The position numbers and the translations under genes were made by a program. A stretch of DNA of 64,000 nucleotides from Thioploca sp. (lineage in GTDB: Bacteria > Pseudomonadota > Gammaproteobacteria > Beggiatoales > Beggiatoaceae). Below the pieces are notes generated by a model. That model was not told the DNA's origin, did no database searches, and worked only from the letters and a program-made list of their open reading frames with translations. Below are positions 1 to 64,000 of the stretch, piece after piece. Positions within the stretch are counted from its first letter, which is position 1; each line of letters opens with the position of its first letter. The stretch is taken from contig DAOUSL010000003.1 in NCBI GenBank assembly GCA_030627235.1, forward strand, positions 1-64,000, in the 5' to 3' direction.

Positions 1-120
1 ATTTGTTTTTTATTATACATCACTACTTCCTTCAGGACTACCAAAATTTATTTGTAATATGTGTTTTTATATCATTTTGTTATAAAATAATTTTGCAATA
101 TCAAATATATTTTATTATGA

Positions 121-2108
121 CATAATCTTATTTATAATATTACATCTATAACACTACCTGATATTTTAATTGAAACCTCATCACAGACTGAATTTAATGA
201 AGCAAATATTGACAATATCACTATCAATGGTGGCATCATAGCAAAGAGTTGGGCAGTATTATCAAATATTGAAATGGTTATAAATATTAAAATACCTTCT
301 CAAACTAATCTCGATTTTTATGATATTAAAGTCGTAATAATTTCAGAAGATGGAAATGAAGAAATAGTTGGTGGAGAGAGTATACTTAAGGTTGTAAAAC
401 CATCTGGTAAACCTTAAATATTAAGTATTACTCCATCAATTATATCTGATAATGCAAGTAATTTGGAAATGCTAATCTATGGGCAAAAGACTAATTTTAA
501 TGAAAATTCTATATTAGATTTTGACTATGATACCATAATTGTTGTAGATAAAGTTATCAAAAGTCCTACCTTTATGACTGTATTTATCGATATTAATAAA
601 GATAGTTTTAAGGGTTTTCATAATCTAACTATAACCACTGATGAAGAAACTGCTAATGATGATAGTATTGGACTTCTACTAGTTAGAGATGATTCTTCAC
701 AACCTGCCACGATTAATAATATAGTTCCAGCTGAAAGCAAACAGGATAGTGAGTTAACTTTAACTATTTCAAGTAGTAATACTAATTTTATTGATGGTAT
801 AACTGAAATTACATTTTTAAATGATAATGGTATTGAAGTATTACCAGTTGAAGTAATCAATAAAACTCAGGCAACTGTTACAATAAAAATTGCTGCTAAT
901 GCTTCAAAAGGAAAGCGTGATATTTATATTACCACTGGTGGAGAAATTGTTGCTCTTTTGAATGCTTTTACTGTGACTGCTTCACCGGTAATTGATGAAC
1001 CTAATGCTCCTCCAACGGTTCCTGATGTTGAAGTTGATAAGCCTAATATTCCCACTTCTATTCCTGAACTTGAAGAGACTGAAATCACACCAAGTATTAT
1101 AGAATTAACCGAAAAAACAAAAATAGCTTTTGAAACAACTGAAGTTATTATTGTTGTGAAACGTACTGAAAATACTGTTGACCAAGTAACTGTAAAATTT
1201 ACCACATTAAATGGTTCTGCCAAAGCAGGAGAAGATTTTATCATAACTAATGGCACTTTAACTTGGGAAGATGGTGACAGTAAAGATAAGGAAATAACAA
1301 TCTCTATCTTAGCTGATGAAAATATAGAAGAAGATGAAACGTTCACTCTTAAATTAACTGATGTAACTGGTAATGCAAGTTTAGGTTTAACTGCAATAGA
1401 AATAACTATTTTGGATGATGATATAGAAGATGATTCTACTTCAAAAATTCCAGAAGATGATTCTACTGAAATAGAATCAGAAGATAAACCTGTTGAACTA
1501 TCAAAAGATGAATTTGCTAACATTTTAACAACTACTGAACCACCCAAAATTACCACAACTTCATCACTACCAAAAAAATGCCCAGATAGAAGTGAAATTC
1601 ATACATACTGCACTTTCCAAAACAGAGAAGTAGGAGACACATATTTATTGCTGAAAATGCTAGTGTATCCAATGCAATTGTAATTGGAGATATGATAATT
1701 TTTGGTTGGGCTTCTAATTTAACTATTGAAGCTGATGTAAAAATAACTGGTCTGAATTCAAATAATAATGAAATTGAAGGAGTGTTAACTGGCACAATTA
1801 TCAATAATGGGATGATTGAAAATATAGCCTTTCATGGTGCTTCTATTTCAGGCGGTACTTTAGGAGGGACAATTTTTAATAATAGCGAAATTGATGGAAT
1901 CTGCGATGTAGATTTAGAATCAAATACTATAATTATTGGAGAAATTTTATGTGGACAAATAATAGGTAATCCTGAATATCCTGCAAAACTAGAAACTCTA
2001 GTTATTAAGAAAGATAGTTATCTCGAAAATGTTATAATCGCTAATGATGTTATATTTGAGGATGAAAACCAAGTTACTATTGGAGAAAACGTTATTTTTA
2101 ATCCTTAA
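121..2108 (+). pseudogene. Disrupted extracellular repeat protein (IPT/TIG-like and Calx-beta domains, C-terminal GGxLxGxI repeat)
   Basis: Reading frame continuous from ~121 through an in-frame TAA at 415-417 into ORF 463..1683 (Calx-beta motif 'GSAKAGEDFIITNGTLTWEDGDSKDKEITISILADENIEEDETFTLKL'); frame then shifts around 1630-1645 into ORF 1692..2108, whose coding continues upstream of its ATG ('IFIAENASVSNAIVIGDMIIFGW'). Confidence 0.75.
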
Positions 2109-2142
2109 TTTTTACTGTAGATATTCAATAAAACCCGAAACT

Positions 2143-2175
2143 AAACCTGGCAGGTTTTTAAAACCTGCCAGGTTT
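2143..2175. repeat. Perfect 16-bp inverted repeat (AAACCTGGCAGGTTTT-T-AAAACCTGCCAGGTTT), terminator or REP-like palindrome
   Basis: Direct reading of palindrome between convergent ORF ends. Confidence 0.85.
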
Positions 2176-2210
2176 GAACCTCAAATTTTGGAGATTATTA
2201 AATAATAAAA

Positions 2211-2747
2211 CTAGGAAAATAACCCTTTAATTCCTTTTTGTAATTTTTCTACTACATCTGGCCCTTCTATATCAACAATCTGTTGACTAACAAAATGATT
2301 ATCTTGTAAAATAATAGCTATTTGCTCACCAAAATAACGCAAAAAGTCAAATCCAGCTTCATCATTATTAAAACTCAATTCTGAATAATCTTCTGAACGT
2401 TGATTTAATAAGTTAATAAAAGTATCTGTACCTGCAAAATCACCAACATCCTTTTGATTATCAACTAGAGTATCAGCAACATGAAGAGCTAAAGTTGTAA
2501 TAAATAATTGACGTTGTTCAGTATTTAATTGTTCATAAACTAGTCTATCAGCAACTTGTAGTAAAAATATTAAGAATTCTTGAATAATTTTTAAACGTTG
2601 AATTTGCTCATTAGTTTCATAACCATTATTTTCCAATTCCAATAAACTATTAGTTGCTATTTGCCAACTAATAAATCCAACAGCTTTTGCAATTTCTTCA
2701 ATAGATTGTGGTTTAGCACGTTTATTCCATTTACTTTTAATGCGCAT
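2211..2747 (-). CDS. Conserved hypothetical protein, gshA/Hpt neighbourhood
   Basis: 178-aa ORF, compact spacing with the next upstream gene; no family recognised. Confidence 0.7.
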   Translation of the reverse strand: MRIKSKWNKRAKPQSIEEIAKAVGFISWQIATNSLLELENNGYETNEQIQRLKIIQEFLIFLLQVADRLVYEQLNTEQRQLFITTLALHVADTLVDNQKDVGDFAGTDTFINLLNQRSEDYSELSFNNDEAGFDFLRYFGEQIAIILQDNHFVSQQIVDIEGPDVVEKLQKGIKGLFS

Positions 2748-2752
2748 AATAT

Positions 2753-3103
2753 TTAAGATTTTTTAATAGTGAATGCCTGTTTTATCTCAGGTTTAGTTTT
2801 GTTATAACAATCTGATAATTGCTTAACCAATTGTGTTATCTCAGTATAATCTGTAGTTTCTATCTTAAGGCATAATTGAGCTAATTCTTCTGCTCCCAAA
2901 CTAGCAGATGTTCCTTTTAATTGATGAATATTTTTAATAATTTGTGGGAAATCGTCCTGTTCAAGAGCCAAATTAATTTCAGTAATTAATTCAGCTGAAC
3001 GAACTAAAAAATTATCTACCAATGAATTCAAAAATTCAGGGTCACGTTTTGCGGTCGCTATTTTTATTTTTTCAATAATATTAAGATTTAATACTTCTGA
3101 CAT
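2753..3103 (-). CDS. Stand-alone Hpt (histidine phosphotransfer) domain protein
   Basis: Hpt-like helix 'IIKNIHQLKGTSASLGAEELAQLCLKIE' with HxLKG phosphoacceptor motif. Confidence 0.85.
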   Translation of the reverse strand: MSEVLNLNIIEKIKIATAKRDPEFLNSLVDNFLVRSAELITEINLALEQDDFPQIIKNIHQLKGTSASLGAEELAQLCLKIETTDYTEITQLVKQLSDCYNKTKPEIKQAFTIKKS

Positions 3104-3105
3104 AA

Positions 3106-4401
3106 TTAAATATCAATTTCATTATTAAGTTCACGAGCAGCAGCTAATAATGCTAAACGTGCAATTACTCCATAAGCATAAAAACGATTAGGATAAGCAT
3201 CTGGAGCTTGGCGATTATCTGGGGTTACACATGAGTTAATACAAGCTAATGGTTCAAATTGCATACCAGGAGCATTTAAATTTTCATTAATGCCACGTTT
3301 AGTATGGACTCGGTAAAAACCTCCCACAACAAAATGGTCTATCATATAAATAACTGGTTCAGCCACTGCATTATCATTGCCCCAAGTTTCAAATGTGTAA
3401 ATACCTTCTTGTAAAATGACTTGACTAATAGGTTTACCTTCTTTAGTCTTCGACATGCGAGTACGTTGTTTACGATTTAATGATGTTATCTCATCAGTGC
3501 TATGAACTGTCATAACTCCCATACCATAACTTCCAGCATCAGCTTTAATTATCACAAAGGGTTGATAAGGTACATTATATTCTTTATATTTATGTTGAAT
3601 ATTATTTAGTATAGCATCAACATTATCAGCTAAACATTCATAACCTTCATTTTTCATAAAATTAAGTTTGCCGCAATTTTTAAATAAAGGATCAACTAAC
3701 CAAGGATCAATTTCTATTTGTTCAGCAAACTCCTGAGCAACTTGCCGATAATGGGTAAAATGATCTGATTTTAAACGGGTTGCCCAACCTGATTGTAATG
3801 GTGGAATTATAGTTTGATGAATATCTTTAAAAATAGAAGGCTGGCCTAAAGATAAATCATTATTTAATAATATAATACATGGCACGAATCCATCAACACT
3901 TATGCAATGATTTTTTTTAATTAATGGTTCTAAAACTAATTTAGTAGATGGTAATTCTAAAGTAAGAGGTTTGTCTAAATCTGGTAATAATGAGCCAATT
4001 CGTACTTGATAACCAGCTTGTTGTAAAATATCTCGTAAAGTTGCTAAACTCTCTAAATAATATAGATTGCGAGTATGATTTTCTGCTATTAATAATATTT
4101 TATAAGCAGTTTCTTTTAAACGTTCAATTGCAGATTGTACAGCTTGTACACATAATGGAATAGTAGCTGGATTTAAATTGTTGAACCCAGCAGGAAATAA
4201 ATTGGTATCAATTGGAGCTAATTTAAAACCTGCATTGCGTAAGTCTACTGAAGCATAAAATGGAATTTGGACATTTTTCCATTGATTACGCAACCAATAT
4301 TCAATTTCAGATTGTTTGCTAAGTAAATGCTTTTCTAAATGCTCTAATGGTTCATGTAGAGTTGTGTTAAGACGTGGGGCAAGCTTTTGATCAGAAATCA
4401 T
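3106..4401 (-). CDS. gshA: Glutamate-cysteine ligase, proteobacterial ATP-grasp type
   Basis: Motifs 'FVIIKADAGSYGMGVMTV', 'ISQVILQEGIYTFETWGNDNAVAEPVIYMIDHFVVGGFYRVH' typical of this GshA family. Confidence 0.88.
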   Translation of the reverse strand: MISDQKLAPRLNTTLHEPLEHLEKHLLSKQSEIEYWLRNQWKNVQIPFYASVDLRNAGFKLAPIDTNLFPAGFNNLNPATIPLCVQAVQSAIERLKETAYKILLIAENHTRNLYYLESLATLRDILQQAGYQVRIGSLLPDLDKPLTLELPSTKLVLEPLIKKNHCISVDGFVPCIILLNNDLSLGQPSIFKDIHQTIIPPLQSGWATRLKSDHFTHYRQVAQEFAEQIEIDPWLVDPLFKNCGKLNFMKNEGYECLADNVDAILNNIQHKYKEYNVPYQPFVIIKADAGSYGMGVMTVHSTDEITSLNRKQRTRMSKTKEGKPISQVILQEGIYTFETWGNDNAVAEPVIYMIDHFVVGGFYRVHTKRGINENLNAPGMQFEPLACINSCVTPDNRQAPDAYPNRFYAYGVIARLALLAAARELNNEIDI

Positions 4402-5010
4402 GTAATTAATTTGTTGTTAGTAAATATACATTGTACAATTAGAATATAAAATAGTAAATAAACATTATTGCAATATCAAAGCTAAGATACACTAAACAGT
4501 TATAAATATGTATATAATAGAACTGTATAACCTGAAAAATATCAATCAAATCTTTATTGAAAAATTACCATATTCAAATAAATAAGATTAGGTGTATAAT
4601 GTTATTAAACAGTTATTATATAATAAATCAAAATATCAAAATATTAATATTTCCTATTAAAGCATTTTATATTTAAAATCTGCTTAACCTTATAACTTTT
4701 ATTTAAGCAAAACTGAATGTTATAGTTATTTAAAATATATTATTTACTTATAATAATTGCTATTTTTAGCATTAAAGTGATAGACTAGTTACCTAAAAGC
4801 ATGATATAAAATTTTATTTTTTATAGTAACTCATGCTAAATTTTAAGATTTTAGTTATATTAATTCAATGGTATTTGTACAAGTAATTATTTGAATTAGA
4901 TAAATAAAGTCAATCACCTAAAAAATGACTTTAACAAAAGTTATATACAAAAAATTAATTAAATCACGGTTTAGCTTGAATAACCGGATATTCAAAACAG
5001 AATTTAGATT

Positions 5011-5412
5011 ATGAGCGACATTAATTTTAAAAATATTAAAGTTGTTGTTATCGATGATAGTAAAACAATTCGACGTACTGCTGAAACATTGTTGAAAAAA
5101 GCTGGCTGTCAAGTAATCACAGCAACTGATGGATTTGAATCTTTATCCAAAGTAATGGAAGCAAAACCAGATATTATCTTTGTTGATATTATGATGCCAA
5201 GACTTGATGGATATCAAACTTGCGCATTGATTAAAAATAATCCTAGTTTTAAAAAGATTCCTATAGTGATGTTATCAAGTAAAGATGGTTTATTTGAACG
5301 TGCTAGAGGCAGAATTGTTGGAGCAGAATATTATATGACTAAGCCTTTTACCAGAGAAGAATTGTTAAATACCATTAAAACTTATGTAGTGGAAACTAAG
5401 ACTGCAGGCTAA
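5011..5412 (+). CDS. pilG: Twitching motility response regulator PilG
   Basis: CheY-like receiver followed by pilH, pilI, pilJ; 'VVVIDDSKTIRRTAETLLKKAGCQV'. Confidence 0.9.
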   Translation: MSDINFKNIKVVVIDDSKTIRRTAETLLKKAGCQVITATDGFESLSKVMEAKPDIIFVDIMMPRLDGYQTCALIKNNPSFKKIPIVMLSSKDGLFERARGRIVGAEYYMTKPFTREELLNTIKTYVVETKTAG

Positions 5413-5437
5413 TTATAAACCGTTTTAGAGTATATAT

Positions 5438-5797
5438 ATGACCCACATATTGATAGTAGATGACTCACCAAAAGATGCTAATGAAGTTAAGGCTATTTTA
5501 GAAAAAGAAGGTTATCAAATTACAGCTGCCTCTAGTGGTGAAGAAGGTGTTCAAAAAGCTATAGATATTAAACCTGATATTGTATTAATGGATGTTGTGA
5601 TGCCAGGTTTAAATGGTTTTCAAGCCACTCGTAAGATCACTAAAAATCCAGAAACTAAACTTATTAAAGTTATCATAGTTTCTTCCAAAAATATGGATAG
5701 TGATAAGGCATGGGCTAAAATGCAAGGAGCTAGTGATTTTTTAGTAAAACCTGTTTCATCAGAAGACTTATTGAGTTCTATTAAAAACGTATTATGA
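5438..5797 (+). CDS. pilH: Twitching motility response regulator PilH
   Basis: 'HILIVDDSPKDANEVKAILEKEGYQI', pil gene order. Confidence 0.9.
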   Translation: MTHILIVDDSPKDANEVKAILEKEGYQITAASSGEEGVQKAIDIKPDIVLMDVVMPGLNGFQATRKITKNPETKLIKVIIVSSKNMDSDKAWAKMQGASDFLVKPVSSEDLLSSIKNVL

Positions 5798-6333
5798 CAA
5801 CAAGTTCACCATATAAATGGCTACAAGACCTTGAACGACGAGTTAAACAACGTTCTAAGGGATTGCCACATCAGTCTACAATTGAACAGATTTGGCGAGG
5901 AATTGCATTTCGATTAGGAAAAATCTATTTAGTTTCACCTTTAGATGAAATATCAGAAATTATTCCCTATACTCATAATTTAGCCAAAGTTCCAGGAGCT
6001 AAAACGTGGGTCAAAGGCCTAGCTAATGTAAGAGGATTATTATTACCGATAATTGATTTAAATTCCTGTTTGGAAGGAGAATCTATTGTGATAAATAATC
6101 GTTCTCGCATGCTGATCATCAATCAAGCCGGTATTTCAGCTGGACTATTAGTTGATGAAGTAATTGGCATAAAGCATTTTTCAGAACATCTTTTAGACTT
6201 AGATACTCCATGTAAAGATGTTTTAGTAGCCCCTTTTGCTAAAGGTTTATTTGTTCATGAAAAAATTACTTGGACAATATTTGATATGCGTAAATTAACT
6301 AGCAATAATTTATTTCTTAATGCAGCTTTATGA
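5794..6333 (+). CDS. pilI: CheW-like adaptor PilI
   Basis: CheW-like sequence 'IPYTHNLAKVPGAKTWVKGLANVRGLLLPIIDL'; overlaps pilH stop (translational coupling). Confidence 0.88.
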   Translation: MTTSSPYKWLQDLERRVKQRSKGLPHQSTIEQIWRGIAFRLGKIYLVSPLDEISEIIPYTHNLAKVPGAKTWVKGLANVRGLLLPIIDLNSCLEGESIVINNRSRMLIINQAGISAGLLVDEVIGIKHFSEHLLDLDTPCKDVLVAPFAKGLFVHEKITWTIFDMRKLTSNNLFLNAAL

Positions 6334-6363
6334 AATTACATTTTAAAATTAACGGTAGCCAAC

Positions 6364-8472
6364 ATGAATCTATCTTTTAAATCTTTAGGTAATAAAAATA
6401 CATGGCTTATTGCCTTTATAATTGTATTGCTGTTATCATTTATTTCGCTTATCAGTGTCTTTACATTATTAGTCAAATACGATAAATATGATGAAGAATA
6501 TTCAGGTTATATAACCAAATTACGTTTACTTTCTCAGCAAATTACCCAACAGGCATCCCAATCTGCAACTGGAGACGCTGCTGGTTTTAAAAATATTATT
6601 AAATCTCAGAATGAATATAATGAGCTATTAAATAAATTGCTTAATGGTAATCCAGATTCAGGAATGCCAGGTACACCTCAACAAGCGTCATCAACCTTAG
6701 ATTCTTTGATTACTTTATGGGAAAAAGATGAAACTAATACCCAAATTAGTATCAAAAATTTATTAGCTACTCAAGAATCTGTAATTCGTCTTTACTCCGA
6801 CTTAACAAATTTACAAAATATGACTGTAGATTTAGTTGAAAAAACCGAAAATATGATTAAAGCTATGATTAACGGAGGAGCAACCCAAATCCAAATAAGC
6901 CTAGCTACTAGAGAATTAATGTGGTTAGAAAGGATTTCTGATAGAATTCGTTTATCATTTGTTAATGATTCCGATGATTTGGCGGCAGCTGGTCAATTAG
7001 ACGATGCTCTGTCAATGTTTGGAGATATTTTATCAATTTTGCTGAATGGTAATGAAGAAGAAGATACAGATGCAATTATATCATCACCAGTATCAAACCT
7101 AGTAGCACGTCAAGCAATTGAAGAATTATCTGATTTGTTTAATGAGAAAATTGAAAAAATTGATTTCTTTTTAGATAAATCTGAAGAATTATATAAAGCC
7201 AAAGATGCATTACAAGATATAATAGAACTTAATCCAAAAATTTTGAATATTATTGAAGATTTGCAAACAGATTATATAAAAGCAACCAAAGAACGTCCGA
7301 TATCTCCAAAATTGAGCTATTTCTTGGCATTTTTCGTGCTTATTTTATTAGTAATTTTTGGTTACCTAATTATTAGGATTAATAAAGCTAGTTCTTTAGA
7401 AACTAGTTTGCGCTTAAAAGATACTCAAAATGAACAAAAACGTAATCAAGAAGCAATTTTACGTTTATTGAGTGAAATTTCTGACTTAGCTGATGGAGAT
7501 TTGACAGTAAATGCTACTGTTACAGAGGATTTTACTGGTGCTATTGCTGATGCGATTAATTTCTCAATTGAGGCATTACGAGATTTAGTTATCAGTATTA
7601 ATAAGGTCGCTGTCCAAGTTTCCAGTGCTGCTCAAGAAACTGGAACAACAGCTGGTCAACTTACTCAAGCTAGTGAAAGACAAGCTCAACAAATTGCTAA
7701 AGCTGGTCAAGCTATTATTGGTATGGCTAATTCAGTTAAAAAAGTATCAGCAAATGCGGTTGAATCTACTGACGTAGCTAAGAAATCAGTAGATATTGCT
7801 AGTAAAGGAGCTAAAGCTGTACGAGATACTATCGCAGGAATGGATTCCATTCGAGAACAAATCCAAGAAACATCTAAACGAATTAAACGCTTAGGTGAAA
7901 GTTCGCAAGAAATTGGAGATATTGTAGGTTTAATTGATGATATTGCTGATCAGACTAATATTTTAGCTCTGAATGCAGCAATTCAAGCGGCTATGGCTGG
8001 TGAAGCTGGACGTGGTTTTGCAGTTGTTGCTGACGAAATTCAACGTTTGGCGGAACGTTCTAGTAATGCTACTAAACAGATTGATGCGTTAGTAAAAACT
8101 ATTCAAGGAGATACCAATGAAGCAGTAAACTCGATGGAACATAGTACTGCTGGAGTAGTTTCTGGAGCATCTTTAGCTGAAAATGCTGGTGAAGCATTGA
8201 CTGAAATTGAACAAGTATCAGTCCAATTGGCTGGTCAGATTGAGAATATTTCTCAGACTTCACGTACTCAAGCGGCAGTGGCTTCTAATATTTCTGGAAC
8301 TATGACAATTATTCAGGATATTACTACTCAAACATCTAATGGTACTAATGAGACAGCTGCTTCTATTGAACGGTTGGGAATCCTTGCTAATGAATTAAAG
8401 ACTTCTGTATCCGGTTTTAATTTACCAGATACTGCTAAACAAGAAATTGAAGCAATGAGTGGTTCAGTTTAA
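6364..8472 (+). CDS. pilJ: Type IV pilus methyl-accepting chemotaxis protein PilJ
   Basis: TM segments, MCP hairpin tip '[50 protein letters not shown]'. Confidence 0.92.
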
Positions 8473-8574
8473 AGTAATTCTTTAGTTGTGAATGCTTGAT
8501 GCTTAATTAAAATACTAAAACCAATTCTTAATTATATATTCTTGATGTTAAAGCTATAATTTTAAATGTTTTTC

Positions 8575-8607
8575 ATTAAGAATTAAGAATTAAGAATTAA
8601 GAATTAA
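8575..8607. repeat. Short tandem repeat, 7-bp unit ATTAAGA x4 plus partial
   Basis: attaagaattaagaattaagaattaagaattaa read directly, ~10 nt upstream of the next ATG. Confidence 0.9.
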
Positions 8608-8617
8608 ATAAAATATT

Positions 8618-10288
8618 ATGAAGTATTCGGCCCTTACATGGGTAAAAATAACAATTGATGACAGTTTGAAGCAAACACGACAATCTTTGGAAAAGTTTGT
8701 GGAATGTCCTAGTGAAACTGCTCCATTGCAACAATGTGTAACGTGGCTACATGAAATTTATGGAGCTCTTAAGGTATTAGAATTACAAACAGCAGCACTA
8801 TTAGTTCAAGATATTGAATTAACAATTAAAACTATATTAGCTGGTAAAATAGAAAATAATGAAGCAACTTATGATATTTTAATGAGAGCTTTAATTCAAT
8901 TGCCTAATTATTTAGATCATTTAGCAATTGTGCAACGTGATATTCCTTTGGCATTATTACCATTATTAAATAATTTGCGAGCTTTACGAAAACAAAAACC
9001 GTTAACAGCTAATAGTTTGTTTACGCCAGATTTATCAGTTACTGTCACCCATTTTAAGCCAATCAAATTGACTGATGATAAACTGAAAAAATATATGCAT
9101 CAAATGCGAGTTGCTTATCAAAAAGGGTTAGCTGTATTATTTAAAAATCCTAAGCAACCAGTTGAAGGATTAAAATTTCTTTATACAGTGATGCAACGTT
9201 TACAACAGGCTACTGGAACTGCTCAAATTACTAAAGTTTGGTGGGTAGCAGAAGGAGTTATAGAAGCATTATTACAAAAAGGATTAGCTCTTAATAAACC
9301 AATACTTAGTCTATTTAAACAAATAGATGCTTCAATAAATCAAGTAATGACTCATGGTAATGCAGCATTAAATACTGCTCCACCGAAAGCATTATTGAAT
9401 AATTTATTATTTTTTGTGGCTCAGGCTCGTTCCAAAGGCAAACAAACTGTAGCTATCAAAGTTATATTTCAATTAAATGATTATTTGCCATCAGAAGCCT
9501 CTTTGTCAGCTGCAAGATTGATGTTTGCTGGGCCTGATATTGAATTGATGAAAGTAGTGGTAACTTTGTTAAAAGATGACTTTGCTAGAGTAGAAGAAAC
9601 CTTAGATATATTTAATCGAGCTGATAATCCTTCTATTTCGGAACTTTCTCCATTAGTAGACTTACTAAGAGATATGGCTAATACTTTAGGTTTGCTTGGA
9701 CTATTAGTTCAACGTAAATCTATGTTAACACAAGCAATGTTGTTTTTGGATATTACTGAAGGCCGCAAGCCTCTTAATATGCCGACTTTATTGAAAATTG
9801 CTAATGCGTTATTAAAAATAAGTTCAGCGGTGGATATTTTATCGGTACAAGGTGTACATGCAAAACAACGTTTACAACAAAGTCCAGATACTGAATATTC
9901 TGAAACCCCACAATTTGGAATTGTATTAGGAGTTGCTGTTGATGAAGCTAAAACTGAATTGGCACAAGTAATCCAACCAATAGTTAACTTTATTGATACT
10001 GGAACTCAAGATGATAGCTTACTAGAAGTTCCAGGTCGGTTAAAACAAGTAGAAGGTTTTTTAGCTGTTGCATCTCATGATCGAGCTGCGAAACTACTTA
10101 GACAATGTAATAACTATATCGAACGAATATTTATTAAAGAAGCTACTGTACCACCAGAAGATAAGCTGAAGTCTTTGGCGGATGTGTTGATTGGGATTGA
10201 ATTGTATTTAGATACTTTGGCTGGTAATCCTATGGATACCGAAGATATTTTAGATGGAACTAAGAAACGATTATTGATTCTTGGGTGA
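8618..10288 (+). CDS. FimL / ChpA N-terminal-domain-like protein (no CheA kinase region)
   Basis: 556 aa; N-terminal Hpt-like helix 'WLHEIYGALKVLELQTAALLVQDIE'; C-terminal 'LADVLIGIELYLDTLAGNPMDTEDILDGTKKRLLILG' resembles the ChpA N-terminal module end; sits at the chpA position. Confidence 0.7.
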   Translation: MKYSALTWVKITIDDSLKQTRQSLEKFVECPSETAPLQQCVTWLHEIYGALKVLELQTAALLVQDIELTIKTILAGKIENNEATYDILMRALIQLPNYLDHLAIVQRDIPLALLPLLNNLRALRKQKPLTANSLFTPDLSVTVTHFKPIKLTDDKLKKYMHQMRVAYQKGLAVLFKNPKQPVEGLKFLYTVMQRLQQATGTAQITKVWWVAEGVIEALLQKGLALNKPILSLFKQIDASINQVMTHGNAALNTAPPKALLNNLLFFVAQARSKGKQTVAIKVIFQLNDYLPSEASLSAARLMFAGPDIELMKVVVTLLKDDFARVEETLDIFNRADNPSISELSPLVDLLRDMANTLGLLGLLVQRKSMLTQAMLFLDITEGRKPLNMPTLLKIANALLKISSAVDILSVQGVHAKQRLQQSPDTEYSETPQFGIVLGVAVDEAKTELAQVIQPIVNFIDTGTQDDSLLEVPGRLKQVEGFLAVASHDRAAKLLRQCNNYIERIFIKEATVPPEDKLKSLADVLIGIELYLDTLAGNPMDTEDILDGTKKRLLILG

Positions 10289-10290
10289 TT

Positions 10291-10327
10291 AAATATAATA
10301 GTTCCAAAATTAGGAGCTATTATATTT
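10291..10327. terminator. Bidirectional hairpin terminator
   Basis: AAATATAATAGTTCC ... GGAGCTATTATATTT near-perfect stem between convergent genes. Confidence 0.75.
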
Positions 10328-10338
10328 TATATAGGATT

Positions 10339-11964
10339 TTATTCTTCTAACTCAATTTCTTCAGCTGTAGCAGATACGAGTTTACCTTCATTAAAATTAA
10401 GTTCTTGCAAAAGATAGGGATTTTCCTCAAATTCTAATTTTTTTAAACTTCCATTGGCTGAAACTAAAAAACCTTTTCCTGTACGTTTCCCATCCTTAAA
10501 GTTACCTTCATAGCGATCACCACCACTGGATATATAAATTCCTTTCCCTGTACGTTTACCATCTAAAAAATCGCCACCATATAATTCACCGTCAATCCAT
10601 TTTAAAGTTCCTTTTCCATGACGTAAACTAGAGTTAAAATCACCTTGATAACGATCTCCACTAGTCCAAATATATAATCCCTGACCAGTACGTTGGTCAT
10701 TCAAATATTCACCAACATAGTTATCACCATTTTTCCATTTGTAGATACCAACTCCATGTCTTTTACCATTTACAAAATCACCCAAATAACGGTCTCCATT
10801 AGCCCAAGTATAAATTCCGTTACCAGTACGTTCATCATTAATATAATCACCATCATAAGAATCACCATTTGGCCAAGTTACCTTGACTCTGCCAACAAGA
10901 TTAATAGTAGATTTATTATTAGTAATTGTTATTTCAGGATCAATATCTGGAATATCTATTTGAGTAGGAATTGAAGGCTGATTGAATTTGGCACTGGTAA
11001 CTACTAATGCCAACATAGCTTTAGGCTTAATATCTATAGAATTTTTATCAATTTCAACTTGTTCTGATTTAACCTGAATATCTTTTTTATCTTCAGATAT
11101 TATCTCATTATCTATCTCAGTTAGCTTAGAGGTATCTTCTTCAATATATTCGGAGTCCATTTCAACCAATTTTTCATCAGTATCAATTTCATCTTCAGAA
11201 ATATCATTTGATATATCAATAAGCTCTTCATTAGATTCAGATAATATTTCATCTTCATACTCTGCTTTGACTAATGTAGAAGTATCTTCTTCAACATGTT
11301 CAAAACCATCATCAATTTTCTCTTCTGAATTATTCGCTATTTCTTCATTGTAGTCTTCTACTTCATCATCTTTCTCAATTGGTTCTTCTGCAAAATCTGT
11401 AGTATCCAATTCATCGTCAGAATCATCATATTTTTCTTCTGTAAAATTATTTTTTTCAGTATTGCTAGAAGAAGCTATTTGCAACTCATATTTTTCGGCA
11501 CTATCTTTTGTAGTTGGACGGTCAGGTGGGAGTTTACTTCTAGTATCTACGTCTATTTCAATCTTAGGTATTTTAGGAGTGTAACTCAATGTTTTTAATT
11601 TACCTTCATCACGTTTCCCATCAGAAAAATCACCTTTAAAACGTTCTCCATTAGTCCAAAAATAACTGCCTTCACCATCCCGTTTATTATCTACATATTC
11701 TCCTTTATAATATTGGTCATTAGCCCAAATATATATTCCCTCACCATCACGTTTTCCTTCAAAAAATTCACCTTTATATCGATCTCCATTTGCCCAAATA
11801 TAAATCCCATCGCCATTACGTTTTCGGCCTTCATAATCACCATAATAACTATCACCATTAGCGAATCTGACATACTTTTTTTCGACTTGTATATCATCGT
11901 TAGCATATAATTTTGTTACCAAAGAAAAAATAAATATTAATAACCAATACTTGGACTTAATCAT
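10339..11964 (-). CDS. Secreted MORN-repeat protein with acidic low-complexity middle
   Basis: Repeated 'YxGDFxxGKRxGxGxYxWxNGDRY' at both ends; D/E-rich centre; signal peptide 'MIKSKYWLLIFIFSLVTKLYA'. Confidence 0.9.
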   Translation of the reverse strand: MIKSKYWLLIFIFSLVTKLYANDDIQVEKKYVRFANGDSYYGDYEGRKRNGDGIYIWANGDRYKGEFFEGKRDGEGIYIWANDQYYKGEYVDNKRDGEGSYFWTNGERFKGDFSDGKRDEGKLKTLSYTPKIPKIEIDVDTRSKLPPDRPTTKDSAEKYELQIASSSNTEKNNFTEEKYDDSDDELDTTDFAEEPIEKDDEVEDYNEEIANNSEEKIDDGFEHVEEDTSTLVKAEYEDEILSESNEELIDISNDISEDEIDTDEKLVEMDSEYIEEDTSKLTEIDNEIISEDKKDIQVKSEQVEIDKNSIDIKPKAMLALVVTSAKFNQPSIPTQIDIPDIDPEITITNNKSTINLVGRVKVTWPNGDSYDGDYINDERTGNGIYTWANGDRYLGDFVNGKRHGVGIYKWKNGDNYVGEYLNDQRTGQGLYIWTSGDRYQGDFNSSLRHGKGTLKWIDGELYGGDFLDGKRTGKGIYISSGGDRYEGNFKDGKRTGKGFLVSANGSLKKLEFEENPYLLQELNFNEGKLVSATAEEIELEE

Positions 11965-12141
11965 AAAAATAACCTATTTAATATTGTTCCATGCACCAAT
12001 GCGATTGGCACATGGCGATATAAAAATACTTAGTGATATTTACTAATATATAATTAATTGGGAATGAAAGTCAAAATCATTAGTAATTAACTATTCTTCA
12101 TTCACTAATTCACAATTATCAACTATGACATAATGATTTTA

Positions 12142-14445
12142 TTATCTTTTATGTCTTTTAGAGTTCTTTTTACTACTTTTAGATGGTTTAGGAGTTGAAA
12201 TCTTTGGAGTAATTTTTGGAACAATATTCTCTATATCATTATCAATTAATAGTGTAGGCTGCTGCTCAATAATAGGTTTATTAACTAATTTAAGTACAAT
12301 ACCAGCTAAAGGTGGTATCACAACTAACATAGAATAAGGTCGTTCCATCCAAGGTTCATCTTCAGTTTCCAGTATCATAGCACCATTACCAACATTACTA
12401 CCACCATAACAACCAGCATCAGAATTTAAAACTTCTTCGTATGTTCCTTTGGTTGATACTCCAATTCGATAATTATGTCTTGGCACTGGAGTAAAGTTGA
12501 CTGCAACTATCATTTCTGAGTCATCACTTTTACGCAGATAAATTAATACTGACTGTTCAGAATCATGGCAATCAACCCATTCAAAACCCTGCCATTCAAA
12601 TTCATATTTATATAGAGCTTCAGAATTATGATACAGTTTATTCAAATCTTTAACTAGCAGTTGTATACCTTTGTGACCCTCATACTCCAACACATACCAA
12701 TCCAAAGTAGTTGCACTATTCCACTCAGTTCCTTGACCAAATTCAGTTCCCATAAATAATAATTTCTTACCAGGATGGGTAAACATATAAGTGTAAAGCA
12801 ACCTTAAATTAGCAAACTTTTGCCATTCATCACCTTCCATCTTGGTAAGCATAGAACCTTTACCATGCACAACTTCATCATGGGAAAATGGTAATAAAAA
12901 GTTCTCAGTGAAAGCATATAACATACTGAAAGTTAACATGTCTTGATGATATTTGCGATGCACAGCTTCTTTGGACATATAACTTAAAGTATCATTCATC
13001 CAACCCATATTCCACTTAACACTGAAACCAAGTCCACCACCATCTGCAGGTCTAGTAACTTGAGGCCATGAGGTTGATTCTTCGGCCATGATTAATGCTC
13101 CAGGGTGTTCAGCATGAGCAACTATATTTAACTCACGCATAAACTCTATTGCTTCTAAATTTTCCCTACCACCAAATTCATTTGGAATCCAGTCTTCTCG
13201 TGAATAATCCAAATACAACATCGAAGCAACAGCATCTACTCTTAAACCATCTAAGTGCATTTCTCTTAACCAGTATAACGCACTAGAAAGTAAGAAATTT
13301 TTAACTTCATAACGACTATAGTTATAAATTAAAGTTGACCAATCTAAATGTTCACCTTTACGAGGGTCTTCATGTTCATATAAAGGAGTACCGTCAAAAC
13401 GACCTAACCCATGAGCATCTTTAGGAAAATGAGCTGGCACCCAATCTAAAATTACACCAATGTTATGTTTATGACAATAATCAACTAAATAACGGAAATC
13501 TTCTGGAGTTCCATAACGACTGGTTGGAGCATAATAACCGGTAGTTTGATAGCCCCAAGAACCATCAAAAGGATGTTCAGTAATTGGCATTAGTTCAATA
13601 TGACTAAAACCTAAATCAGTCACATATTCTACTAGTAATTTAGCAATTTCTCGATAATTTAAAAATTCACCTTCTGGGCCACGTTTCCAAGAACCTAAAT
13701 GTACTTCATAAATCGACACAGGAGCATGTAACCAATCCCAATTTTTACGCTTCTCCATCCATTCTGCATCTTTCCAATCGTATGGAATATTATCCACTAC
13801 AATAGAAGCAGTATTAGGACGTAATTCAAAACATTGTCCATAAGGATCAGATTTTAAAAGAATTTCACCAGTTTGTCGATTACGAATTTCAAATTTATAT
13901 AAGGTATTAGGGCCAATATCTGGAATAAATAATTCCCAAATTCCATTATTTCCATGTGATCGCATTGGGTGGGAACGACCATCCCAACGGTTGAAATTAC
14001 CAACTATACTAATTCGTTCTGCATTTGGAGCCCAAACCGCAAATAATATTCCCCCAATACCATCAGTTTGGTGGACATGAGATCCTAAAAATTGGTAAGC
14101 ATGCCAATGTTTTCCTTCACTAAACAAGTGCATATCAAAGTCAGCTAATTGTGGCACAAAGCTATATGGATCATGAGTAATATGCTCACGATGGTCTTTA
14201 TCTCGCCAAATTAACCGATAATGTTCTGGTATCTCAGCTTTACCTTGCCATTCAAATATATCAGTTCCTTTTATGCGTTCCAGAGGTAAGTCACCTTCTG
14301 CGATAGTAACTGTTTCAGCATAAGGAATATAAACACGTACCGTAGTTTTACCATTAATGGAATGTTTGCCCAACACCGAAAAAGGATCATGGTGACGAGC
14401 ATCAACAATTTTTTGTAAATCGGTATTAAGTTTTTGGGCTGTCAT
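12142..14445 (-). CDS. glgB: 1,4-alpha-glucan branching enzyme
   Basis: GH13/CBM48 motifs '[26 protein letters not shown]', '[16 protein letters not shown]', '[16 protein letters not shown]'. Confidence 0.97.
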
Positions 14446-14702
14446 TATTTTTGTTCCTATAGATAATTAAATTTGGTGTCGTTTTTATAATTATATTTAT
14501 CTAAAATAAGATATAAAATATACTGTTTGAGCAATATAAAACACTGAGGAAAGTTATACAATCTATTTTATCATCTTTATATTTTGTTGTATAGGATATA
14601 CTTATTAAAGTTTAAATAACATTGATAATTAAACTATTAGTTATGAGAAGATGTTGTCTTAGAAGCATAAATTTTCCTAAGGAATAAGAAAAAAAATTTG
14701 AA

Positions 14703-15812
14703 TTAATATAACCATTTTTTCTTGAGTCGCATAATTCTATTATAAGATTCATTAATTCTATCTTCACTTATTAATTTTTTGATAATATTAATCATATGTT
14801 CAACAACACCTTTATCATGTTGGGAATTATTGCCTGTTAATATAATATCAACTCCGGCTTCTATAGATTTTTGTATAGCAATATCAAAACTATATACAGA
14901 AAGAATAGATTGCATCTGCATATCATCAGATATAATTACTCCATTAAATTTTAATCTTTTACGTAACAAATCATTAATAATTATTTTTGAAAGAGTAGCC
15001 GGAAACGCAGGGTCTAAATTTCTATTAAAAACATGAGCAGTCATAATAACATCTACCATACCATTATTAATAAGTTGGATATATGGTTTAAGCTCAATAT
15101 CTTTCCAAGTGTCAGTAACATCTGTTATTAGTAAATGGGAATCATCGGTTGAACTGCCGTGTCCAGGGAAATGTTTGATAACATTTATGATTTTATGATT
15201 TTTATGAGCTTCAATAAACTTAGAAGCATGATTAGTAACAATAGTTGGATCGGCAGAAAAACTACGTTTAAAATTCCCAATAACAGGATTTGTTGGATTT
15301 ATATTTAAATCAACTACTGGAGCAAAATTTAGATTAATACCAACATCTTTCAAAGTGTTGGCTATAATTTCAGCATTTTTATAAGTCCTCTTTAAATCAT
15401 TTTTTTTACCTAAAAATTGGGCCGAAAAAGTATTTGGAAAACCATATTCCTTTTTTAATCTTTGTACCATTCCACCTTCTTGATCAATGGCAATAAATAA
15501 TGGAGTTTTAGCAGCAGCTTGCAATTTACTCACTAGAGTTTTTACTTGTTTAGGAGATTGAATATTGCGTTCATATATTCCTAAAGTATTATCATAATCA
15601 TAGAGTATTACTCCACCCAAATTATATTTTTTAATATCTTTTATAATAGAAGATTCATTATTCAGAGAAAATCCATAAAATCCAATAATTAGCATCTGTC
15701 CAATTTTTTCATCTATGGTTATTTGTTTTATGTTTTTAGAGGATTCTGCCAATGCTAAATTAGTTAAAGCATTTGTGAAATTTATTAATATTAATATAAA
15801 AAATATTTTCAT
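14703..15812 (-). CDS. Glycoside hydrolase family 3 beta-N-acetylhexosaminidase-like, with signal peptide
   Basis: 'FIAIDQEGGMVQRL', 'VIKHFPGHGSSTDDSHL', 'GVIISDDMQM'. ATG at 15812 gives a signal peptide (MKIFFILILINFTNALTNLALA); the provided longer start at 15875 would be encoded by a hairpin repeat. Confidence 0.88.
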   Translation of the reverse strand: MKIFFILILINFTNALTNLALAESSKNIKQITIDEKIGQMLIIGFYGFSLNNESSIIKDIKKYNLGGVILYDYDNTLGIYERNIQSPKQVKTLVSKLQAAAKTPLFIAIDQEGGMVQRLKKEYGFPNTFSAQFLGKKNDLKRTYKNAEIIANTLKDVGINLNFAPVVDLNINPTNPVIGNFKRSFSADPTIVTNHASKFIEAHKNHKIINVIKHFPGHGSSTDDSHLLITDVTDTWKDIELKPYIQLINNGMVDVIMTAHVFNRNLDPAFPATLSKIIINDLLRKRLKFNGVIISDDMQMQSILSVYSFDIAIQKSIEAGVDIILTGNNSQHDKGVVEHMINIIKKLISEDRINESYNRIMRLKKKWLY

Positions 15813-15854
15813 AAAATTTGAACTTAATTTGTAAAGGTATAATTTTAGAAGCAA

Positions 15855-15880
15855 AGTGTATAGACGAAGTGTCATACACC
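15855..15880. repeat. Family D hairpin repeat (GTGTAT...ATACAC)
   Basis: Reverse complement GGTGTATGACACTTCGTCTATACACT resembles 50683-50708 GGTGTATGACGCTTCGCTTATACACC. Confidence 0.75.
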
Positions 15881-15891
15881 AAAACTAATTG

Positions 15892-16464
15892 TTAGGAAAT
15901 ATCAATTAATGTTTCCAACAATACATGAAAACTATAAGAACGATTAGATTCTTTTGAGTTTCGTTGTTCTAAAGACATAAAAGGAGCTATTTTTTCTGCA
16001 AATCTAGGTTTATTCGCATAATCCTTTTCCCAGCCAGGCACTATTTCTTCGAGAAGATTAGATGGTTTAGGGCCAGAAATGTTATCAATATCACGATATT
16101 TTTCCTTACCTTGAAAAAAATTAGCTCTAAATCTAGGTGAACATTTAGAAATCGCTGCCATATCTCCTAAAAACCAGGCTTCTAATTCATAACAAGCAAT
16201 TCGTATTTTATATTCACAAACACAGTTAACCATTTTATCAGTTAATTTACTTTTCAATTTTATACAGTTTTGGTTGTCTTGATCAAGAATGATTATAATT
16301 TGTTGAGCTCGTTTGGATAGGCTTGGAATTATTTTTTCTAAATTACTAACTAAGTCCTCTTTACCACGATGATGTTTAATTTCAAAATTTTCAAAACCTA
16401 AACGTGGTAGAATACCTTCCAAAAATTTTCGAGTGGAATAATCTTCTACTAAGAAAAATATCAT
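15892..16464 (-). CDS. DUF4276-like (TOPRIM-like) protein, partner of the adjacent AAA ATPase
   Basis: 'FFLVEDYSTRKFLEGIL', 'IIIILDQDNQN', 'RIACYELEAWFLGD' motif pattern; start overlaps the upstream stop. Confidence 0.65.
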   Translation of the reverse strand: MIFFLVEDYSTRKFLEGILPRLGFENFEIKHHRGKEDLVSNLEKIIPSLSKRAQQIIIILDQDNQNCIKLKSKLTDKMVNCVCEYKIRIACYELEAWFLGDMAAISKCSPRFRANFFQGKEKYRDIDNISGPKPSNLLEEIVPGWEKDYANKPRFAEKIAPFMSLEQRNSKESNRSYSFHVLLETLIDIS

Positions 16465-17666
16465 GGATCAATTCCTTTGAAATACTTATGTTGCCACAAC
16501 CAACCTAATTCACAACCATCTTCACACATGTCTACTATCATTTTATCATTTTTTGCCGGAGATATACTACTGATACCATGTTCTTTTTTTACTAAAAATA
16601 ATTCTTTTATATTTAAAGCATCCACAAAATCAGGTGAATGAGTGGAAACAAAAACTTGTCCACCACGTTTAGCATAATCTCGTAATTCTTCAGCTAATTC
16701 TCTTAATAAGGTAGGATATAAGTAATTTTCTGGTTCTTCAATACTCAATAATGGACGAGGAGTTGGATCGTTCAATAAAACTAGATAGGCAAACATTTTA
16801 ATTGTGCCATCAGATGTATATTTAGAAATAAATGGATTAGTAAAATTATCATCTCTAAATTTCAGAAAAATTTGACCAGCTTCATCGATACTAACATCAA
16901 CTTTATTAACACCAGGAACTCGTTTCTGCATTTTTTCTAAAATATTATTGAAAATCTTCCTTTCATATTCATATAGATAACTAGCTACTTGACCAAGATT
17001 GTTACCAGACATAGAAAGTTGGCTATCAGCACCTGTTTCGTTGATTTTACGCATTTCTTCATTTTGCAAATTGGAAACTGACCATTGTTCTAATAAAGTA
17101 CGAAAACTTTTAATGGTTTTATAACGTTCAAATTGGCCTAAACCTTTTAATGCTAAAATGTCTTCCGCACCTAAAGGTTGTTCTTCACGTTCTTCTTCAG
17201 TATTCCATCCTTCACTATCATAATCTTGTTCATTTTTAGTTGCATAACCAATCCCTCTTGAATAATCTAAAAAATGCCAAGACTTACCATGTTGTCCACG
17301 TCGGTATTTTAAAATTTCTTTTTCAATAAATACCTTACCTTTATTAAATCCAATTTTTAAATGGTAAGTAACCAAAGAACCTTTTTCTTTTTGTTCAGAA
17401 TTACGAAACTTAATTTCAAATTCAATAAAATCTTTTTCTGGATCGCTATTACGGGTAATAACTTCCTTAAAACCACCTTCACGATTAATTGCAACTGTTA
17501 CATTTTCTTTTAGACAAGTGGCTAAAAAACTGAAAACTTTAAACAGGGTGGTTTTTCCTGAGCCATTTGCACCTAAAAAAACATTTAATCTTTGTAAATT
17601 AGTTATATGTAAATTTTTATACAATCTAAAGTTTTTTACTTTAATTTGTTCAATTTGGGTTTTCAT
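16461..17666 (-). CDS. AAA family ATPase (AAA_21/OLD-like, SMC-type head)
   Basis: Walker A 'VFLGANGSGKTTLFKV', signature-like region, Walker B 'LLSIEEPENYLYP', 'QVFVSTHSPDFVDAL'. Confidence 0.9.
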   Translation of the reverse strand: MKTQIEQIKVKNFRLYKNLHITNLQRLNVFLGANGSGKTTLFKVFSFLATCLKENVTVAINREGGFKEVITRNSDPEKDFIEFEIKFRNSEQKEKGSLVTYHLKIGFNKGKVFIEKEILKYRRGQHGKSWHFLDYSRGIGYATKNEQDYDSEGWNTEEEREEQPLGAEDILALKGLGQFERYKTIKSFRTLLEQWSVSNLQNEEMRKINETGADSQLSMSGNNLGQVASYLYEYERKIFNNILEKMQKRVPGVNKVDVSIDEAGQIFLKFRDDNFTNPFISKYTSDGTIKMFAYLVLLNDPTPRPLLSIEEPENYLYPTLLRELAEELRDYAKRGGQVFVSTHSPDFVDALNIKELFLVKKEHGISSISPAKNDKMIVDMCEDGCELGWLWQHKYFKGIDP

Positions 17667-17755
17667 GATTTTTAATTTTGCTATTTTAATATAAATTACG
17701 ACTAAAAATTGTTAATAATTACAATAAATTTTAAATTGTTTATTTTTTAATTATC

Positions 17756-18424
17756 TTATTCATTTATCAAATATTCTTCAGTAATAATATATTTTTCAAT
17801 ATTTCCTAATATCTCTTTCAAATAAGAAACAACTTCTTTTTTTATTTTTAAAATATCTTCGACTGTATAATCTTTTCCACAATCGCAAAAAGAAAATACA
17901 CCATGTGCTAGATCATTTCTCTTATTCTTTACGGTTAATAACTCATCTCCATTTTTTGTAATTCTGGCATCTGTTTGATATGAAAAACCATAATTTTTTG
18001 CAAAATCTTTAATTTTTCTTGCATCAAGATTTCCCGAAATAATCTTTTCTGAATCAAAACATTTTGAAACAATATCAATTGAAATATTTTCTATCATTAA
18101 TAAATTATTGATATTACAATCTTTAAAATTTTTAAGTACAATTTTTTTTAATTCTGTCCGAATATCTTCATAAGCTACATTTTTATTATTCAATTCAATA
18201 TATATTTCTTCAATTGCTTTCTTAATAGAGGATTCAGCAAGATTATAAAGCAGTAAAAATCCATTGGCTTTTAATATCTTAATCATTTCTCGATCAATAG
18301 GTTCATATTTTTCAGTATCAGAATAAAATAATTTGGGATTTCTGTTTATTATGTTCTCTAAAAAATTAAAATAGATTTCAATTTCCATCACTCTTCTATC
18401 AAAATCTTGTAAAGTGTCAATCAT
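17756..18424 (-). CDS. HEPN domain protein (MAE_28990/MAE_18760-like), putative RNase
   Basis: Helical protein with 'KNKRNDLAHGVFSF' Rx4H motif; ATGA overlap with the upstream DUF262 gene. Confidence 0.75.
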   Translation of the reverse strand: MIDTLQDFDRRVMEIEIYFNFLENIINRNPKLFYSDTEKYEPIDREMIKILKANGFLLLYNLAESSIKKAIEEIYIELNNKNVAYEDIRTELKKIVLKNFKDCNINNLLMIENISIDIVSKCFDSEKIISGNLDARKIKDFAKNYGFSYQTDARITKNGDELLTVKNKRNDLAHGVFSFCDCGKDYTVEDILKIKKEVVSYLKEILGNIEKYIITEEYLINE

Positions 18425-19491
18425 TGTTTATTATCCAATAATTTATCCCTAACAAATTCAATTCTAGCCTTAACTTTAGGACGAGAATTACTTGCATAAG
18501 ATTGGGTATGACTTTTAAATTCTTCAGAATCTAACCAATTTATTTCAGGAGGAATCAGATCTGGATTTTCTTGTAATGAAAGATGTACACCCACGGATAA
18601 TGCTTCAAAACGCACTCTATATGTAGTAGTTGCTTTTGCAGATTTTTTAAAACCATAGGGAAAATAATTATCAACAAAATCCAACATATTTTCAAAATCT
18701 TTCTGAAGCTGTTTTTTATCAAAATTATCTTTTTTTTCCTGAATATATATGTCTAAAAACTTATTTACACTATGTTTAAATGTAAGATATTTTTCTGAAT
18801 AAGCAAAAAATCTTAAAATTAGTTCTGTAGTTTCTTCTCTATCAGCACGTCTTTTATTGATTGGGCATAATTTAGAAAACTTTTCATTTGTGGCACATTC
18901 AGAAACAAAATCATAAAATTTTCCTGCAAAAACTCCTTTTCTGATTTCCATATCCTTTAAAATATCACTACCAGTATTGATTCTATCAAAGATATCTAGT
19001 CTAACATCTGTGTCTGCTTTTTCAGTCAACTCAATCATTCTTAATGTTTTTCTATTAAATCTTCGTTGGCGAGATAAAATTAAATCATCATAAGTAAATC
19101 CATTTAAGGTTTTTAATTTTTCTAAATTTTCTAAAATTAATTTATTATTCAAAAATGCATCAAGTGTTCGTACTCTTTGTGAACCATCAACTATTTCAAA
19201 ACGCTCACCACAATCAGCTGTAAAAAGATATGGTATAGGTAAACCTAACATAACCGATTCGATAAATCTTGATTGTCTTTTTTTATCCCAAATAAATTCT
19301 CTTTGGTAATCAGGAATAAAAAGTTAATTTTCATCAGTTTTAATATCTTGTGTGTATTTTTGAACAATAATTTCAACTGGATATTCTTTTGTATCATAGT
19401 CTACTGTTTTTTGTTCTTTCAATATTTCTTCTTCTGCTGCATTTTTTTCGTCAGTAGTAATTATTTCTTTCTGAATTTTTTTAGAAACCAT
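18421..19491 (-). pseudogene. DUF262 (ParB-like/GmrS-like) protein gene interrupted by in-frame TAA
   Basis: ATG at 19491 preceded by a GAGAG-type RBS; same frame reads '...QDIKTDEN*LFIPDYQREFIWDKKRQSRFIESVMLGLPIPYLF...FEIVDGSQRVRTLDAFL'; stop at 19326-19324. Confidence 0.8.
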
Positions 19492-19503
19492 AAAAATCAT
19501 CTC

Positions 19504-20661
19504 TCATTTTAAAGTGTTATTATTAATAAGTGAATTAACTATCATAGCTATTATTTTAGGTGGAACTGCATTGGCAATCATATTATGTAAATCACCTCTA
19601 AGGGTTACCATACTAAAATCAAAAAAATCAGAAAATCCTTGGATTCTAGCTGCTTCATGTGGCGTAATGACTCTTTTTCGTAAAGGATGAATATATCGTC
19701 CCTGGCCCATTGAACCAAAACCACTGGTAATAGTTTGTGCTGGTTTATCCCAATGTAAACGTCCATAACAAGATTTATAGCTGTGAGTTTTATTTTTATG
19801 ACAATTCGGTCTCATAGAATCAGGTAAATTATATAAATCATGTTTAAACAAATAATCAATACGTTCTTGATTTTTAGTTGTTGAAGGTGTAAAAAAGATA
19901 CCTTTTTTTGATTTATGTTCATCTATCAAATCATTAATATAATCAGATAAAGGAACAACATTTAAATATTTGAATGATGCTAATGATGAAAAATTAAAAT
20001 TGTCATTTAAGACAGCTACTTGAATATGTCTTTTTCTAGTCTGTGGTAGCCCAAATTCAGCAATATTAATAATCTGAGATTCAATTTGATAACCCAATTT
20101 TTTTAAAAAATATTCACTTTTTTTAACTACTTTATTTTTATCATGTATAACAGTTGAAACATTTTCTATAATTGCTATTTTCGGTTTAACAATCTCAATA
20201 AAACGAATTACATTTAAATATAAATTATTTCTTGGGTCATTTCTTCGTGTATAATTATTTAGATCAGAGTGGCCTTGACAAGGTGGACCAGCTACTAAAA
20301 TATCCAAATTTGAATATTTATTTTGTAAAATAGTTTCATTAGTATTTAGTTTTTCCCCTATACTACATGAAACTAATTCATTAATATCACTGTTAGAAAT
20401 TGATTTATCATTAAGTTCAAAGTTTTTTTGATAAACCGTTAAAGCTGATTTGTTGTTATCTAAAGCTAATTTTATATCTATAGAAATATTATTTTTTCTT
20501 AATGCTTCCCAAATACCTAAAGTCATTCCACCACATCCACAAAACAAATCTACAATAGAAAAAGATTTATTCTGTGTTGGCAAAAATACTGGTTTTATAG
20601 ATTTACGAATCCAGTTTAAATTACAAAGATTATCTGATATTAAATTTTGATAGTTTGGCAT
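19504..20661 (-). CDS. DNA (cytosine-5-)-methyltransferase
   Basis: 'SIVDLFCGCGGMTLG', 'ILVAGPPCQGHSDLN', 'IAIIENVSTV', 'QTRKRHIQVAV'. Confidence 0.95.
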   Translation of the reverse strand: MPNYQNLISDNLCNLNWIRKSIKPVFLPTQNKSFSIVDLFCGCGGMTLGIWEALRKNNISIDIKLALDNNKSALTVYQKNFELNDKSISNSDINELVSCSIGEKLNTNETILQNKYSNLDILVAGPPCQGHSDLNNYTRRNDPRNNLYLNVIRFIEIVKPKIAIIENVSTVIHDKNKVVKKSEYFLKKLGYQIESQIINIAEFGLPQTRKRHIQVAVLNDNFNFSSLASFKYLNVVPLSDYINDLIDEHKSKKGIFFTPSTTKNQERIDYLFKHDLYNLPDSMRPNCHKNKTHSYKSCYGRLHWDKPAQTITSGFGSMGQGRYIHPLRKRVITPHEAARIQGFSDFFDFSMVTLRGDLHNMIANAVPPKIIAMIVNSLINNNTLK

Positions 20662-20672
20662 TAATTAATATT

Positions 20673-22163
20673 TTATTTATTAACCTTCTGCACAGATGGA
20701 TCTCGCCGTATTGTGCGTAAAAAAGCTATAACTTGTAAGATTAAAATCAAGCTAAATGGAATTGCTCCTGAGATTGCCATGGCTTTAGCAATTGTAACTG
20801 AACCAGTAAATAAAGTGCCTGCCGTGATTATTCCAATCAATACACCCCAAGTTAATTTAAGCTTAGTAGATGGATTTAAATTACCTTTAGAAGTCATCAT
20901 ACTGACTACGAAAGTTCCTGAATCAGCACTAGTAACAAGGAATACAAAAATTAAAATTAATGTCAATCCACTTAGTATTTCAGACATAGGAAACCAAGTA
21001 AATAATGCAAATAATGCTTTGGAAACGTCTTCTAATACTAAATCGGCCATTCCACCACCTCCAAACATTTCAATATAAATGGCTGAACCTCCAAATGCGG
21101 CAAACCATAGAATGGAAAATACGGTAGGAACTAAAATTACCCCAATCACAAATTCTCGGATAGTGCGACCACGACTAATCCTAGCGATGAATATTCCTAC
21201 AAATGGTCCCCACGCTAACCACCAAATCAAATAAGTCAAAGTCCATCCTGAAGTCCAACTGGATAGTTCTTTATAAGGATAAAGTTTGAAAGACATGTTG
21301 ATCAATTGACTGAAATAGTCTCCAATTGAAGTTATGAAAACTTCCATGATAAAGCGGGTTGGTCCAGCTAGAATAATTATCATTAAGATTGATATAGCAA
21401 TTATCATATTTATATTACTAAGAATTTTAATACCTTTATCCAATCCAGTGCTAGCTGAAATTAAAAACATTACAGTCATCAAACCTAAAATTATGAGGCT
21501 TACTCCATCAGTAGCTGGTATATTAAATACCTCACCCAATCCAGCTCTGACTTGTAATACTCCCATAGCTAAAGAACCGGCTAATCCAAAAATTACTGCC
21601 AATACCCCAATTATATCTGCGCTGTGACATACAATTGGATATTTGCAACCAAATTCACTTCGTATAGGGCTAGAAATTAATGGTGGAGCGTCTTTACGAA
21701 AACTGAAATAAGCGATAACTAATGCACAGATAGCATAAATTGACCAAGCGTGTAATCCCCAATGTAAATTAGTAATTACCATTGCGAAACGAGCTGCTTC
21801 CGCAGTTTTACCTTCCATACCAGGTGGAGATAAATAATGAAACATCGGTTCAGCAACGCCCCAAAAAATTAACCCTGCTCCCATCCCAGCGGCAAATAAC
21901 ATAGATAACCATGAAATATTAGAAAATTCAGGTCTGTCTTCATCTTTTCCTAAGCGAATATTAGCATATGGCCCAAATGCCATATAGGCTCCTAAAATTA
22001 AAAAACTAGTACATAAAGCTAAAAAGAACCAATCGAGAGTTTTTAATGCAAAACCCGTCAGTCCCAGTGCTGCACTAGCCATAGCATCAGGTGCTACAAC
22101 ACCCCAAATTCCAATAATACTACATAAGGCAATTGATATTAAAAAAACTAAATTATTTTTCAT
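20673..22163 (-). CDS. BCCT family transporter
   Basis: 12-TM BCCT pattern 'GMGAGLIFWGVAEPMFHY', 'WTLTYLIWWLAWGPFVGIFIARISRGRTIREF'. Confidence 0.95.
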   Translation of the reverse strand: MKNNLVFLISIALCSIIGIWGVVAPDAMASAALGLTGFALKTLDWFFLALCTSFLILGAYMAFGPYANIRLGKDEDRPEFSNISWLSMLFAAGMGAGLIFWGVAEPMFHYLSPPGMEGKTAEAARFAMVITNLHWGLHAWSIYAICALVIAYFSFRKDAPPLISSPIRSEFGCKYPIVCHSADIIGVLAVIFGLAGSLAMGVLQVRAGLGEVFNIPATDGVSLIILGLMTVMFLISASTGLDKGIKILSNINMIIAISILMIIILAGPTRFIMEVFITSIGDYFSQLINMSFKLYPYKELSSWTSGWTLTYLIWWLAWGPFVGIFIARISRGRTIREFVIGVILVPTVFSILWFAAFGGSAIYIEMFGGGGMADLVLEDVSKALFALFTWFPMSEILSGLTLILIFVFLVTSADSGTFVVSMMTSKGNLNPSTKLKLTWGVLIGIITAGTLFTGSVTIAKAMAISGAIPFSLILILQVIAFLRTIRRDPSVQKVNK

Positions 22164-22213
22164 GGTTTAGGTAATCTTAATGATTGTAAGCAAAAGTATA
22201 ATTAATCATTTTA

Positions 22214-22303
22214 CAATACCTTCGCTAATGTTAAAATTTGTTACTTAGGTTTCGGGAAATCCGCTATGCTCCATTACCGAAATAACCATTAGCGAAGGCA
22301 TTG
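22214..22303. repeat. Family A long palindromic repeat, copy 1
   Basis: CAATACCTTCGCTAATG ... CATTAGCGAAGGCATTG ends with inner TTTCGGGAAATCCGCTATGCTCCATTACCGAAA; inverse copy at 30805. Confidence 0.9.
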
Positions 22304-22428
22304 ATTTTATGGATATATTTTAAAGGTAATCCTGTAATTAAATAATAGTTTGATATTTTATAGTTTTAACTTTTAAAGTAATATTAGCAATAATACAATA
22401 TTTTTTGTTGAGAACAATTTTAATTTAA

Positions 22429-23265
22429 TCAAGATTTATTCAATCCTGCGGCATATAAACTATTTTTACTAATTCCGGTGATTTCACTGGTTAGTTTAGC
22501 AGACTGTTTTAAAGATAATTCTTTTCTAAGTAGTAGAAAAATTCGTTCTGCTTCTGGAGTTATAATTTTATTATCTGGTGGAATAAAACCCTGAACAACT
22601 AACACAAATTCACCTTTTGAACGCTCTGGTTTATCTTGTAACCAATTAAGAATATTAAACAAATTATCCCGATATATAGTTTCAAATATTTTAGTTAATT
22701 CTTTGACTAAAGTTATTTCTCGTTGTTCACCAAATATTTTTATTATATCTTGGATGCAAGCGATAATTCGATGGGGAGCTTCATAAAAAACTAAAGTTCT
22801 AGTCTCTGTTTTTAATTCTTCTAAGCGTTGTTGCCTAGTACTAGTTTTGGCAGATAAAAATCCATCAAATACAAATTTATCCGCTGGAAAACCAGCCACT
22901 GATAAAGCACTAATTAACGCACTAGCTCCCGGTATTGGTATAACATTAATCTGTTCGGTCAAAGCTAACTGTAACAAATATTGGCCTGGATCACTAATTA
23001 ATGGAGTTCCTGCATCACTTATTAAAGCAATATTATCACCATTTAATAATCGTCGTAATAATACTTGTGCCTGCTGTTTTTCATTGTGTTCATGCAAAGA
23101 TTGCAGAGGAGTGTTAATACCAAAGTAATTTAATAATTGACGACTATGACGAGTATCTTCAGCGGCAATTAAATCAACCTCAGTTAAAATAGTTTTTGCT
23201 CGTGGACTCAAATCCTGTAAATTGCCAATTGGAGTAGCAACTGAGTATAAAGTTCCATTATTCAT
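22429..23265 (-). CDS. rsmI: 16S rRNA (cytidine(1402)-2'-O)-methyltransferase
   Basis: 'LYSVATPIGNLQDLSPRA', 'AEDTRHSRQLLNYFGI', 'ALISDAGTPLISDPG'. Confidence 0.95.
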   Translation of the reverse strand: MNNGTLYSVATPIGNLQDLSPRAKTILTEVDLIAAEDTRHSRQLLNYFGINTPLQSLHEHNEKQQAQVLLRRLLNGDNIALISDAGTPLISDPGQYLLQLALTEQINVIPIPGASALISALSVAGFPADKFVFDGFLSAKTSTRQQRLEELKTETRTLVFYEAPHRIIACIQDIIKIFGEQREITLVKELTKIFETIYRDNLFNILNWLQDKPERSKGEFVLVVQGFIPPDNKIITPEAERIFLLLRKELSLKQSAKLTSEITGISKNSLYAAGLNKS

Positions 23266-25049
23266 TTAGTATTTTCCTGAAAGAAATCGTAGATATTTTG
23301 AGCTAACTGTTGGCTAATTCCTGGAACTTTGACTAAATCAATAACTCCAGCTTTAGAAATACCTTGTAAACCACCGAAATGAATTAGAAGCTGTTGTTTT
23401 CGTTTAAGTCCTATACCTTCAATCGTTTCCAAAATTGAAGTACGCCTTGTTTTAGCTCTCCGTTTCCGATGCGAAGTAATAGCAAATCGATGAGCCTCAT
23501 TCCGTATTAATTGGATTAGATGTAAAGCTGGCGAGGTTTTATCTAGAATAAAAGAATTATCTAATAAAATTAAAGTTTCTAACCCTGCTTTTCTACTCAC
23601 TCCTTTAGCAATACCAACAATATATATAGTTAGCTTTAATTCTTGTAATACTTCCTGTGCCACTTTCACTTGGCCTTTACCACCATCAATAAACAGTATA
23701 TTAGGTAATTTGGTAGCACGTTTATAATGACGTAGTAAAGCTTGTCGCATGGCTGCATAGTCATCTCCTGGAGTGATATTTTCAATATTATACCGTCGAT
23801 ACTCATTCTTACAAAATCCATTGTTATCAAAAACTACACAAGAAGCTACTGTTGCCTCTCCAGAAGTATGACTGACATCAAAACATTCCATTCGTTGTGG
23901 GATTACTTCTAGTTGTAAAACTATGGCTAAAGCAGCTAAACGTTCATGATATTTATTATGTTGATTTTGTAATAGACTAATATGAGCGTTTTCGATTGCC
24001 ATTTTTAGCCATCTAGTCCTTTTATCTCTAACTTTTGAATGTATTATAACCTGCCGTTTACGCTGCTGACTGATAACTTCAGTTAATAATTCTAAATCTT
24101 CAATATTATGATTGATAATTATTTCTTTGGGAATATCGTTACTTGGATTAAGATAATATTGAGATAAAAATGCAGTTAATAATTCAGTAATTTCTTCTGA
24201 TAATGGTAGTTTTGGAAAAATAGCTTTGCTACCAATATGTTGTCCAGAACGTATGGTTAAAATTTGGATACAAGCAGTTTTAGTTTGGATAAGTGCGGCA
24301 ATAATATCAACATCTCCAGTTGTAGAACTGACATATTGACGTTCTTGAATTTTTCTTAAACTACTAATTTTATCTCTAATTTCAGCAGCTTGTTCAAATT
24401 TTAATTGTTGAGATGCAGTCTGCATTTTACTAATCAATGTGTCGATAATAATTTGATTTTTACCAGTTAAAAACAAAATTGCTTGATTAACTGATTCTTG
24501 ATAATTAGTTTTGCTGATCAATTCAACACAAGGAGCTGTACAACGTTTAATTTGATATTGCAAACAAGGAGAAGAACGAGCATGAAAAAAACTATCTTTA
24601 CAACGTCGAATATTAAATATTTTTTGGAGTAAATTTAATGTTTCATAAACAGCACGAGAATGTGGGTATGGGCCAAAACATTGGCCATTTAGTTTGCCAC
24701 GTCGAATATTTAAGCTTGGAAAAGAATGGTTTGATAAACAGATATAAGGATAGCTTTTATCATCTCTAAGTAAGATATTATAACGAGGCTTATGAACTTT
24801 AATCAAAGTATTTTCTAAGATTAATGCCTCATTTTCCGTATGAGTTACAATTACTTCTATATTATCTATCTGTTTGACTAATGCTTTAGTCTTAGAACTA
24901 GTAATATTTTTGGTAAAATAACTAACCAGTCGTTTTTTTAGATGCCTAGCCTTACCCACATATAATACTTGCTTGGTAATATCTAACATCATATATACAC
25001 CAGACTTATTAGTTAAATTAGCAAGAAATTTTTGAGGTTGGAAAGCCAA
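23262..25049 (-). CDS. uvrC: Excinuclease ABC subunit C
   Basis: GIY-YIG 'SGVYMMLDITKQVLYVGKARHLKKRL', 'MECFDVSHTSGEATVASCVVFDN', C-terminal HhH. Confidence 0.97.
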   Translation of the reverse strand: MAFQPQKFLANLTNKSGVYMMLDITKQVLYVGKARHLKKRLVSYFTKNITSSKTKALVKQIDNIEVIVTHTENEALILENTLIKVHKPRYNILLRDDKSYPYICLSNHSFPSLNIRRGKLNGQCFGPYPHSRAVYETLNLLQKIFNIRRCKDSFFHARSSPCLQYQIKRCTAPCVELISKTNYQESVNQAILFLTGKNQIIIDTLISKMQTASQQLKFEQAAEIRDKISSLRKIQERQYVSSTTGDVDIIAALIQTKTACIQILTIRSGQHIGSKAIFPKLPLSEEITELLTAFLSQYYLNPSNDIPKEIIINHNIEDLELLTEVISQQRKRQVIIHSKVRDKRTRWLKMAIENAHISLLQNQHNKYHERLAALAIVLQLEVIPQRMECFDVSHTSGEATVASCVVFDNNGFCKNEYRRYNIENITPGDDYAAMRQALLRHYKRATKLPNILFIDGGKGQVKVAQEVLQELKLTIYIVGIAKGVSRKAGLETLILLDNSFILDKTSPALHLIQLIRNEAHRFAITSHRKRRAKTRRTSILETIEGIGLKRKQQLLIHFGGLQGISKAGVIDLVKVPGISQQLAQNIYDFFQENTK

Positions 25050-25240
25050 AGTAAGTTCAATTTTGAGTGATTAAAATGATTAATCTATTGTTAATTATAA
25101 AAATTAAGATTAAAAACTAAAAATAGATTTATCTAAAAAACTATAGTATAATATTAGTTGAATCTAAACATATTCCAATGGATTCTATCATGTAATTCTC
25201 ACCAACACTAGAGAATATTAATTTAATAATAGAGTAATTT

Positions 25241-27667
25241 ATGAACGAAGAGACAGAAATAACACTTGATCCCATTATTGATGATGAAGCTACTGAAAAT
25301 GAATCAAATACTAATGAAGAAAGTAACAATACTGAAATTATAACAGTAGAAGATAAATTTCCAGAAACTCTGCATATTTTACCTCTTACTAATCGACCAT
25401 TTTTTCCACATCAAATAATTCCACTAATTATAGAAAAGGAGTTATGGGAAAATACGGTTAAAGCTATCACCAATTCACCTCATAATATGTTGGGATTATT
25501 GTTAGTTAAAAAAAGCAACATAGATAATGTAAAACCAGATGATTTTCATAAAATTGGCACTGTTTGTCGGTTACATCGGATTGTACAAGCTGATGATAAA
25601 TTACAAGTTGTAATAGAAGGTTTGCAACGATTTCGGGTTACTAAATGGGAAACTTCTGAACGACCTCTAATTGTAACTCCTAAATATTATCCAGAAAGTG
25701 ATTATGAAGATGTAGAAGAAATCAAACCATATGTGTTAGCTGTTATTAATACTATAAAAGAGCTATTACCGTTAAATCCATTGTATAATGAAGAACTTAA
25801 AATATTTTTACAACGTTCTAGTCCAGAAGAACCATCTCCATTGGCAGATTTTGCTGCTAGTTTGACAACGGCTAATAAATCAGAGCTACAAAGTATTTTA
25901 GGAACTGTGAATATTTTAAAGCGGCTAGAAAAAGTTCTAATACTGCTTAATAAAGAATTACAACAGGCTCAAGCTCAAGTAGAAATTCGTCGTCAAGTCG
26001 AAGAAAAAATGGAAAAAAATCAACGGGAGTTCTTTTTACGAGAACAACTGAAAGTAATTCAAAAAGAGCTTGGAATCGAAAAAGATGATCGTACTGCTGA
26101 AATAGATAAATTTAGTGATCGCTTGAAGAAGTTAAAAGTACCAAAACCAGCTAAAAAACGGATTGATGATGAGTTAGAAAAAATGTCTATGCTGGAAATG
26201 GGATCACCTGAGTATGCTGTTACTCGTAATTATTTAGATTGGCTAACTCTATTACCATGGGGCAAACTTTCTAAAGATAAATTGGATATCAAACGAGCCA
26301 GAAGAACTTTAAATCAAGATCATGAAGGTTTAAAAGATGTTAAAGACCGTATTATAGAATTTTTAGCAGTTGGTAAATTAAAAGGTAATATAAATGGAAC
26401 TATTTTACTATTAGTTGGACCGCCAGGAGTAGGCAAAACATCTATTGGTCGTTCTATTGCTGAAACTGTTGGACGTTCATTTTTCCGTTTTTCAGTTGGT
26501 GGTATTCACGATGATGCTGAAATAAAAGGTCATCGCAGAACCTATATTGGAGCAATGCCTGGCAAGTTTATTCAAGCAATGAAAGATGTTGCGTATGCTA
26601 ATCCGGTTATCATGTTGGATGAAATAGATAAGATTAGTTCTTCATATCGTGGTGACCCAGCTTCAGCCTTATTAGAAGTGTTGGATCCAGAACAGAATGT
26701 CGATTTTTTGGATCATTATTTAGATGTAAGGTTTGATCTGTCTAAAGTTTTATTTATTTGTACGGCTAATCAATTAGATACTATACCAACTGCTTTATTA
26801 GACCGGATGGAAATAATTAAATTATCTGGTTATTTAGCAAGTGAAAAATTACAAATTGCCAAAAGACATTTAGTAAAACGCCAATTGAAAAAATCTGGCC
26901 TAAAACTTAAACAACTACCATTAAGTGATGAAGTATTATCACGTATTATTGACGAATATGCTAGAGAAGCAGGAGTTCGTTCGTTAGAAAAAAGTATTGC
27001 AACTATCGCTCGTAAAGCAGCTCTTAAATTGCTAGAAGATAAAAAACCATCGGTAAAAATAACCACAGATAATTTAGATAAATATTTGGGTAAACCTTTG
27101 TTTGAAGATGAAAAATCAATTAAGGGAATAGGGGTTATTACTGGTTTAGCATGGACTCCAATGGGGGGGGTTACTTTAAGTATTGAAGCTAGTAAGACTC
27201 ATAGTTACGCTCGTGGTTTCAAATTAACTGGTCAATTAGGCGATGTGATGAAAGAATCAGCAGAAATCGCTTATAGTTATTTGATGTCTCAATGTGAACT
27301 GTTTGATATAAGCCAAGATTTTTTTGAAAAAGCATTTATTCATTTGCATGTTCCAGCTGGAGCTACTCCTAAAGATGGTCCTAGTGCTGGAATTACCATG
27401 GCCAGTGCTTTATTATCGTTAGCAACCAATAGAGAAGTTAAAAGAAAATTAGCTATGACAGGTGAACTAACTTTGACTGGTTTAGTGTTACCAGTTGGCG
27501 GCATTCGGGAAAAAGTTATTGCTGCTCGTAGAGTGAAAATTTATGACTTAATCTTGCCTAAAGCTAATAAACGTGATTTTGATGATTTGCCTGAATATGT
27601 GCGTAAAGGTATAAATGCTAAATTTGTAAAGAAATATCAAGAAGTAGCAGATATTTTGTGGGATTGA
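25241..27667 (+). CDS. lon: Endopeptidase La (Lon protease)
   Basis: 'LLLVGPPGVGKTSIGRSIAE', 'PKDGPSAGITMASALLSLAT' with catalytic S/K region. Confidence 0.98.
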   Translation: MNEETEITLDPIIDDEATENESNTNEESNNTEIITVEDKFPETLHILPLTNRPFFPHQIIPLIIEKELWENTVKAITNSPHNMLGLLLVKKSNIDNVKPDDFHKIGTVCRLHRIVQADDKLQVVIEGLQRFRVTKWETSERPLIVTPKYYPESDYEDVEEIKPYVLAVINTIKELLPLNPLYNEELKIFLQRSSPEEPSPLADFAASLTTANKSELQSILGTVNILKRLEKVLILLNKELQQAQAQVEIRRQVEEKMEKNQREFFLREQLKVIQKELGIEKDDRTAEIDKFSDRLKKLKVPKPAKKRIDDELEKMSMLEMGSPEYAVTRNYLDWLTLLPWGKLSKDKLDIKRARRTLNQDHEGLKDVKDRIIEFLAVGKLKGNINGTILLLVGPPGVGKTSIGRSIAETVGRSFFRFSVGGIHDDAEIKGHRRTYIGAMPGKFIQAMKDVAYANPVIMLDEIDKISSSYRGDPASALLEVLDPEQNVDFLDHYLDVRFDLSKVLFICTANQLDTIPTALLDRMEIIKLSGYLASEKLQIAKRHLVKRQLKKSGLKLKQLPLSDEVLSRIIDEYAREAGVRSLEKSIATIARKAALKLLEDKKPSVKITTDNLDKYLGKPLFEDEKSIKGIGVITGLAWTPMGGVTLSIEASKTHSYARGFKLTGQLGDVMKESAEIAYSYLMSQCELFDISQDFFEKAFIHLHVPAGATPKDGPSAGITMASALLSLATNREVKRKLAMTGELTLTGLVLPVGGIREKVIAARRVKIYDLILPKANKRDFDDLPEYVRKGINAKFVKKYQEVADILWD

Positions 27668-27722
27668 TATTTTATAACTTCATATATCAGAATGATATTA
27701 AAGAACTAATTTAGGAATTAAT

Positions 27723-29861
27723 ATGTTTAATTATAGACTGGCTATTTTACTCAGCTTGATATGGGCAACTAATACTTTAGCGAATGAAATTACTACACCA
27801 TTGCAACTTGCTCTGATGGGAACTGAAGACCAATTATCTATAAATAATGGCCTGATATCATCAATTATTCCTGCAAATTTAAATGTGAATGAACATAAAG
27901 ATGACATCCGTTGTGAAGATCATGATGTATGTCGTCAAGTAAATACTAATTTACCTTTGCAAGCTTTGCCCAGAGCTTTATCAGCATTATATAATAAACC
28001 AAATATTAATTCTGAGATTTTAAATTCTAATGTTAAAGCTTTTTGGCCAGTCTATGTATTTCAACGGCAAGATTTAGATTTTTCTGATCCAACCTATCCT
28101 AAAGGCTGGTATCAAGTTGGGCTTACTATTAAAAAACCGATTGGCTGGATGTTAGCTAAAGACATTATAGAATGGAAACAAGCACTTATAGTGTCTTATA
28201 CTCATCCTGGAATTGGAGAAGAACGGCGTAATTCTGTATTAATGTTTGATAATAAACTTTCTTTGCGTAAAATAGTAGAGGCTGAAAACCGAATACAACA
28301 GGTTAAATCTATATACGCTAATTTAGAATCTCAAACAGCTGAAATACCTACTAGTATAATAAGCAGAGAGCCAGCTAGATTTGTAAATATTGATGAAAAA
28401 TTCTATCTATTGCCAGTTATTGATTTTGAACCAGTCAATATATTTGAAGATAAAGCTAATTATTTAAAAATAGTTGCTGCCACTCCGCTTAGCCGTGCTA
28501 ATGCGGCACATCCAGATACTTTAGATAATCGTAAATTTGCTAAACAAGCCAGTCAAACTGAAACTATTCAAGGAGTTAAGGAAGAATCATTAGGTTTAGA
28601 TATTAAATTTGTGATGGATATGACAGACAGTATGGGGCCTTATCTAATACATACTAAAAAAGCCATTGCTAAAGTGACGCAGATGATTATTGACACTAAA
28701 GTACGTTATGGTCTAATTGGTTATCGAGATGATATTAATACAGTTCCTGAATTAGAATTTGTCACTAATAATTTCACCCCGAATTTAGTAAATGCTGATA
28801 AATTTATTGATATAATTGCTAAAGCTAAACCTGCAGTTACTACAGATGATGATTATCCAGAAGAGGTTTTCGCTGGAATAAAAGAAGCTATTACCTCTAA
28901 TTGGAATGAGAACACTATAAAACTAATTATATTGATTGGAGATGCTAGTTCACATATGATTGGACATCCACAAAATACTAGTGGTTTAGCTGCTCAACAA
29001 TTGCGTAAATTAGCAAATAGTAATAAAACTAATATTATTGCAATTCATCTTAAGCAACCTCAATTTAAAACCGATCATAAATTAGCTAAAGAACAATTTA
29101 GTCTATTAGCTACTAATCCTGGTAATAACGCACCTGCTTATATATCGATATCGGCTGATAATCATCAAGAATTTGAAATAATAATAGCTAAATTGGCTGA
29201 AACTTTATCAATGATTATAAGCAAAATTCGTAAAGGGGATATTAATATTGTTAACATTGCTCCAAATACTAATTCCAGAGATATTGAAACTAAAGTAAGT
29301 AAAATTGCTAAAACCACTATTGCAACTGCGTTAGTTGATTATCTTGGTAACATAGCTATTCCGCCTAGAGATATAACAGCATGGGTGATGGATCGAGACT
29401 TGCTTAACCCTAGAATTAAATCATTACAAGTACGAGTTTTATTAACCAAACGGGATTTAAATGATCTGATTGTAACTTTAGAAGTTATTTTAGAAGCAAT
29501 GCGACAATCAAAACTGACTAGTTTACAATTTTTTGATGCTTTACAGAGTGTTGTTACTCAAACAATAAAGGGAAACAATAAAAAAATAACTCTGGCAGCT
29601 GTACAAAAATTAGCAGAATCTGGTTTAATACCTAGTTGGATTAATAGCTTACCTTATAAAAGTAAATTATTAGAAATGAATAATGAATTATTTGCAGTTT
29701 TATCAGCAGAAAAAAGAACAGCTTTAGAACATGAAGTTGAAGCAAAACTCCAATTTTATCGTGAAATTAATGAAAATACAGATTTATGGACAATATTAGA
29801 TGAACGCAATACTGATGATATAGATAGTGTATATCCATTAAGTTTAGATATGTTGCCATGA
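27723..29861 (+). CDS. Secreted VWA-domain protein with SH3-like N-terminal region
   Basis: Signal peptide; MIDAS 'FVMDMTDSMGPY' and downstream 'LIILIGDASSHM'. Confidence 0.75.
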   Translation: MFNYRLAILLSLIWATNTLANEITTPLQLALMGTEDQLSINNGLISSIIPANLNVNEHKDDIRCEDHDVCRQVNTNLPLQALPRALSALYNKPNINSEILNSNVKAFWPVYVFQRQDLDFSDPTYPKGWYQVGLTIKKPIGWMLAKDIIEWKQALIVSYTHPGIGEERRNSVLMFDNKLSLRKIVEAENRIQQVKSIYANLESQTAEIPTSIISREPARFVNIDEKFYLLPVIDFEPVNIFEDKANYLKIVAATPLSRANAAHPDTLDNRKFAKQASQTETIQGVKEESLGLDIKFVMDMTDSMGPYLIHTKKAIAKVTQMIIDTKVRYGLIGYRDDINTVPELEFVTNNFTPNLVNADKFIDIIAKAKPAVTTDDDYPEEVFAGIKEAITSNWNENTIKLIILIGDASSHMIGHPQNTSGLAAQQLRKLANSNKTNIIAIHLKQPQFKTDHKLAKEQFSLLATNPGNNAPAYISISADNHQEFEIIIAKLAETLSMIISKIRKGDINIVNIAPNTNSRDIETKVSKIAKTTIATALVDYLGNIAIPPRDITAWVMDRDLLNPRIKSLQVRVLLTKRDLNDLIVTLEVILEAMRQSKLTSLQFFDALQSVVTQTIKGNNKKITLAAVQKLAESGLIPSWINSLPYKSKLLEMNNELFAVLSAEKRTALEHEVEAKLQFYREINENTDLWTILDERNTDDIDSVYPLSLDMLP

Positions 29862-29883
29862 AGAGGACAAATGCCCTCTTCAT
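29860..29883. terminator. Bidirectional hairpin terminator
   Basis: TGAAGAGG ... CCTCTTCA stem between convergent genes. Confidence 0.8.
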
Positions 29884-29887
29884 TATA

Positions 29888-30514
29888 TTAAACTACTGAT
29901 TTACGTTCATAGACACCGCGTTGAATCAAGAATTCTAAGATTTGATTAACACATTGTTCTAAATTTTCATTGCTGGTATCAATCACTAATTCTGGATTTT
30001 CAGGTTTTTCATATGGTGAAGAAATACCAGTAAAATCCTTTATTTCACCTTTTCTGGCACGATTATATAAACCTTTGACATCACGTTCTTCACAAACTTC
30101 TAAAGGACAATCACAATAGATTTCAATAAAATCATCATTACCAACTAGTTTTCTAGCTTTATCACGATCGGCTCGGAATGGAGAAATAAATGCAGTTAGA
30201 ACAATTACTCCTGCCTCAATAAATAATTTAGCAGTTTCACCAACTCGTCGAATATTTTCTACTCGATCAGCATTGGAAAAACCTAAATCTCCACATAAGC
30301 CATGGCGTACATTATCACCATCTAATACAAAGGTATGATAACCCATTTGATAGAGACTTTCTTCCAAGGCATGAGCTAAAGTTGATTTCCCAGCTCCAGA
30401 TAGGCCAGTAAACCATAACAAGGTACTTTTGTGATTATTTAAATTAGCACGACGTTGTCTTGTTACTGTAGCGTGATGCCACACTGTGTTACTACTTTTT
30501 ATATTTGTTGTCAT
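29888..30514 (-). CDS. cysC: Adenylyl-sulfate kinase
   Basis: 'LLWFTGLSGAGKSTLAHALEE', 'VLDGDNVRHGLCGDLGFSNADRVENIRRVGE'. Confidence 0.96.
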   Translation of the reverse strand: MTTNIKSSNTVWHHATVTRQRRANLNNHKSTLLWFTGLSGAGKSTLAHALEESLYQMGYHTFVLDGDNVRHGLCGDLGFSNADRVENIRRVGETAKLFIEAGVIVLTAFISPFRADRDKARKLVGNDDFIEIYCDCPLEVCEERDVKGLYNRARKGEIKDFTGISSPYEKPENPELVIDTSNENLEQCVNQILEFLIQRGVYERKSVV

Positions 30515-30804
30515 TATATTAATTAATGTGATAAGTTGTATTCAAAATTTATAACTAAAAACAATCTGCAATTAAAATACCATTTTTTAGTCTAAAATAT
30601 TTAATCGAATGATTTTTGGATAGACATTACCTAGTATATTTTGGTATTATCCAAATGTACAGATTAATAATAGTTTATATATTGTAACCAAAACTAGTAA
30701 ATTGTCATATTAATTTGTAATTTATTAAGAATAAATGGCCTTATTTATGCAGATTTGCTTTATGAACTAGATATATGCTGTAGAATTAATAATTCTGATT
30801 TAAA

Positions 30805-30883
30805 TAATACTTTAGCCAATGGTTATTTCGGGAATGGAGCATAGCGGATTTCCCGAAACATTTTGACATTGGCGAAGATATTG
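30805..30883. repeat. Family A long palindromic repeat, copy 2 (inverted relative to 22214)
   Basis: GGTTATTTCGGGAATGGAGCATAGCGGATTTCCCGAAACA, near-identical reverse complement of copy 1 core. Confidence 0.9.
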
Positions 30884-31132
30884 TTAAAGTAATAGATTTA
30901 TATTGTAATTTAGCCAAATAATTTTATATTATTTTTGATAATTATAATCTAGGTAAGTATTAAAAATCACTTTAGATATTTTTAGATTAAGTTATTTAGT
31001 TATAAAAATTTTATTTTAAACATTACATCAAGTAATAATTTATTTTAACAAATAATTTTACATAGATGATATGATTTCTTATGATCTAAAATATTACTAT
31101 GAAAATTATCCCTATTTTAAAGGAGACTATGA

Positions 31133-31498
31133 ATGACAAAGCTTTTGGTAGTAGAAGATAATGAAATGAATCGTGATATGTTATCCAGACGCTTGAAACG
31201 AAAAGGATTTGAGGTTGAAATTGCTGTGGATGGTGGACAAGGTGTTGATATGGCACATAGTAGCAAACCAGATTTGATTTTAATGGATATGAGTTTACCA
31301 GTAAAAGATGGTTGGACAGCAACTAAAGAAATTAAAGCAGCAGATGATACTCAAAATATTCCGATTATTGCTTTAACTGCTCATGCTATGTCTGGTGATC
31401 GAGAACAAGCACTTGCTGCTGGGTGTGATGACTATGACACTAAACCAATAGAATTGCCACGTTTACTTGGCAAAATCGAAACCTTACTTGCACGATAA
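31133..31498 (+). CDS. Response regulator (CheY/DivK-like receiver)
   Basis: 'KLLVVEDNEMNRDMLSRRLKRKGFEVEIAVDG', 'DLILMDMSLP', 'IPIIALTAHAM'. Confidence 0.93.
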   Translation: MTKLLVVEDNEMNRDMLSRRLKRKGFEVEIAVDGGQGVDMAHSSKPDLILMDMSLPVKDGWTATKEIKAADDTQNIPIIALTAHAMSGDREQALAAGCDDYDTKPIELPRLLGKIETLLAR

Positions 31499-31514
31499 TA
31501 GGACGCTGAGTGTT

Positions 31515-33173
31515 ATGAGCGTTGCAGGTATTAACAGTTCAGAGCTAAATAGCTTTAATAAAGATAATGAACTTATCGATATGGGGCATGATTTACTAAC
31601 TCCCACAAGTACAATTATCGCTTATACTGAAATGCTATTGGAATATGCTAACGTTCATATTTTAGAATCAGGTTTCATTTCAGATCTAAATAAAGTGTTA
31701 TCTGCTGGTGAACAACTATCGAATTTAATTACTCAATTATTTTCTAAAAAAAGTGTTTCCCAAGGTGAAATTGATCTTAATAACATAACTTCTGAGATTC
31801 GTCATAATTTACGTACTCCAATTAATGCAATTATTGGCTATGGCGAAATGTTGCTTGAAGATATGGAGGATATGGATGCTGAAGAACATAAGGATGCTAT
31901 GCTTGATTTACAAAAAATCCTTAGTTCTGCTCGACGCTTATTAACATTAATCGGTGATTTATCCAATCTATCCAAGAAATCAAAGCCACTACTAGATCAA
32001 AAAATATCAAATATAGGAATAGTAAAACCAAAAAAACCAGCTTTTAAAATTAATAAAGTTGTTCCATCTACATTAGGAATTGATATCCCTAATATTGCTG
32101 CTGAAGATGATATAAATAATTTATCACAAAACGCCTCACTATTAGTTGTAGATGATGGAGAAAATAATCGTGAATTGCTATCACGTCGTTTGAAAAAAGA
32201 AGGATTTGAAATTGATGAAGCTGAAAATGGTTTACAAGCTTTAGAAAAAATTCGAACTAAAAAATTTGATTTAGTGTTGCTTGATATTATAATGCCAGAA
32301 ATGAATGGTTATCAAGTTTTAGAAACTATTAAAACTGATAAAGATTTAGCTCAGATACCAGTTATTATGATTTCAGCTTTGGATGAAATTGACAGCGTAG
32401 TCCATTGTATAGAAATGGGAGCTGAAGACTATTTACAAAAACCTTTTAATCAAGTTATTTTAAATGCAAAAATTTCTGCTACTTTAGAACGAAAACGATT
32501 ACGAGACCGAGAATTAGCTTTTCTCAAAAAATTACAAATAGAACAAGAAAAATCAGAGAAATTATTGCTAAATATTTTACCAAAAGCAATTGCTGACCGT
32601 CTAAAGATTGGAGTGCATACTATTGCTGATAAATTTGAAGATGTTACAGTATTATTCTCTGATTTAGTTGGATTTACTGAATTATCTGCCGGAGTTTCAG
32701 CTTCCGATTTAGTAGAAAAATTAAATCAGATATTTATAGCTTTTGACAGATTGAGTGAGAAACATGGCTTAGAAAAAATAAAAACTATTGGTGATGCTTA
32801 TATGTTGGTTGGTGGTTTACCAACTCCACGTGACGATCATGTTGAAGCAGTTGCTGATATGGCGATAGAGATGCTAGATGAAATTGCTTGGTTAAATGAA
32901 CAAAATCAAGAAGATTTTAAAATTAGGATAGGAATGCATACAGGCCCTGTTGTGGCAGGGGTTATTGGAAAGCATAAATTTAATTATGATCTATGGGGTG
33001 ATACTGTAAATACTGCTAGCCGCATGGAATCACAGGGTATTCCAGATGAAATCCAAGTTTCAGAAGTTGTATATAATCGGCTTAAGGATAAGTTTTTTTT
33101 AGAAGAACGAGGTTTGATTCCAATAAAAGGCAAAGGTAAAATGAATACTTATTTACTTAAAGGTAGGAAATAA
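31515..33173 (+). CDS. Adenylate/guanylate cyclase with two DHp-like segments and a receiver domain
   Basis: 'GHDLLTPTSTIIAYTEMLLE' and 'RHNLRTPINAIIGYGEMLLE', REC 'ASLLVVDDGENNRELLSRRL', class III cyclase 'DVTVLFSDLVGFTELSA ... GDAYMLVGGLP ... DLWGDTVNTASRMES'; ATG at 31515 preferred over TTG 31467. Confidence 0.9.
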   Translation: MSVAGINSSELNSFNKDNELIDMGHDLLTPTSTIIAYTEMLLEYANVHILESGFISDLNKVLSAGEQLSNLITQLFSKKSVSQGEIDLNNITSEIRHNLRTPINAIIGYGEMLLEDMEDMDAEEHKDAMLDLQKILSSARRLLTLIGDLSNLSKKSKPLLDQKISNIGIVKPKKPAFKINKVVPSTLGIDIPNIAAEDDINNLSQNASLLVVDDGENNRELLSRRLKKEGFEIDEAENGLQALEKIRTKKFDLVLLDIIMPEMNGYQVLETIKTDKDLAQIPVIMISALDEIDSVVHCIEMGAEDYLQKPFNQVILNAKISATLERKRLRDRELAFLKKLQIEQEKSEKLLLNILPKAIADRLKIGVHTIADKFEDVTVLFSDLVGFTELSAGVSASDLVEKLNQIFIAFDRLSEKHGLEKIKTIGDAYMLVGGLPTPRDDHVEAVADMAIEMLDEIAWLNEQNQEDFKIRIGMHTGPVVAGVIGKHKFNYDLWGDTVNTASRMESQGIPDEIQVSEVVYNRLKDKFFLEERGLIPIKGKGKMNTYLLKGRK

Positions 33174-33177
33174 TGGA

Positions 33178-33630
33178 TTATTTAATATTAGGTGTTGAAT
33201 GTTTTTTCCTAACTTCATAATGTACAATTATTCCAATAATATTTTGATAAGGTAAATTTTCCAAACTTTTGAACTCAAGTAGAGCCTGTTTTAGCAAAGA
33301 ATAAATGCTTAAACTTTCATCACTTAACTTCAAGGAATTTCTTATACCTAACAAACCACCACATTGTATCTTCATTGCTTTATTATGAGTTAATTGTGTA
33401 TTAATATCTGTTAAATGTAATGCAACTTGGGAATTTTTTTCTAGTAATTTTAATAAATTAAAACATATTTTATGTGCATTTTCAGAACTACAATTAACTG
33501 TTTCACGTTCTGCAATATTTAAATGTTGAACTTTTTCACAATCAAACTTATAGCTTAAAATTGCTTTCCTAAAAATACAAGGTAATGGGTTCATTTCCCG
33601 ATAAGTAGTTTTAAATTTTGCTTCATCCAT
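33178..33630 (-). CDS. Conserved hypothetical Cys-containing protein
   Basis: 150 aa with several spaced cysteines: 'LPCIFRKAIL', 'KFDCEK', 'ERETVNCSSENAHKIC', 'MKIQCGGLLG'. Confidence 0.65.
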   Translation of the reverse strand: MDEAKFKTTYREMNPLPCIFRKAILSYKFDCEKVQHLNIAERETVNCSSENAHKICFNLLKLLEKNSQVALHLTDINTQLTHNKAMKIQCGGLLGIRNSLKLSDESLSIYSLLKQALLEFKSLENLPYQNIIGIIVHYEVRKKHSTPNIK

Positions 33631-33821
33631 AGTTTAATACCTAAACAAATAATCTTCAGCTTGGATTAATTTAAGAAAATATTTGCAATTAAAATCATAT
33701 CTAATTAGTTCTTATCAATCAAAGACGCTTGCCAATGAATAATATGATTTGGTTCAATTATATTTTGAGTATAAGAGAGAATAGATTCATACCAAGCGAT
33801 TGTAAATTCAATCAAAAATAA

Positions 33822-34193
33822 CTATATCTGTTTTGCTAGTAACATTCCCATCCAGGTTGCTAATAAGCATAAACCTACACTAAAAAAAATATTTAATAAA
33901 GCTTTAGCTTGTTCACCATCTAACAGCAAATTCAGAGTTTCTATAGAAAAAGTAGAGAATGTGGTAAATGCACCAAGCAAACCTATTAATACAATAGCTC
34001 TTAATTCGTTACTAACTATCCGTTCTAAAAATAAAATATATAAAAATCCCATCAAAAAACTACCTAGAATATTTACAGCTAAGGTACCATAAGGGAATTC
34101 TTTACCTAAAATAGAATAAATCCCTGAAGATACCCAAAACCGTAATACTGCTCCAATAGCTCCTCCGATAGCAATCGCCGCTAAATTCATCAT
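33822..34193 (-). CDS. crcB: Fluoride channel CrcB/Fluc
   Basis: 'IGGAIGAVLRFWVS', 'PYGTLAVNILGSFLMGFL', 'GLLGAFTTFSTFSIE'. Confidence 0.95.
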   Translation of the reverse strand: MMNLAAIAIGGAIGAVLRFWVSSGIYSILGKEFPYGTLAVNILGSFLMGFLYILFLERIVSNELRAIVLIGLLGAFTTFSTFSIETLNLLLDGEQAKALLNIFFSVGLCLLATWMGMLLAKQI

Positions 34194-34810
34194 TTAATTT
34201 TATTAATTGTTGGTCTAACTCCTAATACTCTACGCAACTTATTTTTTTGCTGTTGGGCTATGCTACGCTCATTTTTTGGAGATAATCGTACTGCAAGCCA
34301 ATTTCCAGTAGCAATAATATGCACTTCAGTCGCTATGTTTTTCTCCTTAATTTTATCTACCAAACGTTGAGCACGACTTCTATCTTTAAAACTTGCCACT
34401 TGTACATACCATCTATCTTCACCTGTAGGAGCATAGATATTATCAGAAGAAGCAAAAGATGTCATTTTATTTGTATCTTCAGGTTGTATAGATTTACCGC
34501 TCAAATCTAAAAATACAAATTTTCTAGGTATAATAGCTGAAATTTTTTGAGAAAGTTTAGAAGTCTCAATTACATTAGTATAATCAGCATCATTTAACAC
34601 ATTTTTAGAACTAACAATACTAAAATTTTCAAATTCTAAAGCTTTATCTATTGCAAATTTATCTGGAGCGGAAATACCTAACAACATTTTCAAAATTACA
34701 TAAATAAGCAACATCATTAAAAATAGTACGATACCACCTACAACACGTTGTTTAGGATCGTATTGTTCAGCGGCTATATGATGATGTCGTCGTATGTTGT
34801 GTAATGACAT
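34190..34810 (-). CDS. SPOR domain protein
   Basis: Single TM then 'RWYVQVASFKDRSRAQRLVDKIKEKNI'; overlaps crcB start. Confidence 0.85.
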   Translation of the reverse strand: MSLHNIRRHHHIAAEQYDPKQRVVGGIVLFLMMLLIYVILKMLLGISAPDKFAIDKALEFENFSIVSSKNVLNDADYTNVIETSKLSQKISAIIPRKFVFLDLSGKSIQPEDTNKMTSFASSDNIYAPTGEDRWYVQVASFKDRSRAQRLVDKIKEKNIATEVHIIATGNWLAVRLSPKNERSIAQQQKNKLRRVLGVRPTINKIK

Positions 34811-34820
34811 ATTAATTTAA

Positions 34821-35783
34821 CTATCTTATAGTAGAATTTAACAAAAATTGCATAGATTCAGCCATTGAAGTTCCCAATTGTTTAGCAAATTCATCTAAAT
34901 AGTTTGGTTTAGAAGTAAAACTTTTTAACTTTTCAGCTTTAATAAGTTCACGAGCTACATAACTGCTGCTCCCTAAACCATCCACTAAACCCATTTCTAC
35001 TGCTTGTTCGCCAGTCCAAACCAATCCAGAGAAAATTTGAGATTCATCAGCATTTTGCAAACGTTCACCACGACCTTTTTTTACCACTTCAATAAATTGA
35101 GTATGAATATTATCTAAAGCAGTTTTAATATGAGCTATATCTCCTTCTTTAGTTGGAGAAAATGGATCTAAGAAACCTTTATGTTCACCAGCAGTTAATA
35201 ACCGACGTTCGATTCCCATTTTTTCCATTGCTCCAACAAATCCAAAGCTACTCATTAATACTCCAATTGAACCTACAATACTAGCCTTATCAGCATAAAT
35301 TTTATCAGCAGCAACCGCAATATAGTAACCTCCTGAAGCACAAATATCAGTAGTAACTGCATATAATGGAATTTCCGGATATTCTTCTTTTAAGCGAATT
35401 ATTTCATCATTTATATATCCGGCTTGCACTGGGCTACCACCTGGACTATTAATACGGATTATAACTCCAGCTGTATTTTTATGTTCAAAAGCATCTTTTA
35501 AATTAGATATAACTTTTTCAGCACTAGCCTCAGTTTCACTGGAAATAACTCCCTTAATTTCTACTATTGCTGTATGTTTACTATTTCCAATAGTTTCACT
35601 AGAAATATTCCATTCTGGAGACATTATCGCAAAGTAAATAAGAAATAAATATAAAAATGTTAGGAATACAAAAAATATTCTCCACCGTCTTGCTCGCCTT
35701 TGTTCATTAAGAGCCGCAAAAGCTAAGCGATTTAAAATATCTCGTTCCCAATTTTCTTCATTAGTTGGAATTACAGTTGACAT
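34821..35783 (-). CDS. sppA: Signal peptide peptidase SppA (short form)
   Basis: 'GVIIRINSPGGSPVQAGYI', 'DICASGGYYIAVAADKIYADKASIVGSIGV'. Confidence 0.95.
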   Translation of the reverse strand: MSTVIPTNEENWERDILNRLAFAALNEQRRARRWRIFFVFLTFLYLFLIYFAIMSPEWNISSETIGNSKHTAIVEIKGVISSETEASAEKVISNLKDAFEHKNTAGVIIRINSPGGSPVQAGYINDEIIRLKEEYPEIPLYAVTTDICASGGYYIAVAADKIYADKASIVGSIGVLMSSFGFVGAMEKMGIERRLLTAGEHKGFLDPFSPTKEGDIAHIKTALDNIHTQFIEVVKKGRGERLQNADESQIFSGLVWTGEQAVEMGLVDGLGSSSYVARELIKAEKLKSFTSKPNYLDEFAKQLGTSMAESMQFLLNSTIR

Positions 35784-36239
35784 GTTGTATTTAACCTGAT
35801 TTTTGATAAGATGCCTTATGCATCTTGAAATTAAAGTGAATTACTAATTATTATCAAATTGATGATATTATATCAATGCACTTTGAAAAATAAACTAGTG
35901 CGAGGTTTAAAATTAGTTTAAACGAATTGGTATAAATATAGCAAATATTGTTTAGTTTGGCTGATTTTAGTATATCGTACCAGAATTTTAATTAGATTAA
36001 CAAAATCTAATACTAATAATAGTTGAGAGTGTTATACTATTAAACAAATACCATTAAGTATTTTAGGATATTGTATAAATGTTGTACAAAATATTTTAAC
36101 AGCTTTTAAGTAAAGAACTATATAAAAAAAACTAATAAAATTTAATATAAAACATACTATACAAAATTATATCCTAATTATTTTACACCTAACTATTGGA
36201 AATTAAAACCAAACAATCTAAAATATATTTACTTTGGAA

Positions 36240-37181
36240 TTAATCTAAATTGGTTAAAAACCGTTGTAAATTTTCTGGTAATGGTGCTTTAATAGTAAGA
36301 TGATAGTCAATTTCAGGTAAATCAATTACTAATTTTTCTGCATGTAGAAATAAATTTTTAAGGTTTAACTGTCGCATTTGTTGATTGAAGTCTTTGTTAC
36401 CATATTTATTATCACCAGCGATAGGATGTCCTTCATGAGCCGTATGCACTCTAATTTGATGAGTCCGGCCAGTTTTTAGCTGAATTTGTAATAAAGATGT
36501 ATTGGTGAATTGCTGTATAATATGGAACTTAGTTATTGCTGATTTACCATCAGAACAAACCCGCACAATGCGTTCACCTGATTGTAAGACGTTTTTGCGT
36601 AAAGAAACTGTTACTTCAGTTTTACTTGGATTCCAATGGCCTTGAACTAAAGCAATATATTGTTTATAGATATCACCATTACGAAATAAAGTATGTAAAC
36701 GTCGTAACATACTACGTTTTTTGGCTATCATGAGACAACCAGAAGTTTCACGGTCTAAACGATGTACTAATTCAAGGTAAGGAGCGTTAGGGTATAAAAC
36801 CCGTAAACTTTCGATTGCACCAGCATTAATACCACTACCACCGTGCACTGCCATACCAGCTGGTTTATTGAGAATTAATAAAAAATTATCTTCGTACAAA
36901 ATGGAATTTGTCAATGCTTGTTTACGATTAGTATTTAAGATTGGCAAAATTAATGGCTTAATTTGTATTGGTGGCACACGTAATCGATCACCTACAAGCA
37001 AGCGATAAGTCGGTTTAATCCGTTTTTTATTAACACGTACTTGTCCAGTACGCAAGATTCGATAAACATGACTTTTAGGTACACCTTTAAGATAAGTGTG
37101 TAAGAAATTGTCAACACGTTGGCCAGCTTTTTCTGCTGAAATATCTAAATAAGTTATGGGTTGGTATTCAAGATTGCTCAT
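36240..37181 (-). CDS. rluC: 23S rRNA pseudouridine synthase RluC-like
   Basis: S4 domain 'QRVDNFLHTYLKGVPKSHVYRILRTGQVRVNKKR', 'LVHRLDRETSGCLMIAKK'. Confidence 0.92.
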   Translation of the reverse strand: MSNLEYQPITYLDISAEKAGQRVDNFLHTYLKGVPKSHVYRILRTGQVRVNKKRIKPTYRLLVGDRLRVPPIQIKPLILPILNTNRKQALTNSILYEDNFLLILNKPAGMAVHGGSGINAGAIESLRVLYPNAPYLELVHRLDRETSGCLMIAKKRSMLRRLHTLFRNGDIYKQYIALVQGHWNPSKTEVTVSLRKNVLQSGERIVRVCSDGKSAITKFHIIQQFTNTSLLQIQLKTGRTHQIRVHTAHEGHPIAGDNKYGNKDFNQQMRQLNLKNLFLHAEKLVIDLPEIDYHLTIKAPLPENLQRFLTNLD

Positions 37182-37330
37182 ATTAAAAATTATAACAGTT
37201 TGGACCGAAGTTCAAAAGATGAGTATCTAAGATATAGAAGTTCGCTACCTATAAAGTAAACAATATTTATATTAAATTCTGATAATTAATATATACATCA
37301 GAACAATTAAATTATCGGGTACAATTTTAT

Positions 37331-37461
37331 TTATAATAATGTGCATAAACTTAATGAGTTTATCGTTTCTAACTTGGAGTAATCAAGTAAACCTTACAAA
37401 TACATAAGGAAGAACTCCATAAAATATTATTTAGAACAAAGATTTAATGCACATTTTATAA
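37331..37461 (+). promoter_or_regulatory. Candidate structured 5' leader upstream of rne (multi-hairpin closed by long-range stem)
   Basis: AATGTGCAT (37338-37346) pairs with ATGCACATT (37447-37455), enclosing hairpins at 37345-37363, 37372-37388 and 37392-37409. Confidence 0.4.
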
Positions 37462-37624
37462 TAATTGAACGAAAAGATTCCCCCGATTTATGACTAAAAC
37501 TATATTAACTGGATATTATATAAAATTTGAGCTCAATTAAAAGTGATAATTTAAAACCAAGATAATATCAGTTAATGCTCCCAATTAAGGAAAATTGGTT
37601 GAGCGGAACAAGGATTAACTTTAA

Positions 37625-39619
37625 ATGAAAAGAATATTAATTAATGCTACGCAACCGGAAGAATTACGGGTTGCATTGGTTGATGGTCAAAGACTATTTG
37701 ACTTCGATATTGAGACAATAAGGCGTAAACAAACTAAATCAAATATTTACAAAAGTAAAATTACTCGGATAGAACCTAGCTTAGAAGCAGCATTTATTGA
37801 TTTTGGAGCTGATAGACACGGTTTTTTACCACTTAAAGATATTTCTAGATCATATTTTAAAGCTGATACCACAGAAACTAAACAACGACGTACTATCAAA
37901 GATGCACTTGAAGAAGGTCAAGAATTAATTGTTCAGGTTGATAAAGAAGAGCGTGGTAATAAAGGAGCAGCTTTAACCACTTTCATTAGTTTGGCTGGTC
38001 GATATTTAGTTTTGATGCCAAATAATCCTAGAGCTGGTGGAGTATCACGGCGGATTGAAGGTGAAGATCGTAGCGAAGCTAGAGAAGTCCTTAGTACCTT
38101 AAAAATACCTGATGGTATGGGTGTTATATTGCGTACTGCTGGAGTTAATAAAACTGCTGATGAGTTGATATGGGATTTAGAATATTTATTACAATTATGG
38201 CAAGCTGTAGAAACTTCAGCCGAAAAACATGTCGCTCCATTTTTGATCTATCAAGAAAGTAATATTATTATTCGGGCAATTCGTGATTATTTACGAGAAG
38301 ATATTAGCGAAATCTATATTGATGATCAGGAAATCTACGAAGAAGCTTTTGCTTTCATGCAACAAGTAATGCCACAACATTTGAATAAGGTTAAACTATA
38401 TCAAGATACAGTACCATTATTCACTCGTTATCAGATTGAAAGTCAAATAGAAACTGCTTTTCAACGAGAAGTAAAATTACCTTCTGGTGGTGCTATTGTC
38501 CTTGATCATACTGAAGCTTTATTATCTATTGATATTAACTCAGCTAGGGCTACTAAAGGAGTTGATATTGAAGAAACAGCATTAACCACTAATTTAGAAG
38601 CTGTTGATGAAGTTGCTCGACAATTACGCTTGCGAGATTTAGGCGGTTTAGTAGTAATAGATTTCATAGATATGCTTAGTCATAAAAATCAACGAGAAGT
38701 GGAAACTAGTATCAGAGAAGCTTTGAAACTAGATCGAGCTAGGGTTCAAGTTGGACGTATATCTAGGTTTGGTTTATTAGAAATGTCTCGTCAACGTTTG
38801 CGGCCTTCTTTAGGCGAATCAAGTCAGATTTGCTGTCCTCGTTGTGGTGGTCAAGGTAGTATTCGTAGTGTTGAATCATTGTCATTGTCTATCTTGCGTT
38901 TAATCGAAGAAGAATCAATGAAGGATAAAACCAATAAAATTATTGCTCAAGTTCCAGTAGAAGTAGTAACTTATTTACTTAACGAAAAACGCCAAACGGT
39001 ATTAGAAATCGAAGGACGACAGAATATTAATATTTTGTTAATACCTAATCCAAACATGGAGACCCCTATGTATGATGTACAACGGGTACGATTGGATAAT
39101 AAAAGTGAAAATGAGAAACTTAGTTATAAACTGATACCGCCTCCTAAAAAATCAGAAACAGATAGTTATACCAGCCCTAGCAAACCTGAAACTCCAGAAG
39201 AACCAGCTGTTAAAGGAGTTACTCATAATGCTCCTCCAGTATTAGCTAAAAATAAATCTCCTGGATTGATGAAACGTTTTTGGGGTAAGATGTTTGCTAA
39301 GGAAACCACTGAAACTAATCCAACTTCCCCACGACCAGCTCCATCCAAGCCTAAACGTGGTAAAACTATTGGTAAACAAGCTGCACAAAAACGTACTCAT
39401 AGTTATAGTAAAACCCAACGTCCAGCGTCATCAAATAATTTATCTGTGGATACGAAAAAAACTGAGAATAACAGCTCTGACAATCCTCCTTCTTCAGAAA
39501 ATCGTCCTATTTTAGAAAATAAGCCTTCAGAAACTCGTTCTTCAGAAAATAGACCTAATACAGCTTATGTACGTCGTAATCGTAGACGTAAACGGCCAGA
39601 TGTTCCTAATAACGATTAG
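37625..39619 (+). CDS. rne: Ribonuclease E/G family (RNase E-like)
   Basis: '[30 protein letters not shown]', S1 domain, Zn-link '[12 protein letters not shown]', basic C-terminal tail. Confidence 0.93.
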
Positions 39620-39630
39620 GAATTATTGAA

Positions 39631-39665
39631 TAGAACTTCAGTTATAGAATTGAAGTTCTATTTTT
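39631..39665. terminator. Bidirectional hairpin terminator
   Basis: TAGAACTTCA gttatagaat TGAAGTTCTA TTTTT. Confidence 0.88.
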
Positions 39666-41016
39666 GTACCGACACAACCTGATTACGACCTTTATTTTTA
39701 GCTGTATAAAGAGCATCATCAGCATGTTTTACTAATTCCAATTCACCCTCAACATCATCTTCTGGGAAAGAAGTAATTCCTAAACTAGCAGTAAAATTAA
39801 TATATTGTTCTCCATCTTTAACTGTAGTTTCAGCAATTAATCGTCGTATTCTTTCACCTAATTGAATACTATTAGTACTAGAAGCTCCTGGTAAAATAAT
39901 CAAAAATTCTTCTCCACCATAACGCACCATTAAATCACCTTCTCGCAAGGCACGGTAAGTTGACTCAGCTATTCGACTTAATACTCTGTCTCCAACTAAA
40001 TGTCCGTAGGTATCATTGATTGATTTAAAGTGATCAATATCCATCATAATAATTCCCAATGCAGTATCAGAACGTATAGCACGATTAAATTCTTCTTTTA
40101 ATCTGGTAAGTCCAAATCTCCGATTGTAAGCACCAGTTAATACATCAAGAGCTGCAATCCGTTGTAAATTACTATGAGCTAAAGCATTATTAAGAGCTAA
40201 ACCAAAACTATGCCGGAATAATTGTAATAAACGGGTGACATCTTTATCGAAAATTTTATTAGCAGCTAAAATTATTACACCTAACGGGACATTTTTAAAT
40301 TCTAATGGAATTATAATAACTTCTCTAGGATTAAAATTTGCTAACACAGCTTCAATTTTTATATTTTCTGGAAATTCAACTCGTTGGCATTTAAGTGTAC
40401 GCAATGCTTTTCGTATATGGTCACTATTAGCTAATAGTTTAGGATCACTAATCCCATGATGAGTCAAAACGGTCAATTCTCCAGATGATTCGATCAAGAT
40501 AGCTCCTGCAATAGCATCTGTATATTGTAAAAATAAATCAAGAGCTTGTCTGGATAAAATGTCTAGTTCCAACTGACTAGATAATGTTTTGGAAAAATCA
40601 TTAACCGCTGTTTCTATTTTATGTGCCTGAAATAATGCTTCAACTAAATTATTAAAAGCTCTAGCACTTTCTCCAATTTCATCATCAGAATCGGCTTCAA
40701 GCCTACAAATATCTTGTGAGCAACTAGACCAATCACCAGTAAAATTAGCATCACTAATTGTATTTTTAACAATGTGCATATGTTTAGCTAAGATTTTTAA
40801 GCGTGGCCTAACCACTAACATTGCTAAGGTATAATTAACTATTCCAGCCAGCAAACCAGCTGTGATAGTTGCAGCCCAAAAGGTTATAGTGAAAACTTGT
40901 TCAAACTCCATTCCCAACTGATAAGCAAAAAATGGAAACATAGCTCCGTTCAATAGACCAAATCCTATCATCCATATGGCTAAATCAGTAAATAATTTTT
41001 TAGTAATTCTCGGCAT
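39658..41016 (-). CDS. Membrane GAF-GGDEF diguanylate cyclase
   Basis: N-terminal TMs, 'DVLTGAYNRRFGLTRL', 'RYGGEEFLIILPGA'. Confidence 0.93.
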   Translation of the reverse strand: MPRITKKLFTDLAIWMIGFGLLNGAMFPFFAYQLGMEFEQVFTITFWAATITAGLLAGIVNYTLAMLVVRPRLKILAKHMHIVKNTISDANFTGDWSSCSQDICRLEADSDDEIGESARAFNNLVEALFQAHKIETAVNDFSKTLSSQLELDILSRQALDLFLQYTDAIAGAILIESSGELTVLTHHGISDPKLLANSDHIRKALRTLKCQRVEFPENIKIEAVLANFNPREVIIIPLEFKNVPLGVIILAANKIFDKDVTRLLQLFRHSFGLALNNALAHSNLQRIAALDVLTGAYNRRFGLTRLKEEFNRAIRSDTALGIIMMDIDHFKSINDTYGHLVGDRVLSRIAESTYRALREGDLMVRYGGEEFLIILPGASSTNSIQLGERIRRLIAETTVKDGEQYINFTASLGITSFPEDDVEGELELVKHADDALYTAKNKGRNQVVSVQK

Positions 41017-41019
41017 TAT

Positions 41020-41439
41020 TCAGTCCCAAAAAGATAGCCAACGTTTATATTTTGTCTTAGTTTCAACTTCAGCTTCAAGGATTTCTGGAACAATACGAGT
41101 TAATATCCAACGTGGCAGGATTGTTGATTTACCAATTCCACATACAACTCCAAGATTTTTTGGATCAAATATTTTAATCATTGTTGGAGCTGCTTTATTA
41201 TCAGCATAGACAATTCCACAATAATCATATTTATGTTCTTGATGCAATAGTTGATCAGTTTTTTGGACAAATTCTTGTAATCTGTTTTTATCTACGGATT
41301 CAATAGGTGGTTGTTCCCTTGTATGATAAACATACCAACCTTCAGGTTCTGCCATAACCTTTTCCCAAAGTTCATCTAATTGATGCCAACGTAAAGTACT
41401 AGTAAAATTACCTTTATAATATTGTTGAAATTCTGTCAT
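41020..41439 (-). CDS. Conserved hypothetical protein
   Basis: 139-aa ORF tightly upstream of the GGDEF gene. Confidence 0.7.
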   Translation of the reverse strand: MTEFQQYYKGNFTSTLRWHQLDELWEKVMAEPEGWYVYHTREQPPIESVDKNRLQEFVQKTDQLLHQEHKYDYCGIVYADNKAAPTMIKIFDPKNLGVVCGIGKSTILPRWILTRIVPEILEAEVETKTKYKRWLSFWD

Positions 41440-41557
41440 TTTATTGAGTTTATATTTATTTATAAATTTTTATTATAACATTTCCCAATTAAATATATTA
41501 TAGTAAAACTAAATAATTGATTTTTTTGAATTTAATTAAGAATTAAGAATTACTATC

Positions 41558-42712
41558 CTATTCCCCAAAATTTTCATATCTTGGTAATATTGGGTTAACG
41601 CTAACAACAGTCTTAGAATTATAAATTTTTTCCTGTTCTAAAAATTGCCACAGTTGTTTCTTAAATTTTAATGGAGCTACAATATGGTGTACTGTAGTTT
41701 GCATTCTACTCATACCAGTAATTATTATTGTTCCATAATTAAAAATTCTCCCAGCAAAGCTTTGTTTAACTATTATGCTTTCAAATCTTATCAACTTTAA
41801 TTCAATAACAGTACAACTTAATAAACCAGTTTTATGCAATATTCTATTGGAAGTTATTACTAACTCTGTAGTTTTATTATCAATAAATGCTTCCCAAATA
41901 ACCATAACTCCAATAAATATTAAAATTCCTAAACCTAAATTCCATACTGAAATATTTAAATATTCGGTTGATAACCATGGAATCCATAATAAAATCTCCG
42001 GAATATTTTCTTGAATAAAAACCGGCTCATTTAATAATAGATAACTACAAGTAAGAAAAAAAACTAAACCGATTAGATCAAGATAAAATAACCAATGTGG
42101 ATAAGCTTGATAAATAATTTTTTCATCAGTTATAAGAGCTGTACGAATATACATTGAAGCATCTTTAGTTTCTAAAGTTCTCCAACCTGCAAAAGTTAAT
42201 TGTTCACCAACTTGAAACTTTCGGAAGGCTCTTATTGTAATAAAAAACCATATTTTTAAATTTCTCCATGTCCACCAAGATTTATGTTTAGTTATTTTCC
42301 ATGCAATAAAGCTAATTATTTTAATAGACTTCTTTTTTGCAATAAATTGTTTTCTTGTGAATTGTAAAATGAAAATACTTGCTGAAGTAATAAATACCCA
42401 TATTTTGTTATTAACATAGACTAATTTGCTAGTTTGTTGTTTAATATTATCTTTTATTAATTCTATATTTACTTTCTTGTTATTATTTTTAACCTCTTCA
42501 TATTGTTGTAAAAAATTATCATAACTAGCTCGTCTATATGGATTAGATACTACTTGATATGCTTCTTTAATCTGATTAAAACGCAAACGAGCAGAATGAT
42601 CTCTCTCACCTCTAGTTGCATATTTTTTGCCTAATTTTATCATTGCCGCTTTAATTTCTTCTTGGCTGGCATTTGATGTAATTTCTAAAGTATCGTATAA
42701 GTCAGTTCGCAT
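41558..42712 (-). CDS. Membrane protein with degenerate J-domain and bacterial PH-like domain
   Basis: N-terminal 'DLYDTLEITSNASQEEIKAAMIKLGKKYATRGERDHSARLRFNQIKEAYQVVSNPYRRASYD'; later TM pair and PH-like 'LVITSNRILHKTGLLSCTVIELKLIRFESIIVKQSFAGRIFNYGTIIITG'. Confidence 0.8.
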   Translation of the reverse strand: MRTDLYDTLEITSNASQEEIKAAMIKLGKKYATRGERDHSARLRFNQIKEAYQVVSNPYRRASYDNFLQQYEEVKNNNKKVNIELIKDNIKQQTSKLVYVNNKIWVFITSASIFILQFTRKQFIAKKKSIKIISFIAWKITKHKSWWTWRNLKIWFFITIRAFRKFQVGEQLTFAGWRTLETKDASMYIRTALITDEKIIYQAYPHWLFYLDLIGLVFFLTCSYLLLNEPVFIQENIPEILLWIPWLSTEYLNISVWNLGLGILIFIGVMVIWEAFIDNKTTELVITSNRILHKTGLLSCTVIELKLIRFESIIVKQSFAGRIFNYGTIIITGMSRMQTTVHHIVAPLKFKKQLWQFLEQEKIYNSKTVVSVNPILPRYENFGE

Positions 42713-43003
42713 CTGTTTTTCTAAGTAAAATATAATTTAAGATTATCAACCAATTTTAAAACATGAGATTGAGTAATATTTTTATTAAACAATTGTGTTT
42801 TAAAAAAATTTAAATTATACTCTGATAAAATTAATTGTTATAATATTTTTTTAACTTGTGATTTATAAAATCTAAACTCACTTATTATAAGTAGTGATTC
42901 TTAATTGTAAATAATTGCCACGTTTATAATATATACCACAAAAATATAATCCTACCTATTTTAGGTATAACCCCATATTAACCTTTGACCATAATAATGA
43001 GGT

Positions 43004-46000
43004 TTGAAAATGTTTATTAAAACTATTATAAGAATGGTAATTCTGCTCTTATTAACAGTAAATGTATATGCAGAAACTGAATTTTGTAGCACTACCACTC
43101 CTACCACTCCTACCACTATCCCAAATAACAATGCTACCGGCATAACTGATACTATCAATATTAGCGATGCTGGTAATATAACAGATTTAAAAATAGTGCT
43201 TGATATTAGCCATGATAAAGTTAGTGAGCTAAATGTTAATCTAACACATGATAGTACCGTTATAAATTTGCTTGATCATCCTGGTGCTTTAGATGACTCT
43301 GCTGATGGTTGCGAAGGCCAAAATATTTCTAACTTAACGATAGCTGATGATGGAACTAAATCATTGGAAACTGATTGTACCCTAAATGAGCCAGCATATA
43401 CCAATAGCACTATTTATACACCAAATGATTCATTATCTAATTTCACTGGTGGAGATATTACTGGTGATTGGGTATTGGAGGTTAGTGATAACAATGTTTT
43501 TAATACTGCTGATGGAACTTTAAATAGTTGGTGTATAAAATATGAGCGTGAATCAAAAGTAATTTTAGATCCTAAGCCACCATTTGCAACTCTGACTTTT
43601 GGAGGAGTAGATATTGGAAAATCTGGTGATACGCCAGCTACTTTAACTGGTACTGGTGATAAAATTGTAATTTATTCAGCTGATTTCACTGGTGCTAATA
43701 CAAGTGAATTCACCTTAACTTCACATAATATTATTAATGATTTTGAGATGGAAATTCCAGCTAATACTACGAAAACTTTTACTATTGAATGTGCGCCAAC
43801 TCAAATCGGTACTAGAACAGCAAATTTTAATTTATATACTAATATTCCTAGTTATACAACAATAACTTATCCATTAACATGTGAAGCAAAAGGTGGAGCA
43901 TATAGCGATAATGGCACTAGCCCGATGGATTTTGGCTTAGTTGAAATCACAACCACCAGTATAGAAAAAACCTTTGATATAACTGCTGGTGCTGGAGCAA
44001 ATTTAGAATTAAGTTTTACTAAGAGTGGTTCAAATTTTAGCATTACTCAATTTCCTACTAGTCCTCTCCTAGTTGGCAATACTGGTACAGTTGGAATCAC
44101 TTGTACTCCAAATAAAGTTGGTAGTAGTACTGGTAAATTAAAAATAACAACTAACGATCCTGCTAATGCTCTAATTACATATAATCTAGAATGTACTGGT
44201 GAAGGAGTTGTTTTTAATTCAACGCCAGTTGAAGAAGGAGAAGAATTAGAATTTGGTACTGCTAAACCAGGTAAAGGTGGTACTAGTAGAACTTTAAATA
44301 TTGGCAATGGCGGTAATATAGACTTGGATATAGTTAATATGTCAATCACTGGTACTAATGTTGCCTTGTTTAGCTTCTCCCCATCAGCAACATCCTTAAC
44401 TTTAGAGTTTGGGCTTGATTATGATATTGACATAACATGTAATCCAACAACTCTTGGAACTTTTTCAGCTAGATTAGAAATACCACATACTGATCCCCAT
44501 TTGAAACCCAACACTTTAACTTATGATTTGTCCTGTACTGGTACTGACAATCTAACAGAACCTTTATATTATTCCATCCCTGCTCCTGGAAATACAATCA
44601 ATGTTGGTAGCACAGTAGCAGCATCTTCAACAACCGATGGTTTAACAACTTACGACTTAAATATTAAAGAAAGAGGCAATGCTGATTTAGAAGTTGATTC
44701 TTATACCATAACTGGAATTAATGCTAGTGAATTTACAATTACTAATAGTTTTCCAATAATTATTCCTGAATCCCAAGATGATACTGGCACAGATATTACT
44801 ATTGAATGTAGGCCGCAAGTTAATGGAGTTCGTACTGCTGTTTTAAATTTTGTGACCAATGATCCTACCAATTTTCCTGCTCCTAGTTATACTTTAGAAT
44901 GTACTGGATTAGTAGCCGGTTATGATTCTACTCCTATATCTCCAAGTGGAACTATAAATATTGGAACTAAACCAATTAATCAAACAATTAGCTATAATTT
45001 ACAAGTAAAAGAAGTTGGTGATGCTGACTTGATTGTCAATTTGGCTGATGACCCATTAACTGGTTCTGAATCTGCTTATTTTGCTGTTGATGAAAGTTTC
45101 TTCCCATTTACTATACCAAATGGTAACAGTAGTAAAAATATAGTTATTGACTGTTCGCCAGTACTTATAGGCTTACATCCAGCTCAATTAAATTTAACTA
45201 CTAACGATCCAGCTCAACCAGAAATAAGTTATCCTTTAGAATGTAATGGTGAAGAAGCAATTGGCCCAGCCTTTGGTTCTTTCCCACCACCATATGAAGA
45301 TATGGATTTTGGTAATACTCCATTAGAAACTTATGTGGAAATGACTTTAGTAATTAAGGAATTTGGTAGTACTAAACTTAACTTATATTCAGCTATTATT
45401 GATGGTGCTGATGCTAGTGATTTTAGTATTGAAAGTATTACTCAAAATGGAATCCAAAAAATCCTTCCAAGTTTTATCGGTAATGGAGATGCTAACTTTG
45501 AAATAGTAATACGTTGTACACCTTCAGCAGAAAAAAAACATTTTGCTACTTTACATATAGATCATAATGATCGATTTAAACCTAACTTTACTTACTTACC
45601 TTATCCTTATCCTTTAATTTGTACAGGAACCCCAGAATTAATCCCAGTCTATACTTCCTATCCTGACATCAATAGCACCATAGACTTTGGTAACATACTA
45701 GAAAATAGTACGGTACTCACTAAGACTATGACTATTACTGAAGCTGGTAATACTGACTTAGAAATAACTTCAGCAACTCTAACTGGTGATAGTGAATTCA
45801 CTTTAATCAGTCCAACTTTTCCTATAACAATTGCCGACGGTGGCGATGCTGAAATAGTGACTTTGGAATGTAATCCAATAAATGATGGAACTTATACCGC
45901 TCAATTGGTATTTACTACTAATGATCCGATTAATCCAAATCCAAGTTATGACTTAACCTGTGTTGGTAATCCTAGATATCCAATTTACAGCTCTACTCCA

Positions 46001-49000
46001 GATATAGATAGTTCTATAAACTTCGGTTCTGATTTAATAAATAGAAGTAGTACTGAAATAATTATTATTACAGAATCTGGTACAGCTGATTTAAAGGTAA
46101 ATTCTGCTTCGATAACTGGTAGTAGTGAATTTTCTATAATCGATCCTGAATTTCCATTTACCATAACGGATGATAGTGGTGATTCTCAGACTATAACTTT
46201 ACAATGTAATCGAAATAAAAGTGGAACTCATACTGCTCAATTAAATATTGTTACTAATGATCCAAACCAAGCAACTGTAACTTATAATTTAAAATGTATT
46301 AGCGATTCACCCGAAGGTGATGTAACCATAATTTTGCCATCTACTTTAAATTTAACTGTAAATTTTTCTGGGGATGGTACTGGTAAAGTAAAAAGTAATA
46401 TAGCTGGAATTAATTGTACTAGCAATTGTTCGTCTGAATATGAAGCTGGAAACAAAATAGGACTCACAGCAACACCTGATTCTGATTCCATATTTGAACG
46501 TTGGGGTGGCAATAGTGATTGTACTGATGCTGAAGTATTTTTGACTGGTAATATAACTTGTACTGCTTATTTTACTTTAAAAAATAAACCAGTTGAACCA
46601 ATTGAACCAGAAATTCCAGAAGTTCCAGAACAAGAAATTATAGTTGAGCAACCAGTAATAAAACCAAATTGTACGCAAGCAACTGAAATTTTATATGTAA
46701 ATAATGCTGCTAATGGTTATGACAGTGGATTAAATTGGCAAGATGCTTTTATTGATTTGCAAGATGCTTTGGAAGCAGCTAGAAATACCTGTCCTAATAT
46801 TAAACAGATTTGGATAGCTAAAGGAACTTATTATCCAACTACTGATGATAATCGGAATATAAGTTTTGCTTTAGTAAATAGAGTGAAAATTTATGGTGGT
46901 TTTACTGGTGATGAAGCAGGATTATCAGAACAAGACTGTAGTAAAAATTTAACTATTCTGAGTGGCAATATTGGGATTAAAAATAATAATACTGATAATA
47001 GTCAGCATGTTATAACTGCTAATCAAGTTGATAGAAATACCTTGCTAAATTGCTTAAGCATAATAGCTGGTAACACGGATGAATGTGGCGGTGGAATGTT
47101 TAACGACAATGCTAGTCCAACTTTGCAATATATATCTTTCAGTAATAATCAAGCTAAATATGGTGCTGGTTTATGTAATATTAATGGTAGTAATCCGTTA
47201 GTACAAATGAGTTCTATCAATAATAATAATGCTATCAAAGAAGGTGGTGGCATCTATAATAAAACTAGTAATCCAGTTATATGCCAAGTGTTTATTCAAG
47301 CAAATACTGCTACAGATGGAGCTGGAATTTTCAATATAGAGCAATCATCTCCTGTTTTAAAACAAGCCAATATTACAGATAATAATGCTACTCAATTTGG
47401 TGGTGGTATATTTAATAATACTAGTACCCCACTGATAACTCACAGTATTATTAGCAATAATAAAGCTGGACAAGGAGCTGGAATAGTGAATCTGGATAGT
47501 AATCCATTGATTAGCCATCTGGTTCTGACTGCTAATAATTCTGAAGCAATGTTGAATGATAATAGTAGTCCATTAATTACGCAATCTACTATCGCTTTTA
47601 ATCAAACTGGAATTGTGAGTTATTCTAGCTTTCCAACGATAAATAACAGTATTTTATGGGATACTACTCCGATTGTTAATAAGGAAAACAGCACTACTAC
47701 AATCACTTATTCCATCGTTAAAAATGGTTGGGATGGTAAAGGTAATAAATCTTCTGACCCATTATTGACTAAAAAACCTAATAATACTTTGCAAACCATG
47801 GCGGATAATGTGCATTTACAACCGCAATCCCAAGCTATTGATGCTGGTAATAATGATTTAGTTCCACAATATTTAGCTAGTTCTGAATGTGATATTTTTG
47901 CCGATAATAATGGCATTGTGGATTTAGATTTTAGTGGTAAGACACGGATATTAGATGGTAATTCTGATGGTATTGATATTGTAGATATAGGAGTTCATGA
48001 AGCTAATTTTTCTTTTACCTATATGCTTTCTGTCGAATTGACTGGGACAGGTTCTGGTTCAGTTACATCCGATAAATTTGGAATAAATTGTGGTGCTGAT
48101 TGCTATCATAACTATTCCAGTGGGATTGATGTGTTATTAACTACACAAGCTAATCCGGATTCAATTTTCAATAACTGGAGTGGAGATTGTAGCAGTAATG
48201 GCAAAGTTAAAATGATTGGAATCAAAAAATGCCAAGCAAAATTTGACCTAATTACAACAGAAAGTTATCTACCTGAATCAGTAGAGGATATGATTTGTTC
48301 ATCTGGCAATGTGATTAATACTACTTGTAATTTCAGTTGGGATTCTGCTGAAGATATTTTGATTGGAGAAAAAGGCAATGTTTCCAATTTAGTTATCATG
48401 ACTGACGTTAAAAATAAAGGTAGGATGGCTAATGCCGAAATAACTAAAGGCAATACAGTTAGTGGTGGTATTCTTAGCGGTTATATAAAGAACGATGGTA
48501 CTTTAACTGATTTTGAGTTTTTAGGTGCAGAAATTAAAGGTGGAATGTTAGCTGGAGATATTTTTAATAATAGTGAAGTTGATGGAATTATTATAGATGT
48601 GTTGTTAGCTCCTAATACTCGTATTACTGGTGGCAGATTAGGTGGTAAAATCATTGGTAATGCTAGTGTACCAGCAATTTTAGAAAATTTAAGTATCGCT
48701 GATGGAAGTTATTTGAGCAATGTAATTATCGGTAATCATGTAATTTCTGAAGGTGATGTTGAATATGGCTCTGGTATCCAATTCTATTTTGATGCTAAAC
48801 CAGTTCCGTTTGAAAAAACGATAGTCAATGATGAGACAATAAAAGACCTCACTTTCCGAGGTAAAAATTTATCTGGTGGTACTTTGGATGGTGATATTAA
48901 AATTACCATGGGTGGAACTATTAATAATGTAAAATTGACTGCTGGAACTAGAATAACAGGTGGTAATTTAAAAGGTAGAATTATTGGTAATGCTAAAAAA

Positions 49001-50500
49001 CCAGCGATATTAACCAACCTCAGCATTGTTGCTGGTAGCTATTTAGAAAATGTGATTATTGATAAAAATGTTTACTTACCAGATGATGTTGAGCTAGGGC
49101 CTAACGTTACTACGTATAAAGAACCAGAAATTGAAATTTTACCGACAGCTTTATTGATTGATAAAAATTTAAATGTGTATGATTTATTTGACTCTAGTTT
49201 TACTCCTAAAATTAAATCTGGCAAATTTACTTATCCTAATCATACTATGTTGACTTTTGAAGAAGCTAAGAATTTAGAATTATCAACAACTATTAAAGTT
49301 TTGCCGGATGATATAGGTAAGTCGGCTGATATGTTGGTTATTGTGGAGCATCAGGACAGAGATAACCCAGAACGCAATTCTGTTAAAGTGCTTGATCCAC
49401 CAAAATGGAATAATTGGGATAATGATATTTTGAATTTAAAATCAATGCAACATTATCAACAACTACCATTAAATTTCAAATTACCAATTTATACTGGTGG
49501 TTTAAATGATATTGCAGAAAAAGTATCTTTCATGTCTAATGGTCATCGATTATTTTTAACTGATGTTTCTGGAGAGTATAATTTTTATATTGGTTATCGT
49601 TTACCAGATAAATCAATTGTTTATAATGGTCAAGAACCACAGAATTTTTTTGTAAATACCGCTCCTGAATCTTGTATTTTATATGCTTTACACGATGATA
49701 AATTAAATGATTCTCAAGTAGTTACAATTGATTTAAGTGCTGGTTTGGAAAGTAGTATGAAGCCGTTAGGTCCAATGAGATATGGACGGGATATGGAAGG
49801 TTTAGCTATTCATCCTGATAATCCTGATTTACTATTTGCTAGTGCCGGTAATCATGCTGAAGTAGATGGTAAGGAACTAGATGGTTATTTATACACTATT
49901 CATCGTGAAACCGGCGAAATGAAAGTTATTGGACCAACTGGATTTGAAAAAACTGCTGGTTTAGCTTTCAATCCGGTTGATAGAACTTTATGGGCTTGGG
50001 GTCGCAATGAAGGTGGAACGGATAAATGGCGAGGAAATGATAGTAATTGGGAAAGAGAAAATGGAATTACAACCGATAAATGGACTGGCTTAATTACAAT
50101 CAATACTACAACTGGTAGAGGTACTCCAGTAAAACAGATGGATTATAAACTTCATGATATGGGCGGTTTAGCTTGGAGTTTTAATGGTAAGAAAATTTAT
50201 GCTTCTGGGGATGAACATTTATGGGTTTATGATCTAGCAACTCAAATATTTGAAATTGCTTGTGATTTTGTGGATAATGGTCGGATTGAAGGACTTGATA
50301 CTCAACCTAATGGATTCTTGTTGGTAGGAATAGATAAGAAAGGTAAAAATGGTCGGGAAACTCGAATTCTTGCTTATGATCCAGTGGAATGTAAAATAAT
50401 ACATAAACAGGTCTATAAAGGTTTGAAGTACGATGACATTGAATCAATAGTATGGCCAGCCACCGAATGTAATGATACTTCTTGGTTGTCGGATCATTGA
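43004..50500 (+). CDS. Giant secreted modular protein (P-domain, ~8 ASH-like repeats, InlB-like repeats, beta-helix, GGxLxGxI repeats, C-terminal propeller-like region)
   Basis: 2498-aa ORF with signal peptide; repeat units ending 'Y.L.C.G'; beta-helix 'ILYVNNAANGYDSGLNWQDAFIDLQDALEAA'; domain reading in findings. Confidence 0.9.
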   Translation: MKMFIKTIIRMVILLLLTVNVYAETEFCSTTTPTTPTTIPNNNATGITDTINISDAGNITDLKIVLDISHDKVSELNVNLTHDSTVINLLDHPGALDDSADGCEGQNISNLTIADDGTKSLETDCTLNEPAYTNSTIYTPNDSLSNFTGGDITGDWVLEVSDNNVFNTADGTLNSWCIKYERESKVILDPKPPFATLTFGGVDIGKSGDTPATLTGTGDKIVIYSADFTGANTSEFTLTSHNIINDFEMEIPANTTKTFTIECAPTQIGTRTANFNLYTNIPSYTTITYPLTCEAKGGAYSDNGTSPMDFGLVEITTTSIEKTFDITAGAGANLELSFTKSGSNFSITQFPTSPLLVGNTGTVGITCTPNKVGSSTGKLKITTNDPANALITYNLECTGEGVVFNSTPVEEGEELEFGTAKPGKGGTSRTLNIGNGGNIDLDIVNMSITGTNVALFSFSPSATSLTLEFGLDYDIDITCNPTTLGTFSARLEIPHTDPHLKPNTLTYDLSCTGTDNLTEPLYYSIPAPGNTINVGSTVAASSTTDGLTTYDLNIKERGNADLEVDSYTITGINASEFTITNSFPIIIPESQDDTGTDITIECRPQVNGVRTAVLNFVTNDPTNFPAPSYTLECTGLVAGYDSTPISPSGTINIGTKPINQTISYNLQVKEVGDADLIVNLADDPLTGSESAYFAVDESFFPFTIPNGNSSKNIVIDCSPVLIGLHPAQLNLTTNDPAQPEISYPLECNGEEAIGPAFGSFPPPYEDMDFGNTPLETYVEMTLVIKEFGSTKLNLYSAIIDGADASDFSIESITQNGIQKILPSFIGNGDANFEIVIRCTPSAEKKHFATLHIDHNDRFKPNFTYLPYPYPLICTGTPELIPVYTSYPDINSTIDFGNILENSTVLTKTMTITEAGNTDLEITSATLTGDSEFTLISPTFPITIADGGDAEIVTLECNPINDGTYTAQLVFTTNDPINPNPSYDLTCVGNPRYPIYSSTPDIDSSINFGSDLINRSSTEIIIITESGTADLKVNSASITGSSEFSIIDPEFPFTITDDSGDSQTITLQCNRNKSGTHTAQLNIVTNDPNQATVTYNLKCISDSPEGDVTIILPSTLNLTVNFSGDGTGKVKSNIAGINCTSNCSSEYEAGNKIGLTATPDSDSIFERWGGNSDCTDAEVFLTGNITCTAYFTLKNKPVEPIEPEIPEVPEQEIIVEQPVIKPNCTQATEILYVNNAANGYDSGLNWQDAFIDLQDALEAARNTCPNIKQIWIAKGTYYPTTDDNRNISFALVNRVKIYGGFTGDEAGLSEQDCSKNLTILSGNIGIKNNNTDNSQHVITANQVDRNTLLNCLSIIAGNTDECGGGMFNDNASPTLQYISFSNNQAKYGAGLCNINGSNPLVQMSSINNNNAIKEGGGIYNKTSNPVICQVFIQANTATDGAGIFNIEQSSPVLKQANITDNNATQFGGGIFNNTSTPLITHSIISNNKAGQGAGIVNLDSNPLISHLVLTANNSEAMLNDNSSPLITQSTIAFNQTGIVSYSSFPTINNSILWDTTPIVNKENSTTTITYSIVKNGWDGKGNKSSDPLLTKKPNNTLQTMADNVHLQPQSQAIDAGNNDLVPQYLASSECDIFADNNGIVDLDFSGKTRILDGNSDGIDIVDIGVHEANFSFTYMLSVELTGTGSGSVTSDKFGINCGADCYHNYSSGIDVLLTTQANPDSIFNNWSGDCSSNGKVKMIGIKKCQAKFDLITTESYLPESVEDMICSSGNVINTTCNFSWDSAEDILIGEKGNVSNLVIMTDVKNKGRMANAEITKGNTVSGGILSGYIKNDGTLTDFEFLGAEIKGGMLAGDIFNNSEVDGIIIDVLLAPNTRITGGRLGGKIIGNASVPAILENLSIADGSYLSNVIIGNHVISEGDVEYGSGIQFYFDAKPVPFEKTIVNDETIKDLTFRGKNLSGGTLDGDIKITMGGTINNVKLTAGTRITGGNLKGRIIGNAKKPAILTNLSIVAGSYLENVIIDKNVYLPDDVELGPNVTTYKEPEIEILPTALLIDKNLNVYDLFDSSFTPKIKSGKFTYPNHTMLTFEEAKNLELSTTIKVLPDDIGKSADMLVIVEHQDRDNPERNSVKVLDPPKWNNWDNDILNLKSMQHYQQLPLNFKLPIYTGGLNDIAEKVSFMSNGHRLFLTDVSGEYNFYIGYRLPDKSIVYNGQEPQNFFVNTAPESCILYALHDDKLNDSQVVTIDLSAGLESSMKPLGPMRYGRDMEGLAIHPDNPDLLFASAGNHAEVDGKELDGYLYTIHRETGEMKVIGPTGFEKTAGLAFNPVDRTLWAWGRNEGGTDKWRGNDSNWERENGITTDKWTGLITINTTTGRGTPVKQMDYKLHDMGGLAWSFNGKKIYASGDEHLWVYDLATQIFEIACDFVDNGRIEGLDTQPNGFLLVGIDKKGKNGRETRILAYDPVECKIIHKQVYKGLKYDDIESIVWPATECNDTSWLSDH

Positions 50501-50682
50501 TTTAGCATAATCCAAATGGTAGTCATGCCTATGGCTACTTCAGTCAGGTAGGATAAAGTTTTATCTTGCGTACCAAAATAACAAAGTATTTAAGGACATT
50601 TATCATATGTTGTGAAATGGTGGGCAACGGTAAATAGTGTTGCACACCCTACCTGTCTAAACCAGCTTGTAGCACCGGACTT

Positions 50683-50708
50683 GGTGTATGACGCTTCGCT
50701 TATACACC
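50683..50708. repeat. Family D hairpin repeat
   Basis: GGTGTATGACGCTTCGCTTATACACC. Confidence 0.8.
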
Positions 50709-50751
50709 TTATGAATTTATTCATATATTTACACATTGAGAAAGATATATT

Positions 50752-51321
50752 ATGATTAAACATTTTGCTAAAAATTTTATTGCCGGTATGATTGCAATGT
50801 TGCCAATTGCTAGTACTGGTATTGCTATGGCTTTTTTGGAAAGAAGTCTTTCATCGTCTGGTATTGCAGATTTAGAATTTTATTTTCCCGGTTTAGGAAT
50901 TGTCATAGCGGTTGTAGCCTTATATTTAATTGGTTTACTGGCTACTTCATTTATTGGTAAATATGTTTGGAAAGGTATTGATTCTGTTATTGAGAATGTT
51001 CCTGTAATTGGGCAGATATATAAGGCAATTAAGGAAATTCTTGGATATGATACTGGTGATGAAGCTGTGTTTAAAGCAGTTGTGTTGTATAAAGATAATT
51101 CAACTGGCTCGGAAGAAATAGGTTTAGTGACTAAAGAATATCAAGAGGATGGTTGTGATAAAGCATTTGTTTATATTCCAAATTCTCCTACACCTACCAG
51201 CGGTAGATTGGTTATAATAGAAAAAAATAAATTGCAAGAAATTGATATTACTCCTAATGAAGCACTTAAAATAATTTTAGCAGTGGGAAAAATTGATATG
51301 AAAATAAATGCTGTCAAGTAA
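50752..51321 (+). CDS. DUF502 family membrane protein
   Basis: Two N-terminal TMs, 'IENVPVIGQIYKAIKEIL', 'VFVYIPNSPTPTSGRLVIIEKNKLQEIDITPNEALKIILAVG'-type pattern. Confidence 0.88.
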   Translation: MIKHFAKNFIAGMIAMLPIASTGIAMAFLERSLSSSGIADLEFYFPGLGIVIAVVALYLIGLLATSFIGKYVWKGIDSVIENVPVIGQIYKAIKEILGYDTGDEAVFKAVVLYKDNSTGSEEIGLVTKEYQEDGCDKAFVYIPNSPTPTSGRLVIIEKNKLQEIDITPNEALKIILAVGKIDMKINAVK

Positions 51322-51364
51322 AAATGGAACAAGCGTGGACTTTTGGAAAATGAGTCATTAGGCT

Positions 51365-51478
51365 CGTTCCCAATGGCTTCGTTGGGAATATATTTATGAC
51401 GCACCAGCGTCAAGTATAATAAGAAGCGACGCTAGTGCGTCTGGAATGGATTACCACTCTGGTGAGTGGTAACCAGAA
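51365..51478. repeat. Family C composite REP/BIME-like element, copy 1
   Basis: TTCCCAATGGCTTCGTTGGGAA + GACGCACCAGCGTC + GACGCTAGTGCGTC + TTACCACTCTGGTGAGTGGTAA. Confidence 0.92.
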
Positions 51479-51578
51479 AAATATATCTAATTGATATTAA
51501 ATGTAAAATACTTAACTTAATGGCATTGCAGCCCAGCCTACGAGCTGACTCCAATTATTTGACCTCAATTATTTATTT

Positions 51579-52118
51579 TTAGCCAAAAAGATAATCACGA
51601 AAAGCGTTATAATCTCGATAACTAGGTAACGAAAAGTAAATATCTATTTTTTTATTCGGCATACGTTTTCTAAAATCTTTTGCTGCACTTATCATTAATC
51701 TTGCACAATGTTCTGGTTTTACTCGTCCTTCTCCTGTTCCCATTGCTGAAAAAGCGATTGAGCGTGCATCTTTATCATAAGCTAATTGAATACTTTTGAA
51801 GACACCATCATATAATTTTTCTGGAGAGGGGCAATATGCGCCTTGTGGAGTGTATTTGATAATTGAAATGAGGTGACAAACGAATTTTATACCACGTTTT
51901 TTTAGATTGAAAGAATCTGTAATGACGACATCACCGACATTTTTTGAAGGCAATAATGCCAATTCTTTTCTCGCAGCTTCTAATATTTTTGGACCAGCTT
52001 CTTGGAGAATAGATGAGGCGGCGCCTCCTCCCATTTCACCAGTATCTTTAGCACCATAAGTAATAGCATCAACTACTATATTTTGGAGAAATTTATCAGT
52101 TAATTGAATAGGTTTCAT
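51579..52118 (-). CDS. Macro domain protein
   Basis: 'VVDAITYGAKDTGEMGGGAASSIL', 'SIAFSAMGTGEGRVKPEHCARLMISAA'. Confidence 0.85.
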   Translation of the reverse strand: MKPIQLTDKFLQNIVVDAITYGAKDTGEMGGGAASSILQEAGPKILEAARKELALLPSKNVGDVVITDSFNLKKRGIKFVCHLISIIKYTPQGAYCPSPEKLYDGVFKSIQLAYDKDARSIAFSAMGTGEGRVKPEHCARLMISAAKDFRKRMPNKKIDIYFSLPSYRDYNAFRDYLFG

Positions 52119-52147
52119 AGTATTTATTTTTTGTCTCGCGTTCCCAA

Positions 52148-52291
52148 CGGCTTCGTCTCATCGTTATACATAAGTCTATTTGGCACTTGTAAGTTATTGA
52201 TTTTGATGTATATACAATAGTATCTTAGAAAAAGATAATGCATTTAAAATCAAGTGCTTAAATACTTGTGTATAACGATGAGACGGCTTCG
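52148..52291. mobile_element. MITE-like element (52156-52283) with flanking 8-bp direct repeat CGGCTTCG
   Basis: Ends TCTCATCGTTATACATAAG / CTTGTGTATAACGATGAGA; CGGCTTCG at 52148-52155 and 52284-52291; interrupts hairpin TTCCCAACGGCTTCGTTGGGAA. Confidence 0.85.
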
Positions 52292-52390
52292 TTGGGAATG
52301 CAGTCCATGACGCACCAGCGTCAAGTATAGTAAGAAATGACGCTAGTGCGTCTGGAATGGATTACCACTCCGGCGAGTGGTAACCAGAAA
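52284..52390. repeat. Family C composite REP/BIME-like element, copy 2
   Basis: GACGCACCAGCGTC / GACGCTAGTGCGTC / TTACCACTCCGGCGAGTGGTAA, nearly identical to copy 1. Confidence 0.92.
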
Positions 52391-52392
52391 TT

Positions 52393-52467
52393 ATTTTGTC
52401 TTTTTGCAAGATTTACGGTAAAGAACCAAGTTGCTCCTGGAATGTATGCACGTTTGTATTTTGCCAT
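52393..52467 (-). pseudogene. N-terminal fragment of REP-associated tyrosine transposase (RAYT)
   Basis: 'MAKYKRAYIPGATWFFTVNLAKRQN' then reading frame runs into the family C repeat. Confidence 0.7.
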
Positions 52468-52525
52468 TTTGGATTTAAGTTTTAAAGCTGGGCTTCCTTC
52501 CATCAGCCCAGCCTACGAGCTACCA

Positions 52526-53311
52526 TTATTTGAAAGTATAACCATTCCAGCGTACTGTACTTTTTAAATAATCATGAGACATTAGATGAATAATTGGTGG
52601 ATTACCTGCTTCAACAGAAACTCCTATAGATAGAATTTCCTTTTTCTTAATTAAAAGGTTTCCTTCTCTAACATAAAATAACACTGAACAAGCACGAACA
52701 CCACAATTCATACTATTATGTCTATCTGGTAAGCAATTTAGTCCACCATGATCAATGATGAGGTCTTTTTGACCATCACCAGTTAAATCTTGTTCAAATA
52801 TTGAATTAGGTGCGAATTGGCCTTTGCTGTTTTCATCGCAACCTTCTACAATTTGCTCATTTATTAACCATTCGGCTGCCTTGGATATAACCTGTTTATA
52901 CGCTTCATAAGCCTGTTTAGTTTTTTTACCATAAACACCATCTACAGGCCCCGGATCATAACCAGCATCTTTTAACATTTGTTGGAGTTTCTTTGTTTCC
53001 ATTTTGCGGTAACTGTTTTTATTAGGCTTATCATGCTGATAAGCCGGTGTAGGTTCAGTAATTCCTGCTACTTTAAGTCCACCTTGATAGCAAGCATCAA
53101 TTTGATTGTATTGTGATGTAAAACGTTCTACACAGCTATTGAATAATCGTTCACGTGTAAGTAGTCCTAAACTAGCTTGAGCTTGTGCATATGCTGTTCC
53201 AACAACCCATGCTCTTCTTGCTTCTTTTGTATCAACATATGCATATGCAGATAATGAAAATATACTTATAGTAAATGACAACATTTTTACCATATAATTG
53301 TAATTATACAT
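52526..53311 (-). CDS. Secreted peptidoglycan-binding-like (PG_binding_1) protein
   Basis: Signal peptide; 'KLQQMLKDAGYDPGPVDGVYGKKTKQAYEAYK'. Confidence 0.82.
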   Translation of the reverse strand: MYNYNYMVKMLSFTISIFSLSAYAYVDTKEARRAWVVGTAYAQAQASLGLLTRERLFNSCVERFTSQYNQIDACYQGGLKVAGITEPTPAYQHDKPNKNSYRKMETKKLQQMLKDAGYDPGPVDGVYGKKTKQAYEAYKQVISKAAEWLINEQIVEGCDENSKGQFAPNSIFEQDLTGDGQKDLIIDHGGLNCLPDRHNSMNCGVRACSVLFYVREGNLLIKKKEILSIGVSVEAGNPPIIHLMSHDYLKSTVRWNGYTFK

Positions 53312-53647
53312 GTTTTTCCTTTTTTAATTTATGTAAAGTAATTAAGGACAAGTTCATATTAGATATCTTGCATAAGTAAGGTAACTTATTGATTTTATTA
53401 AATAATTATTATTCTAGCAAAGTTAATCATATCAAATACTTAGCGATACTTATGCAAGAGGTCTATTAAGTTAGCAGGTTCAGCAATGTATATATATGGT
53501 AAACTTATCTAACTACTTATTATAAAGTATATTTGCCCTGTTATTACCTAGATATTAACCGACAAATCAAGCATAACAAACCTTAAAATAATATATTAAT
53601 CCCACTTAATTAGTAAGTCAAGCATATAATTAAATTTATTAAATCCA

Positions 53648-53769
53648 TCACTTAAACCCCTTATCCCTAACCCGTTTATAAAAATCCTCCATCACTGCAA
53701 TAAAAGAATTATCCCGTTTCCAAAAGGCTGGATAATCCCCGGCTTTCTTAATCAAAATGCTGGGACTGT
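53648..53769 (-). pseudogene. Orphan C-terminal coding fragment
   Basis: Minus-strand frame 'SPSILIKKAGDYPAFWKRDNSFIAVMEDFYKRVRDKGFK*' with no start, abutting repeat at 53771. Confidence 0.5.
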
Positions 53770-53770
53770 A

Positions 53771-53870
53771 GCAAGCGTAGGATGCAATGAACGAAGGGAA
53801 TTGCATCAATTATATAGTAACGGTTGATGTGGTTCGTTTCCTCACCACATCTTACATTGCAGGTTACGAG
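53771..53870. repeat. Family B paired-hairpin repeat, copy 1
   Basis: GATGCAATGAACGAAGGGAATTGCATC and GATGTGGTTCGTTTCCTCACCACATC. Confidence 0.9.
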
Positions 53871-53890
53871 TTATTTCCCCATACTCAGTT

Positions 53891-54214
53891 TTATGAGAAC
53901 AGATTTGTAATTTTAACATTTGATCTAGATTTAACATGGGATTTTTTGTCATGGTTTTTTTCTTTCTTTACATCCATACCTGCTGGAGGCTCTATTAGGA
54001 TATCTATATCTTCAGAGAATCTATCAATTAGTTTGAATCCCTTGGATAAAGAAGTTCCACCTTTCATATAAAATTCAAATCCGGCTTGTTTTAGTCCCCA
54101 GAGACAATGCATAATCCAGTAATCTTTTTCAACGAGACTTGGAGTGATACCATTGTTATCTTTTGCTGTTACTTCAAGAAACTCTTTAAATTTGTCCATT
54201 TCATGCGTAAACAT
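53891..54214 (-). pseudogene. Truncated AbiEii-like nucleotidyltransferase toxin
   Basis: 'ITPSLVEKDYWIMHCLWGL ... YMKGGTSLSKGFKLIDRFSEDIDILIEPP' then truncated at 107 aa. Confidence 0.8.
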
Positions 54215-54806
54215 AGTGATCCGATGTCATTCTTTCAAATAATTTTTTTGTACTAACTTTTCCAAATTTACTAGCAAGCTTTATAACTTTTTTAGAATTA
54301 AACTTATTCCAATTTTTTTTAAGAGAGGATTCTACTAAATCATAGTCCTCCCCTAGCTCTTTAAAGTTATTCATCATATCAACCAAGAGAAACTCTTGAT
54401 CTACCTTCTTTGGTAAATATGAAACTCTTTTAAATTTATATTCAACACCATCGAGAGTAAAAGCTCCGTGTCTTTTATAATTATAAACAACTAATTTATT
54501 GTGTAGTTGAGTCGTTCCAAGGCCTAGAGTGTTGTACTTATTATAATCAACCAATAGGAAGTCACCAGTCTTCAAAAACTTTGATAGTAGTTTATTTTTA
54601 TCTAAAGGAATTTCTCCAAACCATTCTTTTCTTGGTTTGTAATACATACCAGTGGAAGGTTTCTTTAAGAGACCTTTTGAAACCAATATATCAAGATCTC
54701 TACTTAAATTATTAGATTTATCTCTGAACTCATTAGTTCTATAAGCCTGTCCTAGTCGAAATAAGCCTAGTAAATTATTTAGTCTTCTTTCTTTATTCTG
54801 CTCCAT
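54201..54806 (-). CDS. AbiEi/DUF6088-like antitoxin regulator
   Basis: N-terminal wHTH-like region, overlaps the AbiEii-like ORF (54201-54214), same strand. Confidence 0.7.
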   Translation of the reverse strand: MEQNKERRLNNLLGLFRLGQAYRTNEFRDKSNNLSRDLDILVSKGLLKKPSTGMYYKPRKEWFGEIPLDKNKLLSKFLKTGDFLLVDYNKYNTLGLGTTQLHNKLVVYNYKRHGAFTLDGVEYKFKRVSYLPKKVDQEFLLVDMMNNFKELGEDYDLVESSLKKNWNKFNSKKVIKLASKFGKVSTKKLFERMTSDHYVYA

Positions 54807-55420
54807 AGATTACTCCTGTTGTATAGATAATAGCATATTTACCAGAAAAGTTACATTTATTTTTAATCTTTTTAAATGTAATATAAATGTCATGGCAAGT
54901 ATTTTAATGTGTTAAGTCAACTACTATAAATAATGGTGATGATACTAGTTATTTTAATATACTCTCTATATTTAGAAATTTTGGTCGATATCTACAGAAA
55001 ATTGGATTTTCTGATTTTGACTATTGTACTGATATAAAAAGTTACCTTTATACAATTATAGAAATACTTTACAACCTTCAATCTGATTTCTAAAAATTAG
55101 AATAACACTCAAAAGGAATTAATCAACAAGAAATACTTGCTATTAGAGTTATAGTAATTTTATAACACCATCTAATGTTATACATGAATTTTGTGAACAT
55201 GAATGGGAAATGCAAAAAGGTAGATAGTAGGAGGGGATAATTCGTAATATTTATAAGCCAAGCTTCATACACCAAAAAACCGATAAAATGTTAATTGTTA
55301 TGGCATTACAGTCATGGTGCATGACGCTTGATACAATTCTTCCAAAGTCATAAATCTGTTGGTTTTGACTACCCAATTTTCTTACCTAAAAGTTAGTTGC
55401 TAAGTTTTTTAATTAGATGA

Positions 55421-56176
55421 TTAAACCTTAATATCTGTCAAAACACTCGCATCATCAAATTGTTGTAACCACATTTGAGTTGCTCCTGCAACTGCCGCTG
55501 GCATAACAAAAAAATTTATTATTGGAATAAACATAGCAACTATAACGCTAATTCCAAAACCTAATGTCAACATGAGTTTTTTGGCTAACAGCTTACGTTG
55601 TTCTGGAACACTATAGCCATGATTAGATAATACAGGGTCAGCATATTCAAGGGCTGCAATCCAGGCAGAAAATAAAAACCATAATATTGGGGAAATTATA
55701 TTAATTACTGGAATAAAAGAAATTATGATTAATAATATTATCCATTTGAAGTAATACCATAATTTTTCTAACTTTTCTCCGAAAAAACCAATAACTGTCT
55801 TAAATATTGATTCTGAAGGAGATTTTACTCTACGACCAGTTATATGTTTTTCTACAGCTTTGGATAAAGCTCCATTAAATGGATCACTGATTAAAGTAGC
55901 TATAAAAGTGAATGTGAAGAAAAATGTTATCATAGCAAACACAATGAACAGTGGTAACATAATCCAACGAATTATCGCAAATATTATTCCCCAATCAGGC
56001 AATTGTAAATATGTTATAACTGTATCTAACATAATGGGGAAATATAGTAAGCTATAATAGGTTAATGCACTGAATAATATTATATTTATCAATAATGGAA
56101 TAACCACCCAAATACGGATACCAGACTTGGTAATTAACATTAAACCTTTTAAAAAATAATATGTTCCATTTAGCAT
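55421..56176 (-). CDS. EI24/CysZ-like membrane protein
   Basis: 'LLINIILFSALTYY', 'LISDPFNGALSKAVEKHI', multiple TMs. Confidence 0.85.
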   Translation of the reverse strand: MLNGTYYFLKGLMLITKSGIRIWVVIPLLINIILFSALTYYSLLYFPIMLDTVITYLQLPDWGIIFAIIRWIMLPLFIVFAMITFFFTFTFIATLISDPFNGALSKAVEKHITGRRVKSPSESIFKTVIGFFGEKLEKLWYYFKWIILLIIISFIPVINIISPILWFLFSAWIAALEYADPVLSNHGYSVPEQRKLLAKKLMLTLGFGISVIVAMFIPIINFFVMPAAVAGATQMWLQQFDDASVLTDIKV

Positions 56177-56203
56177 TTTTTATTACTCATTAACAATATA
56201 GAA

Positions 56204-57286
56204 TTATTCACCCATTCCAGCCAATAAATCCATCTGATGTTCCCGTTTTAACGGCTCAATCACACAATTTAAATCACCTTCTAATACGTCATCTAACCTA
56301 TATAATGTTAAATTAATTCTATGATCGGTCACTCGACCTTGAGGAAAGTTATAAGTACGAATTCTCTCTGAACGATCACCACTACCAACTAAATTACGTC
56401 TAGTTTCCGCCTGTTCTGCCTGTTGCCGATCTTTTTCTACTTTCAATAACCGTGATTGCAATAATGACATAGCCCTAGCCCGATTTTTATGTTGGGAACG
56501 TTCATCTTGACATTCCACCACAGTGCCACTAGGTAAATGAGTGATCCGAATTGCAGAATCAGTTTTATTAACATGCTGACCACCAGCTCCAGAAGCACGA
56601 AAAGTATCTACCTTTAAATCAGCTGGATTAATGTCAATCTCATCTATTTCATCTATTTCTGGCATGACAGCTACTGTACAAGCAGAAGTGTGAATACGAC
56701 CTTGAGCTTCTGTTTCTGGTACTCGTTGTACTCGATGACCACCAGATTCAAATTTAAAGTGTGAATATACACCTTGACCAGTTATTCGCATAATAATTTC
56801 TTTATAACCACCATGCTCACCTTCATTTTGACTGATAATTTCTATATTCCAATTTAATTTATCAGCATAACGATTATACATTCGCATTAAATTTCCAGCA
56901 AATATAGCTGCTTCATCACCACCAGCACCAGCTCTAATTTCTACAAAAGTATTGTGATTATCATCCGGGTCTGCTGGCAATAATAATAGCTGTAATTCTT
57001 GTTCTAAATGATCTTTATCAGTATTTGCTTGTTGTAATTCTTCCTTAGCTAAATCTCTAATTTCAGCATCTTCATCTTGTAACATTTCATTTGCTGATTT
57101 AATAATTTCTAAATTTTTTTGATATTTTTCAAAACTAGCAACAATTGGTTGAATTTCTGCATATTCTTTTGATAAATCTCTAAATTTATTTTGATTATTA
57201 ATGATATTTGGATCAGAAAGTAAAGCATTTAATTCTTCTAATCTATCGGTAAGATTTTCTAATTTATTACGGATTGAATCTTTCAT
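56204..57286 (-). CDS. prfA: Peptide chain release factor 1
   Basis: '[45 protein letters not shown]'. Confidence 0.97.
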
Positions 57287-57396
57287 GGTTTTTTTTAGTT
57301 TAAGGAATATAAAATAGTTCCACAGGTTTAACCTATGGCTACTGATGTTTAAATACTGGGAATAATTCCAACTTTAAAAAAGTTAAATATTAATAG

Positions 57397-57415
57397 CCAC
57401 CGATGAAATCGGTGG
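57397..57415. repeat. Short hairpin CCACCGATGAAATCGGTGG between hemA and prfA
   Basis: 8-bp perfect stem; adjacent second hairpin CCACAGGTTTAACCTATGG at ~57319-57337. Confidence 0.7.
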
Positions 57416-57431
57416 AATAAGATTGGTTATG

Positions 57432-58706
57432 TTAATTATCATCGGGAAGTTGGAATAATTGTTGAGCGGCTGTTATCAATTCATTTTGCCCATCATAACC
57501 AGCTTGACGCAACTGTACACAAGGCGAGTGCATTAAGGTATTAGTAAGAGTATGAGCTAAATAATCAACAACTTCATAAGAGGATTTACCATTATCAAGC
57601 ATACGTTTAGCTTTGATAACTATATCATTCTTATGTTCCTGAGTCTGTTCCCGCAAATTACAAATAGTTGTCACCACATCTAAAGAACGCCACCAACTTA
57701 TAAAATGAGTCACTTGAGTGTCAATTATCTCTTCCGCTTTCAAGGCTTCTTGTTCCCGAGACCGTAAATTATCTTGAATTACTTCATTTAAATCATCGAC
57801 ACTATATAAGTACACATCATCCAAATCTCCTACTGATGGTTCAATATCACGTGGTACTGCAATATCAACCATGAACATTGGACGATGTTTACGAATCTTA
57901 ATCGCATGTTCAACTTCAGCTTTGTTTAATACATGAGTTTGACTCGCAGTAGAAGCAATTACCACGTCAGCTTCGGCAAGATGAGCTGGAATTTCTTCTA
58001 AAGTTATTGCAAACCCAGAAAATTCCTTTGCTAAATTACTAGCCCGTTCTAAAGTACGATTAGCAACAATCATTCTGCCTAACTTATTTTCATGTAAATG
58101 TCGAGCAGCTAATTCAATTGTTTCTCCTGCTCCAATTAATAAAGCAGTATTTCCCTCTAAATCACCAAAGATCTGTTGGGCTAAACGTACAGCTGCAAAA
58201 GCTACTGAAACCGGGCTAGAACCAATTGCAGTATCAGTTCTTACTTGTTTGGCAACTGAAAAAGCGTACTCAAATAATTTATTTAATAAACGTTTAGTAG
58301 TGTTACTTTCTTTAGCTGTATTGTATGCCGATTTAATTTGTCCTAAAATCTGTGGTTCACCAAGCACCATCGAATCCAATCCACAAGCAACTCGTAGTAA
58401 ATGACGAACTACTTCATCTTTTTCATGGACATATAGATGATTTTGTAAAGTTTGGCTAGATATATTATGGTAATGACTTAACCAATTATTAATGGTATTA
58501 GCTATAATGTTTTTATCATTATCATGTTCAAACACACAATATAATTCAGTACGATTACAAGTTGATATTATTACAATTTCTGTTGCTAAATCATGTTCGA
58601 CAATATCGTGTAACGCATGTTTAAGTCGTTCTGGTGAAAAGTTTACTTGTTCACGTACAGAAACTGGGGCAGTGTTATGATTGAGGCCAAAAGCAAATAA
58701 TTGCAT
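57432..58706 (-). CDS. hemA: Glutamyl-tRNA reductase
   Basis: 'FGLNHNTAPVSVREQVNFSPERL', 'IISTCNRTELYCV', 'LLIGAGETIELAARHL'. Confidence 0.97.
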   Translation of the reverse strand: MQLFAFGLNHNTAPVSVREQVNFSPERLKHALHDIVEHDLATEIVIISTCNRTELYCVFEHDNDKNIIANTINNWLSHYHNISSQTLQNHLYVHEKDEVVRHLLRVACGLDSMVLGEPQILGQIKSAYNTAKESNTTKRLLNKLFEYAFSVAKQVRTDTAIGSSPVSVAFAAVRLAQQIFGDLEGNTALLIGAGETIELAARHLHENKLGRMIVANRTLERASNLAKEFSGFAITLEEIPAHLAEADVVIASTASQTHVLNKAEVEHAIKIRKHRPMFMVDIAVPRDIEPSVGDLDDVYLYSVDDLNEVIQDNLRSREQEALKAEEIIDTQVTHFISWWRSLDVVTTICNLREQTQEHKNDIVIKAKRMLDNGKSSYEVVDYLAHTLTNTLMHSPCVQLRQAGYDGQNELITAAQQLFQLPDDN

Positions 58707-58880
58707 GTATCTAAAACTTTAACCAATGTGAAATTTTGAATTATATCACTTTTAATTAATATTTGAAACTGAGTTACACGATAGGATCATCAAGTTGGTT
58801 AAAATTATGATAATATGAATACTTAAAATAAATTAAGAGTTATTAGACATCCTTCATAAATAAGGATTATATAAATGTAT

Positions 58881-58956
58881 GATGCAATGAACGAAGGGAA
58901 TTGCATCAATCGTGTTAATGCGACTCGAGTGATGTAATTCGTAAACTCATTACATC
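58881..58956. repeat. Family B paired-hairpin repeat, copy 2
   Basis: GATGCAATGAACGAAGGGAATTGCATC and GATGTAATTCGTAAACTCATTACATC. Confidence 0.9.
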
Positions 58957-59000
58957 CTACATTAAATTTATAATTAGCCATGATTAGGACAGTTTTACTC

Positions 59001-59050
59001 GTTCCCAACGACTTCGTTGGGAATGCAGTCATCAACGCACTAGCGTTGCG
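59001..59050. repeat. Family C partial copy 3
   Basis: TTCCCAACGACTTCGTTGGGAA + AACGCACTAGCGTT. Confidence 0.85.
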
Positions 59051-59344
59051 GTATGCAAAACAGGGTAAAATAAATATGTTCCAATGATAAAAATAAACCA
59101 TTTTCAAAAAATTATTTTTTTTTAATGTAAATTTAATTAATAAGTTAATACCAGTTTAATGTTAATATTTATAATCTAAAAATTCAATTTATGTTAAATA
59201 GATTTAACCTCGAAGATAGTTATAGCATTTTTCAATTGGATAAACTACAGCAATATAAGTAATTGATTTTGAATTTAATTAAGAATTGCTATAAATATTA
59301 ATTAGTGGAACTATGAAATTCCAGGAAACTTACAGGAAAATAAA

Positions 59345-59887
59345 ATGCCAAAAGTATTAGTACCTCTAGCACAAGGTTGTGAAGAGCTTGAAGCGGTAAC
59401 AATTATTGATTTATTACGACGAGCTAATATCACTGTCATTACAGCTGGTTTAGACATAAAACCAGTAACAGCAAGTCGTGGTGTGGTTCTAATTCCAGAT
59501 ACCACTCTTGATGAAGCATTAAACCAAGAATTTGATATGATAGTATTACCAGGAGGATTGCCAGGTTCTAACCATCTTAATAATGATTCTCGTATTTTAA
59601 ATTTATTGAAAAAAATGCAACAACAAAATAAATATATTGCTGCTATTTGTGCAGCTCCTAAAGTATTAGCTAATGCAGGTTTATTAGATGGCAAATCAGC
59701 TACTAGTTATCCAGGAGTATTAGAAACTAGCCCAACTATTAATTTCATAGATAAACCAATAGTTAAAGATGGTTTAGTAATCACTAGCAGAGGACCAGGC
59801 ACAGCAATGGATTTTACTTTAGAATTAATTGAAATCTTAGTCGGATTAGAAACTCGTAATCAAGTAGAAACTGGTTTAGTACGTTAA
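59345..59887 (+). CDS. DJ-1/PfpI family protein
   Basis: 'VLVPLAQGCEELEAVTIIDLLRRANI', 'YIAAICAAPKVLANAGLL'. Confidence 0.94.
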   Translation: MPKVLVPLAQGCEELEAVTIIDLLRRANITVITAGLDIKPVTASRGVVLIPDTTLDEALNQEFDMIVLPGGLPGSNHLNNDSRILNLLKKMQQQNKYIAAICAAPKVLANAGLLDGKSATSYPGVLETSPTINFIDKPIVKDGLVITSRGPGTAMDFTLELIEILVGLETRNQVETGLVR

Positions 59888-59889
59888 TT

Positions 59890-60975
59890 ATGAACAAACA
59901 ACGTGGTGTAATTATCATAATAGTATTATGGTTTATTGTAATTGTCACCGTTATTGTGGCAGCTTTGGCAAATGAAACTCGGTTAGCCGCTAAAACCGTA
60001 TTTCATAATAAAAAAAGCTTACAAACTTGGAACGATACTTTACAAGCTTTAAATGCAGCAAAAATGGAATTACTTATAAATCGTATGCCAGATCCACCTG
60101 GGGAAGAAATACCTTTAAGTGAACGTAAAAATAAAAGATATCGTTTTAATGGCCAGCTTCTTACTTTAGCTTATCCAGTTCCAACTACAACTAGTATTCG
60201 TATTTATGATCAATCTGGAAAAATTAACCTGCAAAGTCTATCAAAAGTTCATTTACGACAATTATTAGAAAATAAAATTGGTACTGATCCAGAAAAACTA
60301 CAACCATTATTAGATGCTTGGAATGATTGGGTAGATCGAGATGATTTTGAACGAGTCAATGGGGCTGAGAAAAAATATTATGAAACCTTATCTCCACCTT
60401 ATGAACCACGAAATTTTCGCTTAGAAACAGTAGAAGAAATTTTATTGATAAAAGGTTTTAAAAAAGCTTTCCAAGGAGTAGAAATTGATACAGTATTCAC
60501 CGTATATGGTAACAGTTCACGTGGTATAAATCCTAACTTAGCCACTCGTGAAGCTTTAATGTTATTGCCAGGTATGACTGGAACTGCTGCTGATAATATT
60601 TTAGTAAAACGTCGGAAAAAAGATTTCAAATCTATCAATGATTTAAATGAGTTTATAGAACCTGAACAATTGGCAAAGTTAAGACCATGGATCAATTTTT
60701 CTAGCAGTAATTTTTATACTATAGCTATTCAAACCCAAGAAAGAGATGAAGAAGATGAAGAATCTGAAGTAGAAAAATCTGTAGAAAATAAGGTTATCCC
60801 ACCTTCATCATCAGAAGAAAATCAACGAGCTTATATGATTACAGTACAAACCAAAGGTTTTAATCAATTGCCTAAAGTATTATTAGTTAATCCATATGGA
60901 GTTTTACCCAGCACCTCTCATGAACAAATTATTGATGAAGATGATGATAGTTTTTTAAGTAGTACATTTAATTAG
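59890..60975 (+). CDS. gspK: Type II secretion minor pseudopilin GspK
   Basis: 'QRGVIIIIVLWFIVIVTVIVAALA', 'LLDAWNDWVDRDDFERVNGAEKKYYE', 'NPNLATREALMLLPGM'. Confidence 0.9.
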   Translation: MNKQRGVIIIIVLWFIVIVTVIVAALANETRLAAKTVFHNKKSLQTWNDTLQALNAAKMELLINRMPDPPGEEIPLSERKNKRYRFNGQLLTLAYPVPTTTSIRIYDQSGKINLQSLSKVHLRQLLENKIGTDPEKLQPLLDAWNDWVDRDDFERVNGAEKKYYETLSPPYEPRNFRLETVEEILLIKGFKKAFQGVEIDTVFTVYGNSSRGINPNLATREALMLLPGMTGTAADNILVKRRKKDFKSINDLNEFIEPEQLAKLRPWINFSSSNFYTIAIQTQERDEEDEESEVEKSVENKVIPPSSSEENQRAYMITVQTKGFNQLPKVLLVNPYGVLPSTSHEQIIDEDDDSFLSSTFN

Positions 60976-61005
60976 TTATTGAATAATTATAAAAGATCAA
61001 ATTTA

Positions 61006-61245
61006 TTAATCTGTTTTTTTCCATTCATTTATAGCCCAAATTATGAAGACCGATAACATTACCAGATTTATTATAATTCCAATAATGAAAAATAAAGATA
61101 GCTCTTTTTTAGGTTTTTCATGAATAATCTGAGCTGATTTAGTTGGTATTACAACCTGTTCTGCGGAAGATGCTAATATAGGTTTTACTCCGAATAAACA
61201 TATTACCAATATTATTAAACTATATATTCTAAGTTTATTTTTCAT
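61006..61245 (-). CDS. Small membrane protein downstream of pilC
   Basis: Signal/TM at N-terminus and second TM; same strand as pilBC. Confidence 0.6.
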   Translation of the reverse strand: MKNKLRIYSLIILVICLFGVKPILASSAEQVVIPTKSAQIIHEKPKKELSLFFIIGIIINLVMLSVFIIWAINEWKKTD

Positions 61246-61254
61246 ATACTTTAT

Positions 61255-62478
61255 TTAAATTTGTCCACCCATAGTAAAGATAGGTAAATACATGGCTAAT
61301 ACCAATCCACCGACTACTACACCTAAAAATGCCATAATCATTGGTTCCATCATAGAAGCAAGCGAATCTACTAAATTATCTACTTCTTCTTCATAATAAT
61401 CAGCAACTTTATTCAACATTTTATCAATATCACCAGCTTCTTCACCAATTTGAGTCATTTGCACACACATATTAGGAAAAACTCCGCAATCACGCATAGC
61501 TTCTGCTAAAGTAATTCCTGTTGACACATCTGCTTTAATTTGCATGGTGGCTTCATAATATATTATATTACCACTAGCACCAGCTACGGAATTCATTGCT
61601 TCTACTAAGGGAGTTCCAGCCGCAAACATAGTTGCTAATGTACGAGTCCATCTAGCAATAGCTGATTTAGTAAGTAGATCACCAAACAATGGTAATTTTA
61701 AAGATAGTCTTTGAAGGAAGTTTTGAAAACCCACAGAACGTAGTTTAGCCTGTTTAAACGCAACTTTAAGACCAATAATAATAGCTAAAATTGGCATCCA
61801 ATTGGCTACCATATAGTCAGACATATTCATAACTGCTTGAGTTAAACCTGGTAATTCACCACCAAAACTAGAAAACATTTCTGCAAATACCGGAACCACA
61901 TAAATCAATAGGATACCACTAACAATACCGGCTATAACCATAATAGACATGGGATAACTTAAAGCACCCTTAATTTTTTTCTTCATGCTTTCACTTTTTT
62001 CTTTATAATCAGCTAATTTAGTTAGTAAAGATTCTAAAATACCAGCTTGTTCGCCGGCTTCAACTAAATTACAAAATAAAGAATCAAAATGTTCTGGATG
62101 CTCACGTAAACCGTCAGCCATAGTTCCACCAGCTTCTATATAAGATTTAATAGTCTTAACCAACTTAACATAATTAGGATTTTCATGGCCACCTGCAACC
62201 AAATCGAAAGAGTCTAATAAAGCAACTCCTGATTGCATCATAGTGGCCATTTGTCGAGCAAATAATGCGATATCTTTTGGTTCTACTGGCTTACTATTTA
62301 ATACTGCCATCCAATCATAAGGTTTAGGTTTAACTTTAAGATTTTTGGTAATTCCTTTACCACGCAATATTTTTTTGATTATAGCTTCAGATTTACCAGT
62401 TTCTTCACCTTTACGATCCTTTCCATTTTTGTCTACACCTGTATAAACAAATATAATATCTTCTTTTTTAGCTGGCAT
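61255..62478 (-). CDS. pilC: Type IV pilus inner membrane protein PilC
   Basis: T2SSF pattern 'FARQMATMMQSGVALLDSFDLVA', 'GEQAGILESLLTKLADY'. Confidence 0.94.
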   Translation of the reverse strand: MPAKKEDIIFVYTGVDKNGKDRKGEETGKSEAIIKKILRGKGITKNLKVKPKPYDWMAVLNSKPVEPKDIALFARQMATMMQSGVALLDSFDLVAGGHENPNYVKLVKTIKSYIEAGGTMADGLREHPEHFDSLFCNLVEAGEQAGILESLLTKLADYKEKSESMKKKIKGALSYPMSIMVIAGIVSGILLIYVVPVFAEMFSSFGGELPGLTQAVMNMSDYMVANWMPILAIIIGLKVAFKQAKLRSVGFQNFLQRLSLKLPLFGDLLTKSAIARWTRTLATMFAAGTPLVEAMNSVAGASGNIIYYEATMQIKADVSTGITLAEAMRDCGVFPNMCVQMTQIGEEAGDIDKMLNKVADYYEEEVDNLVDSLASMMEPMIMAFLGVVVGGLVLAMYLPIFTMGGQI

Positions 62479-62489
62479 AATATTTTCCT

Positions 62490-64000
62490 TTAGTCTTTAT
62501 TAACCACACGATTTACTTCTGCTAGAGATGTCAAACCACGTCCAACTTTTTTAAGACCAGATTCTCGTAAATCAGGAATTCCTTCCCGTTTAGCTTGATC
62601 GGCAATTCCAATCGCATTACTACCTTCCATAATCAATCGCTTCATTTCATCAGAGATAGGCATAACTTGATAAATTCCAACTCGACCTTTATAACCAGTA
62701 CCACTACATTTATCGCAACCACCTGGTTGATATAACTTAAAATCTGGGTCTCTAATAGCTTCTTCAGTAAAACCTTCCAGTATAAGGGAATGCTCAGGTA
62801 TTACATCTTCTCTTTTACAACTACACAAACGACGACATAAACGTTGAGCCATAATAAGATTAACTGCAGTAGCAATAGCAAACGGAGCTAAACCCATATC
62901 AATCAAACGAGTCAAAGTTTGAGGAGCATCATTAGTATGTAGAGTTGACATTACCATATGACCAGTACTAGCTGCTTTAATTGCAATGCTACCAGTGGTT
63001 ATATCACGTATCTCACCAACTAAAATAATATCTGGATCTTGCCGTAAAAATGCTTTCAAAGCTTTATCAAAAGTCATTCCAGTTTTTTCATCAATCTGAA
63101 CCTGATTAACTCCAGGTAAATTAATTTCTACTGGATCTTCAGCAGTGGATATATTAACTCCTTCTTTATTAAGAATATTGATACCTGTATATAATGATAC
63201 TGTCTTACCACTTCCTGTAGGCCCAGTAACTAATACCATTCCGTACGGATTATCCAAAGCTTCTAAGTATAAACGTTTTTGTTCCTCTTCATAACCAAGA
63301 ATGTCAATATTAAGGTTAGCAGCTGAAGAATCTAAAATCCGCATAACTATTTTTTCGCCCCAAAGAATAGGACAAGTACTAACTCGAAAATCAATAGCCT
63401 TAGTCGCAGATATTTTAAGTTTAATCCGACCATCTTGTGGAACTCTACGTTCAGAAACATCAAGTCGCGACATAACTTTAAGACGAGCTGCAAGTTTACG
63501 AGCTAAACCTATTGGTGGCTCAGTAATAGTTCGTAACATACCGTCGACACGAAATCGGACTCGATAATATTTTTCATAAGGTTCAAAATGTAAATCAGAT
63601 GCTCCTGCTTTAATAGCATCAAATAGCATCTTATTAATAAATTTAACTACTGGAGCTTCATCAGCTTCATTTTTTTCATCTTCACCATCATCTTCATTTT
63701 CATCAACTAGCTCAATATCATCTAAATCGCCAGTTAAATCCTTCATAGTATCATCACAGGCTTCGACAGCCCATTCAATCTTTTTAGCTAATTTGTCTTC
63801 TTCAACTAAAATTGGTTCAACCCGCATTTTAGTTTTAAATTTAATTCCCTTAATTCCATCTAAAACTAAAAGATCAGTTGAATCCGATACTGCAACGAAT
63901 AAATTTTTACCACGAATAAATAATGGTAGAACATGATGTTCTGATAACATTTTTAGTTCAATTAATTTAATAACCTCTTGGTTAAGTTCAAAGCTATTAA
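62490..64000 (-). CDS. pilB: Type IV pilus assembly ATPase PilB (5' end beyond window)
   Basis: 'GLVLVTGPTGSGKT'-type Walker A (GMVLVTGPTGSGKTVSLY), 'DPDIILVGEIRD', 'CDKCSGTGYKGRVGIYQVM'; frame stays open from the ATG at 63950 to the window edge. Confidence 0.94.
   Translation of the reverse strand, partial: NSFELNQEVIKLIELKMLSEHHVLPLFIRGKNLFVAVSDSTDLLVLDGIKGIKFKTKMRVEPILVEEDKLAKKIEWAVEACDDTMKDLTGDLDDIELVDENEDDGEDEKNEADEAPVVKFINKMLFDAIKAGASDLHFEPYEKYYRVRFRVDGMLRTITEPPIGLARKLAARLKVMSRLDVSERRVPQDGRIKLKISATKAIDFRVSTCPILWGEKIVMRILDSSAANLNIDILGYEEEQKRLYLEALDNPYGMVLVTGPTGSGKTVSLYTGINILNKEGVNISTAEDPVEINLPGVNQVQIDEKTGMTFDKALKAFLRQDPDIILVGEIRDITTGSIAIKAASTGHMVMSTLHTNDAPQTLTRLIDMGLAPFAIATAVNLIMAQRLCRRLCSCKREDVIPEHSLILEGFTEEAIRDPDFKLYQPGGCDKCSGTGYKGRVGIYQVMPISDEMKRLIMEGSNAIGIADQAKREGIPDLRESGLKKVGRGLTSLAEVNRVVNKD

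Follow-up and report, generated by a model that had tools for sequence, protein, structure and literature searches.

A DNA methyltransferase, a DUF262 protein and a predicted HEPN RNase form a widespread candidate anti-virus cassette that lies beside a separate HEC-01 pair in Thioploca

Results

We describe a cassette of three genes, encoding a C5-cytosine DNA methyltransferase (MTase), a DUF262 protein and a HEPN protein of the MAE_28990 family, that occur together across phages, plasmids, cyanobacteria and Beggiatoa-type bacteria. This co-occurrence supports well the view that the trio is a functional unit, and the trio is a widespread candidate anti-virus cassette. In the stretch of Thioploca sp. 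DNA analysed here (64,000 nucleotides of contig DAOUSL010000003.1, hereafter the window), the trio is followed by genes for an AAA ATPase and a DUF4276 protein, a separate, PARIS-like candidate defence pair that is merely next door. We put at an even chance the reading of the locus as two adjacent anti-mobile-element modules, the first a restriction-modification (R-M)-like cassette with a predicted RNase effector, which DUF262 would activate on sensing invading DNA, and the second a stand-alone HEC-01 pair.

Open reading frame (ORF) analysis of the window places the five genes on the minus strand (Table 1), at the positions given in a preliminary description made from the sequence alone. That description had five same-strand genes between a BCCT transporter and a GH3 hydrolase, and the ORF coordinates bear out both this order and its gaps and overlaps. 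The MTase stop and the DUF262 ATG are separated by 12 nt, an ATGA overlap joins DUF262 to HEPN and another joins AAA to DUF4276, and 89 nt lie between HEPN and the AAA gene. Upstream, the BCCT transporter gene has its stop at 20673, 11 nt ahead of the MTase start, and downstream the GH3 hydrolase gene starts at 15875, 16 nt past DUF4276. The island is slightly more AT-rich (GC 0.26-0.30) than the DNA around it (mostly 0.29-0.37). A promoter and terminator scan gave no signal exceeding that of shuffles. A clean empty site was not seen in relatives, where the BCCT gene, the GH3 gene and the HEPN locus are on separate contigs. Elsewhere in the window, a 2,498-aa ORF (43004-50500) encodes Ig-like domains of the HYDIN/ASH type together with a divergent repeat of the InlB type, and its product may be a large protein that is secreted or exposed at the surface. 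We also observed a MORN-repeat protein (10339-11964) whose gene contains 69/138-bp tandem repeats.

Table 1. Genes of the two modules in the window.
Gene product	Position	Strand	Remarks
C5-cytosine DNA methyltransferase (MTase)	19504..20661	-	385 aa, intact; PF00145, PADLOC MTase_II
DUF262/GmrSD_N protein (ParB/Srx-like)	18421..19491	-	356 codons, in-frame TAA at codon 56; PF03235
HEPN protein, MAE_28990 family	17756..18424	-	222 aa, intact; PF18737
ABC/SMC-type AAA ATPase, candidate system HEC-01, separate module	16461..17666	-	PADLOC HEC-01
DUF4276 protein, HEC-01 partner of the AAA gene	15892..16464	-	PF14103, PADLOC HEC-01

Pfam agrees with the earlier domain calls for all five proteins, and the HMM check of the HEPN and DUF4276 families led to no reassignment (PF18737 HEPN_MAE_28990, 3e-35; PF14103, 3e-9). 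The HEPN identity of the third protein is based on the PF18737 match together with E64, R169, N170 and H174, all invariant in the HEPN alignment; its R-x4-H motif reads RNDLAH. HEPN proteins with this motif have been predicted to be metal-independent RNases (PMC3710099). A dN/dS of 0.13 between the window gene and its relative in genome G004 indicates purifying selection, and the AlphaFold2 model (pLDDT 93.5) is mainly helical; searched against the PDB, the model returned no significant structure match. The closest named relatives are from Candidatus Halobeggiatoa and another Thiotrichaceae genome. PADLOC holds no model matching the window HEPN.

HEPN relatives were gathered from phages, plasmids, viral contigs, cyanobacteria, Bacteroidetes, Acidobacteria and Beggiatoa-type genomes. 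The census comprises 137 loci, 135 of which were kept for labelling after short duplicate fetches had been replaced. DUF262 lies immediately upstream of HEPN in every labelled locus (135/135), and a C5 MTase stands beside the pair in 75. Another 34 have a full-length DUF262 and enough flank with no MTase beside it, 16 have a short DUF262 (about 175 aa) and no MTase, and 10 are undecided. Farther than 2.5 kb out, the fetched flanks contain only two more C5 MTase genes. Distances correlate strongly between MTase and DUF262 (Mantel r 0.84 when the window-type pair is left out) and between DUF262 and HEPN (r 0.88), shared ancestry being included in both values. The preliminary description had combined MTase, DUF262 and HEPN into one unit, with which the census agrees; the DNA-targeting role that it gave to DUF262 and the RNA-cleaving role that it gave to HEPN are predicted ones.

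Loci with an MTase cluster on the HEPN tree, where about 15 changes are needed to account for their distribution. An MTase of the usual family was found elsewhere in the genome in none of the 32 tested genomes with full-length MTase-less loci and in 4 of 12 genomes with short-DUF262 loci. We rejected the idea that loss of the DUF262 C-terminal half tracks MTase loss: the raw count (an MTase beside 0/16 short forms; Fisher 8e-8) is striking, yet independent pairs on the tree are not significant. DUF262 is cut to its N-terminal half in a cyanobacterial clade (L083, L092, L095, L117, L123, L125, L064, L069 and L073). The cyanobacterial MTase-less loci have housekeeping-type neighbours in common, presumably acnB and clpB, which suggests that these DUF262-HEPN loci are kept vertically. 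Separately, unusual arrays of short DUF262, HEPN, short DUF262 and long DUF262, with no MTase, were observed in Beggiatoa-type genomes (L162, 59-3302; L165, 7220-10204).

The window MTase (Pfam PF00145, 6e-54; PADLOC MTase_II, 6e-98) has the PPCQ, ENV and QxRxR motifs, and its nearest PDB sequences include the DNMT1, HaeIII and HhaI enzymes. Clustering and alignment of the 75 locus MTases assign 71 to one family and 2 to fragments, while the window enzyme and that of viral locus L044 (51% identical to each other) make up a second family; the window MTase is about 28% identical to the usual one. That DUF262-HEPN pairs are found with two C5 MTase families implies that methylation was joined to the pair at least twice. 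In the window type the MTase gene lies upstream and reads in the direction of the pair; more often it is downstream and convergent. Locus L169 compares with the window at 79% identity for DUF262 and 76% for HEPN but only 28% for the MTase; the L169 MTase instead shares 75% identity with the enzymes of L166 and L168, two loci at which DUF262 is 43-44% identical to that of L169. Such MTase exchange between loci shows the modularity of the cassette.

Related pairs adjoin other kinds of modification enzymes, as seen in two places. The genome of the window itself contains a second DUF262-HEPN pair (G000:C219; L185, 3413-7561), with a HEPN of the PF18735 type as in PD-T4-2, directly preceding a truncated EcoRV-like restriction endonuclease (REase) and a D12 adenine MTase, and on a Tabrizicola plasmid a DNA methyltransferase lies ahead of DUF262-HEPN. 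Two other plasmid copies of DUF262-HEPN have no modification enzyme annotated nearby.

The DUF262 gene of the window has an in-frame TAA at 19324-19326, at which the tests proposed in the preliminary description hinted while its main text was silent. The longest intact piece, from an internal ATG at 19251, is 276 aa and is without the conserved PxYQRxxxW motif; PF03235 matches it at 1.8e-12 and an intact relative at 4.8e-26. Since the close relatives in G004 (L161) and G056 (L169) are uninterrupted at codon 56 and the part past the stop has a dN/dS of about 0.2, the stop is either recent, which is probable, or a sequencing or assembly error. Because of it, the window copy of module 1 is probably inactive or works less well. 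In G002, of the same genus, an MTase 80% identical but interrupted is followed by DUF262 and HEPN remnants (L171, 1-1944; G002:C70), so cassette decay is not unique to the window.

In the AlphaFold2 model of the intact L161 DUF262 protein (pLDDT 89, pTM 0.60), the N-terminal half is alpha/beta and the C-terminal half consists of helices throughout. Among PDB structures, nucleotide-bound ParB matches best and BrxU ranks ninth (E 2.9e-3); the similarity is modest, with TM values of about 0.22-0.25 by query length, and the N-terminal fold is predicted to be ParB-like. Within the C-terminal half, no domain that would read DNA was recognised. As for the cognate site-specific endonuclease of a classical type II R-M system, Pfam finds no REase family among the five window genes, and PADLOC REase_II model PDLC03418 matches the intact DUF262 relative at 1.9e-11. 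Pfam finds no DUF1524 in the five window proteins or in the intact DUF262 relative.

Twenty viral contigs carry the trio between the P2 portal and gpA. An annotated E. coli example (NZ_AP027254.1), within a P2-type prophage, reads portal, DUF262, HEPN, convergent MTase and replication endonuclease, and the interval there consists of exactly three genes, the trio. The study that describes the gpA-gpQ interval of P2 as an anti-phage hotspot, and in which several of the systems were validated, does not mention the trio in its main text (Rousset et al., PMC9122126). Two E. coli forms of the trio have matches in 16 of 5,426 complete E. coli genomes, and with these forms the trio is readily testable.

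Discussion

We give somewhat less than an even chance to an R-M system in which restriction falls on RNA: DNA lacking the cognate 5-methylcytosine would be sensed by a ParB/GmrS-like NTPase, which would turn on a HEPN RNase. In the reading of the locus to which we give an even chance, the C5 MTase would mark resident DNA, and DUF262 would sense invading, most simply unmarked, DNA and then switch on HEPN, whose cutting of RNA would lead to arrest of the cell or of the phage. The coupling of the genes is shown; we infer DNA sensing, methyl-guarding, RNA cleavage and abortive outcome alike. If methylation does control an RNase through DUF262, the cassette would connect a DNA mark to RNA cleavage in a simple way, and 'restriction' would take on a wider sense.

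Methyl-guarding is the leading reading, although unproven. The preliminary description had proposed a methylation-guarded system; the MTase beside 75 loci is in line with this, but the MTase-less loci mean that the guard is not universal. With 34 full-length loci devoid of an MTase, and the usual MTase not found elsewhere in any of the 32 of their genomes that were tested, methylation is not always needed, and an obligatory methyl guard is hard to square with the many cyanobacterial loci that have no MTase. The near-identical DUF262-HEPN pairs of the window and L169, with MTases only 28% identical, are also a poor fit to a sensor matched to a single MTase, unless the two enzymes mark the same site.

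The same 34 loci would suit a type IV-like or modification-sensing abortive system of the PD-T4-2 kind. DUF262 would then respond to modified phage DNA or to some other cue, and the MTase would be an accessory, altering self or carrier DNA to another end, for example to hide the carrier from host restriction. The DUF262 proteins GmrSD and BrxU act on modified cytosine, and phage carriers could profit from methylation of their own. We nevertheless hold this to be unlikely, given that one MTase family co-varies with DUF262; that the MTase is beside none of the 16 short-DUF262 loci further suggests a tie to full-length DUF262, albeit not a significant one given phylogeny.

A last resort like that of PrrC, where DUF262, with or without the MTase, silences HEPN until a phage anti-restriction factor or DNA damage frees it and methylation is not the direct trigger, strikes us as rather unlikely. 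PrrC is a HEPN RNase silenced by the EcoprrI R-M complex, and the analogy has been extended to R-M-linked HEPN genes (Anantharaman et al., 2013; PMC3710099); the EcoRV-like REase fragment and adenine MTase that follow the second DUF262-HEPN pair of the genome would fit in. No REase family or other restriction complex that could be inhibited is recognised in the trio, however, and an intact HEPN beside a broken DUF262, as in the window, would be odd if DUF262 were the silencer.

The broken DUF262 and intact HEPN equally oppose a toxin-antitoxin pair, with HEPN as toxin, DUF262 as antitoxin and an independent MTase, which would moreover leave the MTase linkage in 75 loci unexplained. We consider it improbable, even though the tight DUF262-HEPN coupling with 4-nt overlaps, the existence of short DUF262 forms and the cyanobacterial MTase-less copies with common housekeeping neighbours, as if vertically kept, would all be expected of such a pair.

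The AAA/DUF4276 pair is not to be counted in the trio. PADLOC assigns both the AAA protein (HEC-01, 8e-154; Pfam PF13304, 5e-30) and the DUF4276 protein (HEC-01, 4e-33) to candidate system HEC-01, and the two hallmarks of that system, an AAA ATPase and an adjacent DUF4276-type partner, are both present, with a 4-nt overlap. The TOPRIM-like acidic motifs VED, LDQD and ELEAW are largely kept in the DUF4276 alignment. Among the 137 loci, the window, counted with its own re-fetched copies, is the only place where AAA adjoins HEPN; in seven close relatives an AAA 79-86% identical occurs with its DUF4276 partner and no HEPN in the fetched stretches, and in G004 the pair and the HEPN locus are on different contigs. 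The occurrence of the pair alone, together with the PADLOC assignment, marks module 2 as an independent HEC-01 pair. The preliminary description was right to see a second, AAA/TOPRIM-like module, but the census gives no sign that it is attached, and in none of its other loci do the five genes co-occur. A single five-gene system, which the shared strand and short gaps might have implied, is thus contradicted by the census, which resolves two modules, and we regard it as very improbable.

Comparison with known systems

The preliminary description could name no described system of this composition. This holds for named systems, the trio not being one in PADLOC; the trio itself was, however, listed in 2013, when Table 1 of Anantharaman et al. 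placed the MAE_28990 HEPN 'in operon with a ParB nuclease and DNA methylase genes' (PMC3710099). The window has all three features of that operon, namely the same HEPN family, a ParB/DUF262-type partner (here with its stop at codon 56) and a DNA methylase. The 2013 record is one table cell, with no named system, census or test; the window copy has a minority MTase and an interrupted DUF262. In the literature searched (most subscription papers and bioRxiv preprints being outside the search), the HEPN family name appears only in that paper and no description of the trio as a tested system was found.

PD-T4-2 (Vassallo et al., 2022) likewise consists of DUF262 and HEPN, and this two-gene system blocks T4 (PMC10952713, PMC9519451). 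The DUF262 match spans most of the length (PD-T4-2_A, 5e-25 for the window piece and 8.5e-35 for the intact relative), although NsnA scores higher. The PD-T4-2 HEPN belongs to another family, PF18735 (PMC10952713), and no MTase is described for the system. PD-T4-2_B does not match the window HEPN at E up to 1 and only weakly matches 2 of 12 members of the HEPN alignment (best 0.0074).

Menshen is NsnABC, and the DUF262 protein of the trio is of the NsnA type (1e-56, intact relative). Menshen has an OLD-type nuclease, whereas the DUF262 partner in the trio is HEPN; no NsnC match is among the PADLOC matches listed for the five proteins, and the AAA gene matches NsnB at only 7e-24 against 8e-154 for HEC-01. 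GmrSD, BrxU and SspE have the DUF262 domain and the DGxQR motif in common with the trio, and BrxU is among the structure matches, but the trio is without their DUF1524 HNH nuclease domain. PrrC with EcoprrI is also a HEPN RNase linked to DNA modification genes; the trio differs in having no HsdRMS, and in a sensor that is DUF262 rather than an ABC ATPase fused to HEPN. For module 2, both genes match HEC-01 best. In PARIS, AriB is a DUF4435 protein, while the window partner is DUF4276 (3e-9, against 6e-4 for DUF4435, under the cut-off; HEC-01 4e-33, against 0.0015 for AriB). The trio is therefore of a kind already known, though uncharacterised, and the window copy is a variant of it with a minority-family MTase and an interrupted DUF262.
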